Assembly: GCA_018699155.1 (NCBI GenBank)
Contig: JABIQA010000098.1
Coordinates: forward strand, 1 to 64,000
Source of the DNA: Chromatiales bacterium
GTDB lineage: Bacteria > Pseudomonadota > Gammaproteobacteria > Steroidobacterales > GCA-2729495
Length of the DNA stretch: 64,000 nt
Reading direction: 5' to 3'
In this document: piece by piece, positions 1 to 64,000 of the stretch
Layout: each line of letters opens with the position of its first letter
Position numbering within the stretch: the stretch's first letter is position 1
Made by a program: the position numbers and the translations under genes
Notes under the pieces: model-generated
The model's input: only the letters and a program-made list of their open reading frames with translations
Told to the model about the DNA's origin: nothing
Databases searched by the model: none

Positions 1-128
1 CGGTCTTAGGGCTTGTTGATAGGAAAAATTAGCCGGTTCTTTCGATGAAATTCAGCCGGTGTTTTTGCCCTTTTTTCGCAGTGGGAAATGCTCTGCTTGT
101 GAGTGATTTTATTTATCGGATAGATAGG

Positions 129-134
129 TATAAT
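129..134 (+). promoter_or_regulatory. Candidate -10 box upstream of the 2-oxoacid oxidoreductase operon
   Basis: A perfect TATAAT lies about 150 bases before the first convincing start codon of the operon at 287. I see no good -35 box at 16-18 bases spacing (the hexamers there are AT-rich, such as ATTTTA), so it is only a weak promoter candidate. The rest of positions 1-286 shows no gene I can support. Confidence 0.3.
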
Positions 135-286
135 GCCTCGCCTCAGGTGGTTGAAGGGTAGAATAAACACGGTTATTATTCTCTCCAACAGCCCGCGAAA
201 ACGTGCAATTAACCGCAGATTTTCTTTTTTTAAGTGTTTCTAGACTAACGGTTTCCTTAGCCCTACCAGTCGGTTGTCCTCATCTC

Positions 287-2116
287 ATGCGTCCTACTGA
301 TACTTCAGATCCACAGTACTATCACAAAGTTGTCGATTGCCAGTGGGGTTGCCCTGCTCATACCGACGTCCCAGGCTATATTCGCTTGATCGCTCAGGGG
401 AAGTTCACTGAGGCGTATATGCTTAATAGGCAGTCGAATGTGTTCCCGGGCATTCTCGGTCGCGTGTGTGATCGTCCTTGTGAGCCAGCGTGTCGCCGCG
501 GCCGCCTTGAGGCTGATGGTGAGGAAGAGCCTGTAGCCATTTGTCGTCTGAAGCGCGTTGCTGCTGATAACCGTGACGAAGTCCGTCATTTACTTACGCA
601 ACCCGACAAGTCAGGTCCGGGTAAAGGCAAGAAAATTGCTTGTGTTGGCGCAGGTCCTGCCTCACTAACTGTTGCTAACGACCTGTTGCCACTAGGTTAT
701 GACATCACCATTTTTGAAGCATTGAACGTTGGCGGTGGTTTGATGCGTTCAAACATTCCTTCGTTCCGCTTGCCGGTTGACGTCATTAATGACGAAATTG
801 GCATGATCGTTGAGCGCGGCGTAAACCTGAAGTGCAATCACCCCATCAACAGCATGAAGTCACTGCTCGAAGATGAAGGTTTCGATGCCGTTTTTGTAGG
901 TACCGGCGCACCTAAGGGTAAAAACCTGAGTATTCCCGGCCGTGAAGAGGCTCGCGCGAATATCCACATTGGTATCGAGTGGCTCGAGTCAGTTGCCTTT
1001 GACCATATTGAAAAGATAGGTAAAAACGTTCTTATTATCGGTGTTGGTAACACCGCCATGGATTGCTGCCGAACATCGCTGCGTCTGGGTGCCGATAATG
1101 TAAAAGTTATGGCGCGTAAGCCGCGTGCGTTTTTTAAAGCTTCTGCTTGGGAGCTAGATGATGCCGAAGAAGAGAACGTCGAAATTATTATCAACCGTTC
1201 TCCGAAAGCCTTTGTCCTAGAAGACGGCAAGTTGGTTGGCATGACGTTTGAAGAGATGGAATACGACGTTGATGCCAAGGGTAATATTACTGACACGCGT
1301 GTTGTTGGTGATGTTACTTACCCTTGCGATGACGTCATTCTGGCTATTGGTCAGGACAATGCTTTCCCCTGGATTGAACGAGACCTTGGTATCGAGTTCG
1401 ACAAGTGGGAAGTACCGGTTGTCGATAAGGTTTCTTATGAATCAACCCGCCCGGGCTTGTTCTTTGGTGGCGATGCCGCATTTGGTCCCTTGAATATTAT
1501 CTGGGCCGTAGAACACGGTCATCAAGCCGGCATTTCGATTCACAAGTATTGCCAGGGCGAATCGGTTTCTGAGCGGATGCCCAAGGGAATGACTCTGGAA
1601 AGTGCCAAAATGGGCATTCATGAATGGAGTTACAGCAACGATTACGACGATGCTGATCGCTTGCTTGTGCCTCATGTGGGCCTCAAAGATCGGTTCAAAA
1701 AGTTGAATATTGAAGTTGAGCTTGGCTTTACTGCTGAGCAGGCTGCTGAAGAGGTTGAGCGCTGCCTCAACTGCGATATTCAGACGGTGTTTACCGAAAA
1801 GCTGTGCATTGAATGTGATGCCTGCATTGACGTATGTCCGGTCGATTGCCTCACTATTACTACCAATGGTGATGAGGCCGATCTGCGCGGCCGCTTAAGT
1901 GCGCCGGCCATTAATCCTGAGGAGGATTTATTGGTTTCCGATTCGCTGCCACAAACCGGTCGTGTGATGGTGAAGGATGAGGATCTTTGTGTTCATTGTG
2001 GCTTGTGCGCAGAGCGCTGTCCGACGGCTGCATGGGATATGCAGAAGTTCACCCTTGAGAAGCCACATGCGGTCAATGAAGCAGGTGCCCCATTTCAGAA
2101 GCAGGAAGTCGCTTGA
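287..2116 (+). CDS. Glutamate-synthase-small-subunit-like FAD/NAD(P) oxidoreductase with C-terminal 2x[4Fe-4S], subunit of a 2-oxoacid:acceptor oxidoreductase
   Basis: This subunit probably passes electrons between NAD(P)H and the ferredoxin-type centres of the KorAB-like enzyme encoded next. Seen: an N-terminal Cys cluster (C18, C22, then CDRPCEPAC near 61-69) as in Fer4_20 domains; an FAD Rossmann motif GAGPAS near 121; a second nucleotide-binding motif GVGNTAMD near 250; and a C-terminal double ferredoxin with CIECDACIDVC near 509 and CVHCGLCAERC near 569. A GTG at 203 is in frame, but the extra 28 residues do not look like the family, so I place the start at ATG 287. The next gene begins about 120 bases downstream on the same strand. 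Family knowledge: GltD-like subunits couple NAD(P)H to partner enzymes. Direction of flux and physiological acceptor are inferred. Confidence 0.85.
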   Translation: MRPTDTSDPQYYHKVVDCQWGCPAHTDVPGYIRLIAQGKFTEAYMLNRQSNVFPGILGRVCDRPCEPACRRGRLEADGEEEPVAICRLKRVAADNRDEVRHLLTQPDKSGPGKGKKIACVGAGPASLTVANDLLPLGYDITIFEALNVGGGLMRSNIPSFRLPVDVINDEIGMIVERGVNLKCNHPINSMKSLLEDEGFDAVFVGTGAPKGKNLSIPGREEARANIHIGIEWLESVAFDHIEKIGKNVLIIGVGNTAMDCCRTSLRLGADNVKVMARKPRAFFKASAWELDDAEEENVEIIINRSPKAFVLEDGKLVGMTFEEMEYDVDAKGNITDTRVVGDVTYPCDDVILAIGQDNAFPWIERDLGIEFDKWEVPVVDKVSYESTRPGLFFGGDAAFGPLNIIWAVEHGHQAGISIHKYCQGESVSERMPKGMTLESAKMGIHEWSYSNDYDDADRLLVPHVGLKDRFKKLNIEVELGFTAEQAAEEVERCLNCDIQTVFTEKLCIECDACIDVCPVDCLTITTNGDEADLRGRLSAPAINPEEDLLVSDSLPQTGRVMVKDEDLCVHCGLCAERCPTAAWDMQKFTLEKPHAVNEAGAPFQKQEVA

Positions 2117-2238
2117 CGCGGTGAGCGCAACTAATACTTTGTAGCAAATAAAACTGTATGCCGGCCTTCCGATGAGGGCTGGATTCTATATTTTGACGAC
2201 ATAAGAGACTGCACTTTTAAGTGTTGCCTGAGTACGAA

Positions 2239-4056
2239 ATGAGTACCAACAAACCTTCAAATAACAACTTTACGATCAAAATAGCTAACGTGAACGGCAC
2301 CGGCTCAGCCAGTGCCAACGGGCTTCTTATGAAGTCATTGTTCCGTTTAGGCATACCCGTAGTAGGTAAGAACTACTTCCCGTCAAATATTCAGGGTTTG
2401 CCTACCTGGTATGAAATTCGCGCGAGTGAAAAGGGCTACCTGGCCCGCTCCGGTCGTGTCGATGTGATGATTGCGATGAATGCGGAAACTTATCAAAAGG
2501 ATCTGCATAGCGTAACGCCCGGGGGCATTCTTATTTACGATTCGACTTGGCCCCGCAATAAGCAGTTGCAGCGCGATGATATTACGGTTATCGGCGTGCC
2601 GTTGTCGAAGATGTGTAACGAGAACTTCCCCAGCGCCCGTGCCCGTATTCTGATGAAGAACGTGGTCTATGTGGGTGTTGTAGCGGCGCTTCTGGATATC
2701 GATCTTGATGTGATTCGCAGTCTTCTTAACGAAACATTTGCGAAGAAGGTTAGCCTGCTGGATGGCAACCAGCTCGCTATCGACCTCGGTTATAACTACG
2801 CGAAAGAGCACTTCTCGTGCCCGTTACCCTATACCGCGAAGGTTATCGATCGTCCTGGTAAGGGCACTGACATTATGATTGACGGCAATACTGCTGCCGG
2901 CCTTGGTGCAGTGTATGCCGGTGCAACAGTATGTGCCTGGTATCCAATTACCCCGTCTACTTCATTGATCGAAGGCTATAAGAAGTATTGCGAAGTTACC
3001 CGTAAAGACCCGGATACGGGCAAGAACAACTACTGCATCGTGCAGGCCGAAGATGAATTAGCTGCGATGGGTATGGTTTTGGGCGCAGGCTGGAATGGCG
3101 CGCGAGCATTTACATCGACCAGTGGTCCCGGGGTTTCGCTGATGAGCGAGTTTTTGGGTTACGGTTATTTTGCCGAGATTCCTGCGGTTCTGTTTAATGT
3201 TCAGCGTTGCGGACCATCAACCGGTATGCCAACCCGCACCCAGCAGTCCGATATTCTGTCTTCAGCCTATGCCTCACATGGCGATACTCGCCACGTGTGT
3301 TTGTTTCCGGCTGATCCCGAAGAGTCTTTCTATATGTCAGCCAATGCTTTCGATCTGGCTGAACATTTACAGACACCGATTTTGGTATTAAGTGACCTGG
3401 ATATAGGCATGAACGACTGGCTATCTCCAGAATTGACATGGGATGAGAACTATCAGCCTGACCGCGGCCAGGTTCTAACCAAAGAACAGCTGGAAGAGAT
3501 GGCGGTTTTCCATCGCTATGTTGATAGGTCTGGTGATGGTATTGCACCACGTACATTGCCCGGGACGCACCCCCGCGGTGCTTACTTCACTCGTGGCTCC
3601 GGTCATAATATGTACGGTGCCTATACCGAAGATGCTAACGAGTATCAGGAAGTGGTTGATCGTCTGATGGTGAAGTGGAATACGGCGAAGGGTCTGGTGC
3701 CTCAGCCGATTACCATTGGCAGTGGCAATGCAATTGGCTTTATTTCAATAGGCAGTTGTGATCACGCTGTTCGTGAGGCGCGCGATGAGCTGGCCGAATC
3801 GGGAATCAGTGCTGATTATATGCGTGTTCGTGCGTTTCCATTTAGCCAGGACGTTCAGGATTTTCTTGATGCACATGAGAAAATTTACGTTGTGGAGCAG
3901 AACCGTGACTCCCAGTTGAAGAGCCTGATGCGTCTTGAGCTGAAACTCGATGACAGTAAGACCCAATCGATTTTGCATTACAACGGGTTACCTATGACTC
4001 CAGGCTTTGTTATTGATGCGGTCAATGCGGACCTTTCACGAGGTGAAGCAGCATGA
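2239..4056 (+). CDS. korA: 2-oxoacid:acceptor oxidoreductase, fused gamma-alpha subunit (KorA-like)
   Basis: This is the substrate/CoA-side subunit of a 2-oxoacid:ferredoxin (or NAD(P)) oxidoreductase, most likely acting on 2-oxoglutarate. Residues about 8-195 form the gamma domain (NGTGSASANGLL near the start); from about 215 the pyrimidine-binding alpha domain begins with GNTAAGLGAVYAGA and the WYPITPST motif. The fused order and length (605 aa) match the 2-oxoacid:acceptor oxidoreductase alpha family. An in-frame GTG at 2221 is possible, but ATG 2239 gives the more natural N-terminus. The stop overlaps the start of the beta subunit by 4 bases (ATGA), indicating translational coupling. Substrate specificity (2-oxoglutarate, pyruvate or a branched-chain oxoacid) cannot be read from sequence alone; the symbol is tentative. 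Confidence 0.88.
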   Translation: MSTNKPSNNNFTIKIANVNGTGSASANGLLMKSLFRLGIPVVGKNYFPSNIQGLPTWYEIRASEKGYLARSGRVDVMIAMNAETYQKDLHSVTPGGILIYDSTWPRNKQLQRDDITVIGVPLSKMCNENFPSARARILMKNVVYVGVVAALLDIDLDVIRSLLNETFAKKVSLLDGNQLAIDLGYNYAKEHFSCPLPYTAKVIDRPGKGTDIMIDGNTAAGLGAVYAGATVCAWYPITPSTSLIEGYKKYCEVTRKDPDTGKNNYCIVQAEDELAAMGMVLGAGWNGARAFTSTSGPGVSLMSEFLGYGYFAEIPAVLFNVQRCGPSTGMPTRTQQSDILSSAYASHGDTRHVCLFPADPEESFYMSANAFDLAEHLQTPILVLSDLDIGMNDWLSPELTWDENYQPDRGQVLTKEQLEEMAVFHRYVDRSGDGIAPRTLPGTHPRGAYFTRGSGHNMYGAYTEDANEYQEVVDRLMVKWNTAKGLVPQPITIGSGNAIGFISIGSCDHAVREARDELAESGISADYMRVRAFPFSQDVQDFLDAHEKIYVVEQNRDSQLKSLMRLELKLDDSKTQSILHYNGLPMTPGFVIDAVNADLSRGEAA

Positions 4057-5108
4057 GCTTTATGAAGAAGCCAAAGGTTCGTCATCCCGGTCTTCCGCGC
4101 AATGACCTTGGCCTCACTGTTCGCGATTATGAGGGCGGAATGTCTACTTTGTGCGCGGGTTGTGGCCACGATGCAATCACCGGTGCAATAGTGCAGGCTG
4201 CGCATGAGCTGAGTATTCCCCCGCATGGCTTTGCAAAGTTGAGTGGCATTGGCTGCTCGTCTAAAACCCCTGCGTATTTCTTAGGGGCGTCACATGGCTT
4301 TAATTCTTGCCATGGACGTATGCCCTCTGTAGCTACGGGTGCAAACGCGGCAAATCGCGATCTGCATTACATCGGTGTTTCCGGTGACGGAGACTCTCTG
4401 TCGATTGGCTTTGGGCAGTTTGCCCATGCCATGCGGCGTAATGTAAACATGTTGTATCTCGTCGAGAACAATGGTGTTTACGGTCTGACGAAGGGCCAGT
4501 TCTCTGCTTCTGCCGACATTGGTAGCACGGCGAAGAAAGGCGAAGAAAACTTACAGCCACCTATTGATCCATGTCAGGCAGCCCTCACTTTGGGCGCCAG
4601 CTTTGTTGCCCGAAGTTTTTCTGGTGACAAAGATCAGTTGGTGCCGTTGTTGAAAGCCGGCTTCCAACACAATGGTTTTGGCATGATCGATATTATTTCT
4701 CCATGTGTGACCTTTAACGATCATGAGGGTTCGACCAAGAGCTATTCATATTCACGTCAGCATTTCCATAAGGCGATTAGCGCTGACTTTGTGCCGCCTT
4801 CCGAAACTATTAAAGCTCAGTATTCCGAGGGTGAATCAATGCCAATTGAGCTGCATGATGGCAGCAAGATTGTTTTGCGTAAGGTTGATGGAGCTTATGA
4901 CCCTACCGATAAGGCTGCTGCGGCAATTTACCTTCGTGAGCGCCAATCAGCGGGTGAGATCACCACTGGTTTGTTGTACATCAACGAAGCCCAGCCTGAA
5001 ATGCATGATCTGGCAGGGTCTTCTGATATTCCTCTGAATCAGATTCCTTATGAGCGTTTGAATCCCGGTAGTGACATGCTGAAGAAGATTCAGTCGCGGA
5101 TGCGTTAA
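4053..5108 (+). CDS. korB: 2-oxoacid:acceptor oxidoreductase, TPP-binding beta subunit (KorB-like)
   Basis: This is the catalytic subunit, binding thiamine diphosphate and an [4Fe-4S] cluster. Seen: CAGCGHD near residue 31-36 and GIGCSSK near 67, giving the cluster cysteines; the TPP/Mg motif GDGDS followed by VENNGVYGLTKGQ. The stretch HGRMPSVATGANAAN corresponds to the HGR..P.ATG segment of KorB proteins. Length 351 aa is normal for the family. It is coupled to the alpha subunit by a 4-base overlap and followed by a hairpin terminator at 5145, so the operon ends here. Known role: oxidative decarboxylation of a 2-oxoacid to acyl-CoA with electrons to ferredoxin, or the reverse carboxylation. 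The neighbouring FAD subunit suggests NAD(P) as the final partner. Confidence 0.9.
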   Translation: MSFMKKPKVRHPGLPRNDLGLTVRDYEGGMSTLCAGCGHDAITGAIVQAAHELSIPPHGFAKLSGIGCSSKTPAYFLGASHGFNSCHGRMPSVATGANAANRDLHYIGVSGDGDSLSIGFGQFAHAMRRNVNMLYLVENNGVYGLTKGQFSASADIGSTAKKGEENLQPPIDPCQAALTLGASFVARSFSGDKDQLVPLLKAGFQHNGFGMIDIISPCVTFNDHEGSTKSYSYSRQHFHKAISADFVPPSETIKAQYSEGESMPIELHDGSKIVLRKVDGAYDPTDKAAAAIYLRERQSAGEITTGLLYINEAQPEMHDLAGSSDIPLNQIPYERLNPGSDMLKKIQSRMR

Positions 5109-5144
5109 CTTCTTACTTCCGGTTCAGCTTCAGCTGCGTTATAA

Positions 5145-5167
5145 AGGTGACTTAGGTCGCCTTTTTT
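5145..5167 (+). terminator. Rho-independent terminator after the oxidoreductase operon
   Basis: AGGTGAC and GTCGCCT form a 7-bp stem (one G-T wobble) around a TTAG loop, followed at once by a run of six T. It lies 37 bases after the beta-subunit stop. Confidence 0.75.
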
Positions 5168-5214
5168 CGTTCTGGCGTGACGTCTTTCGTGGCTTCGGCC
5201 CTACAGGTTTAAAT

Positions 5215-6096
5215 ATGCGTATTAAAAGCTTGAAGTTGATTGCGTTGTCGGTGCTGCTGGTTTTTTTCAGCGCATGCACCGAGGCATCACAGCCTAGTGT
5301 GGCTGACCAGCTCGAGTTAGCGGCTACGGCTGAAACTCACGGAAACGATATTCCTATTGCAACCCCGATAGCCAATGCTGCTCCGGCAAATCAAGTCATT
5401 ACTCGGCGAATTGCCTACGGTGAGATCAACGATCGAGACCTCCACGGTTATCTTTCTATCCCGGAAGGTGCCGCCGGATCGATGCCCGCGCTGATTGTTA
5501 TTCACGAATGGTGGGGGTTGAATGAAAACATTATTGCTACCAGCGAGCGCTTGGCTGCAGAGGGCTACGTAACTCTAGCTGTTGACCTTTACGGCGATGA
5601 GGTTGCCGAAGCTCCGAAGGAAGCGATGAAGCTTATGCGGGGTGTGATGTCTGAGCCTGATCGCGCTGTTGATAATCTGAAACAGGCGTACGAATATCTT
5701 GTTACCACTGCAGCGGCATCCAAGGTTGGCGTGATTGGTTGGTGTTTCGGTGGACGTTGGTCGTTACAAACAGCGCTGGCTTTGCCTGATGATGTTGATG
5801 CAATGGTGATGTATTACGGTGCGGTAGAGCCTGATAAGGCCAGATTGGCAACATTAAATATGCCGATACTGGGCTTATTTGCTGGCGATGACCCTATTGT
5901 GCGGCCCAATACGGTGGAACTGTTCCGTAAGAATTTGGATGATCTGGGTAAGACTGCCAATGTTTACATCTATGAAGACAGTAAGCATGGTTTCGCCAAT
6001 CCAAGCGGCCTGTCCTACGATGCTGGCGCTGCCCAAGATGCCTGGCAAAAGACTACGGCTTTTTTCTACGAGAACCTTGTTAGCGTTAAAGACTAA
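5215..6096 (+). CDS. Dienelactone-hydrolase family protein, probable lipoprotein
   Basis: An alpha/beta hydrolase of the dienelactone hydrolase (DLH) family, predicted to be exported. The first 20 residues are a hydrophobic signal ending FSAC, a plausible lipobox with Cys21. The DLH hallmarks follow: VIHEWWGLNE near residue 97, the nucleophile elbow GWCFGG (Cys nucleophile as in DLH), GLFAGDDP carrying the acid, and SKHGF carrying the catalytic His. About 75 residues of low-complexity linker separate the signal from the fold. DLHs open lactones or esters; the substrate here is unknown. Most studied DLHs are cytoplasmic, so an envelope location is worth noting. It stands alone between a terminator and a convergent small gene. 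Confidence 0.85.
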   Translation: MRIKSLKLIALSVLLVFFSACTEASQPSVADQLELAATAETHGNDIPIATPIANAAPANQVITRRIAYGEINDRDLHGYLSIPEGAAGSMPALIVIHEWWGLNENIIATSERLAAEGYVTLAVDLYGDEVAEAPKEAMKLMRGVMSEPDRAVDNLKQAYEYLVTTAAASKVGVIGWCFGGRWSLQTALALPDDVDAMVMYYGAVEPDKARLATLNMPILGLFAGDDPIVRPNTVELFRKNLDDLGKTANVYIYEDSKHGFANPSGLSYDAGAAQDAWQKTTAFFYENLVSVKD

Positions 6097-6150
6097 CTTC
6101 CCGGAAGCTGCGATCAGCAGTATTTTTGCGTGGCGTATTCTGCAGTCTGC

Positions 6151-6186
6151 TAATAAAAAAGGCCGGTCCGCGATTGCGGACCGGCC
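6151..6186 (-). terminator. Strong GC-rich terminator reading on the reverse strand
   Basis: An 11-bp perfect stem (GGCCGGTCCGC with its complement) closes a GATT loop. On the reverse strand it is followed by TTTTTTATTA, so it ends reverse-strand transcripts, namely the gene at 6365-6709 after a long 3' untranslated region. On the forward strand it may also slow transcription from the DLH gene, but there is no T-run there. Confidence 0.7.
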
Positions 6187-6199
6187 TGCTGCGTTCTCG

Positions 6200-6364
6200 G
6201 GGGGACGAGACGCAAGGTGTGGCTCAGGGGCCACCTGTCTCGATCGCACCTTTTGTGGGGGATTAATTGATGCGGTGCGAGTGAGACTCGTCAAACGAAT
6301 AAATTCTAATAACTTATTCGTGACGGGGTTGGTTCGAACTGAGCGATGAAAAGTTACTTATCGA
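6200..6364 (-). other. Structured 3' untranslated region, possible small RNA
   Basis: Between the stop of the small exported protein and the reverse-strand terminator lie about 180 non-coding bases with local pairing. CGAGAC at 6206 pairs with GTCTCG at 6237, with inner stems AGG/CCT and TGGC/GCCA and a short loop. A further CGAGT/ACTCG hairpin lies near 6278-6290. Such structure before a strong terminator is what a 3'-UTR-derived small RNA would look like. I do not recognise a known RNA family. Confidence 0.3.
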
Positions 6365-6709
6365 CTAAAGCAGCCCTTTTGACTTATATGATGATTCGTC
6401 AGCAGTTGCTGCAATTGTTTTTTGCATCGCCATTGTTCTGTCATTGCTATGAATGCGCATCGCCAAATCAAAGCTGACTTCGTTATGAGTCGCCAGCACC
6501 GCGGCATCAGCCTGCGCACGAAACGCTTGCGTCAGCTTTTGCGCTGTGTTGCTTTGTTCGGCTGCGGAGCCATCAACTGCAGGGGCCACAATGGTCGTAT
6601 ATTGAACCGGCCGGCTGTTTGACTCGCAGGCAGCGGCGGCCAGGCTCGCAAATACAATCATTGCGAAAGCTAGGGTATTGATGCCGAATCTGTTTGCCTG
6701 AGTGTTCAT
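6365..6709 (-). CDS. Small exported protein, putative lipoprotein, under a sigma-54 promoter
   Basis: A 114-residue protein I do not recognise. Its first 28 residues are a signal sequence ending ASLAAAAC, so it is either a lipoprotein at Cys28 or cleaved nearby. The remainder is polar and Ala/Thr-rich with no obvious domain; residues 55-105 look alpha-helical. The start at ATG 6709 has a good ribosome site (GAGGA 7-8 bases upstream). Upstream on the same strand is a near-consensus -24/-12 promoter at 6771-6787, about 50 bases before the start after allowing for the transcription start. Divergently encoded beyond it is a sigma-54 activator. The natural inference is that this gene is the activator's target. 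Function unknown. Confidence 0.65.
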   Translation of the reverse strand: MNTQANRFGINTLAFAMIVFASLAAAACESNSRPVQYTTIVAPAVDGSAAEQSNTAQKLTQAFRAQADAAVLATHNEVSFDLAMRIHSNDRTMAMQKTIAATADESSYKSKGLL

Positions 6710-6756
6710 GTCTATTTCCTCTTTATATCTTTTTGTCGATGCAGCAGTGTTCTTCT

Positions 6757-6823
6757 GCTGCCTAAGCTATTGCAGGAAGCGTGCCAACTTTTCTATATCA
6801 ATAAAAACAATAGCTTAGGCGGC
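6757..6823. repeat. 16-bp inverted repeat flanking the sigma-54 promoter
   Basis: GCTGCCTAAGCTATTG at 6757-6772 pairs with CAATAGCTTAGGCGGC at 6808-6823 (15 Watson-Crick pairs and one wobble) across a 35-base spacer containing most of the -24/-12 promoter. A second repeat, GCAGCAG at 6741-6747 with CTGCTGC at 6755-6761, overlaps its left arm, so two alternative hairpins are possible. It may be a pair of protein-binding half-sites or an RNA structure; sequence alone does not decide. Confidence 0.6.
6771..6787 (-). promoter_or_regulatory. Sigma-54 (-24/-12) promoter for the 6365-6709 gene
   Basis: On the reverse strand the sequence reads TTGGCACG, four bases, CTGCA, against a consensus of TTGGCACG-N4-TTGCA. 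The invariant GG and GC dinucleotides are exactly 10 bases apart. Only one conserved base differs. Expected transcription start is near 6760, about 50 bases before ATG 6709. Confidence 0.8.
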
Positions 6824-6833
6824 CTCCCTGCCG

Positions 6834-6862
6834 ACGGAAAACCGTGACTAGCGGTATTCCGT
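6834..6862. promoter_or_regulatory. 29-bp palindrome, candidate enhancer site for the adjacent sigma-54 activator
   Basis: ACGGAAAACCG (6834-6844) and CGGTATTCCGT (6852-6862) are inverted copies with one mismatch around a 7-base spacer. The centre lies roughly 85-90 bases upstream of the predicted sigma-54 transcription start and about 50 bases before the activator ORF. This is the usual position and shape of an upstream activating sequence bound by a Fis-type helix-turn-helix, and would also allow autoregulation. Confidence 0.6.
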
Positions 6863-6898
6863 TAGCAGGAGACACGTAATTCCGTGTATAATGATGAT

Positions 6899-8701
6899 AT
6901 GAATACTGTCAAAACCGAAATTTCTTTGTTCCACTCCCTGCCGGTGGTTGCGGCCCTCTTGGATTCCGACGGGCATTTTCTTGATGTTAGTAACGAGTGG
7001 GTCAATCGTCTTGGCTACACCCGTGATGAAATGTTGGGCAAGTCGCCAGAAGACATCGCTACGCCGGAGAATGCAGAAACTATTCGCAAGGAGCACTTAC
7101 CGGTTTTCCGTCGCACAGGTCAGTTGGATCTAGCGGTTGTGGAGTTTCAGCGCAAGGATGGCTCGCTTATTGAGTTGCTGGCCCGTGCTACCGCGCACTT
7201 TGACCATAACAATCGTTATACGTATTCGGTTTTTGTGTTTGTGGAAATGGCAAATCGCAGTCGTGCAGAACGCCGTTACCGGGACCTGTATCAATCGACA
7301 CCCGCTATGCTGCATACGATTGATGCGGAAGGTTGCATTAAAAATGTCAGTGACTGGTGGCTCGAGAAGCTCGGTTATGAACGTGAGTTAGTTGTTGGTC
7401 GTTCGATTCTCGACTTTATGTCTCGCGCATCTCAGGAGACTGTGATCGGCGACGGTTTAACCAAGCTCATAAATGCCGGTGATACCAAGAATGTGCCGCG
7501 TCAAATGATGACGCATTCCGGCGACGTGCTTGATGTCCTGATGTCGGCGACGACAGAGCGTGATGTACAAGGCAATATTTTGAGTGTGCTCGTTGCGAGC
7601 AAAGACGTTACCCAACGTAATCGTCATGAGGCGAAACTGCGTGAGGCTTATGGTGAGATCGCCCGCTTGAAAGATGAACTTCAGAATGAGCGCGATTATC
7701 TGCGCGAAGAAGTGAAGGTGTCGATGAACCTTGGACGGATTATCGGCCAGAGTCCCGCCCTCGGGTCTATGCTGGCAGGTATTGAGGCCGTTGCGGGAAC
7801 GCCTGCAAGTGCGTTGATTATTGGTGAGACCGGCAGCGGTAAAGAGCTTGTTGCACATGCCATCCACTCACGCAGCAGCCGTGCAGATGCCCCAATGGTA
7901 AAGGTTAACTGCGCATCGATTCCTGCTGAATTATTCGAGTCTGAGTTTTTTGGCCATATAAAGGGGGCCTTTACCGGAGCGTATCGCGATCGTGTAGGCA
8001 GATTTCAGCTGGCTGATGGAGGCACTCTGTTTCTCGATGAGGTGGGAGAAATCCCCTTGCCGCTACAAGGCAAGTTGTTAAGGGTGTTGCAGGAAAAGGA
8101 ATTTGAGCGTGTGGGTGAGGCAGTGACTCGCCATGTCGATGTCCGAGTTGTCGCTGCAACGAACAAAGACCTGAGTAAAGAGGTGGAAGCCGGTCGTTTT
8201 CGGGAAGATCTATATTATCGATTGGGTGTATTTCCGATCAATGTTCCCCCATTACGCAAACGCGGCGATGATGTCATACAGCTTGCCGTGCACTTTCTTA
8301 AATCAACCTGTAGGGAGTTTGGTCGTGAAGTGCCACAACTTACGCAGGCGCAGGCTGATGCATTGCTTCATTACAGTTGGCCGGGGAATGTGCGTGAACT
8401 TAAGAACGTGATTGAGAGAGCGGTGATTCTGTCGCCGGATAAACATCTGCGCCTCGATTTAGCGTTTCAAGGCAATATCGAAGAGGTCGTTATCTCGCTC
8501 GACAGCTCGAGTGCTGATTTACAGCGTCAGTTTATTACTGATGCAGAGATGAAGTTGCAGCAGAAACATAACTTGCAGCGAGCACTAGAGTTCGCGGGTT
8601 GGAAAATAGCGGGGGCTGATGGTGCGGCAGCATTGCTCGGATTGCGCCCGAGCACGCTAACGGATCGCATGCGAGCTTTTGGCCTCAAAAAACCGGACTA
8701 A
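6899..8701 (+). CDS. PAS-PAS sigma-54 interaction AAA+ transcriptional activator
   Basis: A bacterial enhancer-binding protein that remodels sigma-54 RNA polymerase. Domains in order (residue numbers from an alternative GTG at 6884): PAS about 15-125, PAS about 130-250, a short coiled coil, the AAA+ domain about 285-520 with Walker A GETGSGKE near 313, the sigma-54 loop GAFTGA at 361-366 and LFLDEVGE as Walker B, then a Fis-type HTH near 575-603. There is no receiver domain, so it is a one-component sensor; the PAS ligand or cofactor is unknown. Start is uncertain: GTG 6884 has AGGAG 12 bases upstream, while a perfect TATAAT at 6886-6891 would put transcription start at about ATG 6899, making a leaderless message. 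The divergent gene with a sigma-54 promoter is its likely target. Confidence 0.9.
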
Positions 8702-8728
8702 GCGGTAATTCTTAGCCCATGAAATCTG

Positions 8729-9313
8729 CTAGTGCAAGGCGGCGCGCCAGGGTAAGCGCTCTACAATTTCGGCCTCTGTTTTATTAAGTTCATGCAGTCG
8801 GCTATAGACGGTATCCTCGTCAACATACTCAAGTAGCATTTTGACAAACACATGTGCGTGCTTAAGCTCTGCTTTGTAGAGTCGATCATAAAAGCTGCGT
8901 ATTTCCAGCTCAGGATGTGCAGCAGCAACCAGCCCGAAGCGCTCAGCACCGCGAGACTCTACGATAGATGAAATAAGCATCCGGTCAATGAATCGCTGAC
9001 GAAGCCCAGTTCTTGCGTGTTTTAGCAGTGCGTTCACATAGGGGTCCTGCTCATCTTTGGCGAGCACCAAGCCGCGTGCCCGCATTAACTGATAGGTCTC
9101 AGCAAAGTGTTCGAGCTCCTCTTTTGCGAGATCGATAAGACCAGGGATAATTTTCATTTTGTCGGGATAGCGCACCACAAAACTCATGGCCAGTGCGCTC
9201 GCCTTGCGCTCACAGTTGGCATGGTCGATGAGAAAGTGATCAAAGTCGGCCAGCGCGGTTTCGGTCCATTCGCTGGGAGTGGAGTAGATGAGATCTATAG
9301 ATTTTCTAGCCAT
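8729..9313 (-). CDS. miaE: tRNA-(ms2io6A37)-hydroxylase MiaE
   Basis: MiaE is a diiron monooxygenase that hydroxylates the isopentenyl group of ms2i6A37 in tRNAs reading UNN codons. Length 194 aa and the pattern of iron ligands fit: E in HANCERKA, EELEHFAETY (E..H), IVESRGAERF (E...E) and ELKHAHVF (E..H). The gene is convergent with the sigma-54 activator and divergent from glnK, apparently a single-gene unit. Start ATG 9313 is followed by the typical MARKSIDLIYS-type N-terminus. The enzyme needs oxygen, consistent with an aerobic host. Confidence 0.92.
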   Translation of the reverse strand: MARKSIDLIYSTPSEWTETALADFDHFLIDHANCERKASALAMSFVVRYPDKMKIIPGLIDLAKEELEHFAETYQLMRARGLVLAKDEQDPYVNALLKHARTGLRQRFIDRMLISSIVESRGAERFGLVAAAHPELEIRSFYDRLYKAELKHAHVFVKMLLEYVDEDTVYSRLHELNKTEAEIVERLPWRAALH

Positions 9314-9419
9314 AACAAACGCTTACTAAATTATTACCGCAGTAATTCTGCTGCGATGGGAGTTTATTCAGGTTCGTGAGTTTACCTGTGGTCACTCCCA
9401 TTTTCTTGTAAACCGCCTG

Positions 9420-9435
9420 TTGGTCGAACGCTTGC
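9420..9435 (+). promoter_or_regulatory. Candidate sigma-54 promoter of glnK-amtB
   Basis: TTGG, eight bases, TTGC with the GG and GC exactly 10 bases apart matches the -24/-12 architecture, though the CACG part of the -24 element is not conserved (TCGA). It lies about 110 bases before glnK. In proteobacteria glnK-amtB is commonly under NtrC and sigma-54, which supports the call; I do not see a clear NtrC site. Confidence 0.45.
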
Positions 9436-9534
9436 GCTAAAATGAGGTTCGAATTGTCACGGTATGGTGCGGTGACAAATGTATTTCGGATTTGAGGACC
9501 TTAGGCAGTCTCATTTACGATCCTGAGCCAATGA

Positions 9535-11176
<1,642 letters not shown>

Positions 11177-11194
11177 GCTTATTAATCGGGTATT

Positions 11195-11223
11195 AAAAAG
11201 GCACCGCTTTGCGGTGCCTTTTT
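11195..11223. terminator. Bidirectional terminator between amtB and msrQ
   Basis: A perfect 8-bp stem GGCACCGC/GCGGTGCC with a TTT loop, preceded by five A and followed by five T, so it can stop amtB transcripts on the forward strand and msrPQ transcripts on the reverse strand. Confidence 0.88.
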
Positions 11224-11239
11224 AATTTACTCACGTCAT

Positions 11240-11848
11240 CTACAAGCGCTTTCGTTTCCAGAGTCTCACCCCAAGCAATACGGCGAGCACAGCGCAATAA
11301 AGCAGTGCGTCGATTGTGTCGAGCTTTACCTGCCAGTAGTAGTGCCAGCAGATGAGTACTGCTGCGGGATAAACCAGTCGATGCAAATTTGTCCACCGGG
11401 CTCCCAAGCGTTTTTGCCAGCCCTTTGTGGACGTCACCGCGAGAGGTATGAGCAGCAGCAATGCCAGAGTGCCCAGGGTGATGAATGGTCGCTTAATAAC
11501 GTCACTGATAATTGCGCTGATATCCAGGCTCTGATCAAGAACCAGCCAAGCCAAAAAATGCAGTGAACAATAAGTAAATGCAAAGAGTCCAAGCATACGC
11601 CGCAGACGTATGGGCCAAGGCTTTTTGATGAGCCAGGCAGCTGGCGTTATAGAGAGAGAGATCAGAATGAAACGCAGGCCCCAGATACCGAGATAGTCCT
11701 GCACGGTCTCGATGGGGTTTGGCCCTAGTGTCGCACCATAGATACCGAGAACTCTCAGGCACAGTAGTGTCAACGGCAGTATGGCAAGCACAAATACCAT
11801 AGGCTTGATGATGAACCGGATTTGCTGTTTGCCGGGGGCTAATGTCAT
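11240..11848 (-). CDS. msrQ: Protein-methionine-sulfoxide reductase haem-binding subunit MsrQ
   Basis: MsrQ (YedZ) is the haem b inner-membrane protein that feeds quinol electrons to periplasmic MsrP. The 202-residue product has about six hydrophobic helices and the histidines expected to ligate haem, in CSLHFLAW and the later LHRLVYPAA and CWHYYWQVK segments. It lies 35 bases downstream of msrP on the same strand, the standard msrP-msrQ operon order, and ends against the bidirectional terminator. Confidence 0.92.
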   Translation of the reverse strand: MTLAPGKQQIRFIIKPMVFVLAILPLTLLCLRVLGIYGATLGPNPIETVQDYLGIWGLRFILISLSITPAAWLIKKPWPIRLRRMLGLFAFTYCSLHFLAWLVLDQSLDISAIISDVIKRPFITLGTLALLLLIPLAVTSTKGWQKRLGARWTNLHRLVYPAAVLICWHYYWQVKLDTIDALLYCAVLAVLLGVRLWKRKRL

Positions 11849-11883
11849 GAAGTTATTCTGGCAGAAGAGTGACGCAGGGTCTG

Positions 11884-12855
11884 CTAGAAATTTCGTTGCA
11901 GATCTAAACCGCTGTACAAGCTGGCAACCTCATCAGCGTAGCCATTGAACATGAGTGTGGGTTGTTTAGCATCAAATAGGCTGCCACCAATGCGCCGCTC
12001 ACGGGCCTGGCTCCAGCGTGGGTGGTCAACTTCCGGATTAACATTGGCATAGAAGCCGTATTCGTTAGGCCCCGCATCGTTCCAGGTGGTTGCCGGCGGT
12101 GTTTCAGTAAAGCCAATTTTGTTGATCGATTTTATGCTTTTGAAGCCGTACTTCCATGGCACCACCAGTCGTAATGGCGCTCCATTCTGATTGGGCAAGC
12201 TCTTATCAAAAATACCAACAGCCAGAATCGTGAGCGGGTGCATGGCTTCTTCAATCGTCAGGCCTTCGCGATAGGGCCAGTCAAGTATTGGTCGCCGTTG
12301 GCCGGGCATTTCGGAGGGCCTGTAGACTGTTTCGAAACTCACATATTTTGCATTGGAGGTGGGCTTGAAGCGCTTCAGTATATCGCCCAGCGGGATGCCT
12401 ACCCAAGGAATGACCATCGACCAGGCTTCAACGCAGCGCATTCTGTAAATGCGCTCTTCTAAAGCATGAGATTGAATGATGTCTTCATAGCTGAAATCGC
12501 CGGTAATGTCAGCGGCGCCTTCAATGCGAACGCTCCAAGGCATTGGTTGGAATTGGCCTGAGTTCTCATACGGGTCTTCTTTGCTGGTGCCGAACTCATA
12601 GAAATTATTGTACTGGGTGATGTCTGTGTAGCTGTTTTCAGTTTGGTTGGTGCTGTATTGGCTTTTCAAGAGTGGACCGAGTGAGCGGGTTTCAGGTGGA
12701 TTCTCCTGAGCGCATGCAGTGCCGCCGAGCAGTGCCGAAGCACCAACAAACCCCATGCTGCGAATGAAGCTTCTGCGATTCTGATACTCAGTTTCTGACG
12801 CGATTTCGGATGGCGCAGGTGTGTTTTTTTGCGGAACTTTGATTAACACGGACAA
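11884..12855 (-). CDS. msrP: Protein-methionine-sulfoxide reductase catalytic subunit MsrP
   Basis: MsrP (YedY) is a periplasmic molybdopterin enzyme that repairs oxidised methionines in envelope proteins. Seen: a twin-arginine signal (NRRSFIRSMGF near residues 27-37, then a hydrophobic stretch ending GGTACA), and the Mo-ligating Cys in MRCVEAWSMVIPWVG. Length 323 aa fits the family, as does the conserved SLPNQNGAPLRLVVPWKYGFKSIK block. It is first in the msrP-msrQ operon. The upstream region 12860-12930 has AT-rich dyads around CATATATG and CATATG that may hold the promoter. Confidence 0.93.
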   Translation of the reverse strand: MSVLIKVPQKNTPAPSEIASETEYQNRRSFIRSMGFVGASALLGGTACAQENPPETRSLGPLLKSQYSTNQTENSYTDITQYNNFYEFGTSKEDPYENSGQFQPMPWSVRIEGAADITGDFSYEDIIQSHALEERIYRMRCVEAWSMVIPWVGIPLGDILKRFKPTSNAKYVSFETVYRPSEMPGQRRPILDWPYREGLTIEEAMHPLTILAVGIFDKSLPNQNGAPLRLVVPWKYGFKSIKSINKIGFTETPPATTWNDAGPNEYGFYANVNPEVDHPRWSQARERRIGGSLFDAKQPTLMFNGYADEVASLYSGLDLQRNF

Positions 12856-13012
12856 CTCCCTATATAGATTGGCGGACCAGCACTAACCTCGTATTCAGCT
12901 TACGGCATATATGACATATGGCATACCTTACGACCCGCAATTCAGCCTAAAAAGTTCCGTGCCGAGCCAATTCCACCTATAGTCGATGCTGTTGACTGGT
13001 TTTGAGGTTCCT

Positions 13013-14068
13013 ATGCAGATGTTTTCGTCGGACCGGGCTTTCCGGATGTTTTTTTTCGCCATATTGCTCTCTGGTTGCGGTCAGAGTGGCCCTGCAGAGC
13101 AGTCGGATGCGGCTGGCTCTGTTGAGCTAACCGTTGGCGGGACTACTTTTCCTGAAACAGAGGGCGAGCGCCATTGGTTGCAGTTTGCCGAACAGTCTGA
13201 GTTGAAGACCGATGGTGCTATTGCACCAAAAATGCTGATTTATGGCCAACTTGGCTCTGAGGAACAGATTATTTCGGCTTTGCGTCGCGGCCGCATACAG
13301 TTTGCCAATGTGTCTGCAATGGCGATTTCAACACTGGTCCCAGAATCGGCATTATTGTACGCCCCCTTTTTGTTTGAAAGTGAGGCAGAGGCGGATTTCA
13401 TTCTCGATGAGTATCTGACACCGGTATACCGAGAATTGCTAGCAGAGCAGGGGCTGCACCTTATCACCTGGTATGAGATTGGCTTTCTGCAGGTCTATGG
13501 AAAAGAGCCGTTGCTGGTTCCGGCAGATGCAAAAGGGCGTCGTTTTCGTGTTGGTGCAGGTTTGGCCGCGCGCATGTTTGCCGAGTCGCTTAATACCGAT
13601 GTTATTCCATTGGGCTTTACTGATGTTGTCGCTGGTCTGCAAACCGGTTTGATTGAGGCTGGTGAGAATGCGGTGAGCCTGTATGCACGTTCTGGAATCG
13701 CTCCCGAAGCACCCCAGCTTATGCTCACTAATCATTCCTATGGCGTGTCGATGATTGTTGTGCAGAAGGAGTGGTGGGATAAACAAACGCCAGAAGTTCA
13801 GCAGGTTTTAAACACTTCGTTTCCGGGCATTCGTGAATCACGGCTTGATGTGCGTGCTGAATCTGTCCGTGATTTAGAAAACGCGAAGGAACTTGGAATT
13901 ACGATTCATGTTTTAGATGACTCGCAGCGTGCTGCCTGGGTTTCAGCTGCAGGCGGTATCCGTGATGAATTAGCTGATGCTATCGGCGGGCGCTCGGCAG
14001 AGATTCTGGCAGTGATTTCTCGTGGGCGCCTTGCGTATCAGGAGCAAGAGCCGGTAGCTGGGCCTTAG
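13013..14068 (+). CDS. TRAP transporter solute-binding protein (DctP family), lipoprotein
   Basis: A periplasmic binding protein of the TRAP type. The N-terminus has a signal ending LLSGCG, so it should be a lipoprotein. The DctP fold is indicated by GSEEQIISALRRGRIQFANVS, the conserved substrate-carboxylate Arg region KGRRFRVG near the middle, and LQTGLIEAGEN. The start ATG 13013 follows TTTTGAGG at good spacing; ATG 12986 is possible but less natural. No DctQ or DctM membrane subunit lies nearby, so its permease partner is elsewhere or absent. Substrate unknown; family members usually bind organic acids. Confidence 0.88.
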   Translation: MQMFSSDRAFRMFFFAILLSGCGQSGPAEQSDAAGSVELTVGGTTFPETEGERHWLQFAEQSELKTDGAIAPKMLIYGQLGSEEQIISALRRGRIQFANVSAMAISTLVPESALLYAPFLFESEAEADFILDEYLTPVYRELLAEQGLHLITWYEIGFLQVYGKEPLLVPADAKGRRFRVGAGLAARMFAESLNTDVIPLGFTDVVAGLQTGLIEAGENAVSLYARSGIAPEAPQLMLTNHSYGVSMIVVQKEWWDKQTPEVQQVLNTSFPGIRESRLDVRAESVRDLENAKELGITIHVLDDSQRAAWVSAAGGIRDELADAIGGRSAEILAVISRGRLAYQEQEPVAGP

Positions 14069-14301
14069 TTTTCCATACGGCAGAACTGTAAGTCTCAGCA
14101 TCTTTAACTCTACTGTATACGCTTAACCCAGTATGGTTGCGGCAGATGTTGACTGTATTGAAGCCCGGCTACCCCACTATGGCGCAGCCCTCTTTGCGTC
14201 AAACGCGGAACTGCCGCTTTGCTGTGCTGTCTGCCCATTAACGGGTATTGTTTGTTTTTTTTTGCGGCGGTTTTCCGCATTCGATTCAGGTGGGTGAGAA
14301 G

Positions 14302-14937
14302 ATGGGGTTATTTGGTCGTAAGCCAGTAATGGTTGCTCCCGAGGAAGCGTTAGCGGGCCGCAGTGCTTCGATATTGGTGACGAACCGTCATCATGTAAAC
14401 GGTAATGTCCTGAAAGCGCCGTTTCCGGATGGTCTGGCGACGGTGCAGTTCGGGCTGGGTTGTTTTTGGGGTGCCGAGCGCTGCTTCTGGCAGTTGCCAG
14501 GGGTTTATTCGACTGCCGTAGGCTACTCGGGTGGCTATACCGAGAACCCTGGCTACGAGGAGGTATGCTCCGGCCAAACCGGCCACACAGAAGCGGTATT
14601 GGTGGTTTATGACCCGAAGGTGATTAGTTTTGCGGCGCTGTTGCAGGTGTTTTGGCAGGCGCATGATCCGACGCAGGGTTTGCGTCAGGGCAACGACGTG
14701 GGTTCGCAATATAGGTCAGCTATCTACGTTGATGATACCGCCCGACTGGAACAGGCTCGCAAGTCATTGGCTGCTTATCAGCAGGCGCTGAGTGCCGCAG
14801 ATTATCAGTCGATTACCACAGAAGTTGCCGCGGGCAAAAAATTCTACTACGCAGAGGACTATCATCAGCAATATCTGGCAAAGAACCCCGGCGGTTATTG
14901 CGGATTGGCTGGAACCGGAGTCAGCTGCCCTGATTAG
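14302..14937 (+). CDS. msrA: Peptide methionine-(S)-S-oxide reductase MsrA
   Basis: A cytoplasmic thiol-dependent reductase for the S form of methionine sulfoxide. The active-site motif GCFWGAER is present near residue 53, followed by [25 protein letters not shown] and the [18 protein letters not shown] block, all MsrA signatures. I place the start at ATG 14302 (MGLFGRKP) after GGTGAGAAG; an in-frame start at 14248 would add an unlikely 18 residues. An N-terminal extension of about 40 residues before the fold is common in proteobacterial MsrA. With msrPQ 2 kb away the region covers repair in both compartments. Confidence 0.94.
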
Positions 14938-14940
14938 CTA

Positions 14941-15333
14941 TTAGTTGAGCACGCTATAGCCACGATTCGACAGGCAGCGTTTAACGATGTTTTCTTTATT
15001 GCGGGCTTCTTCGACGCCCGACCCTGCGCCGCCAAGAATGGCCCCCACTGCTGCGCCCACGCCAATGCTGCCGCTTTTACTGATCCCGCCGATTGCCCCG
15101 CCAACAGCAGCCCCACCGAGCGCGCTTTTTGCGACCCCTTCGGCTACCGGAACCTGCTCGGAGTAGGTTTTGCACTCCGCGAGATCCTGTTCATAAACCG
15201 TCATGTCGACACCCTTGGTGTCGATAATCGGATTAGGCTGTGCCGAGCACCCGGCGAGAAGTATTAACGAGCCGAATAAGCTGAATATTCTGAAGACCAG
15301 CGTTCTGTTGCACATCATGACGGTTGAATTCAT
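14941..15333 (-). CDS. Glycine-zipper lipoprotein
   Basis: A 130-residue envelope protein with a lipobox (SLILLAGC) and a glycine-zipper segment at about 68-104 (ALGGAAVGGAIGG ... GVGAAVGAILGGAGSG), the kind of helix pair seen in SlyB/OmpA-associated lipoproteins. Flanking this are cysteines in LAECKTY and VKRCLSNRGY that could form a disulfide. It is convergent with msrA, only 3 bases between stops. The exact role is unknown; glycine-zipper lipoproteins are usually linked to outer-membrane integrity. Confidence 0.8.
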   Translation of the reverse strand: MNSTVMMCNRTLVFRIFSLFGSLILLAGCSAQPNPIIDTKGVDMTVYEQDLAECKTYSEQVPVAEGVAKSALGGAAVGGAIGGISKSGSIGVGAAVGAILGGAGSGVEEARNKENIVKRCLSNRGYSVLN

Positions 15334-15433
15334 CTTAAATCCCGGAGTATTGTGGGTGCTTAGGTTGTTTAAATACTAACGCTTTTGGTGTTGCTAGGCC
15401 AATAGAGGTGCCCCGTACGGCGATAATGATTTT

Positions 15434-16150
15434 ATGAGATATGCTTTCATTGTTCTAATCGGTGCTCTTTGTGTGGTGAGTTGTGTGCGTATTTCACCAC
15501 CATCGGCTGCGCCCGATGAGGTGGTCGAACCGGGTATGGTTTGGCTCGCTGCAGCCACCGCGTATGCGGTAAGAAATGGTGATGCGTTATTGGTTGTTAG
15601 GGCTTATCGTGCCGGTGCAATGGCTAGTCTGGGGCATAACCACGTTATTAGTTCCGACTTTGTTGCGGGAAATATCTATGTAGGCTCAGCCTATACTGAT
15701 TCATGGTTTGACCTGAGATTACCGGTATCCAGTTTGGTTGTTGATGACGAGCGCATCCGTGCCCACTATGGCGATGAGTTTTCGGCGCCGGTACCGGAGG
15801 ATGCGAAAGCCGGCACCAAGCTAAATATGCAGAGTGATAAGGTGCTCGATGCCACTCAATGGCCAGTGATTAGAATCCGCGGTTTCCTTGCGGATTGCAT
15901 AGGGGCTGCATGCACCGCCCAGATAGCTATTGATCTTGGTGGGACCCTGTCACGACATACAATCCCATTGCGGCTAGAGCAGCATGATGACCGGTTGCTG
16001 GTGCGAGCGAGATTTAATATTCTGCAGTCTGAGCTCGGGCTCTCACCCTTTAGTGTGATGATGGGAGCATTGTCTGTAGCAGACGAACTCCGCTTCGACC
16101 TAGATTTGGTCGCTGTGGCGGTTACCCCCGATGAGTCAGCAGAGCAGTGA
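15434..16150 (+). CDS. YceI-like lipoprotein
   Basis: A 238-residue exported protein. The first 17 residues end CVVSC, an acceptable lipobox. From about residue 55 the sequence follows the YceI lipocalin-like pattern: MASLGHNHVIS (the conserved GHNH element), FDLRLPVSSLVVDD, LNMQSDKVLDATQWPVIRIRG and a final FNILQSELGLSPFSVMMGALSVADEL. YceI proteins bind isoprenoids or related lipids in the periplasm. Two cysteines in DCIGAACTAQ are not typical. It is monocistronic, 63 bases before a Tat-exported gene on the same strand. Confidence 0.78.
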   Translation: MRYAFIVLIGALCVVSCVRISPPSAAPDEVVEPGMVWLAAATAYAVRNGDALLVVRAYRAGAMASLGHNHVISSDFVAGNIYVGSAYTDSWFDLRLPVSSLVVDDERIRAHYGDEFSAPVPEDAKAGTKLNMQSDKVLDATQWPVIRIRGFLADCIGAACTAQIAIDLGGTLSRHTIPLRLEQHDDRLLVRARFNILQSELGLSPFSVMMGALSVADELRFDLDLVAVAVTPDESAEQ

Positions 16151-16213
16151 TATATTTAATAGTCTTCATCAACAAATCAATTTTTACGTTTTAGTTTTTT
16201 ATGAGGCCAAATC

Positions 16214-17167
16214 ATGTCGGATAAAAGCATTTCTATAGATCGCCGCAACTTATTGGCAGGCATCGGCGCTGCGGGCGCGCTGGGCATGGCGCCAGCATTG
16301 CAGGCGCAAACTGGCTTAAAGGTCGTCGAGCGGACGCTGGACCTAGATGATCCCAAAGACAATCTTCGTGCCTTGCTGAAACTTCAGGCCGACCTTTCTG
16401 GCAAAGATGTCTTGTCGGGCTTTCCCGGCAAGGTATGGGGCTGGGTGCCGGGCAAGGGTAATACTTTGCTGTTTAACACCTATGGCATTGGCTGCAGCCA
16501 TATTGAAGAAGTGGCAGAGGGTTACCGTTTTTATCATCGTGAATTGCTGTACTACACCGACCCGAAAACTAATGAGGTTCTCGATAGCTGGGAAAATCCA
16601 TACACTGGCAAAACTGTCGAAGTTCGCCATATTATTAACGACCCAGTTAATCGCTTTTATCCGTTTGCCGGTGGTCGTTTTTCACCGCCGTACCCGTATG
16701 AAGTTTACGGTAACGATATAGTGTTTCAGATTAGTGTATTTCGTTTTGAAGAGTCGCCGATGAGCCGTGCTGATTACCCATTGCATTCTGCTGATGATAA
16801 CTATCAGTCGGCGGAGTTATGGGGAATGATTGGACGCATGGAAGAGGTTATGGACCCCGCGGTTACCTCAGCCAGTTGTGTGACCTCGTGGTCACGTATT
16901 TCACAGTGGCTGCCCTTCATGGAAATGGGTGATGCGCCCGGTATTATGGCGTTCCATAGCCATGCGTATAAGTTGATGAACGGTGCCTCTGAGTTGCCAC
17001 CGGAGATTCTTGCGTACACCCAGAAGAACTACCCAGAGTACCTTGAGTCTCCCAAAGAGTGGCTGGGCATGAAAGATAACAAGAGCCAGGTAACGGAAAG
17101 CAAGAAAGAGATTGATCGTCGTTGGACTCAGGAAGGTCCGGCCGGCTCGGTATTTATAGCCGACTAG
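16214..17167 (+). CDS. DUF1838 family protein with Tat signal
   Basis: A 317-residue protein with a twin-arginine signal (IDRRNLLAGIGAAGALGM, cleavage after LQAQ). The rest matches my memory of DUF1838: a first block with KVWGWVPGKG, then LFNTYGIGCSHIEE, YYTDPKTNEVLDSWENPYTG and VRHIINDPVNRFYP, and in the second half SCVTSWSRISQWLPFMEMG and MAFHSHAYKLMNG. DUF1838 has no assigned function that I know; Tat export suggests it folds in the cytoplasm, perhaps with a cofactor. It ends before a strong terminator. Confidence 0.8.
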   Translation: MSDKSISIDRRNLLAGIGAAGALGMAPALQAQTGLKVVERTLDLDDPKDNLRALLKLQADLSGKDVLSGFPGKVWGWVPGKGNTLLFNTYGIGCSHIEEVAEGYRFYHRELLYYTDPKTNEVLDSWENPYTGKTVEVRHIINDPVNRFYPFAGGRFSPPYPYEVYGNDIVFQISVFRFEESPMSRADYPLHSADDNYQSAELWGMIGRMEEVMDPAVTSASCVTSWSRISQWLPFMEMGDAPGIMAFHSHAYKLMNGASELPPEILAYTQKNYPEYLESPKEWLGMKDNKSQVTESKKEIDRRWTQEGPAGSVFIAD

Positions 17168-17193
17168 GTTTTACGATAGCAAACCGTGTGAAT

Positions 17194-17222
17194 AAAAAAG
17201 CCGACCTAGGGTCGGCTTTTTT
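17194..17222. terminator. Bidirectional terminator between DUF1838 and MBOAT genes
   Basis: GCCGACC and GGTCGGC form a perfect 7-bp stem with a TAG loop, flanked by six A on the left and six T on the right, serving both convergent transcripts. Confidence 0.87.
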
Positions 17223-17246
17223 ATTGTTTTTTTTCGATAAAAGGCC

Positions 17247-18695
17247 CTAAAACTGGAAGTAAATAAACTGCTCTTTCACGCTGGGGTAAAGAATAACTAT
17301 CAGCGCTAATGATAGCGCGCCACGTAAGCCTCTAAACCAATAGGTTTTAGTCCAGTTGTAGGGTTCATCTCTGTAGATGAGTTGGGCCACAATCGCGCCA
17401 CCAATAAGTACGACATAGAACATTTGTTCGCCAATGCCGGCATAGGGAATAAACGTAAGTCCCTGGCTTATTGTCTCTTTGACAGGTGTGAGCAGCATAA
17501 TATTCAATGCGGTTGTGATCTCATCAACATTTTCTGCGCGGAAGAACACCCAACTGATAGTGACCAGCTGGAAAGTTAGAAACCAACTCGCGATATTGAA
17601 CAGTAAGTGGCCGGTTTTATTGAAGCCGCTAGTGAGCCTAGAAATTGTGGGCGCCGCAGTGTGGTAGACGACCAGCAGCGCGCCATGATAAAGGCCCCAC
17701 AATACATAGTGCCAGGCCGCCCCATGCCAGAGTCCGCCGAGCCCCATCACAATAATCAGATTGCGCAATAGCTTAAACTTGGTGCCCCGATTGCCACCCA
17801 GTGAGATGTAGAGGTAATCGCGGAGCCAGGTTGAGAATGAAATATGCCAACGCTTCCAGTAGTCACTGATGTTGCGTGCGCTGAACGGAGCCCGGAAGTT
17901 TTCCATGAGCTCGAAGCCCAGCAGCTTTGAAGTGCCACGGGCAATGTCGGTGTAGCCTGAGAAGTCGCAGTACACCTGAACGCCAAAGGCGTAACAGGCA
18001 ATCCACATACTGAGTGTGCTTGCGGAGTCGATATCGCCAAACACCAAGTTAACTAAGGGCGCGACGTTATCGGCCACTACAATCTTTTTAAAGAAGCCGC
18101 GGATAACCAGATCAAAACCATCCATCGTCTTCGCAGTGTTCATCTGCGGCGTATTGGCAAACTGCTTGAGCATGTTGCCAGCGCGTTCGATGGGACCGGC
18201 AACCAGCTGAGGAAAAAATGCGACATACAGAGCAAAGTCTAGGAGCGAATCAGAGGCCTTAATCTGTTTGCGATACACGTCGATCGAATAGCTCATCGAT
18301 TGGAATGTGTAGAACGAAATGCCTACGGGCAGAAGCACTTCAAAGGTCGGAGCCATGAAGGAGCCTTCCGGCAGACCCATCAGCGCGGAGTCGATAAAGA
18401 AGTTAAAGTACTTAAAGAAGCCGAGAATGCTGAGGTTAGTTACAACCGATGCACCCACTAACTGCTTGCGAAATCGCTGGTTAGACGATTTCTCAATGGC
18501 TCTACCGATATAGAAATCCACCAGCGTGGAAATCAGAATCAGGATGACAAACGGAGGGCTCCAGAAGCCATAAAAGAAATAGCTTGCCAGTAGCATAAAG
18601 CTATTACGAATCCACCTCTTCTGTCCGCGAATAAACAGCCAGCTGCCAAAGATGACCGCAAAAAAAATCAGAAATTCTTTTGAGTCAAAAGTCAT
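17247..18695 (-). CDS. MBOAT family O-acyltransferase (AlgI-like)
   Basis: A polytopic inner-membrane acyltransferase (482 aa, about ten hydrophobic segments) of the AlgI/PatA type that moves acyl groups, usually acetyl, across the membrane. Family motifs are clear: FPQLVAGPIERA, VYCDFSGYTDIARGTSKLLG, the DYWKRWHISFSTWLRDYLY block with a conserved His, and GGLWHGAAWHYVLWG with the catalytic His. It overlaps the upstream SGNH gene by 4 bases (ATGA), so the two are co-translated. The acceptor (exported polysaccharide, peptidoglycan or lipid) is unknown and no glycan synthase is adjacent. Confidence 0.92.
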   Translation of the reverse strand: MTFDSKEFLIFFAVIFGSWLFIRGQKRWIRNSFMLLASYFFYGFWSPPFVILILISTLVDFYIGRAIEKSSNQRFRKQLVGASVVTNLSILGFFKYFNFFIDSALMGLPEGSFMAPTFEVLLPVGISFYTFQSMSYSIDVYRKQIKASDSLLDFALYVAFFPQLVAGPIERAGNMLKQFANTPQMNTAKTMDGFDLVIRGFFKKIVVADNVAPLVNLVFGDIDSASTLSMWIACYAFGVQVYCDFSGYTDIARGTSKLLGFELMENFRAPFSARNISDYWKRWHISFSTWLRDYLYISLGGNRGTKFKLLRNLIIVMGLGGLWHGAAWHYVLWGLYHGALLVVYHTAAPTISRLTSGFNKTGHLLFNIASWFLTFQLVTISWVFFRAENVDEITTALNIMLLTPVKETISQGLTFIPYAGIGEQMFYVVLIGGAIVAQLIYRDEPYNWTKTYWFRGLRGALSLALIVILYPSVKEQFIYFQF

Positions 18696-20425
18696 TTTTT
18701 TGCGCAGCCTTTCTCATTAAGCATGTTCACAATGCTTTCTCTGAGGGACGGGCTTCCGGGGCCGACAGCGCGACGATAGTCTTGAAGTATGGCGATATTC
18801 ACCTGATCTGCCCGTTCCGGCGACGCTGCGCAATCCAACGTTTTTAGCATATCGATTGCAGCTTCTTGACGATCAAGCAGCATGTTTAATATGAAACTCA
18901 GGTAGCGGGCGGAATCGAGATCGGCCTTATCGATAGCGATGGCGAGGTTATTTAGTATGGGGTCAAGAAACACCTCAGGCCTTGGATCCCATTGCGCGCG
19001 CACCCGGTAATGGCCAAATGACAAATAGTTGTGGGCAGCTTTCAGATACGAGATGGTGCCAAGTGCCTCGTCATTGAAACCGGTGTAAGTATTGTAGCCA
19101 TCAAAGTCAGGCATCTTCTCTAGGTCTGCGGAAAAGTCGGTCTCCGGAAGGAGACCGTTGTCGACAATCAGTTTGGCGACTTCTGTGCCAAGTAAAAACT
19201 GTGAAGGCCTATTGGGATGAACTTCATCATCGAGGAAGCTGTAGCCCACCAGTCCGGATTCACTGCGTTCTTCAAATAGGCCAGTCACATCGATAATCGG
19301 AAACCCATTTGCTGCGGCAAAGTCACGCGTTGCCTCATGGAATACTGATGGCGGACGTTTGAGAACCAGATCTCTATCGTTCGCTTTCCAAAAGTACTCG
19401 CGAGCCTTGTCGATATTGTTTTCTGCTAAATAGATTTTGCCCAGCTGGAAGTTTGCCTCTGCGATACCGTCATCAATGCTAAGAATTTCAAGGTAGCGAT
19501 CTTTTGCGGTCGCATCAGTATCAGCAAGTGCCGCAATCAGCATGGCGTTGAGTTCTTCTATCTGCTCGGGCGATGTGCCTGCCTTCGCCATCGACCCATA
19601 GGGCAGAAAGTCAGCGATATTCTGTGGTGCCACCATAAAGATTGCCGGTATGTTTTTCTTTTTCAGAAATGCGCCCAGGCCTTCAAGGTTGTACAGATAG
19701 TTTTCCAGACGGCTGTCTAGTCCTGCTGCGCGTTCTGGAGGTTCGGGCAGAATAGGCTGTGGCTTGGAAGTGAAGAGCGCTAGCGGATTGAAGGCATTGC
19801 CGCTGGATGATAGCGTTGTCCAGTCGGACTGAATTCCGCTTTGAACTTCATACGCCGCTTCGGTATGAAAATAGGGGATGTCGTCATCAAGGTAGCTTGA
19901 CCAGGTGCCTCGTTCTGCAGTCCACGTTTCGTTGCCGCCGATTTGAATCACCAGCAGGTCAGGCTCGAGTGTTAATGATTCCTTTAGCATGCGGATAACG
20001 TCAGTGACGTTATAGGCGGCGACACCCAGATTGATGACTTCAATATCTTTGGATTCGGGTGAGGCAATACTATTAATGCTGTATTCGAGAACCCGGGAAT
20101 AAGAACTAATACTTTGCGGAGTCCATTGTTGCTGGTAGTTCTGAAATACAACTTTTGCGGTGAGCCAGCCTTCGGTAATGGAGTCGCCAAGCGTTACTAT
20201 TCTTAAGGTGTTTTCAGGCTTTTCGACAGAAATAGGCGTGTTGAAGCCTTTAGAGCGTTCTGCAGGTTCAAAGGGGCCGAACGACCAGGTTACGGTGTTA
20301 TTTGCCCGTTTAATCAGATAGCCCCGATAAACGTCGGGAGTGAATTGTGCCGCTAAAAACTCAATTAACAGACCCGTGCATATGACTGCGACGAGCAACG
20401 AGCACAGATAACCAACAATTCTCAA
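18692..20425 (-). CDS. SGNH/GDSL-family hydrolase-like protein with membrane anchor and TPR-like region
   Basis: A 577-residue protein that probably receives the acyl group exported by the MBOAT partner and transfers it to the final acceptor. Residues 5-27 are a membrane anchor. SGNH block I is GDSITEGW at 80-87, block III is IQIGGNETW and the late DEVHPN supplies Asp and His of the triad, so the catalytic set looks complete. Between them (about 300-345) is a stretch resembling a TPR (NFQLGKIYLAENNIDKAREYFWKA). The C-terminal 120 residues are helical and unassigned. Gene order SGNH then MBOAT with a 4-base overlap supports one functional pair. Confidence 0.83.
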   Translation of the reverse strand: MRIVGYLCSLLVAVICTGLLIEFLAAQFTPDVYRGYLIKRANNTVTWSFGPFEPAERSKGFNTPISVEKPENTLRIVTLGDSITEGWLTAKVVFQNYQQQWTPQSISSYSRVLEYSINSIASPESKDIEVINLGVAAYNVTDVIRMLKESLTLEPDLLVIQIGGNETWTAERGTWSSYLDDDIPYFHTEAAYEVQSGIQSDWTTLSSSGNAFNPLALFTSKPQPILPEPPERAAGLDSRLENYLYNLEGLGAFLKKKNIPAIFMVAPQNIADFLPYGSMAKAGTSPEQIEELNAMLIAALADTDATAKDRYLEILSIDDGIAEANFQLGKIYLAENNIDKAREYFWKANDRDLVLKRPPSVFHEATRDFAAANGFPIIDVTGLFEERSESGLVGYSFLDDEVHPNRPSQFLLGTEVAKLIVDNGLLPETDFSADLEKMPDFDGYNTYTGFNDEALGTISYLKAAHNYLSFGHYRVRAQWDPRPEVFLDPILNNLAIAIDKADLDSARYLSFILNMLLDRQEAAIDMLKTLDCAASPERADQVNIAILQDYRRAVGPGSPSLRESIVNMLNEKGCAKK

Positions 20426-20659
20426 AATGAACTCCCGCGAGTAAGCGGCTAACTCTACTATTAGTTAAAGGCTAATTCTACCAACGGAGTCACGCCTTAG
20501 ATGCTGCCTAACCCTAGTAACTGGCTGTTTTATTTATGGCTGGGACACATCGAACGAAAGCAGCTGAAGATTTGGTGCCAGTAATGACGTCACGAAAAAA
20601 CTTGATTCGACCTGCATCTTGGCGGTGGCATACCGCCTTGCTCATGAAGCGAGACATGC

Positions 20660-20830
20660 TTATTTTGTGCGAGGGTCAATTTGCTTGAGTTCGTTGCTGT
20701 TTAGCACGGCCAGTTGGGCGCAGTGGCATATACCGGCAGTATTCAATTTACGTTCCAATCCCGACCCTGTGCCTTTTATCTTTTTCAGATCATCGCTTGC
20801 GAGCTGAAGGTCGCTGTGGGTTTCTTCCAT
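20660..20830 (-). CDS. Small helix-hairpin-helix domain protein
   Basis: A 56-residue ORF in an otherwise gene-free 650-base gap. It contains SDDLKKIKGTGSGLERKLNTAGI followed (after HCAQLAVLN) by SNELKQID, a pattern typical of the helix-hairpin-helix module found at the ends of several DNA- or complex-associated proteins. The module starts about ten residues in and the protein stops right after it, so it is either a stand-alone mini-protein or a remnant of a longer gene. An in-frame TTG at 20896 would lengthen it. I see no strong ribosome site. The domain pattern is the only evidence that it is coding. Confidence 0.5.
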   Translation of the reverse strand: MEETHSDLQLASDDLKKIKGTGSGLERKLNTAGICHCAQLAVLNSNELKQIDPRTK

Positions 20831-21042
20831 TGGATTCGCGCAAGTGCATCTAAATATTATGATTTTTAAAATCTTATGGCGAAGATACCCAATCAATCAT
20901 ATGGCTGGCCCCAGTTTGGTAAGTGCGGTGAATCAGTTGCGTTGTGCGTCATTCCGATGTTGGGTTGCAATACATATTCTCATTGTTCAGGCGGCTAAAA
21001 ATGGACAGCAAGGGGGGTTTCCAGTGAATCGGGGATTTTTTT

Positions 21043-21068
21043 GATTTATATCTAATTAGGTATAAATC
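21043..21068. promoter_or_regulatory. 26-bp near-perfect palindrome before the MFS gene, candidate operator
   Basis: Outer arms GATTTATA and TATAAATC (8 of 8 paired) enclose an inner palindrome CTAATTAG; only one symmetric base pair (T against G) breaks the symmetry. The element ends 14 bases before ATG 21083, overlapping the likely -10/start region of the operon, which is where a repressor would sit. No regulator gene is adjacent. The flanking bases 20831-21042 hold nothing else I can support. Confidence 0.6.
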
Positions 21069-21082
21069 ACCGGACACCATGT

Positions 21083-22402
21083 ATGAGCGGTAACCAGTCA
21101 GTGGGTATCAAATTTGGGCCGTGGTGGCTATCGCCCGGTATCCTGCGACGGCATGTTGTGGTGATGTTCATGGTGAACTGGATATCGATGATGCTGGTGC
21201 CGTTCATCAACTTTATCCAGCCGTTGGTGTTTCAGGGCATAGAAGTGCCTCCTGATCAGCAAGGGACATTAACCGCCAACCTCGGTCTGCTCAGCGATGT
21301 CATTGCGTTGGGTGTAATGGTTATTATCGGCGCGGTCAGTGATCGTACCGGCCGTCGCGTTATCGTAATGGTCGGGTTTTTCTTGCTGATTGTTGGTCTT
21401 GGCCTGTATCCGCGTGCTGAAGGCATTACCCAGCTTTATTTATTTCGCGGCATCGTTGGTCTGGGCATGGGGGTCATTTCTACCTCTATGCTGACCGTGA
21501 TTCAGGATTACCCACAGGACCGTTCACGCGGAAAGTACACCGGCATGAACAGTGTGTTCAGCGGGCTTGGTGTGATGGTGATGGCCGTAGGCATTATGCG
21601 GTTGCCCGAAATGTTTGTTGAAGGTGGAGCCACACAGAACGCGGCTGTTATAAATACCTTCATGATCTGCGTGGGTATCGGCATTTTTGCAGCATTACTT
21701 GCACGCTTCGGCTTGTCAGGTGCTTTGCCTGACCCTGATCATCGTACTGAAAGTGTATTCGGTGGTGTAAGCGATGCTGTAGCTGAAGCTAGAAAAAACC
21801 CTCGCTTGTTGTTGTCTTTTATTGCAGCATTTGCGGCGCGCGGAGATCTTGCTGTTGCAGGAACCTATTTCGCACTTTGGTTTATGTATATAGGTACTGC
21901 TCAGGGTATCGATAGCATCGAAGTAGCGAAAATCAGCGGCCAGTATTTTGGCCTGCTTAATCTGTCCATCATGGTGTGGGCACCGATCTATGGGATCATT
22001 ATTGATAGGGTCAATCGCGTTACTGCCGTTACGCTAGGGCTCGCAACAGCATCTGCCGGCTACTTCCTTATGGGCAGTATCGATAACCCGTTTAATCCCG
22101 CTATCATTATTCCCGCCTGTATTCTTCTGGGCATGGGTGAAACCAGCGCTGTGGTGAGTTGTGGCTCGTTGGTGGGTCAGGAAGCGCCACCCCGTATCCG
22201 AGGCTCTGTCATAGGGTTTTATGCCCTCTGCGGCAGCTTCGGCATATTGTCGCTTAGCTTTATTTCTGGTCTCATATTCGATGCGTTTTCGCCCAATGCG
22301 CCGTTTATTTTTATGGGTGCCGTTAATCTGGTTATCGTTGTTATTGCACTGTATGTTCGTGTGCGCTACGGAAACCCCACAAACCCCTCAGCCACCTCGT
22401 AA
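21083..22402 (+). CDS. Major facilitator superfamily transporter
   Basis: A 439-residue, roughly 12-helix MFS permease. The loop 2-3 signature is visible as GAVSDRTGRRVIV, and GLGMGVISTSMLTVIQDYPQDRSRGKYTGMNS fits helices 4-5 of the sugar/drug-type fold. The second-half counterpart GIIIDRVNRVTAV is present. The substrate is unknown. It is followed 19 bases later by two tandem genes with strong ribosome sites, so transporter and paralogues probably form one operon controlled by the palindrome at 21043. The final residues are hydrophilic with a Pro/Ser tail. Confidence 0.88.
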   Translation: MSGNQSVGIKFGPWWLSPGILRRHVVVMFMVNWISMMLVPFINFIQPLVFQGIEVPPDQQGTLTANLGLLSDVIALGVMVIIGAVSDRTGRRVIVMVGFFLLIVGLGLYPRAEGITQLYLFRGIVGLGMGVISTSMLTVIQDYPQDRSRGKYTGMNSVFSGLGVMVMAVGIMRLPEMFVEGGATQNAAVINTFMICVGIGIFAALLARFGLSGALPDPDHRTESVFGGVSDAVAEARKNPRLLLSFIAAFAARGDLAVAGTYFALWFMYIGTAQGIDSIEVAKISGQYFGLLNLSIMVWAPIYGIIIDRVNRVTAVTLGLATASAGYFLMGSIDNPFNPAIIIPACILLGMGETSAVVSCGSLVGQEAPPRIRGSVIGFYALCGSFGILSLSFISGLIFDAFSPNAPFIFMGAVNLVIVVIALYVRVRYGNPTNPSATS

Positions 22403-22421
22403 TCTTTTTCAGGAGTTAGCT

Positions 22422-23150
22422 ATGTCAGCAGAAACCGGTGAACTATTTGCCCGTAAGGATACGATGTTTGAAACGGACGAAAAGAAAAATGCATTCATGA
22501 ATGCATGGCTGGCGTACAAGGAGCTTACTGATGCGCAGGACAAAGAGTTCGCTGCCAAGGAAGCCGAAATTGGCTACGCTGTGGCGAAACTGGTAGCTGA
22601 AATGCTGGGCAAAGATACGCCGATGATCGAAGGGCGTGAGGCCGAGTTTGGCCGGGTTTTAGGCAATAGCTTTCGTACCTTTCAAACGCTCGTGCCGTAT
22701 CATCACCAGGGCAATGATGGGCTTATAAAAGAGCAGCTCAAATGGTATGAATTTGCCATGCGGGAAGGCCTGGTTGAGAAAATTATTGAGCACGATGTTG
22801 AATCGATGCGGAATATTCTGGGCGAGCGTGGTGGCTGGGCCGCCAGTACCGGTCGTCTGGAGCTTGCTCTTGATGCGCTTACCACACCGACCTGTTTCCG
22901 TGATCTTGTTCTGGGTGAAGGCTTTAAGCTCACCCCCACCCGACTGGAATACAAATCTCCCTATGGGCGCGTGATTGCCAAGGGGCATCAGCGTGGTATC
23001 TGGACAAATCTCACCGAAGAGCGCATTCACAATATTTGGACAATTCCTCGGTACAAAGGCTACGCCGAAATTATGGGTGTGCATTTTGAGGTGTCACCAT
23101 GGGATGAAGAAACCCGAATGATTTCGGTAGATGTTTCTGCTTTGAGTTAG
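22422..23150 (+). CDS. Uncharacterised soluble protein, first of a tandem paralogous pair
   Basis: A 242-residue protein without signal peptide or membrane segments. I do not recognise the family. Start ATG 22422 has AGGAG 6 bases upstream. It shares long blocks with the next gene: GREAEFGRVLGN, then RTFQ, PYHHQGND, KEQLKW, LALDALTTPTCFRDL, SPYGR, RGIWTNLTEERIH and PWDEETR. Conserved His, Cys, Asp and Glu in these blocks (HHQGND, TPTCFRD, PWDEETR) could be catalytic or metal ligands. The N-terminal 70 residues look helical. Its place behind an MFS transporter suggests an enzyme acting on an imported compound, but that is inference only. Confidence 0.8.
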   Translation: MSAETGELFARKDTMFETDEKKNAFMNAWLAYKELTDAQDKEFAAKEAEIGYAVAKLVAEMLGKDTPMIEGREAEFGRVLGNSFRTFQTLVPYHHQGNDGLIKEQLKWYEFAMREGLVEKIIEHDVESMRNILGERGGWAASTGRLELALDALTTPTCFRDLVLGEGFKLTPTRLEYKSPYGRVIAKGHQRGIWTNLTEERIHNIWTIPRYKGYAEIMGVHFEVSPWDEETRMISVDVSALS

Positions 23151-23174
23151 ACAAAACTATTTAGGAGATCACTT

Positions 23175-23927
23175 ATGGATGCTGCACAAGAGATGAAAGG
23201 CGAGCTTAAGGCTCGAATGAAGGACACAATGACGGAGGCGCAGATCGCCCGTGCCGACGCCATTATGAAGGGTTGGTTTGCATTCAATGATTATGCGCTG
23301 TTGATTGAACATCAATGTACCGAACATGCGGAAGCGATCGGCCGTAAGGCGGCAGATATGATTGCTGCTGAAATTGGTCAGTCACGAGATCTTATCGATG
23401 GCAGAGATGCGGAGTTCGGGCGCATATTGGGCAACACGATTAGGACCTTTCAGATGACTTTGCCGTATCAGCATCAGGGCAACGATGCGCTCATGAAAGA
23501 GCAGCTTAAGTGGATGGATTATGCGCAGCAGTTAGGTCGTACTGCCGAGATGGTGCAGTTTGATGTTAACTCGATGAAAGAGATTTTCGAAGAGCGTCGC
23601 TACTGGATTGAGGAGACCGGTGATGTCAGCCTGGCTCTTGATGCCGTTACAACGCCGACCTGTTTCCGTGACCTTACTGTAGCTGATGGCATAGAGTTCA
23701 ATGCTGACCGCACCGAGATCTCATATCTTTCACCCTATAAGCGGATTCTTGAGAAAGGCTGGTTGCGAAATATTTGGACGGGTTTGACTGAGCAGCATAT
23801 TCATGAACAGTGGACACTTCCGCGTTTCGCCGGCTATCAGGAACACTTTCAGGTGCGCTTCGAAGTTGACCCGTGGGATGAGACAACTCGCTTGGTGCGG
23901 ATTCGGGTGATGCCTGCAGTCGAGTAA
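23175..23927 (+). CDS. Uncharacterised soluble protein, second of a tandem paralogous pair
   Basis: A 250-residue paralogue of the preceding protein, by eye about 40-45 percent identical over most of the length. It keeps the blocks GRDAEFGRILGN, PYQHQGND, KEQLKW, LALDAVTTPTCFRDL, SPYKR, RNIWTGLTEQHIH and PWDETTR. Its N-terminus is longer and different (MDAAQEMKGELKARM). Ribosome site AGGAG lies 9 bases upstream of ATG 23175, and only 24 bases separate it from the first gene. Retention of both copies with the same conserved residues suggests a heteromer or two related substrates rather than a decaying duplicate. No function assigned. Confidence 0.8.
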   Translation: MDAAQEMKGELKARMKDTMTEAQIARADAIMKGWFAFNDYALLIEHQCTEHAEAIGRKAADMIAAEIGQSRDLIDGRDAEFGRILGNTIRTFQMTLPYQHQGNDALMKEQLKWMDYAQQLGRTAEMVQFDVNSMKEIFEERRYWIEETGDVSLALDAVTTPTCFRDLTVADGIEFNADRTEISYLSPYKRILEKGWLRNIWTGLTEQHIHEQWTLPRFAGYQEHFQVRFEVDPWDETTRLVRIRVMPAVE

Positions 23928-24015
23928 TCAGTTCGCTCAAAATCGTTCTGGCACTGTGCTGCAATACATAGGATAGTAGCGTATTCGTTGAGAGCAGCTT
24001 AAGGAGTTTCCGAGT

Positions 24016-24279
24016 ATGAGGATGAGTGAATTGGCAGTAATGGTCCAGGCCTTGAAGGATGAGGTTGAATCACAGGTGGTATTTGATCAGGCCGCCGCTG
24101 ATTCTGTTCGCGCTCGTGTGCGGGAGCTGGCCGAGCGGGTTGAGAAAATGAGCGGTGCGCACGATGAGCCCATGACTGATCAGCTCACCCGTATTGCCGC
24201 AGAGTTTGAAGCTGAGCACCCAAAGACCGCGCGCTTATTGGAGCGTATGGCCGATACTTTATCGAAACTGGGCGTTTAG
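24016..24279 (+). CDS. DUF4404 family protein
   Basis: An 87-residue, strongly helical, charged protein. The C-terminal stretch FEAEHPKTARLLERMADTLSKLGV is the recognisable DUF4404 ending, and the N-terminal half is a heptad-like helix. AAGGAG lies 9 bases before ATG 24016. Function unknown for the family. Its stop overlaps the end of the convergent hydrolase gene by 4 bases, leaving no room for a terminator. Confidence 0.8.
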   Translation: MRMSELAVMVQALKDEVESQVVFDQAAADSVRARVRELAERVEKMSGAHDEPMTDQLTRIAAEFEAEHPKTARLLERMADTLSKLGV

Positions 24280-25184
24280 TCTGCGCCGGCAAACGTTAGC
24301 AAGTGTCCGCAAAGCGTCAATGATTGATCTTCAACGATGTAGAAACTGGCCTTATCGATGAGTGCATGGGCTTGGCCCTTGCAGCCGGGTATATGCTTGA
24401 TCAGTTCCCTGGGCCCCATTGCCGACCCCTCGAACTGCTTGCTGAACAGCGTTAATACCGGTTTATTCCAGTCCGACAGCGCATCCCATGCCGCCAGATT
24501 TGCAGGCCGTGCCGGACTGTCAGGTGATATTGGCAAGATCATCGGAAAGCGCCTTGGCCCCGTGCGATAGCTTTGGTCGGGGTAGGGTGCATCGTAGGCC
24601 GCAACAATTTCAGCCGGTAAGGTTTTGACAGTGCCTTCCTGCACCATCTCCCCCTGCGGAAAAACGGGCAGCGATAATTGCACCTCACGCCATTTTATAA
24701 ACCAAGCATGTCCGGCTGAAGGCTCGCCTGTGGGCAGTTGTGTGTTTAGCAATACCAGCTTGGTGAATATTTCCGGGTTTTCTGCCGCGATCCGCAGTCC
24801 GAAGAAACCGCCCCAGTCGAACATAAAACCAATGGCATTGGTGATGCTGAGCTGCTGAAGAAACGACGTGTTCCATTCGATGTGACGATTGAATTCGTAG
24901 TCTTCCTCTCGCAGCAGTTTATCCGAGCGACCAAAGCCGATGTAGTCGGGTGCAATGACCCGGTAGCCTGCCGCCACCAGAACCATAATCATATGCCGGT
25001 ACATGTAGACCCATGCCCCTTGTGATGGATACAGCACAATGACTTGTGCATCCCGCGGCCCTTCGTCGATGTAATGCATACGCAACTCACCGTAGCGCTC
25101 ATCAGCTACGTGCAGGTAATGCGCGGAAAAGGGGTAGTCGAGCAAGTTGCTGAAGCGTTCATCGGGCGTGCGTAGGGCTTGCAT
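24276..25184 (-). CDS. Haloalkane-dehalogenase-like alpha/beta hydrolase
   Basis: An alpha/beta hydrolase close to haloalkane dehalogenases: RTPDERFSNLLDYPF and HYIDEGPRDAQVIVLYP at the N-terminus, DYIGFGRSDK, then the nucleophile elbow FMFDWGGFFGLR with the Asp-Trp pair of dehalogenases. A candidate catalytic His lies in TLCGHLL near the C-terminus. The oxyanion-hole segment, normally HGEPTWSY, reads YPSQGAWVYMYR, so activity on haloalkanes is uncertain. I start at ATG 25184 (MQALRTPDERF, GGAG upstream); an in-frame ATG at 25283 would overlap the cytochrome gene by 65 bases and is not convincing. Last gene of a reverse-strand run with two cytochromes and another hydrolase. Confidence 0.8.
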   Translation of the reverse strand: MQALRTPDERFSNLLDYPFSAHYLHVADERYGELRMHYIDEGPRDAQVIVLYPSQGAWVYMYRHMIMVLVAAGYRVIAPDYIGFGRSDKLLREEDYEFNRHIEWNTSFLQQLSITNAIGFMFDWGGFFGLRIAAENPEIFTKLVLLNTQLPTGEPSAGHAWFIKWREVQLSLPVFPQGEMVQEGTVKTLPAEIVAAYDAPYPDQSYRTGPRRFPMILPISPDSPARPANLAAWDALSDWNKPVLTLFSKQFEGSAMGPRELIKHIPGCKGQAHALIDKASFYIVEDQSLTLCGHLLTFAGAD

Positions 25185-25218
25185 CGGTATTGCTCCAGCT
25201 GCGGTGCCAGTGTGTGAG

Positions 25219-26091
25219 TTAGTATTGCTTGGGGAGCGGCTTAAGTTGTCGCAAGTACTCTGTAATTGCAGCCCGGTCTTCATCTGTCAGTAGCGCAGTA
25301 TTTTCATCAACCACTGCACTCATTTCGCCGCCCGCGAAATCGCCATTGGGTAGCATGCCGATTTCAAAAAATAATTCCAGATCAGCGCGACGCCAATCTT
25401 TAAGGCCGTCTTCGTGCGGCGTAAGATTAGGTGCGGCCTTCGCATCACCAAAGCCTGGGGCGCCAGCCAGTTCTAAGTCTGACTCTGTTCCGCCTAGCCA
25501 ACTGCGTGGAGTATGGCATTCACCACAGTGACCCAGGTGCCGGACCAGGTAAGCACCACGGTTCCACTGATCGGTTTGACTGCTGTCTATGGCAAAGCGG
25601 GAATCATCAAAATACAGCCACTTCCAGAAGACCAGTGGCATGCGCCATGAGGCATACCATACTAAGTCATGTTCGCGGTTGGTGGCATTCACCGGGTTTA
25701 GTGAGTTGAGGTGAGCCTTAATATCAAGCAGATCGCTCCGACTCATCCCTGTGTATGAAGGGTAGGGAAATGCGGGGTAGTAGTGTTCCCCTTCCGGGCT
25801 CAAGCCATCCTGAAATGCGGACACAAATTCGTCGTCCGTCCACCCACCGATGCCGGTTTCATTATCCGGCGTAATGTTGGGGGTATAAAAAGTGCCGAAG
25901 GGGGATTCAAGCGGACGCCCACCAGCCATTGGCTGGCCCTCTTCGGCTGTGTGGCATGCGACGCAGCCGCTGGCATTGGTCAGATATTCACCGTGACCGG
26001 CATCAGCCGCGTTAACCGATGTGCCAAATACGAAAGCGCTCAGATAAAGCAGCAGGTAGTTATGCCAATTAGTACTGAGCGCTATTCGCAT
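25219..26091 (-). CDS. Exported dihaem cytochrome c (alcohol-dehydrogenase cytochrome subunit type)
   Basis: A 290-residue periplasmic electron carrier with a signal peptide ending VNAADA and two haem-binding motifs, CVACH near residue 42 and CGECH near 188. Surrounding sequence (MAGGRPLESPFGTFYTPNITPDNETGIGGWTDDEF) resembles the cytochrome subunits that accept electrons from membrane-bound alcohol or sugar dehydrogenases. No dehydrogenase lies next to it. It begins 2 bases after the stop of the cytochrome c' gene, so the two are co-transcribed and probably exchange electrons with the same pathway. Confidence 0.87.
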   Translation of the reverse strand: MRIALSTNWHNYLLLYLSAFVFGTSVNAADAGHGEYLTNASGCVACHTAEEGQPMAGGRPLESPFGTFYTPNITPDNETGIGGWTDDEFVSAFQDGLSPEGEHYYPAFPYPSYTGMSRSDLLDIKAHLNSLNPVNATNREHDLVWYASWRMPLVFWKWLYFDDSRFAIDSSQTDQWNRGAYLVRHLGHCGECHTPRSWLGGTESDLELAGAPGFGDAKAAPNLTPHEDGLKDWRRADLELFFEIGMLPNGDFAGGEMSAVVDENTALLTDEDRAAITEYLRQLKPLPKQY

Positions 26092-26093
26092 GA

Positions 26094-26558
26094 TCAGCTT
26101 TCGTGTTCTTCGCGAAACTTATCATGGCAGGTTTTGCATGAGGTACCGACCGCCTTAAAGGCTTTTCCCATAGCTGCGCGATCGCCTGATTCGGCAGCTC
26201 TGGCAAGCTCTGCGGTGGAATCAGCGGCATCTTGTGCGTATTTTTGATAAGTATCCATTTCAGTCCAGATCAGCGGTAAGGCATCGCCACCTTCCGAGCC
26301 GTTAGGCACCAGGTCCCCTATCAATGTGCTTGAAATGGCTAGAGCACGTGTATTGGCAATTAAATGTTTTTCCTTGGCGTTGGGTTCAACTTTGCCCAGA
26401 TAGACAGCAATAAAACCGCCAAAACTGCTGGCCACGGCTTCCATAACAGTTTCGCGGTATTTCGCTGCGTCACTGAGTTCAGCATCATCAGCCATAACAC
26501 TGTGTGCTGGCATGAGTAAAACTGCAGCCGCTATTGCGGCAAAAAAAATACGGTTCAT
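26094..26558 (-). CDS. Cytochrome c' family protein (class II cytochrome c)
   Basis: A 154-residue periplasmic protein with signal peptide (ending SVMADD) and a single C-terminal haem motif, CKTCHDKFREEH. The C-terminal position of the haem and the four-helix pattern are those of cytochrome c'-type proteins, which bind NO or act in redox sensing. Start ATG 26558 follows GAGCACG-like purines. It sits between an alpha/beta hydrolase and the dihaem cytochrome in one reverse-strand run. The precise partner is unknown. Confidence 0.87.
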   Translation of the reverse strand: MNRIFFAAIAAAVLLMPAHSVMADDAELSDAAKYRETVMEAVASSFGGFIAVYLGKVEPNAKEKHLIANTRALAISSTLIGDLVPNGSEGGDALPLIWTEMDTYQKYAQDAADSTAELARAAESGDRAAMGKAFKAVGTSCKTCHDKFREEHES

Positions 26559-26598
26559 AGATCGTGCTCCTATTGCATATTCATTGCTTTGAATTTAG

Positions 26599-27603
26599 TT
26601 AATTGAGTCTTTCATTTTCACTGATGACTTCAAAGTTTTCGTAGCGCTCATCAGGTAGGTTAAGCGTACCATCAAGAAATGCTCGCACATCAGCTCCGGT
26701 AACCTCGCCGGCTTCCTGCACGGCCATGTGTCCTACATCAGGATAGGTTTTTAGTTGCACGGATTCAGCGCCACTCAGCAGTTCGATGAACTCGGGCGCC
26801 TGCTCAACTTTTGCTTGGGGGTTTGCTTCGCCCCAAAGAATCAGTACCTGGGCGCGGACTGCAGCAATCACCTCTTCCAGGCCCTCGGATTTATATTGGC
26901 GCAGACGATCGAGCTCGGCCTCGCGCTGACCCTCGCGCATCCACATGTCATGCCAGCGGTCGACCAGCTCTTCTGGTAATTCGCTGGTTTCTCCCCAGGC
27001 AGATGACAGCATATATTTTGGAATGGCGCGTGGCAGAATATAGGCGAGGACTTGGGCAGAGTCGCCCGGCTTGCCGCGCTCCTTCATTTGCTCTTTGCCT
27101 GCCAGTGAGCCCGGACTGAGCAGAATGAGCTTGTCGACACGCTCGGGATGCCGGCTTGCATAGTAAAGCGCAACAGTGCCACCGAGTGACGTTCCAGCAA
27201 TAGAAAGTGTCTCCAGACCCAGCGCATCAATAAAACGATCGGCGAGATCTACGGTGCGCTCTACGCTGTAGTCGCCGCTGGGGTCCGTTCCGGTAAGGCC
27301 ATGGCTGGTCATGTCGAAACGAATGACACGATAGTCGTCTTTGAGTGCTTCGACCCAGGGCTCCCAGCCAAGCAGACTGGCGAAATGGGCGTGGACGAGC
27401 ACAATCGCCGGGCCTTCGCCTTCATCTCGGTAATGAATCCGCACCCCGTCAATATTCATGAAGCGTGATGCGTTGTTTGCGTATTTGGCTTCCAGCTCCG
27501 CGGCGGGTATGTCGCGGTAGGCCCACAAAGCCACCAGCAGGGCCACTAGTGATAGTGCGATTAGCGTACCCAGTGTGTAAGCGATGTAGCGTAATACTTT
27601 CAT
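26599..27603 (-). CDS. Membrane-anchored alpha/beta hydrolase
   Basis: A 334-residue hydrolase with an N-terminal transmembrane anchor (residues about 4-28) and an extracytoplasmic alpha/beta domain. Motifs: HYRDEGEGPAIVLVHAHFASLLGW (oxyanion region), the nucleophile elbow AGTSLGGTVAL (Ser), ILWGEANPQ for the acid and DVGHMAVQE for the His. ATG 27603 follows AGAGGCC at good spacing; an in-frame ATG at 27669 adds 22 unlikely residues. First gene of the four-gene reverse-strand group ending with the dehalogenase-like enzyme. Substrate unknown. Confidence 0.86.
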   Translation of the reverse strand: MKVLRYIAYTLGTLIALSLVALLVALWAYRDIPAAELEAKYANNASRFMNIDGVRIHYRDEGEGPAIVLVHAHFASLLGWEPWVEALKDDYRVIRFDMTSHGLTGTDPSGDYSVERTVDLADRFIDALGLETLSIAGTSLGGTVALYYASRHPERVDKLILLSPGSLAGKEQMKERGKPGDSAQVLAYILPRAIPKYMLSSAWGETSELPEELVDRWHDMWMREGQREAELDRLRQYKSEGLEEVIAAVRAQVLILWGEANPQAKVEQAPEFIELLSGAESVQLKTYPDVGHMAVQEAGEVTGADVRAFLDGTLNLPDERYENFEVISENERLN

Positions 27604-27714
27604 GCGATGGCCTCTTAAGTTTAGCGTCATCATACGCGAGTCGCTGGCGTTACAGTATGGTGAGTACAAGCCGGGCGAGCTTATTGTGCAGTTGATGAAC
27701 AGCCGGTATTTTTG

Positions 27715-27744
27715 TTGACAGACTGTCGATAAGTTGCGTATACC
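27715..27744 (+). promoter_or_regulatory. Promoter with overlapping palindrome for the ABC exporter/TetR operon
   Basis: TTGACA at 27715-27720 and TATACC at 27739-27744 are separated by 18 bases, a plausible sigma-70 promoter 30 bases before the permease start. GACAG-A-CTGTC at 27717-27727 is a perfect 11-base palindrome on top of the -35 box, the classic place for a TetR-type repressor, and a TetR gene closes this operon. Confidence 0.55.
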
Positions 27745-27774
27745 TGTATTTCACTAATCTTCGGCGGAGTCGAT

Positions 27775-28911
27775 ATGTTTCTGGCCTTGCGTGACCTGGC
27801 CTTTGCTAAAGGCCGCTTTTTGCTAATGAGCATGATCATTGCGCTCGTCGCATTTCTCATGACCCTGCTAAGCGGTTTGGCATCAGGCCTCATTAAAAAT
27901 AATATTTCCGGTTTGATGGCGCTGGACGTGACTCATCTCGCATTTGAGTACAACGACCGGCCCAATTATCGCAATAGCATGGTTGAACGTGAAATGTGGG
28001 AGGGCTGGCGCGACGCTGAAGGCGTATTGGCAGTCGAACCTCTTGGCCATACTCTTTTTACTGCGCGCACTCCCGAAGGTCTGCCGCTGGATGATGTTGT
28101 GTTATGGGGTGTCGAGCCAGGCAGTTTTCTTGAGCCCGAAGTGACCTTTGGCGAATCGCTTAAGGGCCCCGATGATGGCGTTATTATTTCCGCGCTGCTG
28201 GCGAATAAGCATGACGTGAAACTTGGCGATATGATTGTGCTCGACCGGGTGCTCACTAAGCTTACTGTTATAGGGATCACCGATGAGCAAAATATAGGTC
28301 ATGTGCCGGTGATCTATACCCCGATGCGCAAATGGCAGGAAGCCACCTATGGCCCGCCCGGTGGCCCTGCGCCTGGTGAGAGCCTTCCGGATATTCTATT
28401 TGACTACGCCAGCGTGATTGCGCTAAAGCTTACTCCGGATGCCGATATCGAAAGTGTCGATATTGAGTGGGGTACCGTCACGATGGATAAGCAGTTGGCT
28501 TATGAGGCGTCCTTGGGCTACAAAGAAGAGGTGCAAACCGTGCAGATGATTCAGGGCTTTATGGTGGTGATATCAGCATTGGTTATAGGAGCATTTTTCA
28601 CCATCTGGACTATCCAACGCACTCAGGAAATCGGTCTGGTTAAAGCACTGGGTGGTTCTAGTGCTTATTTATTACGCGACACTATGGCGCAGGCCCTCAT
28701 CCTTATGCTATTGGCGGTTGGTATAGGTACATTCTTCGCCGTTTGGCTCGGGCTCTCGTTGGAGGAGTCGGGCAAACCATTTATGTTGGTCAGAGACAAT
28801 ATTGCCGGGTCTTCAGGGCTGCTGATTGTGGCCGGTTTAATTGGCAGTATGGTGTCGGTGCGGCTGATTGCGCGTATCGATCCAATTATCGCGCTCGGTC
28901 GCACTCGCTAG
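27775..28911 (+). CDS. ABC transporter permease, FtsX/DevC-like
   Basis: A 378-residue permease with one N-terminal transmembrane helix (about 15-40), a large extracytoplasmic domain (about 45-255) and three C-terminal helices, the FtsX/MacB layout. QTVQMIQGFMVVISALVIGAFFTIWTIQRTQEIGLVKALGGS is the typical first C-terminal segment with the cytoplasmic coupling helix. The ATPase gene follows 9 bases later. Such DevC-like pairs commonly export lipids or hydrophobic compounds with an adaptor, but no membrane-fusion protein is encoded here. Controlled probably by the TetR gene at the end of the operon. Confidence 0.87.
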   Translation: MFLALRDLAFAKGRFLLMSMIIALVAFLMTLLSGLASGLIKNNISGLMALDVTHLAFEYNDRPNYRNSMVEREMWEGWRDAEGVLAVEPLGHTLFTARTPEGLPLDDVVLWGVEPGSFLEPEVTFGESLKGPDDGVIISALLANKHDVKLGDMIVLDRVLTKLTVIGITDEQNIGHVPVIYTPMRKWQEATYGPPGGPAPGESLPDILFDYASVIALKLTPDADIESVDIEWGTVTMDKQLAYEASLGYKEEVQTVQMIQGFMVVISALVIGAFFTIWTIQRTQEIGLVKALGGSSAYLLRDTMAQALILMLLAVGIGTFFAVWLGLSLEESGKPFMLVRDNIAGSSGLLIVAGLIGSMVSVRLIARIDPIIALGRTR

Positions 28912-28920
28912 GAGAGCATC

Positions 28921-29613
28921 ATGGGCTTACAGGTTAAAGATGTGGTGTTGGAGCTCGGTGACGGCGATCAGAAAATTACAGCGCTCGATCATGTGAGTTT
29001 CGGCATTGCCGCGGGAGAATTACTTGCGGTATTAGGCCCCTCCGGCGCAGGTAAATCGAGTTTGCTTGCGGTTTGCGGTGGCTTGAGACACCCGACTTCC
29101 GGAACGGTGGTGATCGGAGACAAGGAGTTGACGGCGATGCACGATAGTCAGCTAACCCGCTTGCGACTGAAGTCGATTGGCTTTGTGTTTCAGCAATCGA
29201 ACCTTATTTCTTCGCTGACCTCACTCGACCAGCTGATGCTAATGGTTCATCTGGGCGGCCACAGGCCCACCAAGGCGGATCGTGATCATGCGATGTCGCT
29301 CCTGCGATCAGTTGATATGGCGCATCGCGCAAATCGCTTGCCGGATCAGTTGTCAGGTGGCGAGCGTCAGCGCATAGGTATTGCCCGGGCATTAATGACC
29401 AAGCCTTCGCTGCTGCTTGTGGATGAGCCCACATCAATGCTGGATAGGGTTCGCGGTCGTCAGATTGTGGAGCTGCTGAGCGAGCAATGTCATCAGCACC
29501 AGGTAGCGGCAGTTATGGTTACGCATGACAGATCGATGCTTGATGCTGCAGATCGCAGCCTGCACATTGTTGATGGTCGCATACAGGAAGCAGCAGTAAG
29601 TGCCACGAATTGA
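28921..29613 (+). CDS. ABC transporter ATP-binding protein (LolD/MacB-like)
   Basis: The 230-residue ATPase partner of the preceding permease. Walker A GPSGAGKSS near 38, Q-loop FVFQQSNL, signature LSGGERQRIGIARAL near 142, Walker B LLLVDEPTS and H-loop MVTHD are all present. GGAG precedes ATG 28921. Its 3' end overlaps the TetR gene by 14 bases, so all three are one transcription unit. Confidence 0.92.
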   Translation: MGLQVKDVVLELGDGDQKITALDHVSFGIAAGELLAVLGPSGAGKSSLLAVCGGLRHPTSGTVVIGDKELTAMHDSQLTRLRLKSIGFVFQQSNLISSLTSLDQLMLMVHLGGHRPTKADRDHAMSLLRSVDMAHRANRLPDQLSGGERQRIGIARALMTKPSLLLVDEPTSMLDRVRGRQIVELLSEQCHQHQVAAVMVTHDRSMLDAADRSLHIVDGRIQEAAVSATN

Positions 29614-30208
29614 AGCTGATAGCGTTGCCGAACATGTAAGACAGCAGACTGAACGGCTGTTGGATATGTCCAGCCTGCTTTTTAAAACAAAGGGTTATCA
29701 CGCAACCGATATGGGGGTGATTGCAGCCAAGATGGGTTTGGCACGCAGTTCCCTGTATCGCTATTACCCGAATAAAGATCATATTTTATTAGCCTGTATA
29801 TCCCGTGATATGGCTCCTCTTCTTGATGCTTTTGCAGCCCTGACCGAAAACTACACCGACCCTAACGAGAGGGTGGTTGCCTGGCTGAACCTGCAGATTG
29901 ATTCGGCCAGAAGTCCAGATTGCGCAAGCATGGCGTTGATGAGTGAGTCGCGTTATGCAGGCAGTGAGTTCCAAACCGAAATCATGGCTCTGCATCAACA
30001 GCCGGGCCATGTGCTTGAGCAAGCGCTGGGCGAGCTTGATCATCTAACTGCCAGTGAGGCTCAGTTATTGGCCAAAATGATTGCTGGAATGAGCCATGCG
30101 GCAATGATGCACTTGATGGATCAGGCCTCTTCTGGTCTGCAGAGTAGCAATCAGGTGCGAGACCTTTTGCGCAAAGCTGTAGAGCGGATTATTGGTGCGA
30201 GAGAATAA
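29600..30208 (+). CDS. TetR family transcriptional regulator
   Basis: A 202-residue repressor-type protein: N-terminal HTH near 25-65 (LLFKTKGYHATDMGVIAAKMGLARSSLYRYYPNKDHIL, the TetR DNA-binding pattern) and a helical ligand domain with many Met and Leu. The start is GTG 29600, 9 bases after AGGAAG and inside the ATPase gene, so expression is coupled to the exporter. The simple reading is an autoregulated exporter responding to its substrate, with the palindrome at 27717 as operator. Confidence 0.9.
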   Translation: MPRIEADSVAEHVRQQTERLLDMSSLLFKTKGYHATDMGVIAAKMGLARSSLYRYYPNKDHILLACISRDMAPLLDAFAALTENYTDPNERVVAWLNLQIDSARSPDCASMALMSESRYAGSEFQTEIMALHQQPGHVLEQALGELDHLTASEAQLLAKMIAGMSHAAMMHLMDQASSGLQSSNQVRDLLRKAVERIIGARE

Positions 30209-30265
30209 AGAGGTAGGCTTTAATTTTTTAGTGGCATCGCCCAATAGGCGGAGCGAGGAGTGGCT

Positions 30266-31375
30266 ATGAAACTATTTTTCCACTGTTGCCAGTCAACAAT
30301 GATTGGTATCTTAGTTTGTGGTGCCCCGGTTGTTGTAAGCCAGGCGCAAGATGCGCATCAGCATATGCATAGCGATGTTCCGGCCATGGACGCCACTGGC
30401 AAACGGAGTGCTCCAAAAATGGACCATTCTCTGACGCCCGAGCAGTTGGCGGACTTGCGCGAAAAGATATCTTTGTATCGTGCGATGACTGACCGCGAAG
30501 CCGAATTAAATATGGCAATGATGCGTCCGAACTATGAGTGGTATGTCAGCGACCCAGGTGTAAGCGGTGACTTTGGTGTGCTGGTGTTAGCTCACGGGGT
30601 TGGCGAAAACAGTGACCGTATATTTCATGACACTCTGAGGCCGATGTCAGCGGAGCAACCTACCGCCATTTCCTTCGGTATGGCAATGATGATGTCTTCA
30701 CATATTCAATCCGGGGTCGATGATCTAACTAATGCCGGTGCGGAGACCATCGTTCTGGTGCCGACGGCAATGACTCAATATAACTCCCTAACCCGGCAGT
30801 GGGAGTATGTGTTTGGTATGCGCGAAGAATCCTCTTACCTCGATGTTCCACGGGTCAGCACCAACGCGAATGTGTTGATGACCGCACATTTTGATGCGCA
30901 TCCGCTAATTACCGAAATTCTGGTTGATTACACCAATGAGCAGAGCAGCGATCCGGCCAAAGAAACAATCATTCTAGTGGGGCATGGCCCTGAAGAGATT
31001 GAAGATAACGTGCTTGACCTTGATTTGTTGCAGCCGCACGTTGACCGGATAAAAGCACAGGGCGGTTTCGCTGATGTGAAGATTATAAACCTGCAGGATG
31101 ATGCTTACCCGCCAATCCGTGCAGGCAACGTGAAGAAACTTCGCCGTTGGGTAAGCGGTGCGCAGCGTCAGGGAAACAATGTAATTATTGTGGTTGTTAC
31201 TTCAGCGAGTTTCGGTGTGCAGCAAAAAATCATAGAAGACCTGCGTGGTTTGGATTATCGTTTTGCCGACAAAGGTTTAGCTGAACATCCGAACTACCAG
31301 AAATGGATTGTCGCCGTGGTGAACGAGCGTCTGGCAGCAGAAGTCGAAGCTGAGCAGGCAAGGTCAGCGCGCTAG
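30266..31375 (+). CDS. Exported CbiX/sirohydrochlorin-chelatase-like protein, copy 1
   Basis: A 369-residue protein with a signal peptide (cleaved near VSQAQDA) and a His/Met-rich N-terminal tail (HQHMHSDVPAMD). The mature part has two half-domains resembling CbiX/CbiK chelatases: VLVLAHGVGENSD near 112 and IILVGHGPEE near 240, each with the HG motif at the end of a strand. The position where cobaltochelatases carry a second metal-binding His (after the VP strand) reads VLVPTAMTQYNSL, without His. So fold yes, chelatase activity doubtful. GAGGAG lies 5 bases before ATG 30266. Paralogue of the gene at 32104. Confidence 0.75.
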   Translation: MKLFFHCCQSTMIGILVCGAPVVVSQAQDAHQHMHSDVPAMDATGKRSAPKMDHSLTPEQLADLREKISLYRAMTDREAELNMAMMRPNYEWYVSDPGVSGDFGVLVLAHGVGENSDRIFHDTLRPMSAEQPTAISFGMAMMMSSHIQSGVDDLTNAGAETIVLVPTAMTQYNSLTRQWEYVFGMREESSYLDVPRVSTNANVLMTAHFDAHPLITEILVDYTNEQSSDPAKETIILVGHGPEEIEDNVLDLDLLQPHVDRIKAQGGFADVKIINLQDDAYPPIRAGNVKKLRRWVSGAQRQGNNVIIVVVTSASFGVQQKIIEDLRGLDYRFADKGLAEHPNYQKWIVAVVNERLAAEVEAEQARSAR

Positions 31376-31936
31376 TTTGCGCTTAATAGTCATTATCGCA
31401 CCTGTAATAATAATTACACCGGTGGTTCCCTGCGCTACTGTGGTGGCCGCGAGTTTTGCCTGTTTCATGATTACTGCCGCATCCGCGACACCGCCCAACT
31501 CAACTGGGAATGCCGCTATCGTCATAAGTAATGTGATGTTTTCTAGCCAATCGAACAGAGCAGGAATCAGTAACACTACAAACAGATGTCGCTGCAGTGC
31601 ATATTCATACCAGCGGGGCAGGTTGTGGCGTAGAACATAGGCCCAGATTGCCGCCAGAAACAGTCCCGCAAACAATGGGAAGAAGTAATCGATACTGGTA
31701 AATATGTAATACAGGCTGAACGCCTGATCACTGTAGTCTGCGAGCTGCGCGAAGATCTTGTCGCTGTTTAGCGAATTCTGCAGGTCGAATGGCTTAGCGC
31801 CATTGGCATAGGGTTTAAATTTTTCTCCAAGAAAGAGCAATACCTGAAGACTGCCAAAGAAACCGGCAAACAACAGTGCAAACTTCCACGCAGAACATGA
31901 GCAGCGGATAATGAATTGGTTAATGGGTTTTAACAT
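31364..31936 (-). CDS. Integral membrane protein of unknown function
   Basis: A 190-residue protein with about four hydrophobic helices (near 17-37, 75-100, 115-135 and 165-182). Conspicuous features are a long first loop (KPFDLQNSLNSDKIFAQL) and the motif FDWLENITLL at the third helix. I do not recognise a named family. It is encoded on the opposite strand between the two CbiX-like genes, and its 3' end overlaps the end of copy 1 by 12 bases. Confidence 0.7.
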   Translation of the reverse strand: MLKPINQFIIRCSCSAWKFALLFAGFFGSLQVLLFLGEKFKPYANGAKPFDLQNSLNSDKIFAQLADYSDQAFSLYYIFTSIDYFFPLFAGLFLAAIWAYVLRHNLPRWYEYALQRHLFVVLLIPALFDWLENITLLMTIAAFPVELGGVADAAVIMKQAKLAATTVAQGTTGVIIITGAIMTIKRKLAR

Positions 31937-32049
31937 GCCATATTGCTCCCAAAGTCAGTAGCGCCAATCACGCCGCAGGGGGGAGAAGTGTCGCCGTATC
32001 CTGCCGTATATCTCAAATCAGAGCAAGGTTGATACGGTTCGATTCTGCA

Positions 32050-32077
32050 TTGCCAGACCAGCGCAAGCTGCTATGCT
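32050..32077 (+). promoter_or_regulatory. Candidate promoter of CbiX-like copy 2
   Basis: TTGCCA and TATGCT spaced by 16 bases, with the start codon about 27 bases further on. This gives copy 2 its own promoter, which is needed because a reverse-strand gene separates it from copy 1. Confidence 0.35.
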
Positions 32078-32103
32078 TAGTGTCAGGTTAAACAAGGGTG
32101 TTG

Positions 32104-33195
32104 ATGATGGGGATTTTAAAAATGATGCGCTGCCAGTTGGTTTTTGTTTCGATCGTGTTAGCGAGTGGCTTTGCGGTTGCTGAAGAGGCGCCCAACCCTC
32201 ATGCCGGACATGCAATGGGTGGTGCTGAGATGGATGAGCAGGGCCGGCGTCTTTATGGTCAAGGTCATCAGGTTACCGATGCGGCTGCCGATGAGCTGCG
32301 GGGCCGGATCGACCAGTTTGCCGGTGCCGATACCGCCATGATCCAGCAGGTGATGGATCGTATGGGTTCCAATTATGAGTGGTATATCAGCGATCTGCAG
32401 TTGCGTGGAGATACCGGTGTACTCATTCTTGCGCACGGGTTTCGTGCCGCCGGCGACGATATTTTCCGCCAACGTCTCGCGCCTTTGGCGGACCAGGATC
32501 CGACCGCGCTTGCTATGGGTATGAGCATGATGATGTCCGAGCACATCCAGTTGGCAATTAATGACCTCGAAGCAGCCGGCGCTAAACGGATTGTGGTGGT
32601 CCCCGTGGTTAGCAACCGTTACAACAGCCTGATGCGCCAGTGGGAATATATTTTCGGTTTGAATGACGAACCCGCGTATATGGCTGTGCCCCGTGTGGAG
32701 AGTAAGGTTGAGCTTTTCATGACCAGCCCTCCCGCAGATGCTCCGCTAATAGCGGCAACGCTGGCCGACTATGCGCGTGAAATTAGTACGACACCTGATA
32801 ATGAGTTTTTACTGTTGGTGGCGCATGGTCCTGAAGCTGCGGCCGACAACGAAATTGTGCTGGATATGCTGAGTAATCTTGTTGGGCAAGTGCAAGAATC
32901 GGTTGGTTTTGCAGCGGTAGGGGTCGTCTCACTTCAGGACGATTCGCCGAAAGAAGTTCGTGCAGCGAATGTTGCGGCAATGCGCCAGTTGATTGAGCAG
33001 GCAGAGGCGGATGGCTATAAGGTTTTGGTTATTACCAACCTGCTGAGTGCACGCGCTGTGCAGGCGGAGTTAAGGCGTGACTTGCGCGGCCTTAATTACA
33101 CATTTAACGCGAAAGGCATTGTTCAGCACGATAACTTTATTCGCTGGATTGAAGCATCGGTTGCCGACACGCTTGAGCTAAATCCCCAGTCGTAG
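32104..33195 (+). CDS. Exported CbiX/sirohydrochlorin-chelatase-like protein, copy 2
   Basis: A 363-residue paralogue of the protein at 30266, with its own signal peptide (ending GFAVAEE) and a short His-rich tail (HAGHAMGG). Shared blocks include SNYEWYISD, a Met-rich helix (ALAMGMSMMMSEHIQ), RYNSLMRQWEYIFG and LRGLNYTFNAKG. The two HG motifs are in VLILAHGFRAAGDD and LLLVAHGPEAAADN. As in copy 1, the segment after the VP strand (VVVPVVSNRYNSL) lacks the second chelatase His. AAGGG precedes ATG 32104; ATG 32107 and 32122 are alternatives. Its stop is 2 bases from the convergent lipoprotein gene. Confidence 0.75.
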   Translation: MMGILKMMRCQLVFVSIVLASGFAVAEEAPNPHAGHAMGGAEMDEQGRRLYGQGHQVTDAAADELRGRIDQFAGADTAMIQQVMDRMGSNYEWYISDLQLRGDTGVLILAHGFRAAGDDIFRQRLAPLADQDPTALAMGMSMMMSEHIQLAINDLEAAGAKRIVVVPVVSNRYNSLMRQWEYIFGLNDEPAYMAVPRVESKVELFMTSPPADAPLIAATLADYAREISTTPDNEFLLLVAHGPEAAADNEIVLDMLSNLVGQVQESVGFAAVGVVSLQDDSPKEVRAANVAAMRQLIEQAEADGYKVLVITNLLSARAVQAELRRDLRGLNYTFNAKGIVQHDNFIRWIEASVADTLELNPQS

Positions 33196-33197
33196 CT

Positions 33198-33848
33198 CTA
33201 GTCTTCCTGTTGCAGGCTGGCTGCGGCTTTGGCATCAACTTCCTGTTGAGTAAGAATATCGCCAGCTATTTCTTTGGCTAACTCGGAAATAAGGTCGCTA
33301 AGCGCCGCCACTTGTGAAGAATAGCTGCTTGACGATACCTGTTGGGTAAGCACCGTGCGCTTTGCCAGCAAGGTCACCCTAGGCCGAGGAGTAACAAGGT
33401 TCCACTGTGCCTTGAGTGTGGCAGTGTTGTTGGCATCTACGTCGAAGCGCGTGATTGTGATGAGAACCTGATAATCAAACAGCTCAATAGCATCATTGCC
33501 GACCCCGAATTCATGCACCCAATTGCTACTAAGGGCGTCACTCAGGTTTGTGGTGAGGATCCGACTAATACTTTGTTCTAGTGGCTCGACCCAGCGATCG
33601 AATTCAGCAACCTCTACCTGATAATCATCTTGCCGGGTGACTATGTTGGGCTGTTGGAGGTAGCGCGCAATATACAGCGGACCTAGTCGCACACTTAGCA
33701 TGCTGGATGGCGAGCTATCAGTTTGGCTAATGCGTTCTTCCAATTGATAGTAGCGAGTAGGCGGAGATGAGCCGCAGGCTGCAAGGAGTGCGAGCCCGAT
33801 GATGAGTGCAAGTAATTTTCCGCAGGTCTGAAATATTTTTCCAGTCAT
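33198..33848 (-). CDS. PqiC-like ABC transport auxiliary lipoprotein
   Basis: A 216-residue outer-membrane-type lipoprotein (lipobox LALLAACG) of the PqiC/ABC_trans_aux family. RYYQLEE after the lipobox and VRLGPLYIARYLQQPNIVTRQDDYQVEVAEFDRWVEPLEQSISRIL are the family hallmarks. It is the last gene of the MCE operon, 10 bases after the MCE gene, and would receive or pass on lipid at the outer membrane. Confidence 0.88.
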   Translation of the reverse strand: MTGKIFQTCGKLLALIIGLALLAACGSSPPTRYYQLEERISQTDSSPSSMLSVRLGPLYIARYLQQPNIVTRQDDYQVEVAEFDRWVEPLEQSISRILTTNLSDALSSNWVHEFGVGNDAIELFDYQVLITITRFDVDANNTATLKAQWNLVTPRPRVTLLAKRTVLTQQVSSSSYSSQVAALSDLISELAKEIAGDILTQQEVDAKAAASLQQED

Positions 33849-33858
33849 TGACGTCTAC

Positions 33859-34845
33859 CTATTTTTTTTTGCCGAAAAGCAGGGATTCGGGATGCTGTTC
33901 AAGATAATCAGCCAAGACTCTGATTGATCGTGCAGCGCCCGAGACTTCGGTGAGCGCTTCAGATAGCTGCACAGACAATACCGACTGACCATCCACCTGA
34001 CTTTTAGCCGCAGCCAGAAACTGCTCTGCCTGATCGAGCGTATCGGCTAGGCCCTTGGCAGCGGGGACTAAGCTATCGTCCAGATTCTGAATTAATGTTT
34101 GGGCACTATTAATAGCCGCGTTTAGGTCTCTGGTTGTTTCGTTCAGATCCTGAGGCAATGCCTGCATGCCCTCGCTATTCACTATAGTGTTAATGCCTGA
34201 AATCGCACTCCGCAGCTCCTGCGAGTTGGCGAGTTGATCGACGCCGCTAAGAATGCTTGTTAACTTCTGACTTAGAGCTTTAATGTCGATATCGCGCTTG
34301 AGTTCAGACAAGAACATTTCTGCATCTTCGATGGCTTGGGTTATGCCCGAGGTTACGCTAGGAATTTCCGGATACGGGATGGTCTCATTGTAAAATACAG
34401 CTTCGGTATTGGGTTTGAACTCCAGTTCGACACTGAGCTGTCCGGTGACAAAACTCTCGGAGTCTAGTTGCGCGCGCAGACCGTTTCGAATCCAATTATC
34501 TATTGCAATACCGCCATCTTCTTTGGTGTACATACCAACCACCCCCGAGCCTTTTTTGAAGCGAAACTTTTTGGGGTCGATTTGGTATGTGACCGATATG
34601 AGTGTTTGCTGATTGTTAGCTGATGCGAATAGGCTGATATCGGTTACATAGCCTATGCTTACACCGCGAAACATGACATTAGAGCCGACTCGCAGACCCT
34701 TGGCCGAGTTATCAAAGTAGCTAACGAAGGTTGATTTGCTCTTAAACAGCTGACCGCCACCAAATAACATGACTGAAACAGCCAGCAGAATAATGGCGCC
34801 AAGGACAAAGCCGCCAATTAATGCGGGTTTCGCTTTCTTGCTCAT
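33859..34845 (-). CDS. MCE (MlaD-type) lipid-transport protein
   Basis: A 328-residue periplasmic protein with an N-terminal membrane anchor (IGGFVLGAIILLAVSVMLFGG) and one MCE domain at about 38-120 (FVSYFDNSAKGLRVGSNVMFRGVSIGYVTDI). The C-terminal 200 residues are helical, expected to form a hexameric tube or needle as in PqiB-related proteins. It follows the ATPase gene by 43 bases and precedes the PqiC-like lipoprotein. Role: shuttling phospholipid or another lipid between membranes. Confidence 0.9.
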   Translation of the reverse strand: MSKKAKPALIGGFVLGAIILLAVSVMLFGGGQLFKSKSTFVSYFDNSAKGLRVGSNVMFRGVSIGYVTDISLFASANNQQTLISVTYQIDPKKFRFKKGSGVVGMYTKEDGGIAIDNWIRNGLRAQLDSESFVTGQLSVELEFKPNTEAVFYNETIPYPEIPSVTSGITQAIEDAEMFLSELKRDIDIKALSQKLTSILSGVDQLANSQELRSAISGINTIVNSEGMQALPQDLNETTRDLNAAINSAQTLIQNLDDSLVPAAKGLADTLDQAEQFLAAAKSQVDGQSVLSVQLSEALTEVSGAARSIRVLADYLEQHPESLLFGKKK

Positions 34846-34888
34846 GTGGATTCGTTTCCTCTGAGTCTGTGATGTTGCAACGCTATTG

Positions 34889-35686
34889 TCATTTGGACTT
34901 ACCCTTATCGGGCAGTTCGTTCGGCTCGCCCCGTAGCAGGAAGTTTCTCACATCCTGTATCGGTGAGGTATCCCGCAGTTCTAATGGGTTGCCAGTGGTA
35001 AGTTGAGTATGGGTTGCTGCGTCCAGGAAGACCGAGTTATCGCCGATACTGAACATGCTGGCCAATTCATGGGTGACTATAACAATAGTGGTTTTCAAGC
35101 TGTCGCGGAGCTCCAGAATCAAGTCATCCAGTAGCTTTGCGCTGATCGGGTCGAGGCCCGCCGACGGCTCATCGAAAAATAGTATTTCCGGGTCCAGAGC
35201 CATTGCGCGAGCCAGGCCAGCTCGCTTGTTCATGCCGCCGGAGATTTCGCTCGGATAATAGTCATCAAAGCCCGCCAGGCCAACCAGCGATAATTTGTAT
35301 GAGCAGAGTTCCGCAATGTCTTTTTCGCCGAGTTTTGTGTATAGGCTCAGTGGCAGGGCTATATTCTCTGCAAGAGTCATCGAACTCCACAGGGCACCAC
35401 TTTGAAACAGAGTGCCAAACTTTCGCTTCATGGCCAGTCGATCATCGTCATCAGAGCTCCAGAAGTCTTCGCCGTCAAAGCTCACGGCCCCTGCACTTGG
35501 TTCTTTTAAACCAATAAGGCATTTAAGCAGCGTGCTTTTGCCGCACCCGCTGCCACCCATAATGATAAAAATATCGCCATGGTTAACGGTGAAGTTAAGA
35601 TTCTGCTGGATGATAAAGTCGCCATAGGCCATCGTCATGTCGCTAACGGTTATATGTGGTTTGGCTGTGTGCTGTTCGTTCATCAT
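34889..35686 (-). CDS. MCE transporter ATP-binding protein (MlaF-like)
   Basis: A 265-residue ATPase. Walker A GGSGCGKST, Q-loop LFQSGALW, signature EISGGMNKRAGLARAM (the MlaF-type SGGM) and Walker B ILFFDEPSAGLDP are present. The start ATG 35686 overlaps the permease stop by 4 bases. An upstream reading that extends inside the permease gene is not supported. The C-terminal tail of about 40 residues includes DTSPIQDVRNFLLRG, seen in MlaF-like proteins. Confidence 0.92.
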   Translation of the reverse strand: MMNEQHTAKPHITVSDMTMAYGDFIIQQNLNFTVNHGDIFIIMGGSGCGKSTLLKCLIGLKEPSAGAVSFDGEDFWSSDDDDRLAMKRKFGTLFQSGALWSSMTLAENIALPLSLYTKLGEKDIAELCSYKLSLVGLAGFDDYYPSEISGGMNKRAGLARAMALDPEILFFDEPSAGLDPISAKLLDDLILELRDSLKTTIVIVTHELASMFSIGDNSVFLDAATHTQLTTGNPLELRDTSPIQDVRNFLLRGEPNELPDKGKSK

Positions 35687-36810
35687 ATTCCGATATTGAT
35701 GTAGATGACTGTGAGCACTGCTGCACTGACTACAATCATCACGATACCCATGACCACCGCATTGGTTGTAGCCTGCCCGACAGCCATGGCGTTGTTGCCG
35801 CAATTCAGACCTTGGAGACAGCCGGCAATGCCAATTAGGCTGCCGTAAACAATGGCTTTGAAGAGACCACCGAACAGCGTGCTTAGGGAGAGAGCCGACT
35901 GGGTTTCCACCAGGTATTGCATGGCGCTGACATCGAGCATGCTCATGCCAACGGCAAGTCCGCCAAGAATGCCGATCAGGCTGCTGTACATGGTGAGTAG
36001 GGGCATCATGATGATTAATGCAATGACCCGGGGCAATGCGAGAAAGTCGATGGGGTTAATGCCCAGCGTCGTCAATGCATCGATTTCTTCATTGACCTTC
36101 ATCGTGCCAATTTGTGCCGCATAGGCTGCGCCGGTGCGGCCGGCCATTATGATGGCAGTCATAATCGGCGCCATCTCACGAACCATTGCTACTGCGACCA
36201 GATCGGCCGTGTAGATGCCAGCCCCGAACGCTTTCAGCTGAAAGATACCCACAAAGGCAAAGATCATGCCGATAAGAAAGCTGATGAGTCCGACAATGGG
36301 GAGAGCCTCGGCGCCGGCCTCTTGTATAACGAGTGCCAAATCTGATTTCCGGTAGTTTGCCTTGCCTCTAATAAGGCGTCCGAAAGATAAAACCAATTCG
36401 CCGATGAACGCGGTGATTTCAACACAGCTACCCCATATATCGAGGGTGGCATTACCGAGTCTGGTTACCAGGGAGTCGTGTCGAGCAGATTTTCGTGCTC
36501 CCTCGCGCTCTTCAACTGTCAGTGCCAAATGCAGCAGACCGCGGGCCCCATCTGGAAGTCCGTCGAGATTTACCGACAGCTGATATTGTTTAGCGTACTG
36601 ATGGATCGTGCAGAGCGAGATAAGCAGAGCGCTGTCCCAGTCATTCAGATTATCTGAGTTAAAGCTGATTGCGGCACCTTCGGTGTCGAACTCTCCGAGC
36701 AGTTCTTCAATCGCGGGGCGTTTAGCGTTAATCACCCAGTCGCCGGAAAAAACCAGCATTGCCTGGCCGGCAGTTGACCTGTCAATAGTGAGAGTCGCGT
36801 TTGCTGTCAT
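35683..36810 (-). CDS. MlaE-family permease with N-terminal STAS domain
   Basis: A 375-residue fusion. Residues 1-105 form a STAS-like domain (MLVFSGDWVINAKRPAIEELL ... DWDSALLISLC), equivalent to a separate MlaB; residues about 115-375 are the MlaE permease with EAGAEALPIVGLISFLIGMIFAF, MAPIMTAIIMAGRTGAAYAAQIGTMKVNEEIDAL and PRVIAL. First gene of the permease-ATPase-MCE-lipoprotein operon. The fusion explains why no separate mlaB is present. The upstream region shared with the DUF47-PiT operon holds candidate palindromes. Confidence 0.92.
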   Translation of the reverse strand: MTANATLTIDRSTAGQAMLVFSGDWVINAKRPAIEELLGEFDTEGAAISFNSDNLNDWDSALLISLCTIHQYAKQYQLSVNLDGLPDGARGLLHLALTVEEREGARKSARHDSLVTRLGNATLDIWGSCVEITAFIGELVLSFGRLIRGKANYRKSDLALVIQEAGAEALPIVGLISFLIGMIFAFVGIFQLKAFGAGIYTADLVAVAMVREMAPIMTAIIMAGRTGAAYAAQIGTMKVNEEIDALTTLGINPIDFLALPRVIALIIMMPLLTMYSSLIGILGGLAVGMSMLDVSAMQYLVETQSALSLSTLFGGLFKAIVYGSLIGIAGCLQGLNCGNNAMAVGQATTNAVVMGIVMIVVSAAVLTVIYINIGI

Positions 36811-36889
36811 AATGCCAAGTATATCGATGTCATCTTGAAACCCATAATTTGGGAACTATTCAGAAATCAAAGTATCACACTGAGGGCTC

Positions 36890-36905
36890 AAATCTGTGCA
36901 GATTT
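36890..36905. promoter_or_regulatory. 16-bp palindrome in the divergent region before the DUF47-PiT operon
   Basis: AAATCTG and CAGATTT form 7-bp arms with a 2-base spacer. A shorter perfect palindrome, CAATTAATTG, lies at 36924-36933. Either could be an operator for the phosphate genes or the MCE operon; neither matches a PHO box well. Confidence 0.35.
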
Positions 36906-37025
36906 TTGAAATCGGACCCCGTCCAATTAATTGATGATTGCAAGACGAAATGGCTTTATTAGCTACTAAGACCATGCCAAAATCCGCACCTTGTACAACT
37001 GAATTAATGATGATGGGAGGAAAAA

Positions 37026-37700
37026 GTGGGAAGCTATATATCCAAGATATTCGGTGCCTCGCCTGTAGCGCCGATTCAGGAACATATGGAGATCTGCTAT
37101 AAGGCCGCCAAGGAGTTGGTGGCATTCTTCGAGTATGTTAACGGTGACGACTGGGAGAAGGTGCTTGAGTCCCGGGAGAAAATCGTTAGGTTGGAGAATG
37201 AGGCTGACGATGCGAAGAAACAGATTCGCATGCAGCTTTCTCAGGCGCTATTTATGCCCGTAGCCCGCGCTGATCTGCTCGATCTAGTATTGGTTCAGGA
37301 TAAAATACCGAACCTTGCGCGTGATGTCTCAGGTTTGGTGGTTGGTCGAAAGCTGGCTATTCCGGACGTGCTTCAAGAGTCGTTCCTCGAGTTCGTCTCG
37401 CGCAACGTTGATGCCGCTAAGGGCGCACGAAAAACAATCTGGGAGCTTGATGAGTTATATGAAACCGGGTTTCGCGGTACTGAGGTCGACTTGGTTAGGG
37501 GGCTCATTAGTGAGCTTGATCAAATCGAAAATGAAACTGATGCCCTTCAGGCGAAGTTACGCCGAATTCTTTTCGGTATAGAGAAAGACCTATCCCCGAT
37601 TGATGTGATGTTTCTTTATAAGGTTATCGAATCGATTGGCGACATTGGTGATATGGCAGAGCGTATCGGCCGACGCCTAGAACTTTTGATGAATCACTGA
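37026..37700 (+). CDS. DUF47 family PhoU-like protein
   Basis: A 224-residue all-helical protein of the TIGR00153/DUF47 (PhoU-like) family, which accompanies PiT permeases and is thought to regulate them. Family signs: an N-terminal helix after SYISKIFGASP, the acidic motif ENEADDAKKQIR near 55, and SIGDIGDMAERIGRRLELL at the end. The start is GTG 37026 after GGGAGG. PiT starts 9 bases after the stop, so the pair is coupled. Confidence 0.92.
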   Translation: MGSYISKIFGASPVAPIQEHMEICYKAAKELVAFFEYVNGDDWEKVLESREKIVRLENEADDAKKQIRMQLSQALFMPVARADLLDLVLVQDKIPNLARDVSGLVVGRKLAIPDVLQESFLEFVSRNVDAAKGARKTIWELDELYETGFRGTEVDLVRGLISELDQIENETDALQAKLRRILFGIEKDLSPIDVMFLYKVIESIGDIGDMAERIGRRLELLMNH

Positions 37701-37709
37701 GTAATCTTC

Positions 37710-38960
37710 ATGGAACATGCAACAATTTATTTAATATTGGCGGGTGTCTTCGGGCTCTTTATGGCTTGGGGTATTGGTGCTAATGACGTAGCCAATGCGA
37801 TGGCTACGTCGATTGGTGCGAAAGCGCTTACTATTAAACAGGCAATCATTATCGCCGCAATTTTCGAATTTGCGGGTGCCGTTCTAGCAGGTGGCGAGGT
37901 GACCTCGACTATCCGCAAAGGCATGGTTGACCCAAACGCTTTTATTGGCGAGCCCGAGCTTTTAGTTTACGGCATGTTGGCGGCATTGCTTGCTGCAGGT
38001 ACCTGGCTGTTTATTGCATCCCGCAAGGGGTGGCCGGTATCGACAACGCATTCTATTGTTGGCGCCATAGTTGGCTTCGCTGCCGTAGGGCTGGGTGTTG
38101 ATGCCGTGAAGTGGGATAAGGTGGGAGCGATTGTTGCTAGCTGGATAATCTCTCCGCTCACCGCAGGTATCTTTGCATTTCTTATTTTTACTTCGATTCA
38201 GAAGCTTATTCTGGAGCAGAAAGACCCGTTTGCGCGCGCTCAGAAGTACGCGCCGATCTATATATTCTTTACGGTCTTCCTAATCTGTCTGGTGACCTTG
38301 TTTAAGGGATTGAAGCATGTGGGGTTCGAGCTCACCACGTTTCAGGCTTACTTGGGTTCTGCGGCTTTAGGCGTCATTATTGCCGGTATTGGCCGGTTCT
38401 TTGTTCAGCGTATTACCATTGATAAAAAAGCCGAGAAGAAGTTCCACTATGCGACTGTGGAAAAGGTTTTTGCGGTATTGATGGTGATTACGGCAAGTGC
38501 AATGGCATTTGCCCATGGCTCTAATGATGTTGCCAATGCCATTGGCCCCGTCGCTGCTATTGTTAGCGTGGCTCAGAGTGGGCAGGTATTGCAGAGTGCA
38601 CCGCTGCCGATCTGGATTCTGATGTTGGGCGGTATTGGCATTGTGATCGGCCTTGCAACCTATGGTCGAAGGGTTATTGCGACTGTTGGCAGTCACATTA
38701 CAGCACTCACGCCGAGTCGTGGTTTTTCTGCTGAGCTGGCCGCAGCATTTACCATTGTGGTTGCTTCAGGTACCGGTATGCCGGTATCGACCACTCATGT
38801 TTTGGTTGGTGCTGTTCTGGGCGTGGGTATGGCGCGCGGTATCAGCGCGATTAACTTAGGGGTGGTTGGTCGGATTTTCCTTTCTTGGGTTATTACCGTT
38901 CCAGCGGGCGCGTGTTTATCGATTATATTCTTCTTCATCCTTAAGGCTGTTTTGTCTTAA
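37710..38960 (+). CDS. pit: PiT family inorganic phosphate transporter
   Basis: A 416-residue symporter for phosphate-metal complexes. Both inverted repeats of the family are present: GANDVANAMATSIG near 24 and HGSNDVANAIGPVAAI near 270, and the paired GWPVSTTHSIVGA and GMPVSTTHVLVGAVLG motifs. About ten hydrophobic helices. It follows the DUF47 partner directly and ends at a strong terminator. Low-affinity phosphate import is the usual role of this family. Confidence 0.94.
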   Translation: MEHATIYLILAGVFGLFMAWGIGANDVANAMATSIGAKALTIKQAIIIAAIFEFAGAVLAGGEVTSTIRKGMVDPNAFIGEPELLVYGMLAALLAAGTWLFIASRKGWPVSTTHSIVGAIVGFAAVGLGVDAVKWDKVGAIVASWIISPLTAGIFAFLIFTSIQKLILEQKDPFARAQKYAPIYIFFTVFLICLVTLFKGLKHVGFELTTFQAYLGSAALGVIIAGIGRFFVQRITIDKKAEKKFHYATVEKVFAVLMVITASAMAFAHGSNDVANAIGPVAAIVSVAQSGQVLQSAPLPIWILMLGGIGIVIGLATYGRRVIATVGSHITALTPSRGFSAELAAAFTIVVASGTGMPVSTTHVLVGAVLGVGMARGISAINLGVVGRIFLSWVITVPAGACLSIIFFFILKAVLS

Positions 38961-38993
38961 AGGTTGCCGCCTAAGCAGGTAGGCAGAGCAGAC

Positions 38994-39030
38994 AAAAAAA
39001 GGGGTGAGCATTTCTGCTCACCCCTTTTTT
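38994..39030. terminator. Bidirectional terminator after pit
   Basis: A perfect 10-bp stem GGGGTGAGCA/TGCTCACCCC with a TTTC loop, flanked by seven A and at least six T. It serves both pit and the convergent gene at 39049. Confidence 0.92.
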
Positions 39031-39048
39031 ATTACTTCTGGTTACTGC

Positions 39049-39414
39049 TTAGCTAGCAGGAATCCAGTCGCCGCCCTGGAAGCCACAACCAATTTCCAGA
39101 CCGTCAGCATCGCCACTTAAGTAGTGAACTTTGCTGGCGCCTACGTCACATGTTCCAACCAGTTTGTCAGTAGCGCATGCGCCATCGCTGTGTACCGCAT
39201 TAGCATTGTCGTCGGCGTTGCCCAAACCGGTACAAGATTCAGCGCCTACAGGTTCCTGACAAACATCGAAAGGACCGGCAAACATGTTTTCTTGTATAAA
39301 TGTACATGCGCCTTCGCCAGTAATTTCTGGGCCACCGGTATGCGCACCGGCCATTGCTACGTTGATACTGGCAATTGCCAGAAGTGCTGCACCAAGAATT
39401 CGAATAGATTTCAT
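39049..39414 (-). CDS. Small secreted six-cysteine protein
   Basis: A 121-residue protein with a signal peptide (cleavage after INVAMA) and a mature part of about 99 residues with cysteines at 37, 52, 61, 80, 89 and 110, enough for three disulfides. It is acidic, Gly/Asp-rich and lacks hydrophobic segments. I do not recognise a family. Spacing of the cysteines is irregular and unlike classical toxin knots. The gene is monocistronic between a terminator and a 290-base region before the SDR gene. Confidence 0.65.
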   Translation of the reverse strand: MKSIRILGAALLAIASINVAMAGAHTGGPEITGEGACTFIQENMFAGPFDVCQEPVGAESCTGLGNADDNANAVHSDGACATDKLVGTCDVGASKVHYLSGDADGLEIGCGFQGGDWIPAS

Positions 39415-39702
39415 ATTTAAGTCTCACTCGCTTATGTTGTTGTTAATTTACAAACGGATAATAACAAAGTCAGTTGACCCCGTAAGTGTCCTGATTTAAC
39501 CACATCTGGCGTTGGGCGCAAGGTGGACAGCGATAAACAGTTTTGAATTGGCCAGACGGCACTGGCAATGATGTATCGGCTTGTTAGTCGGGTATCCACC
39601 CTCCGGGTGTTTACCGCACTGTGGCAGTCATTGGTGGCATGGCGAATATGGCGCGCAATAGCGTCTAAACTAATGTGGTTGCGATTGATAAGCGGAGCAT
39701 TT

Positions 39703-40530
39703 ATGAATTTTAGAGCGTGTCTAATTCGAGCTTTGGCCCTATGCTGCGTCGTATTTCTGGCCGCGTGCCAGCATGCCGTAACCCGTCCGGAGCCGGCAAC
39801 TGCGGGATTTGTGGCGGAGCGACCAACGGTGCTAATTACGGGTTCCAACCGCGGTATCGGTCTGGCATTTGCGCAATATTACGCCGGCGCGGGCTGGAAT
39901 GTGATCGCCACCGCACGCGATCCTGTCGGCGCAACAGAGCTGCAAACGCTTGCATCCACTAATTCGCAGGTGGTGATTGAGGCTCTGGATCTTATCGATC
40001 TGGAGCGGATTGAGACATTGGGGGCAGAGTATGCAGATGTGCCAATTGATGTATTGATCAACAATGCCGCAATGCTAGGAAATTTGGAGAAGCAGAGCTT
40101 TGGTTTCTACGATAAAACGCTTTTCGATGAGGTAATGGCAGTCAATGTTTTTGGTCCGATGATGATGATAGAAGCATTTTTGCCCAGCTTGCTGGAAGGC
40201 GAGCAAAAGAAGGTTGTGACAATGTCCAGCGGCCTCGGCTCGCTTACGCTGGTCGGTGGCATGAAGGCGATGGCCTATTACCGTATCAGCAAGGCCGGCA
40301 TGAATATGTCGATGCGGGGCATTCGCGCTGAGTTGCGTTCGCAGGGGATCACTGTAGCGTTACTTGCACCCGGGAGGGTTGGCACACAGCTGCTTGCGGA
40401 CTCCGGTTATGATGGACCATCGTTGACTCCCGCAGAGAGCGCCGCAGCTGTCGCAAAAAATATTGAGGCGCTTACCTTGAAAGACCGGGGTAAGCCCATC
40501 AACTTTAACGGCAAGATACTGCCCTGGTAG
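39703..40530 (+). CDS. Short-chain dehydrogenase/reductase with lipoprotein-like signal
   Basis: A 275-residue SDR. The dehydrogenase core is complete: NAD(P) motif TGSNRGIG near 48, NNAAML, catalytic Ser in MSSGLGSL and the YRISK active site (Tyr-x-x-x-Lys). What is odd is the first 22 residues, a hydrophobic signal ending VVFLAACQHA, a textbook lipobox. ATG 39703 has GGAG upstream, so the signal belongs to the protein. SDRs need NAD(P)H, which is not available in the periplasm, so either the protein is retained at the membrane facing inward or the cofactor is unusual. Substrate unknown. Confidence 0.84.
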   Translation: MNFRACLIRALALCCVVFLAACQHAVTRPEPATAGFVAERPTVLITGSNRGIGLAFAQYYAGAGWNVIATARDPVGATELQTLASTNSQVVIEALDLIDLERIETLGAEYADVPIDVLINNAAMLGNLEKQSFGFYDKTLFDEVMAVNVFGPMMMIEAFLPSLLEGEQKKVVTMSSGLGSLTLVGGMKAMAYYRISKAGMNMSMRGIRAELRSQGITVALLAPGRVGTQLLADSGYDGPSLTPAESAAAVAKNIEALTLKDRGKPINFNGKILPW

Positions 40531-40561
40531 TAACGCGTAACCGACGTCGGGTTAAGTTCAC

Positions 40562-40930
40562 TCAGCCTTCGAGTGATCGATAGTTTCTGCGTTCAAAACG
40601 AGGGGTGCAGATACAGTGAAATATAAGGTCTACGCTGCCAGGATTGTGTATCCGTTGTTTTTTGCCCGCAGGAATTAGCAGGTGATCGCCGGCAATTAAA
40701 CTGAGCGCTGGCGCATCGCCGACTTCAGCAATGCCGGCACCGCTGATAATAATGTAGCGCTCGATTGTTGCTTCTACTGTATGCCACGCCGTTGTGACTC
40801 CGGGTTCGACTCTTGCGCGTGCCAGCGAGACTCCCGGGTCTGCAGCAGTGTTATGCAGTTCTAAAATATGGCAGCGCTCGTCGGTGAAATATTCCCGCGG
40901 GTCCGTGCTGTTGTTTTGGGGTTTAGTCAT
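40562..40930 (-). CDS. Cupin domain protein
   Basis: A 122-residue single-domain cupin. Motif 1 elements are visible in GVTTAWHTVEATIERYIIISGAGIAEV and motif 2 in GDHLLIPAGKKQRIHNPG; one metal-ligand His of motif 1 and one of motif 2 are present. It lies 16 bases downstream of the DUF255 gene on the same strand. Small cupins of this type often have isomerase, dioxygenase or binding roles; none can be assigned. Confidence 0.82.
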   Translation of the reverse strand: MTKPQNNSTDPREYFTDERCHILELHNTAADPGVSLARARVEPGVTTAWHTVEATIERYIIISGAGIAEVGDAPALSLIAGDHLLIPAGKKQRIHNPGSVDLIFHCICTPRFERRNYRSLEG

Positions 40931-40946
40931 GGCAGGTTGCTTCGAG

Positions 40947-42992
40947 TCAGTTGCCGGAGATAGCCATAGCGAGCTCTTGCAGTGAGTTTACCGGTTCGCT
41001 GCATTGAGATCCGCGGCAAATGTAAGCCACGGTTTGCTCATGAGCAGGTTTCGCAGACAATGATTCTGGCAGTGATGCGGTGCTAGGAATCGCAAAGCAG
41101 AGCCTGCCCGGGCTGTACACCTGCTGAATGGAGTGGCACCAGTCTTCTGCTTCATCACCTCGAATAACAATGACCTCAGAAGGATTAAGGTGTTCGTCTA
41201 ATGCGGTAATCAACGTCGCGTGGCCATGCGGGAACTCCTGCATGGATGCCCAGCCGGCCAGCAGTATTCTTTCTGCGGCGTGCAGATACTGTGGCTCTGC
41301 TAACAGGTGACCGAGCCGGTTTAACGCGAGTGCTGCAACACCATTGCCCGATGGCATTGAGTCATCACTGAACGATTTGGGTCGGTATAGCAGTTTTTCA
41401 TGATCGTTCGCAGTATAGAAAAGCCCACCATTTTTAGTATCTTCAAATCGTTCGAGCAATTCATTGGCGAGCCAGATGGCGAGTTTTAAATGCTCGTCAT
41501 CCCAGCGGCGCTGCAAGAGTTCGAGCACTGCATACAGCAGAAATGCGTAGTCATCCAGATAAGCATTAAAGCTGACCTTCCCATTGATGTGGCAGGCATG
41601 CAATTGGTTATTCACAATCAGTTGCTGGCGAATGAAGTCGACTGTGTTGGCGGCAGCCGCGGCAAGTTCGGGTCGATCTAAGGCGCCACTGGCAATTGCC
41701 AGCCCTCGTATCATCAGAGCGTTCCACGAAGTGAGGATTTTTTTGTCGCACCCCGGGAGCACGCGCTGATTGCGGGTCTGGAGCATTTTTTGTTGAGCAC
41801 TATCGAGCAGGTTTTGTAATTTCGATTTTGTGAAGCCCGCATGCTCCATAAGTTCATCGAGTGATAAACGGTTGGTCAGATGCCAGCGACCCTCAAAATT
41901 TGCCGGTTTGCGTAATCCATACAGATGCTCAACAGCGGTGTACTCATGAGAGTCGAGTAGAGCGGCAAGTTCATCCGGAGTCCACAAATAGAAATGCCCT
42001 TCGCCACCATCGGAATCGGCATCGAGGCTCGCATAGAAGCCGCCTTCGGGTGCTCTCATTTCTCTTAACGCCCAATCAGCAGTTGCTCCGGCAACACGAC
42101 GGAAGGCATCATCACCACTGGCTTGCCAAAGCTGAGCTGTAAGCGCCAACATCGGGCCGTTGTCATAGAGCATTTTTTCAAAGTGAGGAATTTGCCATTG
42201 TTGATCGACGCTGTAGCGATAGAAGCCGCCGCCCGCCTGATCGAACACCCCGCCATTTTGCATGCGGCTGAGCGTCAATGCCGTCATAAAGAGTGCATCG
42301 ACGTCGGGTTCGCTGCTATGCGCGCTCGCACGCCAGTGTCTGAGTAGGCGCTCCAGATTTGTCGGGTGCGGAAACTTAGGCGCGTTGCCGAAACCGCCCC
42401 AATCTTTGTCGAAGTTGGCTGCCAGTTGCTCACGAATGCCATTTATTGGTGCGTCGCTCAACCCTGTGCCGGTCTCCGGGGCCTGCGGCTGAATGCTCTT
42501 CAGCGCATTAACCAGCGCACCGCCTTGTTGCTTAAGTTCGTCCTGATGCGTTTCGTAGTGCTGCGCTAATTTCATGAGCAGGTCGGTGAATGCCGGCATC
42601 CCATGTTGAGCCTCTTTGGGAAAGTAGGTGCCGGCAAAGAAGGGCAGATGCTCACCCGGAGTCATAATCATTGTCAGAGGCCAGCCGCCACCACGCTGGG
42701 TGAGCAGTTGATGCGCAGTTTGATAGATTTTGTCGAGGTCCGGGCGTTCTTCACGATCAAGCTTAATATTAATAAACAGGCGATTCATTACTTCCGCGGT
42801 AGCCGGGTCTTCAAATGACTCGTGAGCCATTACATGACACCAGTGACAGGCTGAGTAACCGATAGACAGGAGTATTGGTTTGTTTTCCTTAGTAGCCAGT
42901 TCCAGTGCTGCTTGGCCCCATGGGTGCCAATCTACCGGATTGTCTTTATGTTGCAGCAGATAGGGGCTGGCTTCTTTGGCGAGGTGATTCAT
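40947..42992 (-). CDS. Thioredoxin-domain protein of the DUF255/YyaL family
   Basis: A 681-residue cytoplasmic protein. The N-terminal thioredoxin-like domain (DUF255) carries [17 protein letters not shown] with a CxxC, followed by [13 protein letters not shown] and [11 protein letters not shown]; the rest is an (alpha/alpha)6-barrel-like region with [26 protein letters not shown] and [22 protein letters not shown]. These match the YyaL/spermatogenesis-associated protein 20 family. No enzymatic function is firmly known. Divergent from lgt. Confidence 0.92.
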
Positions 42993-43115
42993 GATGGCAG
43001 TTCGTGCGTTATGGCTTGATCCGGGTATTCATACCGGTTTTGGAAGTTGCAACTATAACCCGTAAGATAATTAGACGGGCAGCAATCACCACCGTGGTTG
43101 TTGTAGAATCCGACG

Positions 43116-43964
43116 GTGATTATCTACACTGACATCGACCCTATTGCCCTACAAATAGGACCGCTGGCTATTCGCTGGTACGGCCTAATGTATCTCACCG
43201 GGTTTCTCGGGGGCTGGGCATTGGCCCGCAAACGTGCCCGCGAGTGGGGGCAGCCGTTTACCGTTATACAGATTGATGACCTGCTGTTCTATGTGGCGAT
43301 GGGCGTCATTCTTGGTGGTCGCATCGGCTATATGTTTTTCTATGGCTGGGCAAATGTTGTTAGCGACCCGCTGAGCATGTTGCGTATTTGGGAGGGCGGC
43401 ATGTCTTTCCATGGCGGGCTTATTGGCGTGATTGTGGCCATGTGGCTAATCTCCCGTAAGGTGGGTGCTTCGCTATTCCGGGTGGCTGATTTTGTGGCGC
43501 CGTTTGTCACCATTGGCCTTGGCGCCGGTCGCATCGGCAACTTTATTAATGGCGAACTGTGGGGCCAACCCACCGATTTTGCATTGGCCGTAATCGTTAA
43601 TGGCGTCCCTGTGCATGCATCCAATCTTTACGAGGCCTGCTTAGAAGGCCCAGTGCTGTTTGCTATTTTGTGGTTCTATTCGGCCACTCGGCCTCCCGTT
43701 ATGGCTGTTTCGGGTATGTTCCTATTATGCTATGGCATTTTCCGTTTTGCGGTAGAGCTTGTTCGTGTCCCCGATGCACATCTTGGTTATCTCGCTTTTG
43801 ACTGGGTAACTATGGGTCAGGTGCTTAGTGCTCCGATGATTATTTTTGGTGCGCTGTTTATTATGCTGGCGTATCAACGCAATGAACCATCCGCTATCGC
43901 GCAGGCTTCAGGCAAATTAGCAGGCAAGAAAAACCAAGTTAAGACAAAACAAGGGAAGAGGTAG
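43116..43964 (+). CDS. lgt: Prolipoprotein diacylglyceryl transferase
   Basis: Lgt attaches diacylglycerol to the lipobox cysteine of prolipoproteins in the inner membrane, the first step of the pathway needed by the many lipoproteins in this window. Signatures: RWYGLMYLTGF near 21, the MSFHGGLIG motif near 94 with the essential His, and GRIGNFINGELWG near 135. About seven helices, 282 aa, and a Lys-rich C-terminal tail. Start is GTG 43116. thyA begins 3 bases after the stop. Confidence 0.95.
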   Translation: MIIYTDIDPIALQIGPLAIRWYGLMYLTGFLGGWALARKRAREWGQPFTVIQIDDLLFYVAMGVILGGRIGYMFFYGWANVVSDPLSMLRIWEGGMSFHGGLIGVIVAMWLISRKVGASLFRVADFVAPFVTIGLGAGRIGNFINGELWGQPTDFALAVIVNGVPVHASNLYEACLEGPVLFAILWFYSATRPPVMAVSGMFLLCYGIFRFAVELVRVPDAHLGYLAFDWVTMGQVLSAPMIIFGALFIMLAYQRNEPSAIAQASGKLAGKKNQVKTKQGKR

Positions 43965-43967
43965 AAC

Positions 43968-44762
43968 GTGCAGCAATATCTGGATTTAATGCGACACGTG
44001 TTGGATAACGGCACCCGGAAAGAGGACCGAACCGGTACCGGCACATTGAGTGTGTTTGGCCATCAGCTGCGCTTCAATTTGCAGCAGGGTTTTCCAATGG
44101 TAACCACCAAAAAGCTGCACACCCGCTCGATCATTCATGAGTTGTTGTGGTTTCTGAACGGTGACACCAATATTGGCTATCTTAAAGAAAACGGCGTTCG
44201 TATCTGGGATGAATGGGCAGACGCTAGCGGGGATCTTGGGCCGGTTTACGGTAAACAGTGGCGCTCTTGGCCAACTCCTGATGGCGGCAGTATTGATCAG
44301 TTAGGGCAAAGCCTGGAGTTGCTGCGTAACACTCCCGACTCCCGCCGCATTATTGTGAGTGCATGGAACGTTGCTGAGTTGGATCAGATGGCATTGATGC
44401 CATGTCACGCCTTCTTTCAGTTTTATGTTGCTGACGGAAAGTTATCCTGCCAGTTGTATCAGCGTAGCGCGGATATTTTTCTCGGTGTGCCGTTCAATAT
44501 CGCATCGTATGCGCTATTAACCCATATGGTCGCTCAGCAGGTTGGGTTAGAAGTGGGTGATTTTATCTGGACGGGTGGCGACTGCCATTTGTATCTGAAT
44601 CATCTGGAGCAAACTGAGCTGCAGCTGTCTCGTGATCCTTTGCCTTTGCCAAAGCTTAAAATTTTGCGTAAGCCCGGCTCTATTTCAGACTATGATTTTG
44701 ATGATTTTGAGATTGAAGGCTATGAGTGTCATCCGCACATTAAGGCGCCAGTTGCTATCTAG
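43968..44762 (+). CDS. thyA: Thymidylate synthase
   Basis: Makes dTMP from dUMP with methylene-tetrahydrofolate. The 264-residue length is that of the E. coli type. Active-site Cys is in [14 protein letters not shown] near 146, with [21 protein letters not shown] downstream and the N-terminal [15 protein letters not shown]. Start GTG 43968, overlapping the end region of an lgt-thyA operon as in many gammaproteobacteria. No terminator is visible before the convergent apaH. Confidence 0.96.
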
Positions 44763-44791
44763 CTAAGAGCAGCATTTCATTGCTTCATGGT

Positions 44792-45619
44792 TTAAAGCTT
44801 CTTGGGCTGCAGGCTGCGGAGACTGACCGCTTGAGCATCTGGAATATCGATACGCAGTGCTGTTAGAGAGCCTCCCCAAACGCAGCCTGTGTCCAGGCCC
44901 AGCAGTAATTCCCGTTGTAATAGGCCCAGTGCAGACCAGTGCCCGAAAACAATCCGGGGAATGTCAGCATCTCGCTGCGGATGCTCAAACCAGGGCATGA
45001 GCTCTGTCGGCGCATCGCTTGGCTGACCTTTGTAGGCTAAGTCCATTGCCCCCGTTCTTGCCACTAGGCGCAAGCGGGTCAGATGATTTGTGATGCAGCG
45101 GATGCGATCTGCTCCCGTCAGTGAATCCGACCACAGTGCCGGTTCCCCCCCATACATTAATTGCAGGAATTCGCCGGGGGTATCACCACGAAGTTGTGTT
45201 TCAACTTCAGCAGACAGTTGCAAGGTTTTTAAACCATCCCATGCAGGCGCAACGCCAGCATGCACCAATAAGGTATTAAGTGCCGCATCGAAGTGCGCAA
45301 GTGGCTGGCGACGCAGCCAGTCGAGCAGCTCCTCCGCATCGGGTGCTTGCAGCACTGGGTCGAGGTTGTGCTTTATATCGGGCGTTTTATCAGCGAATCG
45401 CAAGGCCAGCAGGTGCAGGTCATGGTTACCGAGGACTGTGATACAGGCCGAGCCCAGCGAGCGCACGAAGCGGAGCGTTGCCAAAGATTCGGGGCCCCGG
45501 TTTACTAGGTCGCCGGTTAGCCAGAGTTGATCTTTACCTGGCGTAAACCGGATTGTATCCAGAAGTTTGCGCAGCTCGCTATAACAACCCTGAATGTCGC
45601 CTATGGCGTAGATTGCCAT
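44792..45619 (-). CDS. apaH: Bis(5'-nucleosyl)-tetraphosphatase, symmetrical
   Basis: ApaH cleaves Ap4A to two ADP (and can remove Np4 caps from RNA). The metallophosphoesterase motifs are GDIQGCYSEL, GDLVNRGPESL and GNHDLHLLAL, and the late VFGHWSALG. Length 275 aa is normal. Last gene of the lptD-surA-pdxA-rsmA-apaG-apaH operon. Confidence 0.95.
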   Translation of the reverse strand: MAIYAIGDIQGCYSELRKLLDTIRFTPGKDQLWLTGDLVNRGPESLATLRFVRSLGSACITVLGNHDLHLLALRFADKTPDIKHNLDPVLQAPDAEELLDWLRRQPLAHFDAALNTLLVHAGVAPAWDGLKTLQLSAEVETQLRGDTPGEFLQLMYGGEPALWSDSLTGADRIRCITNHLTRLRLVARTGAMDLAYKGQPSDAPTELMPWFEHPQRDADIPRIVFGHWSALGLLQRELLLGLDTGCVWGGSLTALRIDIPDAQAVSLRSLQPKKL

Positions 45620-45643
45620 GGTCAGGAGAGCCTTAGCAACGAC

Positions 45644-46027
45644 TTAGTTGAGCACTTGCGGTACTGCCAGACGAAATACCGGAATTGTTGCATCGAAAGC
45701 ATCTTTGTCGTTGCTCAGCATGCCGTAAGTGCCCTGCATGGTGCCCACCGGTGTCTTTATTACGGTGCCGCTGGAGTAGGTATGTACCGCGCCGGGAGCA
45801 ATGTAAGGCTGTTCACCGATAACGCCATCACCATGGACTTCATGAACGCCACCATCTGAATCGGTAATTAACCAATGTCGAGTGAGTATGCGAGTGGTTT
45901 TCCGGCCAAGGTTCTCGATAGAGATAGTGTAGACGAAGACATAGCGTTCTTCCCCGGGGCTGGATTGATGTTCTAGATACTGGGCTCTGGCGGAAACACG
46001 GATGCTGTCAGTTAGGGTGTTATTCAT
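45644..46027 (-). CDS. apaG: ApaG domain protein
   Basis: A 127-residue Co2+/Mg2+ efflux-associated or pyrophosphate-binding beta-sandwich protein. Recognised by VYTISIENLGRKTTRILTRHWLITDSDGGVHEVHGDGVIGEQPYIAPG and GTMQGTYGML. It sits between rsmA and apaH as in other gammaproteobacteria; the biochemical role is not settled. Confidence 0.94.
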   Translation of the reverse strand: MNNTLTDSIRVSARAQYLEHQSSPGEERYVFVYTISIENLGRKTTRILTRHWLITDSDGGVHEVHGDGVIGEQPYIAPGAVHTYSSGTVIKTPVGTMQGTYGMLSNDKDAFDATIPVFRLAVPQVLN

Positions 46028-46095
46028 GAATTCTATTCTAGCTTATGCCGCGGAGTTGGGCGTAGATCTTTTTTGTGCAGGCCTTGCAGGTACGC

Positions 46096-46869
46096 TTACA
46101 ATTGCTCGGCAAGCAGTAAGAACTCGCTAGGCGACAATACTTCGGCGCGGAGTCCGGGGTCGATGCCGGCATCTTCAATTTGCTCAGTGTCGAGTAACCC
46201 CTTCAGTGCGTTGTTCAGGGTTTTACGGCGCATGCCGAAAGCAGCGGTGACGACTTGTTTATAAATTGGGTAAATTTCAGCAGTGACCAGTGGAATTGCC
46301 GAAGGAATGAGTCTGGCAAAACTAGAGTCAACCTTGGGTGCCGGGGTAAAGCTATTGGGTTTGATGTTGAACAGATGCTCTACTTCGCAGCGCGCAGCGA
46401 GCATTACGGTTAGCCTGCCGTATTGCTTGCTGCCCGGTTCAGCAGCCATACGCTCGATGACTTCCTTTTGCAGCATTACATGCATGTCAGCAAACAGTTC
46501 CGCTGAATCCAGAAAATGGAACAGCAGCGGGGTGGAGATGTTGTAGGGCAGGTTGCCGACCAGTCGCAGTTTTTCACCGGTCTTAGCCAGGGTGGAAAAA
46601 TCAAACTTCAGTGCATCGCCGCGATGTACCTCGACAGTTGAGGGCCATTCGAGAGCTTCGAGGGCGTCGGCCAAATCACGGTCAATTTCAACGACATCAA
46701 CATGCTCAACCTGATAGCTAAGGGCGCGGGTAATCGCCCCCCGACCTGGCCCGATTTCAACGATATGATCATCAGCAGCCGGCCGGATAGAATCAATGAT
46801 TTTGCCGATAATGTTGGCATCATGCAGAAAATTTTGGCCAAAGCGTTTTTTTGGAGCGCTAAAGTTCAT
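46096..46869 (-). CDS. rsmA: 16S rRNA (adenine1518/1519-N6)-dimethyltransferase RsmA
   Basis: RsmA (KsgA) dimethylates two adenosines of 16S rRNA helix 45 late in ribosome assembly. Motifs: KKRFGQNFLHD at the start, the SAM motif VEIGPGRGAIT near 38, and catalytic NLPYNISTPLLF near 110 (NLPY). 257 aa. Its start overlaps the pdxA stop by 4 bases. Confidence 0.96.
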   Translation of the reverse strand: MNFSAPKKRFGQNFLHDANIIGKIIDSIRPAADDHIVEIGPGRGAITRALSYQVEHVDVVEIDRDLADALEALEWPSTVEVHRGDALKFDFSTLAKTGEKLRLVGNLPYNISTPLLFHFLDSAELFADMHVMLQKEVIERMAAEPGSKQYGRLTVMLAARCEVEHLFNIKPNSFTPAPKVDSSFARLIPSAIPLVTAEIYPIYKQVVTAAFGMRRKTLNNALKGLLDTEQIEDAGIDPGLRAEVLSPSEFLLLAEQL

Positions 46870-47897
46870 GCGGACTGTCGAAACTTCGAGCTCATGGCTA
46901 TGGCTATGGCTGTGGATACAGCCGCCTGCAGGCTTTCGGCACTGGCCTTGCCAGATCCGGCCAGATCAAGTGCGGTGCCATGGTCTACAGATGTGCGGAT
47001 AATGGGCAAGCCAAGTGTGATGTTGACCACATTGCCGAAGCCCGCATGTTTAATTACCGGTAAGCCCTGATCATGGTACATGGCAATAACTGCATCGAAG
47101 TTGCGCAGTTGCGTTTGAGTGAAAGCGGTATCAGCGGGCAGTGGTCCTGTTAGTGCAAGACCCTCCTCGATTAACTGATTAATAACAGGTTGTATGAATT
47201 GCTGCTCCTCATCCCCCAGATGCCCGTTTTCGCCAGCGTGCGGGTTTAATCCCAGCACCGCAATGCGCGGCTGGTCTAAACCGAAATAACGTTGCATATC
47301 TGCAGCGACAATACGGCAGACGCTGCTGAGATTGTCTTTGTTGATGGCATCCGGGACTGCGCGCAGTGGCAGATGTGTGGTAACCAGGGCCACCCTTAGT
47401 CCGCTGCTCTCATTGGCAAGCATCATTACCGGAAGCTGGCCGCCGCAACGTTTTGCCAGATATTCCGTGTGACCCAAAAACTTAATGCCCGAATCATTGA
47501 TGACGCTTTTTTGTACAGGGGCAGTGACCATGGCAGAGAACTCACCGCTCATGCAGCCATCACAGGCGAGATCCAATGTTCGTAATACCGATGGGGCATT
47601 GGCTGGGTTTAGTTGTCCGGGTTCGGCGGGCACTGCCAGTGGCAGGCCGAGCACACAGAGCTCGTTCTTTGCTGAGGGGCGTGCCGGTTTACTGCTGTCA
47701 TAGCTGCTTAGCTTTATCGACGTATTAAGTCGTCGGGCGCGTTGCTCCAGCAGTTCGGGGTCACCGATAATAACCAGCTGAGCTGTATGCTTCTGCTCGG
47801 CCAGACTTAAAATAATGTCGGGCCCGATGCCGCCAGGTTCGCCCACCGTAACGGCAATGCGCTGAACACCTGAGTTGCTTCTGGCCACCGGAGTCAC
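46866..47897 (-). CDS. pdxA: 4-hydroxythreonine-4-phosphate dehydrogenase
   Basis: PdxA works in the deoxyxylulose-5-phosphate-dependent route of vitamin B6 synthesis. Hallmarks are VTVGEPGGIGPDI near residue 17, the metal-ligand histidines in FLGHTEYLA, LGLNPHAGENGHLG and AMYHDQGLPVIKH. The annotated GTG 47897 start gives a short N-terminal extension; GTG 47888 is also possible. Coupled to rsmA by ATGA overlap and 18 bases after surA. Confidence 0.95.
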   Translation of the reverse strand: MTPVARSNSGVQRIAVTVGEPGGIGPDIILSLAEQKHTAQLVIIGDPELLEQRARRLNTSIKLSSYDSSKPARPSAKNELCVLGLPLAVPAEPGQLNPANAPSVLRTLDLACDGCMSGEFSAMVTAPVQKSVINDSGIKFLGHTEYLAKRCGGQLPVMMLANESSGLRVALVTTHLPLRAVPDAINKDNLSSVCRIVAADMQRYFGLDQPRIAVLGLNPHAGENGHLGDEEQQFIQPVINQLIEEGLALTGPLPADTAFTQTQLRNFDAVIAMYHDQGLPVIKHAGFGNVVNITLGLPIIRTSVDHGTALDLAGSGKASAESLQAAVSTAIAIAMSSKFRQSA

Positions 47898-47915
47898 GTA
47901 TGTTTCGATCGGCTG

Positions 47916-49271
47916 TTATAGCCGATATTCGACGAAGGCTTCATCGCGAATGCGCCTAACCCACAGTTCGGTTTCTTCTTCGAATTTGGCATTACGTATC
48001 GCCATGACAGCCTGGCGATTTTGTATTTCCGCGGTGGTGTCATATATTCTGCGCCCCGTTACTTCGAGGATGTGCCAGCCAAAAGGAGATGCGAAGGGTT
48101 CGCTTAGTTCGCCAATGGGTAATGAATCCGCCATGGCCTGAAACTCGGGAACGAAAACTCCTGCGCCGGTCCAGCCCAGATCCCCACCTTTTGCAGCAGA
48201 GCCTGGATCTTCGGAAACGGCGGTAGCAACGGTGATGAAACTTTCACCGCCAACGATCTGCTCACGAATTTCCAGCAGCTGTTGCTTGGCAGTGTCGCTG
48301 TCTTTGATCTCAGATGTTTTTATCAGTATGTGTCGAATTTGCGACTGATCTTGAAATGTCTGACTAACGCCGCGCAATTCGTCCAGTTTGATTAAGTGGA
48401 AACCGCTACCGCCGCGAATGGGCTGAGAGATATCGCCTGCTTGCATAGCCGGAACCACATCGGCGAACAGTGTGGGCAGTTCGCTGCCTTTGCGCCAGCC
48501 GATGCTGCCGCCCTCAAGGGCCTGCTGTCCGTTCGAATAGGTGATCGCCAGTTCAGCAAAGTCAGCACCATCCAGCAGTTGCTCGTATATATCGATAATG
48601 CTGTCTTCTGATGCGCTAACCTCTATAGAGGTGGCTCCTGCAGGCATCGAAATGAGAATGTGTGACAGCTTGTAATCTGTACTGTTTTCTCGGCTCTCGC
48701 GCTCGAGATAGTTAGCGATCTCTCTGTCACTAACAGCAATTCTGGACAGTACGTCACGTTGTCGAAGGCGATCAATGGTCATTTGTTTGCGAATATCTTT
48801 GCGGAACATCGCGTAGTTGATGCCCTCCCCGGCAAGCATCTGTGGGAGTTGAATGAGGCTGACTCCATTGCGCTGCGCAATTGTGCCCAGCGCATCGTTA
48901 AGTGCTTCATCAGAGATTTGAATGCCGGTGCTCGCTGCCCGTTGTAACTGGATTTGCTGGACAACAAGACGTTCAAGAATCTGCTGATTCAGGATGTCCA
49001 ATGGTGGCATTGGTGTACTGCTATTGGCCAGTCGCTCCGTGATACTTTTTATTTCTTGACCCAGTTCGCTTTGCAAGACCACGCCGTCATTCACTACTGC
49101 AACAATGCTATCAAGCTGCTTCTCTTCACCAGATACTTGGGGAGATTTTGTTGCAATGTCTGTATCCTGTGCGGTGGCATACTGAGCTAGAAGCAGAAGC
49201 AGAAGCAGAAGCAGGAAGGTAACCAGACTGTTGAAAAATGGCGAAGAATTGGATGATTGATTTAATAGCAT
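47916..49271 (-). CDS. surA: Periplasmic chaperone/peptidyl-prolyl isomerase SurA
   Basis: SurA escorts outer-membrane proteins, including LptD, through the periplasm. Seen: a signal peptide of unusual composition (nine consecutive Leu near residues 17-26, ending YATAQ), the N-terminal chaperone region (LDSIVAVVNDGVVLQSEL) and two parvulin domains (QLSHILISMPAG-like around 205 and SQIRHILIKTSE near 315, with GWTGAGVFVPEFQAMADSLPIGELSEPFASPFGWHILEV). Length 451 aa, in the expected place between lptD and pdxA. The Leu run is encoded by a hexanucleotide repeat. Confidence 0.94.
   Translation of the reverse strand: MLLNQSSNSSPFFNSLVTFLLLLLLLLLAQYATAQDTDIATKSPQVSGEEKQLDSIVAVVNDGVVLQSELGQEIKSITERLANSSTPMPPLDILNQQILERLVVQQIQLQRAASTGIQISDEALNDALGTIAQRNGVSLIQLPQMLAGEGINYAMFRKDIRKQMTIDRLRQRDVLSRIAVSDREIANYLERESRENSTDYKLSHILISMPAGATSIEVSASEDSIIDIYEQLLDGADFAELAITYSNGQQALEGGSIGWRKGSELPTLFADVVPAMQAGDISQPIRGGSGFHLIKLDELRGVSQTFQDQSQIRHILIKTSEIKDSDTAKQQLLEIREQIVGGESFITVATAVSEDPGSAAKGGDLGWTGAGVFVPEFQAMADSLPIGELSEPFASPFGWHILEVTGRRIYDTTAEIQNRQAVMAIRNAKFEEETELWVRRIRDEAFVEYRL
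49189..49216. repeat. Hexanucleotide repeat in the SurA signal peptide
   Basis: Four exact tandem copies of AGAAGC (49189-49212) plus a partial imperfect fifth. On the coding strand it reads CTT CTG repeated, giving the Leu run of the SurA signal sequence. Because the unit is six bases, slippage would change the hydrophobic core by two residues without a frameshift. Confidence 0.85.
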
Positions 49272-49348
49272 GATGAAGTAAACAGTAGTTGTAGTTAGTG
49301 CCGGAAGGTTGTCTGCGGCGGGTCGGCGTGCGACAACCGGTCGCAGCG

Positions 49349-51472
49349 TTATAAATCAGAGTACCCTAGAATACCACCTTCCAGCTGGCTTCTGACTGAA
49401 TTGCCTATCTCGGCGAAACCCTTCAGTACAAATTGGATGCCAATTGAAGTGTCATCTTCCTCGATATCGCGGCTGACCCGCTCGCGATAGATTAGGCGTA
49501 TGCCCCAGCAGCAGCCTCCATACTCGATAGCAGCGAACTGATCGACAAACCGTTCTTCTTCGAATGAGTAGACGGCACGACCCAGCAGGTTCCAGCGCTC
49601 ATTAACTGCCCAGCCGAAGGACAGCCCCCCTTGATCCAGCGTCGATTCCCGCTGGTATCGATAGTCGGCATTAATTACCGTGTTGTTGGCTGGTTTTAGC
49701 TGAAATCGAATATTACCCTGATCGGTTTGTTGGGTGGCAGCGTTCCATTGGTAGCCCGCTTCCAGGTTCCAGCTATCGTAAAGATCGACCCGAGCCTGCA
49801 GCAGGTAATCGCCCGACTTGCTAGTGCGGGGTGTTTCGCCCGGAAGCGTTACCCGTTGGTCTGAAAAGTACCTCGAGGTGCCGATAGTTGCGGTGAGTAT
49901 TTCACGACCGCTGGAAGAGCCGAACACACGACTGGTGAAGCCCACGTTAAGTTGATTGGTGTCACCTATCCGGTCGTATTGCAGATAACGATTGGGCCGG
50001 AATAATTGCACCAAATTCATGTCGGGCAGAATAGTGTCAAAGACTGGCAGCTCAGATTGGTCTTTGTAGGGCACATAAACATATTGCGCACGTGGTTCCA
50101 ATGTGACGGTGAGTCCGTCAGAGAAGCCTCGTTCAAAGGTAGCGCCACTGTCAATGCTATAAACCCCCGCGGTTACGGATGGGGTGTCGCTCTGATTTGC
50201 CGGCTCATTTTCGAGGTTATAGCTGGTGTGGAAGATACTGACCTTTGGCGTTAAGTAGATGCCTTTGTAGTCGAACTCATAGCTGATCTCGGGCTCCAGA
50301 TGGACGCGCAATCCTTCGACGCTTTCGATACTCCTTTTGAAGTAAGTTGCTTCTGTTTCAAGGCGGTAGTTCGCACCAAGAAAGCTATTCTGCCAGTCGC
50401 CGATGACGGCAAGTTGTGGCAGCCTCCTGTAGGGCTCATCTTCATCGGGCAGCAGTTCATCAATCGTTTGGTAGTTCTGGAAACGCATCATCACCGACCA
50501 GACAGCGCCATAGTGTTCGAGAACAGCACTTTGATTTAGTGCTGTTTGGCTTGACGTTGACCAGCGATTGGAGAAGTCATTGAGATAGCGATCATCGGAC
50601 ACACCGGTGGCATTAACGGCAACACGCCAATCTCTGGCTATGGCTGTTTTGGATTCGATATTCCATTCGTAACGATCGGTTCCGGTAATTTCATCGTTGC
50701 TGAGATAATTGCCGGACACCTCTCCCGCTGTGCTTTTTGTTAGCGCACGGACTTCTGCCCCCATCATTAACCCGCGTTTGGACATATAGTTTGGTGTTAA
50801 CGTGGCGTCGTAGTTGGGGGCAATGTTCCAGTACCACGGCGTTGATATTTCTAGACCACGCTGGTTGCTGGTGCTCAGCGTGGGAAGCAATAATCCGGAC
50901 TTGCGCTTGTCGGATATAGGGTAGGTGGCGTATGGCAAGTATAACACCGGCACACCTCTCAAACGAAGCGCAGCGCTCCGGGCACTGGCCATTCCCTTGT
51001 TAGTGTCGAGCGTGATCTCTTTGGCAGTGAGCGACCACACCTCGCGGTCTTCCGGGCAGGTGGTGTATTTCACACCTTTAAGGATTGCGATGCCGGCTTG
51101 TGAGACAAAGGTCTTATCGGCATTGCCCCGTGCATTAATGCTACTAAAAGCGTAGGCCGAGTTATTAACAGTGAACTCGCCGAGACTGGCGTTATAGCTT
51201 GCCGACTTACCGGTTATCCATACATCCTGGCTGATCAATTCAACATTGCCTTCCACAATGATGTTTTCGCTATCGGTTTCGATGCTGGCAAGGTCTGCGC
51301 TCAAGCTGAAGTTGTTGCTAAGCTGATCAGCAACACCCTTGCTAACAAAGCCTGTTAGCTTGCTGGAGCTCTCGGCGCTGATTGGTGCGATAAACCCGCA
51401 CATGCCCTGAGCGTTAAGAATGACTGGCATCAGGGTTAGCGATAGGCTGAATATGAGGCGAGTGAGGCGCAC
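49349..51472 (-). CDS. lptD: LPS-assembly protein LptD
   Basis: The outer-membrane beta-barrel that inserts lipopolysaccharide. N-terminal signal (ending ILNAQG), an OstA/LptA-like jellyroll domain about 55-140, then the barrel. All four cysteines of the disulfide pattern are present: C25, C139 and the adjacent C654-C655 (YGGCCWGIRL). At 707 residues it is shorter than the E. coli protein (784). Start is GTG 51472. First gene of the surA-pdxA-rsmA-apaGH operon; murU is divergent. Confidence 0.95.
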   Translation of the reverse strand: MRLTRLIFSLSLTLMPVILNAQGMCGFIAPISAESSSKLTGFVSKGVADQLSNNFSLSADLASIETDSENIIVEGNVELISQDVWITGKSASYNASLGEFTVNNSAYAFSSINARGNADKTFVSQAGIAILKGVKYTTCPEDREVWSLTAKEITLDTNKGMASARSAALRLRGVPVLYLPYATYPISDKRKSGLLLPTLSTSNQRGLEISTPWYWNIAPNYDATLTPNYMSKRGLMMGAEVRALTKSTAGEVSGNYLSNDEITGTDRYEWNIESKTAIARDWRVAVNATGVSDDRYLNDFSNRWSTSSQTALNQSAVLEHYGAVWSVMMRFQNYQTIDELLPDEDEPYRRLPQLAVIGDWQNSFLGANYRLETEATYFKRSIESVEGLRVHLEPEISYEFDYKGIYLTPKVSIFHTSYNLENEPANQSDTPSVTAGVYSIDSGATFERGFSDGLTVTLEPRAQYVYVPYKDQSELPVFDTILPDMNLVQLFRPNRYLQYDRIGDTNQLNVGFTSRVFGSSSGREILTATIGTSRYFSDQRVTLPGETPRTSKSGDYLLQARVDLYDSWNLEAGYQWNAATQQTDQGNIRFQLKPANNTVINADYRYQRESTLDQGGLSFGWAVNERWNLLGRAVYSFEEERFVDQFAAIEYGGCCWGIRLIYRERVSRDIEEDDTSIGIQFVLKGFAEIGNSVRSQLEGGILGYSDL

Positions 51473-51666
51473 GAGCAGTATTCGTCATCCGGTGTACGGA
51501 GAGCACATCTCCATAAACCCTGTATTTGAGTGGTTGATCCGGACTCAGTCCGGCTTCATTGGATTATAGCCACATGAGCGCGAAGCGTCTGTGTTTGTTG
51601 TGCGTTGACGTGGCCTTGGACATACTGTGGTCATCGCATCAGCAGATGCTCAAGGTCCTATTGAAT

Positions 51667-52344
51667 ATGAAAGCGATGATTCTGGCTGCCGGTCGTGGTG
51701 AGCGGATGCGCCCTTTGACCGATCAGCTCCCCAAGCCATTGCTGAAGATTGATGGTAAGTCATTGATTAATAGAAATATTGAGTCATTATTGGCCGCAGG
51801 AGTGCGTGACTTTGTGGTGAACACCGCTTGGCTCGCAGAGACACTGCATTCTGCTCTGGGAGACGGGTCTGCGCTGGGCGTGCGGATTGTTTATAGCGAT
51901 GAAGGTGCGAGCGCGCTGGAGACCGGCGGCGGGATCAAAAAAGCGTTGCCGCTTTTGGGAGCTAAACCATTCTGGTTGGTAAATGCCGATGTACTCTCTG
52001 ACTACAGTTACCCATTACAGCAATTGTCCCCCGGTGATCTCGCACATTTGGTGTTGGTGGAGAACCCCCGACATAACCCCCACGGTGATTTTGCTCTGCG
52101 CGATGGTCGAATGTTTGAACCAGTTGGTGCAGAAGATTCGCGCTATACCTTTGCCGGTATTTCACTGCTCAGTCCGGAGTTGTTTCGTTTAGCACCTGCC
52201 GGGGATACCTTTCCATTGGCGCCATTGCTTCGCAAGGCTGCGACCGAGGGCAGTGTTGCTGCGGAGTTATATCAGGGCTTATGGATGGACATTGGCACGG
52301 CAGATCGATTGCGCTTGGCGGACGATGCGCTCAGCGGGCGTTAG
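51667..52344 (+). CDS. murU: N-acetylmuramate alpha-1-phosphate uridylyltransferase (MurU-like nucleotidyltransferase)
   Basis: A 226-residue sugar-phosphate nucleotidyltransferase. The N-terminus MKAMILAAGRGERMRPLTDQLPKPLL has the GxGxRMRP.T signature and the catalytic Lys; VNADVLSDY supplies the metal-binding Asp. Context (divergent from lptD) is that of MurU in the peptidoglycan-recycling bypass of Pseudomonas. There the kinase AmgK is the immediate neighbour, but here no amgK is present in the 194-base gap. ATG 51667 is the natural start; the 36 in-frame residues before it are not family-like. Overlaps lipB by 14 bases at the 3' end. Confidence 0.85.
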   Translation: MKAMILAAGRGERMRPLTDQLPKPLLKIDGKSLINRNIESLLAAGVRDFVVNTAWLAETLHSALGDGSALGVRIVYSDEGASALETGGGIKKALPLLGAKPFWLVNADVLSDYSYPLQQLSPGDLAHLVLVENPRHNPHGDFALRDGRMFEPVGAEDSRYTFAGISLLSPELFRLAPAGDTFPLAPLLRKAATEGSVAAELYQGLWMDIGTADRLRLADDALSGR

Positions 52345-53017
52345 TCGGGGCTGCGCGTCGTTGGCTGTTAGTCAGCTTAAGAGCAAGCTGCAAATGCGGC
52401 AATAGCCTATTACTCACCTCTGCCAGGTTTTTTGCAGTGCTGCCGGTTGCCAGCAAATCATTGATACGCACGGTGTCCAGTCCCGAGTAGCCGCAAGGAT
52501 TAATACCTGCAAAAGCATCCGGTGAATTGCTGATATTAATTGCCATGCCATGATAGGTGTAGCCGCGTTTTACCCGAATACCGAGACTCGCGATTTTTTT
52601 TCCACTTACATAAACCCCTGGTGCTCCGGCTTCACAGTTGGCACTAATACCATAGTCGGCGAGCATTTGGATAACTGCCAGTTCCATGCCTTGCACCAGA
52701 CTTTTGACGGGCAGTTTCAGGCGTTTCAGGTCGAGCAACAGGTAAACCATGAGCTGCCCAGGGCCATGCCAAGTGACCTGGCCACCCCGGTCAGTCTGCA
52801 CGACCGGCGTGTCGCCGGCACTAATGATGTGCTCATGCTTGGCGTTAGTGCCGAGAGTGATTACCGGCGGGTGTTCAGTAAACCAAATCTCATCCGCAGT
52901 TTCTGCAGTGCGTGCCGCGGTAAAATCTTGCATGCGACGATAGGCATCGGCGTATTCAGTAAGCCCGTTATGTCTGATGATGATCTTTGGCGGTTTCCCC
53001 GCAGCAGAGGTGCTCAC
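52331..53017 (-). CDS. lipB: Octanoyl-[ACP]:protein N-octanoyltransferase LipB
   Basis: Transfers octanoyl groups to lipoyl domains for lipoate synthesis. Motifs DRGGQVTWHGPGQLMVYLL, GAPGVYVSGKKIASLGIRVKRGYTYHGMAINI and the catalytic Cys in INPCGYSGL near 170 are complete. Start GTG 53017, 13 bases after DUF493. No lipA lies in this window downstream, as it usually does, because murU is convergent here. Confidence 0.95.
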   Translation of the reverse strand: MSTSAAGKPPKIIIRHNGLTEYADAYRRMQDFTAARTAETADEIWFTEHPPVITLGTNAKHEHIISAGDTPVVQTDRGGQVTWHGPGQLMVYLLLDLKRLKLPVKSLVQGMELAVIQMLADYGISANCEAGAPGVYVSGKKIASLGIRVKRGYTYHGMAINISNSPDAFAGINPCGYSGLDTVRINDLLATGSTAKNLAEVSNRLLPHLQLALKLTNSQRRAAPTNAR

Positions 53018-53030
53018 TATAACGTCCGGG

Positions 53031-53294
53031 TTAAAGGCTCATCAGAACGTGTTCGTGATCAGTCATGGCCTGATAGATCGTGTCGAGCTGTGCTTTGCTG
53101 GTGGCAGTAATAGTTATGGTGACGGCGATATAGTTGCCATTCTTACTGGGGCGCATACTGACATCGTCTGCAGAAAATGCGTCGGCGTAAGGAGCAACGA
53201 GTTCGTCGATTAATGCCTGTAGATCTACTTCCGCCCGCACCATCATTTTGATCGGGAAGCGACAAGGAAATACGAGTAATGTTTCTTCGGTCAT
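53031..53294 (-). CDS. ybeD: YbeD/DUF493 family regulatory protein
   Basis: An 87-residue ACT-like protein of the UPF0250 family, seen beside lipB in many gammaproteobacteria. FPCRFPIKMMVRAEVDLQALIDELVAPYA and KNGNYIAVTITITATSKAQLDTIYQAMTDHEHVLMSL are the recognisable strands and helices. Function not firmly known. Confidence 0.92.
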   Translation of the reverse strand: MTEETLLVFPCRFPIKMMVRAEVDLQALIDELVAPYADAFSADDVSMRPSKNGNYIAVTITITATSKAQLDTIYQAMTDHEHVLMSL

Positions 53295-53353
53295 GAGCTG
53301 CTCGGAGTTACGGGACTTGTGCTGTTCAGTCAGGTGTTGCTGATAGTTCGAGG

Positions 53354-54202
53354 TTACCGCTTTTTGGCATCTTCATAAAGCGCATACAGCTTTGCCCAAA
53401 CCGGGCCGGGAGTGCCTCCGCCGACGGCTTTGCCATCAATTTGTATAACTGGAACGATGCCCTTGGTTGCGCTAAGCAAGCAGATCTCATCGGCCGCTAG
53501 AAGCCTTTCTTCCGAAATTATTTCGTCCTGACATTTAATTCCGGCCTTTGCAGCCAGTTCGAGCACCATCGCCCGTGTTGTCCCGGGCAACAATTGGTTG
53601 CTATTGGGGCGGGTAATAACTGTGTCCGACTCCACCGTTAATACCGATGCTGAGCCAGCCTCGGTGAGAACCCCGTCTTTGATTAGAATGGCATCATCGG
53701 CACCGGCATCACGAGCTTGTTGCCGCACCATGATGTTGGCAAGCAGCGACGTTGACTTAATATCGCAGCGCAGCCATCGGTTGTCTTCAAGCGTAATGAC
53801 GCTAATTCCGCTAGTGTCTTTGGGGCTCGCAACAATCGGTGTCGCCATTGCAAATACTGTGGGCGTAATGTTTGGCGGATAGAAATGATCTCTGCCTTCT
53901 TCTGCGCCTCTGCTCACCTGCAAATAGATGCCAATATCGCCACCGCCGTTTTTCAGGATTAGCGTGTCGATAATGCTAATCCACTCGGCCTTGCTGTGAG
54001 GGTTCCGGATCCGCAGTTCCTGCAAGCTGTTATCCAGACGAATCAAATGATTGTCGAGCAATACGGCCTTGCTGCGGAAGACTGGAATAACTTCATACAC
54101 CGCATCTGCAAACAGAAACCCGCGATCGAAAGGTGATATGCGTGCCTCCGCTTTCGGCTGATAGATTCCGTTTACATAGACAATAGGTAATGCATCAGCC
54201 AT
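53354..54202 (-). CDS. dat: D-amino-acid aminotransferase (PLP fold type IV)
   Basis: A 282-residue class IV aminotransferase that probably interconverts D-alanine and D-glutamate with their 2-oxo acids. Seen: the N-terminal VYVNGIYQPKAEARISPFDRGFLFADAVYEVIPV, the PLP Lys in CDIKSTSLLANIM near 146 and GVLTEAGSASVLTV. It lies between dacA and the DUF493 gene, consistent with a role in supplying or recycling D-amino acids for the wall. Branched-chain or aminodeoxychorismate lyase activity is the alternative. Confidence 0.85.
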   Translation of the reverse strand: MADALPIVYVNGIYQPKAEARISPFDRGFLFADAVYEVIPVFRSKAVLLDNHLIRLDNSLQELRIRNPHSKAEWISIIDTLILKNGGGDIGIYLQVSRGAEEGRDHFYPPNITPTVFAMATPIVASPKDTSGISVITLEDNRWLRCDIKSTSLLANIMVRQQARDAGADDAILIKDGVLTEAGSASVLTVESDTVITRPNSNQLLPGTTRAMVLELAAKAGIKCQDEIISEERLLAADEICLLSATKGIVPVIQIDGKAVGGGTPGPVWAKLYALYEDAKKR

Positions 54203-54239
54203 TTAGCGGGTCCTGAGTTTGGGTAGCGGGATGGTGTAC

Positions 54240-55376
54240 TTAATTCAACAACAACATGAACCAGTCAGTCAGCCGTCCGAATATGCCAGCCTCTTTGACA
54301 CTGGCTGTGGGGTAGAGTCCTACAGTAGCGATCTGTTGACCGTCGAGCGTGATACTGAGATTGCCGACCATTACATCGCGGTCGAGTGGCGCCTCCAGAG
54401 ATGCTGGCACTGAGCTGGTGGCATTCAGGCGCTCAAAGCTGCCGCGTGGAATAGCGATAAACAAATCATCGCGGATGACCAGCGGTACGATTTCCGGGTC
54501 GCCATACCAAACGCGCTCTTCAGCAACGGGTTCGCCGGCCGAGTAAAGTAGACGGCTTTCGAAAAAACGGAACCCGTAGTTCAGCAGAGCCTGCGAATCA
54601 TTGGCTCTGGCTGAAGAGCTGCTGGCGCCAAGCACAACTGAAATCAGACGCATGTTTTCGCGTTTTGCAGACGAAACTAGGCAGTACCCTGCTGCCTCGG
54701 TATAGCCGGTTTTGAGGCCATCGGCGCTGGCATCACGCCACAGCAGCGCATTACGATTGTCCTGCGTAATACCGTTGTAGGTAAACTCCTTTTGTGAGTA
54801 CCAGGCGTAGTACTCAGGGAAGTCGCGAATGATAGCGTTGGCCAGCTTGGCGATGTCTGCTGCGGTGGTGTAGTGATCCGGGTCGGGCAGGCCAGTGCTG
54901 TTTCTGTATTGTGTATCGAGCATACCGAGCTGCAGAGCGGCCTGGTTCATGAGTTCGGCAAAGGTCGCTTCTGTGCCTGCCACATGTTCCGCAATGGCCA
55001 CGCTGGCATCGTTGCCAGATTGGATAATCATGCCCTGCAGCAGCAGTTCCACCGGAACCCATTTCCCCACTTCAATGAACATTCGTGAGCCTTGAGTACG
55101 CCATGCTTTCTCGCTCACCAGTACCTCATCAGTCAAGTTTATTTGCCCTGATTTTATGGCATTGAATGCGACATACGCGGTCATCAGCTTGGTGATACTG
55201 GCCGGTTCCATGCGCTCAGTAGAGGCTTTTTCTGCCAGTATTTCGCCGCTGTTATAGTCAATCAGCAGGTAACCCTTCGCCGTTAACACAGGGGCTGAGG
55301 GTACCTGTGCCGTGCTAAGCAGCGGGCTGAGAAGCAGAAACAGGGCGAGGTAGATTGTTGAAGGCTTAAATTTCAT
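54240..55376 (-). CDS. dacA: D-alanyl-D-alanine carboxypeptidase (PBP5/6 type)
   Basis: Trims the terminal D-Ala from peptidoglycan stem peptides. Signal peptide (cleavage after LLSTAQ), then ASITKLM (SxxK, catalytic Ser), SGNDASVAIAEH (SxN) and KTGYTEAAGYC (KTG), followed by a C-terminal beta domain and a short amphipathic tail (FGRLTDWFMLLLN) for membrane binding. 378 aa, as expected. Confidence 0.95.
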   Translation of the reverse strand: MKFKPSTIYLALFLLLSPLLSTAQVPSAPVLTAKGYLLIDYNSGEILAEKASTERMEPASITKLMTAYVAFNAIKSGQINLTDEVLVSEKAWRTQGSRMFIEVGKWVPVELLLQGMIIQSGNDASVAIAEHVAGTEATFAELMNQAALQLGMLDTQYRNSTGLPDPDHYTTAADIAKLANAIIRDFPEYYAWYSQKEFTYNGITQDNRNALLWRDASADGLKTGYTEAAGYCLVSSAKRENMRLISVVLGASSSSARANDSQALLNYGFRFFESRLLYSAGEPVAEERVWYGDPEIVPLVIRDDLFIAIPRGSFERLNATSSVPASLEAPLDRDVMVGNLSITLDGQQIATVGLYPTASVKEAGIFGRLTDWFMLLLN

Positions 55377-55467
55377 AAGACTATAGGGCCGCGAAGACAG
55401 AGGAATGGTTATTCTATCGACTCTTGCCGGCTTTCTCGACCTTAAAGTCTTGCCCGGTTGAACCCTG

Positions 55468-56268
55468 TTAACGCGGTTCTACGACAAGGTGCGGCTGGGG
55501 GATTTCAAGTGCGCTCATTTTCTGAGCGATGGCATCGTATTCTTTGACGTCTTTTATAGGTCCGATACGGACCTTAGAGAAACCGTTTTCGTCGTATATA
55601 GAGATGTCTCTGATTCCGCCGTCACTGATGCGATCGGCCAGACGCTGAGCATTGGCGCGTTCGCCGAAGGCTCCCACCTGCATGTAGATTGCGCCGAAGT
55701 CGCTGGCCGAAGTTTCATAGCTGACAGGTTCGTTGCGACTGGAGTTGCCGATACTTTCAACGCGCACCATCGTGGTGCCATTTTGAACCATGTCGAGCTT
55801 CTTTGCTGCAGCATAGGACATGTCGATAATACGATTATCAATGAACGGACCTCGGTCGTTAACACGGACCACAACACTGCGTCCGTTGCGAAGGTTGGTA
55901 ACGCGCACAGTAGATGGCAACGGTAAGGTTTTGTGTGCTGCTGTCATGGCATGCATATCGTAATCTTCGCCATTTGACGTCAGTTTCCCATGAAACTTTT
56001 TGCCGTACCACGATGCAACACCTTCCTGTTTGTACCCTTTGTTGCTCGAGAGAACATAGTAGCGTTCGCCATACACTTCATAGAATGGAATGTTGCCTTT
56101 AAGGCTTTTCGCATTGTCATTGCCACCGGATACCCTTTTATTGGTTGGTGTACAGCCGAATACGAATGCAGCGCTGAACAGAGCAATAAGAACAAATCGT
56201 CCGGCATCGTGCGCGGCAAAGTTTCTGAGCGCGGTGATGCATTTGGCAGTTGTGATGTGACGTTCCAT
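55468..56268 (-). CDS. rlpA: Septal ring lytic transglycosylase RlpA
   Basis: A 266-residue outer-membrane lipoprotein (lipobox FVFGC, Cys39, after a longer than usual N-terminal stretch) with a double-psi beta-barrel domain (GVASWYGKKFHGKLTSNGEDYDMHAMTAAHKTLP, VRVNDRGPF with the catalytic Asp) and a C-terminal SPOR domain (YMQVGAFGERANAQRLADRI). RlpA cleaves denuded glycans at the septum. Normal neighbour of mltB and dacA. Confidence 0.93.
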   Translation of the reverse strand: MERHITTAKCITALRNFAAHDAGRFVLIALFSAAFVFGCTPTNKRVSGGNDNAKSLKGNIPFYEVYGERYYVLSSNKGYKQEGVASWYGKKFHGKLTSNGEDYDMHAMTAAHKTLPLPSTVRVTNLRNGRSVVVRVNDRGPFIDNRIIDMSYAAAKKLDMVQNGTTMVRVESIGNSSRNEPVSYETSASDFGAIYMQVGAFGERANAQRLADRISDGGIRDISIYDENGFSKVRIGPIKDVKEYDAIAQKMSALEIPQPHLVVEPR

Positions 56269-56313
56269 GTTTATTAGGCGCTCGGTTATTGCGTGTAATT
56301 GTTGTGTATGGTT

Positions 56314-57312
56314 TTAGTTGGGTTGCGCAGCCGCTATTTCTGCGGTGCGCTCTGCCAATGCCTCACCCAGTTGGTAGGCAGCTAGACCGTACATGACGCT
56401 GTGATTGTAGCGCGTAATGACATAGAAGTTATGCAGGCCGATCCAGTATTCAGGCCCGTCTCTGCCTTCCAGAACAATCAAGTTGGCCGGGGTGCTATCC
56501 GGCAGATCTGATTCAAACAGCAGACCCATGCCGCGAAGTTCGCCAAGTGTTTTATTGGCCTTCCGCTCATTTTTTGATTTCAGCGGCGGGTGACCAGCTG
56601 GCAAGGTGGCCTGCATAGCGACCTCCTCACCGTTGTGCCAGCGATGGGCTTTGAAATAGTTGCCCACGCTGTTCAAAATATCATCCCAGTTAGTCAGTAG
56701 GTCGCGACGTCCGTCACCGTCACCATCAACCGCGTAGGCGCGGTAGCTGCTTGGGATAAACTGCGGCGGCCCCATGGCGCCCGCATAGGAGCCTTCGATC
56801 TCTTCAATGGGCAGCTGTTCTTCGCGAGTGAGCAGAAAGTATTCTTTCAGCTCATTACGGAAGAACTTGGCTCTTGGTGGGTAATCGAACGCGAGTGTCG
56901 ATAGCGCATCGACAACACGGTAGTTGCCGGTGATCCGCCCATAATAGGTTTCGACCCCGATAATGCCGGCAATCATCCGCATGGGCACTCCAGTTCTTTC
57001 AGAAGCCTGTTGGAGGGTCTCTTCACGCAGGCTCCAGAAATCGACGCCTTCATTGATTCGTTGGTCAGTAATAAAAATATCGCGATATTCATACCAAGGC
57101 TTTACTTTCTCTGCGGGCCGGCTCATAGCATCAATGATGCTTTGTTTTGTTTCTGCGTTACCGATAACTTCTGAGACAAAGTCTGTATCGAATCCGTATT
57201 GCGTGGTCATTTCATCGATGAATATTATGCGGTCGTCAGCACTCGCGGCTGTTGTAAGTAAAGCCATGAGAGTAGATGCGAGCAGGGCGCGAACTGGAAG
57301 CGAGGTTATCAT
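56314..57312 (-). CDS. mltB: Lytic murein transglycosylase B
   Basis: A 332-residue family-3 lytic transglycosylase. Catalytic Glu is in IIGVETYYGRITGNYRVVDAL, and GSYAGAMGPPQFIPSSYRAYAVDGDGDGRRDL is the family signature. The signal peptide ends TTAASA; no clear lipobox, so it may be soluble periplasmic. Overlaps rodA by 4 bases. Confidence 0.93.
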   Translation of the reverse strand: MITSLPVRALLASTLMALLTTAASADDRIIFIDEMTTQYGFDTDFVSEVIGNAETKQSIIDAMSRPAEKVKPWYEYRDIFITDQRINEGVDFWSLREETLQQASERTGVPMRMIAGIIGVETYYGRITGNYRVVDALSTLAFDYPPRAKFFRNELKEYFLLTREEQLPIEEIEGSYAGAMGPPQFIPSSYRAYAVDGDGDGRRDLLTNWDDILNSVGNYFKAHRWHNGEEVAMQATLPAGHPPLKSKNERKANKTLGELRGMGLLFESDLPDSTPANLIVLEGRDGPEYWIGLHNFYVITRYNHSVMYGLAAYQLGEALAERTAEIAAAQPN

Positions 57313-58439
57313 CTGGGGAGAAGTCTCCGGTGGGTGTGAATGGACATCAGAATACCGAATCCAGCCATGAGCGTCACTAGAGAAGTGCCGCCGGCACTAA
57401 TAAGTGGCAGTGGTACGCCGACGACCGGAATAAGGCCTGTGACCATGGCTGAGTTTACGAACACATAAAAAAAGAATGTAAAGCTGATACTGCCCGCCAG
57501 CAAGCGGGAAAATGTGTCTTGTGCAGAAGCCGCAATATAAAAGCCACGGCCAACTATCGCGAGATACAGCAGCAATATGCTGATGGCACCGAATAAACCA
57601 AACTCTTCGCCAATTACCGCAAATATAAAGTCGGTTGACCGCTCCGGGAGAAACTCCAGTTGCCCCTGACTGCCGCTTAGCCAGCCTTTGCCAAATACGC
57701 CACCCGAACCGATAGCTATTTTTGACTGAATGATGTGATAGCCGGCACCCAGCGGGTCCTTTTCCGGGTCAAACAGCGTAAGCACACGCCGCTTTTGATA
57801 GTCATGCATAACAAAGAACCAAAGTGCCGGTAGTGCAGCACCGGCAATCGCGACGGCAGAAAAAATGTACACAAGCCCAAGGCCGGCAAGGAAGACTATG
57901 GTTGCTCCGGTCAGCCCTATCAGGATTGCAGTGCCTAGGTCGGGTTGCAGCAGAACCAGCATCATCGGCATTGCGATGAGTATTAATGTTGCAACAATAA
58001 GCAGGGGTGAAGGGGGCAACGAGCGCGAGTGCAATAGCCAGGCAAGCATAGCCGGCAATGCCAGCTTCATAATCTCGGATGGTTGAAAGCGAAAGCCGAT
58101 ATCTATCCAGCGTTGCGCACCACCACCGACGACACCGCCTACAAGGACAAAGACCAGCATCGCGAGGCCCGCTGCGTAAAGCCATGGAGAGCCGCGCCGC
58201 ATCCATGCAGGATTGATTTGTGCAACCAGCAGCATAATGCTAAGTGCCAGCAGTATTTTTAGCGACTGCCCATACATGAAGCCGCTGCTCGCGCCGGATG
58301 CGCTATAGAGAATAACTCCGCCCACCAGTAACGTCGCAAACACCAATGCCAGCAATACGGGGTCGATATGCAGGCGTCGCAAAACGTAATCCAGATTACT
58401 TTGACCGCCTGCATTGTGCTTGTCATCGACAAAAATCAC
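57309..58439 (-). CDS. rodA: Peptidoglycan glycosyltransferase RodA (SEDS)
   Basis: The SEDS polymerase of the elongasome. 376 residues with about ten helices. RFQPSEIMKLALPAMLAWLL, LLQPDLGTAIL, the KSKIAIGSGG-like loop (IQSKIAIGSGGVFGKGW) and GVPLPLISAGGTSLV are hallmark segments. 4-base overlaps tie it to mrdA upstream and mltB downstream. Confidence 0.96.
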   Translation of the reverse strand: MIFVDDKHNAGGQSNLDYVLRRLHIDPVLLALVFATLLVGGVILYSASGASSGFMYGQSLKILLALSIMLLVAQINPAWMRRGSPWLYAAGLAMLVFVLVGGVVGGGAQRWIDIGFRFQPSEIMKLALPAMLAWLLHSRSLPPSPLLIVATLILIAMPMMLVLLQPDLGTAILIGLTGATIVFLAGLGLVYIFSAVAIAGAALPALWFFVMHDYQKRRVLTLFDPEKDPLGAGYHIIQSKIAIGSGGVFGKGWLSGSQGQLEFLPERSTDFIFAVIGEEFGLFGAISILLLYLAIVGRGFYIAASAQDTFSRLLAGSISFTFFFYVFVNSAMVTGLIPVVGVPLPLISAGGTSLVTLMAGFGILMSIHTHRRLLPR

Positions 58440-60322
58440 TGCGCGTTTGCTTCCATGCCTGTCGACTCTCGTGGTGTTAGATATGCATCCATTACCGCTC
58501 GTGCAATCGGGGCTGCGACGCCGCTGCCGCTACTGCCATTCTCTACTATGACTGCAATGGCAATCTGGGGTTCCTCAATTGGCGCAAAGGCGATGAATAG
58601 AGCATGGTCGCGCATACGCTCAGTCACTTCTTCGGCATCGTATTCTTTGTCTTGGGCCACAGTGAACACCTGTGCAGTTCCGCTCTTACCGGCGAGCGTG
58701 TACGGAGCTTGGTAACCGATAGCTCTTGCGGTGCCCTTGGGGTCTTGTATAACGCCGCGCATGGCCTCGATAATTTCGTTCCAATCGCCCTGAGATATGC
58801 CGCTGATAGCTGCTTTTTCAATATGCGGCTGCACACTGATTTCACCGCTCAATGAATCTTGTATGGCCTTAACCAGGATGGGCTGAAAACGTTTTCCACG
58901 GGTTGCCAGAGCAGCAGTAGCCTCGGCAAGTTGCAACGGTGTGGTCAGTAAATAGCCCTGACCGATACCGGTAATAACGGTTTCCCCTGGAAACCAGACT
59001 TGGTCCTGTTGGTCTCTAAAGTTAGCGCGTTTCCAATCGCGTGATGGAACAAGACCCGCGGCTTCGCCGCCTATATCAATACCCGTGGGTTCGCCTAGAC
59101 CGAACTGTTTTAGCATTGACGCAATATTATCGATATCAAGTTCAACGGCTAATTCGTAGAAGTAGGTATCGCAGGACTGGGCAATGGCATCATGCATGTC
59201 TACTATGCCATGTCCCTCTGGCTTCCAGTCGCGATAACGATGAGTTTTGCCCGGTAGTGAGTAGTAACCGCGACAAAATATTTTATGTCCGGCAGTCGAG
59301 GCTTTCTGGTCAAGTCCGGCAAGCCCGATAATGGGCTTAATGGTAGAGCCGGGAGGATAACGCCCACGCAGGGCTCGATTAAACAGTGGTTGGTCGGGGT
59401 CTTCCCGCAAGGCCTTGTAGTTTTTCGTGCTGATGCCACCGGTAAATTGGTTGGGGTTAAACGCAGGTGCGCTGGCAAAGACCAGCACTTCGCCAGTGTT
59501 CGGATCTATTGCTACCACGGAGCCACGTTTTCCATTTAATGCTTGTTCGGCGGCAAGTTGGCTGGGCAGGTCGAGTGTGAGGATAAGGTCCTTGCCGGGC
59601 AATGAAAGTTCGCTACTCAATGGACGAATAATGCGTCCATGTACGTTGACCAGTTCTTCGCTGCGCCCTGGGGTGCCGTGTAGGTCGCCTTCATAAGAAC
59701 GTTCGACCGCTGTTTTTCCGATATAACTTGTACCCGCATAGGTCGCAGCATCAAGACGATCTTTATCATCGATACTGATGGCGCCCATGTAACCCAGAGC
59801 ATGAGATGCGGTGCTGCCATTGGGGTAATTTCGTGCCAGACCTGCCCGCACTTCAACGCCGGGAAAATAGGGACGCAGGACAGCGAAACGGGCAACATCT
59901 TCGTTGCTGAGGCGTTGTCGTATTGCAATTGTTTCGAAGCGACGGCGGCTTTTAATCAGCTCGCGGATCGCATCGAGTTTTTCGGCGCTAATGAGTTTTT
60001 CCTGCACCAGGCGATTCAGCGTGTCATCGATATCCGGAACCTGTTCCGGGGTTAAGTCGATATGCCAAGCGGGGAGGTTTTCAGCCAGAACTTCACCACT
60101 TCTGTCATAGATAAGTCCGCGAGTAGGTGGCAGTGCTTTTACACGAATCCGGTTGCCTTGCGATTGTGCCGAGTAGTATTCGTAGCGCACCAGCTGCAGG
60201 TTCACCAATTGTGCAATCACAATGACCGTCAGGATAATGGCAATGGCCACACAGATGGCAATGCGAGATCCGGTCAGTTGCTGTTCCTGCCAGTGATTTT
60301 TAAGTTGCGACAAAGGTCTCAT
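58436..60322 (-). CDS. mrdA: Penicillin-binding protein 2
   Basis: The elongasome transpeptidase. One N-terminal transmembrane helix (about 20-42), a pedestal domain (KALPPTRGLIYDRSGEVLAENLP) and the transpeptidase domain with GRYPPGSTIKP (SxxK), SCDTYFYE (SxD/N) and KSGTAQV (KSGT). 628 aa. It follows mreD by 3 bases, so the mre genes and mrdA-rodA probably form one transcript. Confidence 0.96.
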   Translation of the reverse strand: MRPLSQLKNHWQEQQLTGSRIAICVAIAIILTVIVIAQLVNLQLVRYEYYSAQSQGNRIRVKALPPTRGLIYDRSGEVLAENLPAWHIDLTPEQVPDIDDTLNRLVQEKLISAEKLDAIRELIKSRRRFETIAIRQRLSNEDVARFAVLRPYFPGVEVRAGLARNYPNGSTASHALGYMGAISIDDKDRLDAATYAGTSYIGKTAVERSYEGDLHGTPGRSEELVNVHGRIIRPLSSELSLPGKDLILTLDLPSQLAAEQALNGKRGSVVAIDPNTGEVLVFASAPAFNPNQFTGGISTKNYKALREDPDQPLFNRALRGRYPPGSTIKPIIGLAGLDQKASTAGHKIFCRGYYSLPGKTHRYRDWKPEGHGIVDMHDAIAQSCDTYFYELAVELDIDNIASMLKQFGLGEPTGIDIGGEAAGLVPSRDWKRANFRDQQDQVWFPGETVITGIGQGYLLTTPLQLAEATAALATRGKRFQPILVKAIQDSLSGEISVQPHIEKAAISGISQGDWNEIIEAMRGVIQDPKGTARAIGYQAPYTLAGKSGTAQVFTVAQDKEYDAEEVTERMRDHALFIAFAPIEEPQIAIAVIVENGSSGSGVAAPIARAVMDAYLTPRESTGMEANAQ

Positions 60323-60325
60323 TAT

Positions 60326-60823
60326 TTAGAACAAACTCGACTTGCGATTTTCAGCCACGTAGCGCAGCCGATCCATCAGCCCCATGATGAAAGGCCAAAG
60401 CAGCGTTCCGGAAATAACCGGGAACGCTCGGCTGTATCCTGTCGAAGGAAGCCCAGCGATGCCGTCAATCCAAAACCTAATGAAACTGCTGACGGCTAAT
60501 AGAGCAAATACGCTGGCGGTAAGTTGCAGCAGAGGGAATATTCTGATTTGCAGATAAAAGCGCGATGTCAGAAATGCGACCAAGCTTAGTGCCAGTGCAT
60601 TTTCTCCCAACAGTGAGCCGCAGAGCACATCCAGCGCGAGGCCGCTGAAAAATGCCGTAATGATGCCTATTTTGTTAGGCCACATCATGCACCAGTAGAT
60701 TAATACCAAGGTCAGAAAAGGCGGTCGCCAGCTGTTGAGCATTTCCGGCAGCGGCAACACTTCAAGCATTAGTGCTACCAATAGCGAGGCAATGGCAGGC
60801 CAGAGCTTTACATTTCTTGCCAT
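60326..60823 (-). CDS. mreD: Rod shape-determining protein MreD
   Basis: A 165-residue inner-membrane protein with about five helices, typical of MreD (RPPFLTLVLIYWCMMWPNKIGIITAFFSGLALDVLCGSLLGENAL). It starts directly at the stop of mreC and is followed after 3 bases by mrdA. Confidence 0.94.
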   Translation of the reverse strand: MARNVKLWPAIASLLVALMLEVLPLPEMLNSWRPPFLTLVLIYWCMMWPNKIGIITAFFSGLALDVLCGSLLGENALALSLVAFLTSRFYLQIRIFPLLQLTASVFALLAVSSFIRFWIDGIAGLPSTGYSRAFPVISGTLLWPFIMGLMDRLRYVAENRKSSLF

Positions 60824-61735
60824 CTATTCGTCTGCCTCGATTGCTGTCGTCGGCGGCTCGGAAGAAGTGGTCTCCGTGGCCAGCCCGGCGAGTGGTTTTT
60901 GTGTTTTTACCACCAAAACTTCGCGGATACGATTTAGCAATGCAATGGGTTTGGCATTAATCTCGAGAAAGGCTTGGCCTGGGTTGCTGCGCACGCTACT
61001 GACAATGGCCACCGGGTAGCCCGCGGGAAATGTGCCGCCAAGCCCTGAGCTAATGAGTACGTCACCTTCGATAATGTCGGCGTTTCGTGGCAGAAAAGGC
61101 AATGTCAGGCTATCGATTTCACCCGTACCTACTGCAATCGAACGCAAACGATTGCGCAGCAATTCAATTGGAATCGCGTGATCGGCATCGGTGATGAGCA
61201 GGGCTTCAGCTGACACCTGTCGGTCACGGGTAACCTGACCAACTACGCCTTCGGCATCGATAAGTGCTTCACCAACCTGAACGCCATCGAAACTGCCCTT
61301 GTTAATCAGTACGGATTGCCGGAAGGGGGTCATATCAATTGCCACAATTTCGGCAATCAATACTTTGTCACTGATTTTCTCAGTGCTGTCGAGCAGGCCT
61401 CTGAGCCTGTCGTTCTCTGTCTTGAGTGCTGAGTAGGTTTGCAATAAGCCACTCATAATGAGCTGCTGCTCTTGCAGTCGGGCGTTTTCTTCCTGCAATT
61501 CCTCGCGGCTAGCCAGAGTGTCGAAGAGCCAATCGCCGATTGATGATGGAGCGCTAACCAGGTAGACAACCGGCTGGACGATGAAAGACAGCCCTTTGCG
61601 GATCTCCACCAGATGCTTGTTTTCTTGGTCGAGAACCATGAGCATTACGCAAAGTACAGCGATCAGCGCAAAGCGTAAGCCTGCGCTGCTGCCTCGGAAC
61701 AACCCGGGGTCATGTTCCGCGGTAGACAGTGCCAT
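60824..61735 (-). CDS. mreC: Rod shape-determining protein MreC
   Basis: The periplasmic scaffold of the elongasome: one transmembrane helix (about 17-37), a coiled coil (about 68-105, ELQEENARLQEQQ) and the MreC beta domain with VIAEI-like strands (VLIAEIVAIDMTPFRQSVLINKGSFDGVQVGEALIDAEGVVGQV). ATG 61735 follows AGGTG; GTG 61747 is in frame but less likely. The C-terminal tail is Thr/Glu-rich. Confidence 0.94.
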   Translation of the reverse strand: MALSTAEHDPGLFRGSSAGLRFALIAVLCVMLMVLDQENKHLVEIRKGLSFIVQPVVYLVSAPSSIGDWLFDTLASREELQEENARLQEQQLIMSGLLQTYSALKTENDRLRGLLDSTEKISDKVLIAEIVAIDMTPFRQSVLINKGSFDGVQVGEALIDAEGVVGQVTRDRQVSAEALLITDADHAIPIELLRNRLRSIAVGTGEIDSLTLPFLPRNADIIEGDVLISSGLGGTFPAGYPVAIVSSVRSNPGQAFLEINAKPIALLNRIREVLVVKTQKPLAGLATETTSSEPPTTAIEADE

Positions 61736-61881
61736 GCCAATAAACACCTTTGCAAAAACAAGTTTTCATGATGATTGACGCGGGCTGCAGTATCAACATT
61801 TAACGGGAGTTATTTGCCGTGATTCACGGCGAAGAAAACCTTTGTGGCCTGTGATGAGACCGATGACCGAAGCTGTGGGGC

Positions 61882-62958
<1,077 letters not shown>

Positions 62959-63037
62959 CTACTCTAGCAACGAGGGGGAAATCGGGCAAGAGCAGGTGTA
63001 TCATTGCGCTCCTTTCAATCCGTATGCAGGTGTTTTC

Positions 63038-63325
63038 ATGTCCTTGTCAAAGCAGGATATAGACCATATAGCCCGGTTGGCGCGCCTTGAGGTGGCGCCA
63101 CAGGAGAAGGGTGATTACGTAGAGAAACTGTCGCAGATCATAGAGTTGGTCGAACAGTTGGGTGCGGTAGACACCACTGGCGTGGTGCCGATGGCGCATC
63201 CGCTCGATATGGTTCAGCGTCTGAGACCGGATTCGGTCACCGAGGCGGATCAGCGTGATTACCTGCAGCAGAATGCGCGTGACACTGAAAATGGCTTGTA
63301 TACAGTTCCCAAAGTTATTGAGTAA
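63038..63325 (+). CDS. gatC: Asp-tRNA(Asn)/Glu-tRNA(Gln) amidotransferase subunit GatC
   Basis: A 95-residue chaperone-like subunit of the GatCAB amidotransferase, needed when a bacterium lacks AsnRS or GlnRS. DIDHIARLARLEVAPQEKG and MAHPLDMVQRLRPDSVTEADQRDYLQQNA are family-typical. ATG 63038 is chosen over an in-frame start at 62996. gatA follows after 61 bases. Confidence 0.94.
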   Translation: MSLSKQDIDHIARLARLEVAPQEKGDYVEKLSQIIELVEQLGAVDTTGVVPMAHPLDMVQRLRPDSVTEADQRDYLQQNARDTENGLYTVPKVIE

Positions 63326-63386
63326 CGTATTGCCGCGCCCTATACGTTGGTGCTGAGCGATGCAAACATAGAGATCTATTGACACG

Positions 63387-64000
63387 ATGAGTACTCTGCT
63401 TCCCGATTTCGCTGAAATGGCCCGGGCGTTGCGCGCCGGAAAAGTCAGCAGCCGTGAATTAACCGGCGATTGTCTTGCACGTATTAAGCGTCACGACAGC
63501 TCACTTAATTCATTTATATCTGTTTATCCTGAGCAGGCTCTGGCTGCCGCGGATGCCGCCGATAAGGCTATCGCCGCTGGCAGTGCCGGGCCGCTAACCG
63601 GCATTCCGATGGCGCATAAAGATATTTTTTGCGCCGAAGGCACCCGCACGACTGTGGGTTCGAAGATGCTCGATAACTTTGTTGCGCCTTACGACTCAAG
63701 GGTTGTGAGTGGTTTGGCAGCGGCGGGCATGGTTTCGGTGGGCAAAACCAACATGGACGAGTTTGCGATGGGCTCTTCCAATGAGACCAGTTATTTTGGT
63801 CCTGTGAAAAACCCATGGGATCTGCAGCGCTCGCCGGGAGGTTCATCCGGTGGTTCAGCTGCCGCAGTTGCTGCAGGTCTGGTGCCCGCAGCAACCGGTA
63901 CCGATACGGGCGGTTCAATTCGTCAGCCGGCAGCACTCACCGGCCTTACCGGCCTCAAACCCACCTATGGGAGGGTTTCCCGCTATGGCATGGTGGCATT
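63387..64000 (+). CDS. gatA: GatA subunit of the Asp/Glu-tRNA amidotransferase, truncated by the window end
   Basis: The amidase subunit, of which about 204 codons are present before the window ends. The Ser-cisSer-Lys triad is visible: Lys in MAHKDIF, cis-Ser in [16 protein letters not shown] and the nucleophile Ser in [13 protein letters not shown]. The truncation is an artefact of the window, not of the gene. Confidence 0.95.

Follow-up and report, generated by a model that had tools for sequence, protein, structure and literature searches.

A tandem pair from an unnamed protein family behind an MFS transporter gene in a gammaproteobacterium

The described systems with which the two proteins considered here are best compared are the TRAPP, V4R and H-NOX groups of ligand-binding proteins and one family of hydrolases. 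V4R proteins are thought to hold or sense a ligand and to pass the compound, or a signal, on; the H-NOX proteins, which are in the same ligand-binding fold group as TRAPP and V4R, carry a heme motif, Tyr-x-Ser-x-Arg. The hydrolase family, ATC_hydrolase (PF14196; L-2-amino-thiazoline-4-carboxylic acid hydrolase), was also considered, its members being soluble proteins of similar size and with a similar order of elements. One report places TRAPP and V4R in one ligand-binding fold group and describes, for Bet3/V4R, glycine pairs with three residues between them in helices 2 and 5 (PMC2253512).

The locus analysed here, in a window of 64,000 nucleotides (i.e. the whole stretch of DNA analysed), comprises an MFS transporter gene followed by two related genes, A and B. 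Judged from sequence, the family to which A and B belong is a genuine unnamed protein family, with members of about 200-250 residues. In our best reading, A and B would be cytosolic enzymes or ligand-binding proteins working with the MFS transporter.

The gene pair and the search for a known family

The MFS transporter gene (21083-22402, forward strand), the first of a putative operon, matches MFS_1 (PF07690; E 1.6e-38) with 132.9 bits against a cut-off of 33.4. It ends 19 bp before gene A, which runs on the same strand from an ATG at 22422 to a stop at 23150 and encodes a soluble protein of 242 residues; after a further 24 bp, gene B (250 residues, likewise soluble and on the forward strand) runs from an ATG at 23175 to a stop at 23927. 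Both ATGs are preceded, at normal spacing, by an AGGAG ribosome site (22407-22421 and 23160-23174, forward strand, read by eye). The first-pass annotation had described two adjacent genes of these lengths and positions, with strong ribosome sites and behind a transporter, and the ORF check and the features just given agree with it on each point. A longer frame for A is listed from 22221 (309 residues), whose added part shares sequence with the MFS gene but is read in a different frame; the start at 22422 is adopted because the ribosome site is there. From their real starts, neither A nor B has an evident signal peptide. Promoter- and terminator-like sites at the operon number 4 and 4, compared with 5.3 and 3.9 in shuffled sequences, i.e. 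there is no excess. A DUF4404 gene (24016-24279, forward strand; PF14357, E 5.1e-12) lies 88 bp downstream of B and may or may not be co-transcribed with the pair; among the compared loci it recurs only in L025, which is of the same genus, and it was not found beside relatives in other genera.

A and B resemble one another to a degree far above chance (47% identity, 63% positives, 226 bits and E 4e-79 in a single BLASTP comparison), and the four blocks from which their relationship was originally proposed, EFGR(V/I)LGN, PY(H/Q)HQGND, TTPTCFRDL and PWDE(E/T)TR, are all common to both. Comparison with the L003 orthologues gives dN/dS values of 0.027 for A, 0.078 for B and 0.042 for the MFS gene; both A and B are under purifying selection.

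The initial description of the family as unrecognised has held up. With library membership requiring that the curated cut-off be exceeded (Pfam, NCBIfam) or that E be under 0.001, A matches nothing in Pfam at E up to 10, B has two Pfam matches only, both sub-cut-off (best E 0.042), and neither matches NCBIfam or PHROGs. With B as query, phmmer found nothing better than E 1.6 in the PDB, and a search with a 21-member profile gave nothing. Seven divergent members have no Pfam or NCBIfam match above cut-off; when the 21-row alignment was compared with Pfam, the best E was 0.018 and each Pfam family was matched by one member only. Identities as ETF_alpha (E 0.042), TatA or LEU1-type proteins were rejected, these being weak matches below the curated cut-offs. 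A strong match to a well-characterised enzyme family was looked for and none was found, and no literature on the family was apparent in mostly open-access searches, as far as listings and the openings of abstracts extend.

Distribution, copy number and conserved residues

Matches to the family were found in 62 of 296 genomes of the same order (single-protein search), in two of 369 genomes in a class-level draw, both from the window's taxonomic family, and in one of 398 in a phylum-level draw, this being the window's own genome; plasmids (tblastn with B) gave no match and viral contigs (pattern scan) no relative. As sampled, the family is therefore confined to one gammaproteobacterial order. 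Within the window's taxonomic family, 35 of the 40 genomes, with one to seven profile matches each (90 summed over the 40, a few of them fragments), carry a protein family that is missing from the curated libraries searched. The named records nearest to B, at 98% and 94%, are from metagenome-assembled genomes and are labelled uncultured Chromatiales bacterium and Gammaproteobacteria bacterium. One candidate relative, L004 (28%, E 5e-5 in the genome scan), was dropped; it was missed by the family profile and its frame resembles, by eye, a kinase or phosphotransferase.

In an alignment of 65 members (B numbering), Tyr98, His100, Asn103, Cys163 and Pro187 are invariant, His210 is present in 64, and D104 and K108 are present in 62, the members without both (L056, L059 and L069) forming one small clade. 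The counterparts in A are Y93, H95, N98, D99, K103, C158 and H203. The early impression that conserved residues look functional is borne out by this alignment for His, Cys and Asn. By a crude hydropathy rule, 33 of 88 family ORFs have a signal-like N-terminus, a count that includes the false long start of A in the window and in L025; the family appears tied to no single compartment, because about a third of its members are signal-like.

The comparison of loci covers 82, a selection of hits, with 88 family ORFs, of which 80 are from the window's taxonomic family and 8 from four other families of the order. Adjacent tandem pairs are present at five of the 82 loci. The A/B pair occurs in the window, L002 and L025, all of one genus (the latter two being same-genus orthologues), and an independent pair, of two deeply separated members, occurs in another genus in L075 (6268-7695, reverse strand) and L076 (6224-7567, reverse strand). 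Single copies are the rule in the family, with only two independent pairs. The idea that relatives always carry both copies does not survive this count, and nor does a heteromeric A/B enzyme as a general mode; the family needs no A/B partnership, because pairs are rare.

That A and B themselves together form an active complex is, in our estimation, unlikely. The tandem arrangement of two conserved genes, both with low dN/dS, would accord with such a complex, as would the second pair of deeply separated members in another genus. Against it, single copies prevail, and A and B both keep all the conserved residues, so that neither looks like a pure scaffold. In addition, a 13-row tree does not reject A and B as sisters, i.e. 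a lineage-specific duplication (log-likelihood 2.03 lower, p-AU 0.286). In a 65-member tree A, which has a long branch, lies outside a set made up of B and the single-copy relatives, which has 98/92 support.

Transporter, oxygenase and other neighbours

The best NCBIfam matches of the window's MFS protein are to MamH- and MamZ-type transporters, at 189 and 168 bits, which are under the curated cut-offs of 300 and 650, respectively, and no magnetosome genes were seen among the window ORFs, read by eye. There are weaker matches both to multidrug efflux models and to uptake families. With homologues defined by a profile score of at least 400 bits, this MFS type lies no more than 150 bp from 10 of the 88 family ORFs, nine of these pairings being same-strand; the association with a transporter, first remarked on for the window, recurs in several genera. 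Homologues with 35-42% identity adjoin single-copy relatives in L026, L028, L029, L032, L033 and L022. In the first five of these, which are in the A/B clade, the MFS gene (about 40-42% identity) immediately follows the single gene and shares its strand; in the window it is upstream. Seven of the ten A/B-clade loci have the MFS gene, L030 and L031 do not, and in the tenth, L002, the contig starts inside A, so the MFS side was not judged. Outside the A/B clade, the same kind of MFS gene adjoins on the same strand in L058 and L114, and in facing orientation in L022. The window's own genome has eight further matches to its MFS protein, and with a type so common single pairings could be due to chance; the link between MFS and family is argued because the same-strand pairing repeats.

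Proteins of similar appearance, with lipoprotein-like starts and without a Pfam match, are encoded near the MFS and family genes in two genera (L028, 5143-5949, reverse strand; L033, 8249-9055, forward strand). The likeness was judged by eye, and they are possibly another uncatalogued family.

The sequence gives no direction of transport, and, with multidrug efflux models among the weaker matches, the locus might serve for export or detoxification, with the MFS protein expelling a toxic compound which A and B modify or bind. We regard such a unit as distinctly unlikely, given that, in the wider family, those neighbours that have a name look like genes of catabolism and not of resistance.

Among these neighbours are Rieske oxygenase genes, called by a Rieske profile together with a CxH...CxxH motif, less than 500 bp from the family ORF. 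Such a gene adjoins 11 of the 88 ORFs (in L026, L041, L049, L051, L054, L058, L075, L080, L083, L086 and L105), upstream in all 11 and divergent in 10; as listed, the Rieske ORF of L041 runs into the family gene, and starting at the last Met before the motif, at 9316, gives a divergent gap. Rieske-domain matches number 499 in about 109 Mb in the 40 genomes. For the window's taxonomic family, nine of 80 ORFs have an upstream Rieske gene compared with 0.37 expected (Poisson 2.3e-10, or 2.4e-6 when counted by genera, of which there are six), the expectation assuming one gene per kb and relatedness being only partly removed. The four adjacent oxygenases scanned with Pfam (L026, L049, L058 and L086) all have PF00355 plus VanA_C; of six Rieske proteins compared with NCBIfam, none reaches a cut-off. 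These counts were redone by profile and motif because a first clustering, in which the Rieske group covered 15 of 61 loci, included spurious joins; the TonB-receptor count from the same clustering is not evidence. When neighbours within 6.5 kb were clustered in search of a constant one for the exported relatives, none matched the Rieske, MFS and TonB-receptor groups in frequency. A profile search found no Rieske gene in the whole window, and 77 of the 88 members have no adjacent Rieske gene; a role as a Rieske oxygenase subunit was rejected, constant oxygenase company being absent.

Other neighbours include UbiD, luciferase-like monooxygenase, SnoaL-like, DUF1838, flavocytochrome-c-like, isochorismatase-like and HsaA-like proteins, which gives the neighbourhoods the character of a degradation route for aromatic or similar compounds. 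In L083 a gene for an HsaA/hydroxyphenylacetate-hydroxylase-like monooxygenase lies 5 bp downstream of the family gene, with UbiD nearby.

Three further arrangements were observed. In L083 (6275-8536), from another family of the order, the monooxygenase gene is followed by one for a GFA (glutathione-dependent formaldehyde-activating) protein, and a Rieske gene adjoins. The window's genome has another family member on contig C19 (L049, 5633-6286), which is divergent from a Rieske oxygenase gene and is followed by genes for a flavocytochrome-c-like FAD protein and an MFS protein. DUF1838 genes are near family members in different genera, i.e. in the window (16214-17167, separated from the downstream MFS gene by about 4 kb and two genes), L028 (12102-13100, reverse strand) and L086 (5257-6129, reverse strand).

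Tentatively, and at somewhat short of even confidence, we favour the reading that the family protein has a small organic compound as its ligand and probably converts it, because transporter and catabolic company recur and polar residues are invariant. In the window's genus, the duplicated cytosolic A and B, in an operon with the MFS transporter, would act on a small organic compound moved by that transporter; as homomers or together they would bind the compound and change it chemically, the change being made by the conserved Tyr-x-His-x-x-Asn-Asp...Lys, Cys and His residues, and the product would enter pathways that are served, in relatives, by Rieske oxygenases. The compound is probably aromatic or similarly hydrophobic; catalysis, substrate class, transport direction and fold are all things that we infer. 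Points against this reading include the absence of a Rieske gene from the window and of any enzyme family match for A and B, an MFS type that is not rare, given its eight other matches in the same genome, the 77 members without an adjacent Rieske gene, the spread of the family over more than one compartment, and the small clade without D104 and K108, as well as the weak models and profile comparisons described below. Should the family protein be an enzyme, uncultured bacteria would have one more step by which to degrade what are probably aromatic compounds. Its repeated association with one MFS type and with Rieske oxygenases offers a direct way of searching for the substrate.

Predicted structures compared with known folds

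The AlphaFold models of A and B, made with six input sequences, are weak, with mean pLDDT and pTM values of 68.4 and 0.57 for B and 58.8 and 0.61 for A. A designed protein tops the VIA list for both models; TRAPP subunits are the best natural structures for both, with BcsD and H-NOX chains lower, and Z for natural chains is at most 7.1, a level that the tool calls common. The agreement of the two models, of proteins that are 47% identical, on these chains counts towards the favoured reading. Structure prediction, proposed in the first-pass annotation as a check, has thus given a TRAPP/V4R/H-NOX-like resemblance, but no Foldseek match at E 0.001 or better with either model.

Profile-profile comparison, the other check proposed there, gave nothing above 25 controls. 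With hhalign, probabilities were 0.1-0.3% for V4R, within the range of the controls (the V4R profiles being small, with 3 and 4 sequences), and 0.1% or less for ATC_hydrolase (3 members), like the controls. The ATC_hydrolase sequences were drawn from 114 class-level genomes and those for V4R from 94; one ATC match, L092, was dropped as broken by a stop, and all seven V4R matches were used. ATC_hydrolase and, as far as the small profiles allow, V4R were set aside as true relatives, local and global profile comparison giving neither signal nor a meaningful register. The models suggest a TRAPP/V4R/H-NOX-like fold, which is a lead, not a result, because Z values are middling and the profile comparison is null; the structure comparisons leave room for other folds.

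The TRAPP resemblance of both models, together with that of the B model to the PoxR/MopR/DmpR phenol-sensing V4R domains (Z 4.5-4.8), is consistent with A and B being non-catalytic ligand-binding proteins of TRAPP/V4R-like fold, which would retain or detect a hydrophobic compound and hand on either the compound or a signal; the divergent arrangement with Rieske oxygenase genes in 10 loci also fits such a role. We consider it somewhat unlikely, in that the invariant Tyr, His, Asn and Cys and the near-invariant His exceed what a pocket needs, Pfam found no DNA-binding domain in A, B or the divergent members, and neither Pfam nor the small V4R profiles gave a sequence link to V4R. Nor could those relatives that are exported be transcription regulators. 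The favoured reading, binding and probable conversion of a small organic compound, has a more far-reaching form, which we think unlikely to hold as a whole. The family would be a new enzyme class, possibly of TRAPP/V4R/H-NOX fold, in which the invariant Tyr-x-His-x-x-Asn, Cys and His make up an active site for compounds that VanA-type Rieske oxygenases consume or produce, and it would have been duplicated, exported and re-paired with transporters in one gammaproteobacterial lineage.

As regards ATC_hydrolase, neither A nor B has a Pfam match to PF14196 at E up to 10, and the C-terminal CDFRF block of that family, seen in L089-L091, is absent from the A/B family. Several H-NOX chains align with the A model over about residues 46-242 (Z 4.4-4.9); the H-NOX heme motif is absent, position 188, after the invariant Pro187, being Y in 32, F in 27 and W in 6 of the 65 members. 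The glycine pairs of Bet3/V4R, as described in the report cited above, are likewise absent from positions with at least 85% conservation in the 65 members. Among natural structures the B model is closest to TRAPP, matching 2j3w_E in Foldseek (E 0.015, prob 0.95) and 2bjn_B with Z 7.1 and an rmsd of 4.1 over 130 residues. Bet3, of the V4R/TRAPP type, combines a twisted antiparallel sheet of four strands with five helices. Four strands are also predicted at the C-terminus of the B model, besides several helices, and at the pLDDT and Z values given above any likeness to TRAPP/V4R is tentative; it would lie in two strand pairs placed around two C-terminal helices.

Follow-up and report, generated by a model that had tools for sequence, protein, structure and literature searches.

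The question raised by this locus is what two homologous proteins, each apparently exported and each apparently built on the fold of the class II chelatases, might do outside the cytoplasm. Both are encoded in the window, by which we mean the whole stretch of 64,000 nucleotides of DNA that was analysed, and their genes are listed together with the neighbouring genes in Table 1. In the preliminary description both reading frames were taken to be full-length, and this was borne out, as intact reading frames for homologues of both proteins were found across many genomes; in-frame stops were noted in some homologues, and in the three that were checked they are natural ends. The frame of protein 2 opens at a GTG at position 32098, although the ATG listed in Table 1 is the likelier start. 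Proteins 1 and 2 are 38% identical over 349 aligned residues with a single gap. The sequence blocks which they had been said to share were found again, with one difference: SNYEWY is PNYEWY in the upstream protein.

Table 1. Positions in the window of the two genes, of parts of their products and of the neighbouring genes.
Feature	Position	Strand	Remarks
Protein 1 (369 aa), predicted to be exported, chelatase fold; ABC-linked subfamily	30266..31375	+	full ORF from ATG 30266
Protein 1, putative signal peptide (approximately residues 1-28)	30266..30349	+	hydrophobic segment, AxA-like site
Protein 1, His/Met-rich tail (approximately residues 29-58)	30350..30439	+	family-wide enrichment
Codon of His110, protein 1 (equivalent of CfbA His9 / SirB His10)	30593..30595	+	by alignment
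Protein 2 (362 aa), predicted to be exported, chelatase fold; second subfamily	32107..33195	+	full ORF, ATG 32107
Protein 2, putative signal peptide with AVA site (approximately residues 1-25)	32107..32181	+	
Protein 2, His/Met-containing tail (approximately residues 26-57)	32182..32277	+	
Codon of His110, protein 2	32434..32436	+	by alignment
c-type cytochrome, two cytochrome c stretches	25219..26091	-	PF00034 E 1e-9; conserved in several loci
Cytochrome c'	26094..26558	-	PF01322 E 6e-22; conserved in loci L036, L050, L057, L063, L068
Alpha/beta hydrolase, divergent conserved neighbour	26599..27669	-	PF00561 E 5.1e-25; 13 loci
MacB/FtsX-type permease	27775..28911	+	PF02687 E 9.9e-11, PF12704 E 8.8e-9; neighbour in 19 loci
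ABC ATPase, MacB/LolD type	28921..29613	+	PF00005 E 4.2e-33; ATPase cluster beside family members, 25 loci
TetR-family regulator, same apparent operon	29600..30208	+	PF00440 E 4.9e-11; neighbour in 12 loci
190-aa helical membrane protein	31364..31936	-	conserved downstream of ABC-linked protein, about 11 loci

Neither protein passes any Pfam or NCBIfam cut-off. Protein 2 scored 12.5 bits against PF01903, where 22 are required, and protein 1 gave no match to this family; the score against the NCBIfam model of CfbA was 24.9 (120 required), and neither protein matches the ferrochelatase family PF00762 (E up to 1). The first lobes of proteins 1 and 2 gave sub-threshold matches to the nickelochelatase CfbA with E-values of about 1.5e-5 to 1.6e-5, and CfbA is also reached weakly by the family profile (E 0.0025). 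When one of the proteins was compared with the PDB by phmmer, no useful match was obtained.

An AlphaFold2 model of protein 2, calculated with 13 family members as input, had a mean pLDDT of 81.9 and a pTM of 0.80, the pLDDT of residues 1-39 being low. The top match of this model in the PDB was SirB of Bacillus subtilis (Z 18.7, rmsd 3.0, 234 residues), and ferrochelatases (Z about 16), the periplasmic CbiK of Desulfovibrio vulgaris (PDB 2xvx/2xvz; Z 15.8) and FetB of Porphyromonas gingivalis (PDB 9b86; Z 15.1) were matched as well. Sugar-binding proteins and glutamate racemases were also among the matches of a Foldseek search; their query TM of about 0.25-0.33 was clearly under that of SirB and CbiK. 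In a profile-profile comparison, exported CbiX lipoproteins from relatives were matched with a probability of 97.2% (E 3.2e-11, 248 columns). The two-lobed CbiX/SirB fold that had been proposed is confirmed for protein 2 at the level of the predicted model, and protein 1, being homologous to the modelled protein, should have the same class II chelatase fold.

Export was judged by simple rules (a hydrophobic stretch, an AxA-like site, a lipobox) and not by SignalP. By these rules both proteins carry the signal peptide first ascribed to them, with an AxA-like site after its hydrophobic stretch, and a hydrophobic leader was found in 81 and a lipobox in 8 of the 83 homologues. The initial premise that chelatases are cytoplasmic is too general: CbiK-P of D. 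vulgaris (PMC4063343) and FetB/IhtB of P. gingivalis (PMC13402209) are both extracytoplasmic proteins of this fold, so exported proteins of this kind are already known and the present family is a variant of these. It resembles CbiK-P in being a predicted exported protein of class II chelatase fold, but the cobalt-binding histidine of CbiK-P is lacking and the identity is about 13-14%. With FetB/IhtB it has in common the chelatase fold and, by prediction, the extracytoplasmic location, and the FetB host P. gingivalis is without complete haem synthesis (PMC13227078, PMC13402209); however, the identity is only about 10%, the phylum is a different one, and FetB has been reported to insert manganese into protoporphyrin (PMC13402209).

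The metal ligands of SirB and CfbA are His9/10, Glu42/43 and His75/76, with a second set of positions in SirB at Arg134 and Leu200; in known CfbA proteins the histidine pair is strictly conserved, the glutamate alone not strictly (PMC11301274). We aligned the family profile to CfbA and counted the residue equivalences by hand on the printed alignment, by which H110 corresponds to His9 of CfbA, M141 to Glu42 and S174 to His75. The conservation of these positions was then counted in the 83 homologues, from which identical cores had been removed and near-identical ones kept, so that the numbers refer to sequences and not to independent events. H110 is kept in 81 of them and position 141 is Met in 80, whereas position 174 is Ser, Thr, Glu, Gly, Asp or Trp and His in none of the 83. 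Of the HG motifs named in the preliminary description the first is retained, and the second catalytic histidine is lacking, as had been said there. On this alignment the metal triad of CfbA/SirB is lost at two of its three positions, only the first histidine being left, which argues against ordinary metal insertion; the strong conservation of residues in both lobes argues for a retained function. In the second lobe, H240 would stand at the position of SirB Arg134, judging from the internal symmetry of the fold. The family is thus like SirB of B. subtilis and CfbA/CbiX in its two-lobed class II fold, the first catalytic histidine and a weak match to the CfbA profile, and unlike them in its predicted export, in Met at the place of Glu42 and Ser, Thr or Glu at that of His75, in the extra His240 of the second lobe, in an added N-terminal helical region with a His/Met tail, and in scores far below the curated cut-offs.

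The family is rare in the phylum as a whole, with two of 398 evenly sampled genomes, the window genome being one of the two, but common close to the window genome, where 56 of 147 relatives have it and single genomes carry as many as six copies. When 84,980 species genomes were scanned with one conserved motif, an approach that misses divergent members, 50 loci were obtained, all of them in metagenome-assembled genomes and all labelled as Gamma- or Alphaproteobacteria or their subgroups apart from one labelled just Pseudomonadota. In a tree of 82 members made by a quick method, proteins 1 and 2 fall into different subfamilies. The group of protein 1 comprises 20 members from Gamma- and Alphaproteobacteria, all beside ABC genes (branch support 89, not starred), so the suspected link with an ABC transporter is conserved. 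The two subfamilies were seen side by side in the window's genus (L036) and in one other genome (L050), and elsewhere they usually occur apart. The pair with a membrane protein between them, which had been presented as a unit, is not the conserved one; since the two proteins belong to different subfamilies, their pairing is mostly a local arrangement.

Upstream of protein 1, the permease and the ATPase are separated by 9 bases, the ATPase and TetR genes overlap by 14, and 57 bases lie between the TetR gene and that of protein 1. Because of these short spacings it is likely that the four genes form one operon. The neighbours first listed were all confirmed: both c-type cytochromes, the ABC transporter and, encoded on the opposite strand, the membrane protein with its several helices. 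Neighbours were tallied with a simple home-made gene caller and the locus counts, in Table 1 and below, are approximate. The conserved unit consists of the alpha/beta hydrolase, the MacB-type permease, the ATPase, the TetR regulator and the chelatase-like protein, with the membrane protein downstream. The permease and ATPase are of the same MacB/FtsX type as those of MacAB-TolC, which in E. coli exports protoporphyrin IX (PMC4263509), and a MacB-type partner is therefore plausible for a tetrapyrrole protein. Unlike in MacAB-TolC, there is no gene for a MacA-type fusion protein or TolC in the operon or elsewhere between positions 27775 and 33195, and genes for a membrane-fusion protein and an RND pump were seen in the loci of a few relatives only.

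The searches for haem genes were unplanned: a check for canonical chelatases in the relatives led to HemH, and then to HemE, HemB, COX1 and AhbD, and all six profiles tried are given. The line between strong and weak HemH matches, at an E-value of about 1e-50, was set after the gap between full-length and weak matches had been seen; in the window's family the weak matches are a separate protein type of about 500 aa, as read at two loci. Among the 147 relatives, strong HemH was found in 15 of 56 carriers of the chelatase-like proteins and in 80 of 91 non-carriers, i.e. it was lacking in 41 and 11 genomes, respectively (Fisher p 4e-14, kinship ignored); because most carriers come from one family, to which 40 of the 147 genomes belong, this p-value is not independent evidence. 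Outside that family, which is the window's own, the proportions were 11/21 for carriers and 80/86 for non-carriers. Within it, four of the 40 genomes have strong HemH (G398, G401, G416 and G426), and it is absent from the window genome (94% complete), where PF00762 gave no match, from its congener G399 (98%) and from the one-contig genomes G402, G404 and G409. Family f100 and several Rhodospirillaceae have a family member and HemH together, and of the alphaproteobacterial carriers reached through the loci, whose completeness is not established, 6/14 are without strong HemH and 8/14 are with it.

HemE showed a similar picture, with no match in 17 of the 19 members of the window's family that were tested, including the one-contig genomes G404 and G409; the exceptions were G402, with a weak partial match, and G405, with three strong copies. 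Every HemH-bearing outgroup family sampled has HemE. The window genome contains HemB beside hemA-, hemC- and hemL-like genes. Cytochrome oxidase subunit I (COX1) was detected in 39 of 40 genomes, which means that haem is needed. The sirohaem-to-haem route was tried as an explanation for the missing HemE and HemH; no genome, the window genome included, had AhbD (TIGR04545) above the cut-off. The missing HemH and HemE, together with the kept cytochrome oxidase, suggest dependence on haem, kinship confounding the counts. A rerouted late haem pathway is possible, since HemE, HemH and AhbD were the late steps that the profiles covered. Carriers being mostly without HemH and the window's family mostly without HemE, the idea of haem handling gains a lead at the level of genomes.

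The reading that we favour, with a probability of roughly 40%, is that these proteins bind haem or a porphyrin in the periplasm and hand it over, and carry a metal-binding tail besides. An exported family of the class II chelatase fold would then have given up inserting metal and turned to binding. Once exported, the protein may enclose a tetrapyrrole, be it haem or a porphyrin, between its two lobes, and this ligand could be held by H110 and H240, one from each lobe and placed opposite each other by pseudo-symmetry, and the His/Met tail might hold a metal ion or shield the site. The protein would serve in the periplasm as a carrier or buffer, and in its ABC-linked subfamily the ligand could be handed to, or received from, the MacB-type transporter whose genes lie immediately upstream. 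The likely purpose would be salvage or trafficking of outside haem, because the hosts are mostly without HemE and HemH yet keep haem-dependent respiration. What speaks against haem is that no haem receptor, importer or oxygenase occurs among the commonest families of neighbouring genes.

The tail can also be read in another way. Its enrichment in His and Met, already pointed out in the preliminary description, is far above chance: compared with 103 other exported proteins from the same loci, the tails contain 10.7% His (controls, 1.6%) and 9.3% Met (controls, 1.5%), and at least three His with at least two Met were found in 59 of 81 tails and in none of the 103 controls. Many tails are made up of MDHSxM repeats; a literature search on the MDHS motif returned unrelated papers only. 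Such repeats resemble the copper-binding repeats of CopA-type proteins, and His/Met tails are more typical of copper proteins than of haem proteins. The proteins could thus be periplasmic carriers or buffers for copper or another soft metal, with no tetrapyrrole involved. The ion would be bound by the DHSxM-like tail and by a cleft lined with His and Met (H110, M139, M141, H146), and the MacB-type exporter would belong to a response to metal or stress. In keeping with this, M139 is invariant, M141 nearly so and H146 present in 74 of the 83 homologues, all at the place of the metal-binding carboxylate of chelatases, and 80 of the 83 cores are without Cys, which makes copper binding through His and Met chemically sensible. 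We nevertheless consider a soft-metal carrier rather unlikely, since copper-homeostasis proteins do not figure among the most frequent families in a set of 110 neighbouring proteins, neither the large two-lobed fold for tetrapyrroles nor the conserved residues of its second lobe would be explained, and the HemH/HemE pattern is not accounted for.

The conservation of the second lobe could instead point to catalysis. N248, D279 and R285 are found in all 83 homologues and H240 in 82, so that they are more conserved than H146 of the first lobe, and in class II chelatases the site may lie in the C-terminal half (PMC4063343). The proteins might therefore be true chelatases or dechelatases, exported and with a site rebuilt in that half, where CbiK and HemH have theirs, and use H240, D278/D279 and R285 to bring a metal into or out of an extracytoplasmic porphyrin; FetB is a precedent (PMC13402209) and the hosts mostly lack a cytosolic HemH. 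However, the residue of the second lobe that corresponds by symmetry to the second metal ligand is again not His, no genes for a reductant or for ferrous-iron supply are linked, and ferrous insertion is disfavoured under periplasmic conditions, so we regard this enzyme as quite improbable. It is likewise quite improbable that the fold has been recruited to a ligand that is neither a tetrapyrrole nor a metal, such as a hydrophobic compound processed together with the products of the nearby alpha/beta hydrolase, DUF1838 or UbiD-type genes, with the HemH pattern a coincidence of lineage: alpha/beta hydrolase, DUF1838, UbiD, GST and MFS families do occur as neighbours and the TetR of the operon is nearest to KstR and fatty-acid regulators, but these catabolic neighbours vary from locus to locus, the His/Met features do not, and the tail would be unexplained.

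No account of a family of this kind turned up in searches of open-licence papers. Periplasmic haem or porphyrin binding may be joined with further features into one undescribed extracytoplasmic system of mostly uncultured Gamma- and Alphaproteobacteria, in which a repurposed fold with one His per lobe, a metal-binding tail and coupling to a MacB-type transporter together offset the loss of HemE and HemH; taken as a whole, this is unlikely. If haem or a porphyrin is the ligand, it would help to explain the supply of cofactor in a respiring, apparently haem-dependent uncultured lineage, and a chelatase fold would have been turned into a periplasmic carrier; if it is copper, the proteins would be periplasmic metal proteins of a new type. 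In both cases, automated 'chelatase' labels on such proteins are no evidence for sirohaem or B12 synthesis.

We also looked at the membrane protein encoded between the two genes. The gene-neighbourhood survey proposed for it placed it repeatedly downstream of the ABC-linked protein (Table 1). It matched no Pfam family and no PDB entry at E < 0.001, and its model is a confident helical one (pLDDT 93.8). Promoter and terminator counts were near chance or slightly over it. A beta-propeller-like protein, named by inspection only, is a neighbour in eight loci.

Three relatives of the exported chelatase-fold proteins formed a separate group, in which the His/Met tail was absent and the first motif read MARGG or MAHGG; this group may represent the condition preceding the gain of the tail. 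A distantly related protein (28% identity) that contained two chelatase-like units was encoded on Candidatus Manganitrophus plasmids. A few genes after it came those for a TonB-dependent receptor and for a membrane protein of the PepSY type, and in one case a ferritin-like protein also followed.

Exported lipoproteins of the CbiX type, distinct from the main family, were seen in the relative G402, one on either side of a NosR-type FMN-binding/4Fe-4S membrane protein. One of the two retained the full HGS...GGHTNSDIP motif and the other was without the second His. The locus itself was read in G402; matches to PF01903 (CbiX family) also occurred in pairs in the genomes G405, G412, G417 and G420.

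We also noticed a protein type of about 500 residues with a hydrophobic segment at its N-terminus and the motifs VHGMPW and SQDHFADPH, present in tandem copies at one of the two loci read (L127). Its match to ferrochelatase was weak (E 1e-5, under the cut-off), and it is possibly a further extracytoplasmic chelatase-like family.

Profile searches of the window genome found neither HemE nor HemH, despite a row of consecutive predicted haem-synthesis genes in that genome. Directly downstream of the chelatase-like pair, inspection indicated a gene set like an Mla-type lipid transport operon.

Coordinates of the loci and gene sets
Feature	Locus	Position	Strand	Content
Mla-like set	window	33198-36810	-	lipoprotein, MlaD-like protein, ABC ATPase, permease
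Tail-less relatives	L004	1465-2430
	L116	6330-7229
	L117	215-1114
Candidatus Manganitrophus relative	L138	8230-15974
CbiX-type lipoproteins	L098	5748-9251
~500-aa type	L127	11-3012
	L125	1718-3376
Haem-synthesis row	L132	3-4711		glutamyl-tRNA reductase-like, porphobilinogen deaminase-like, HemB, aminotransferase (HemL-like)
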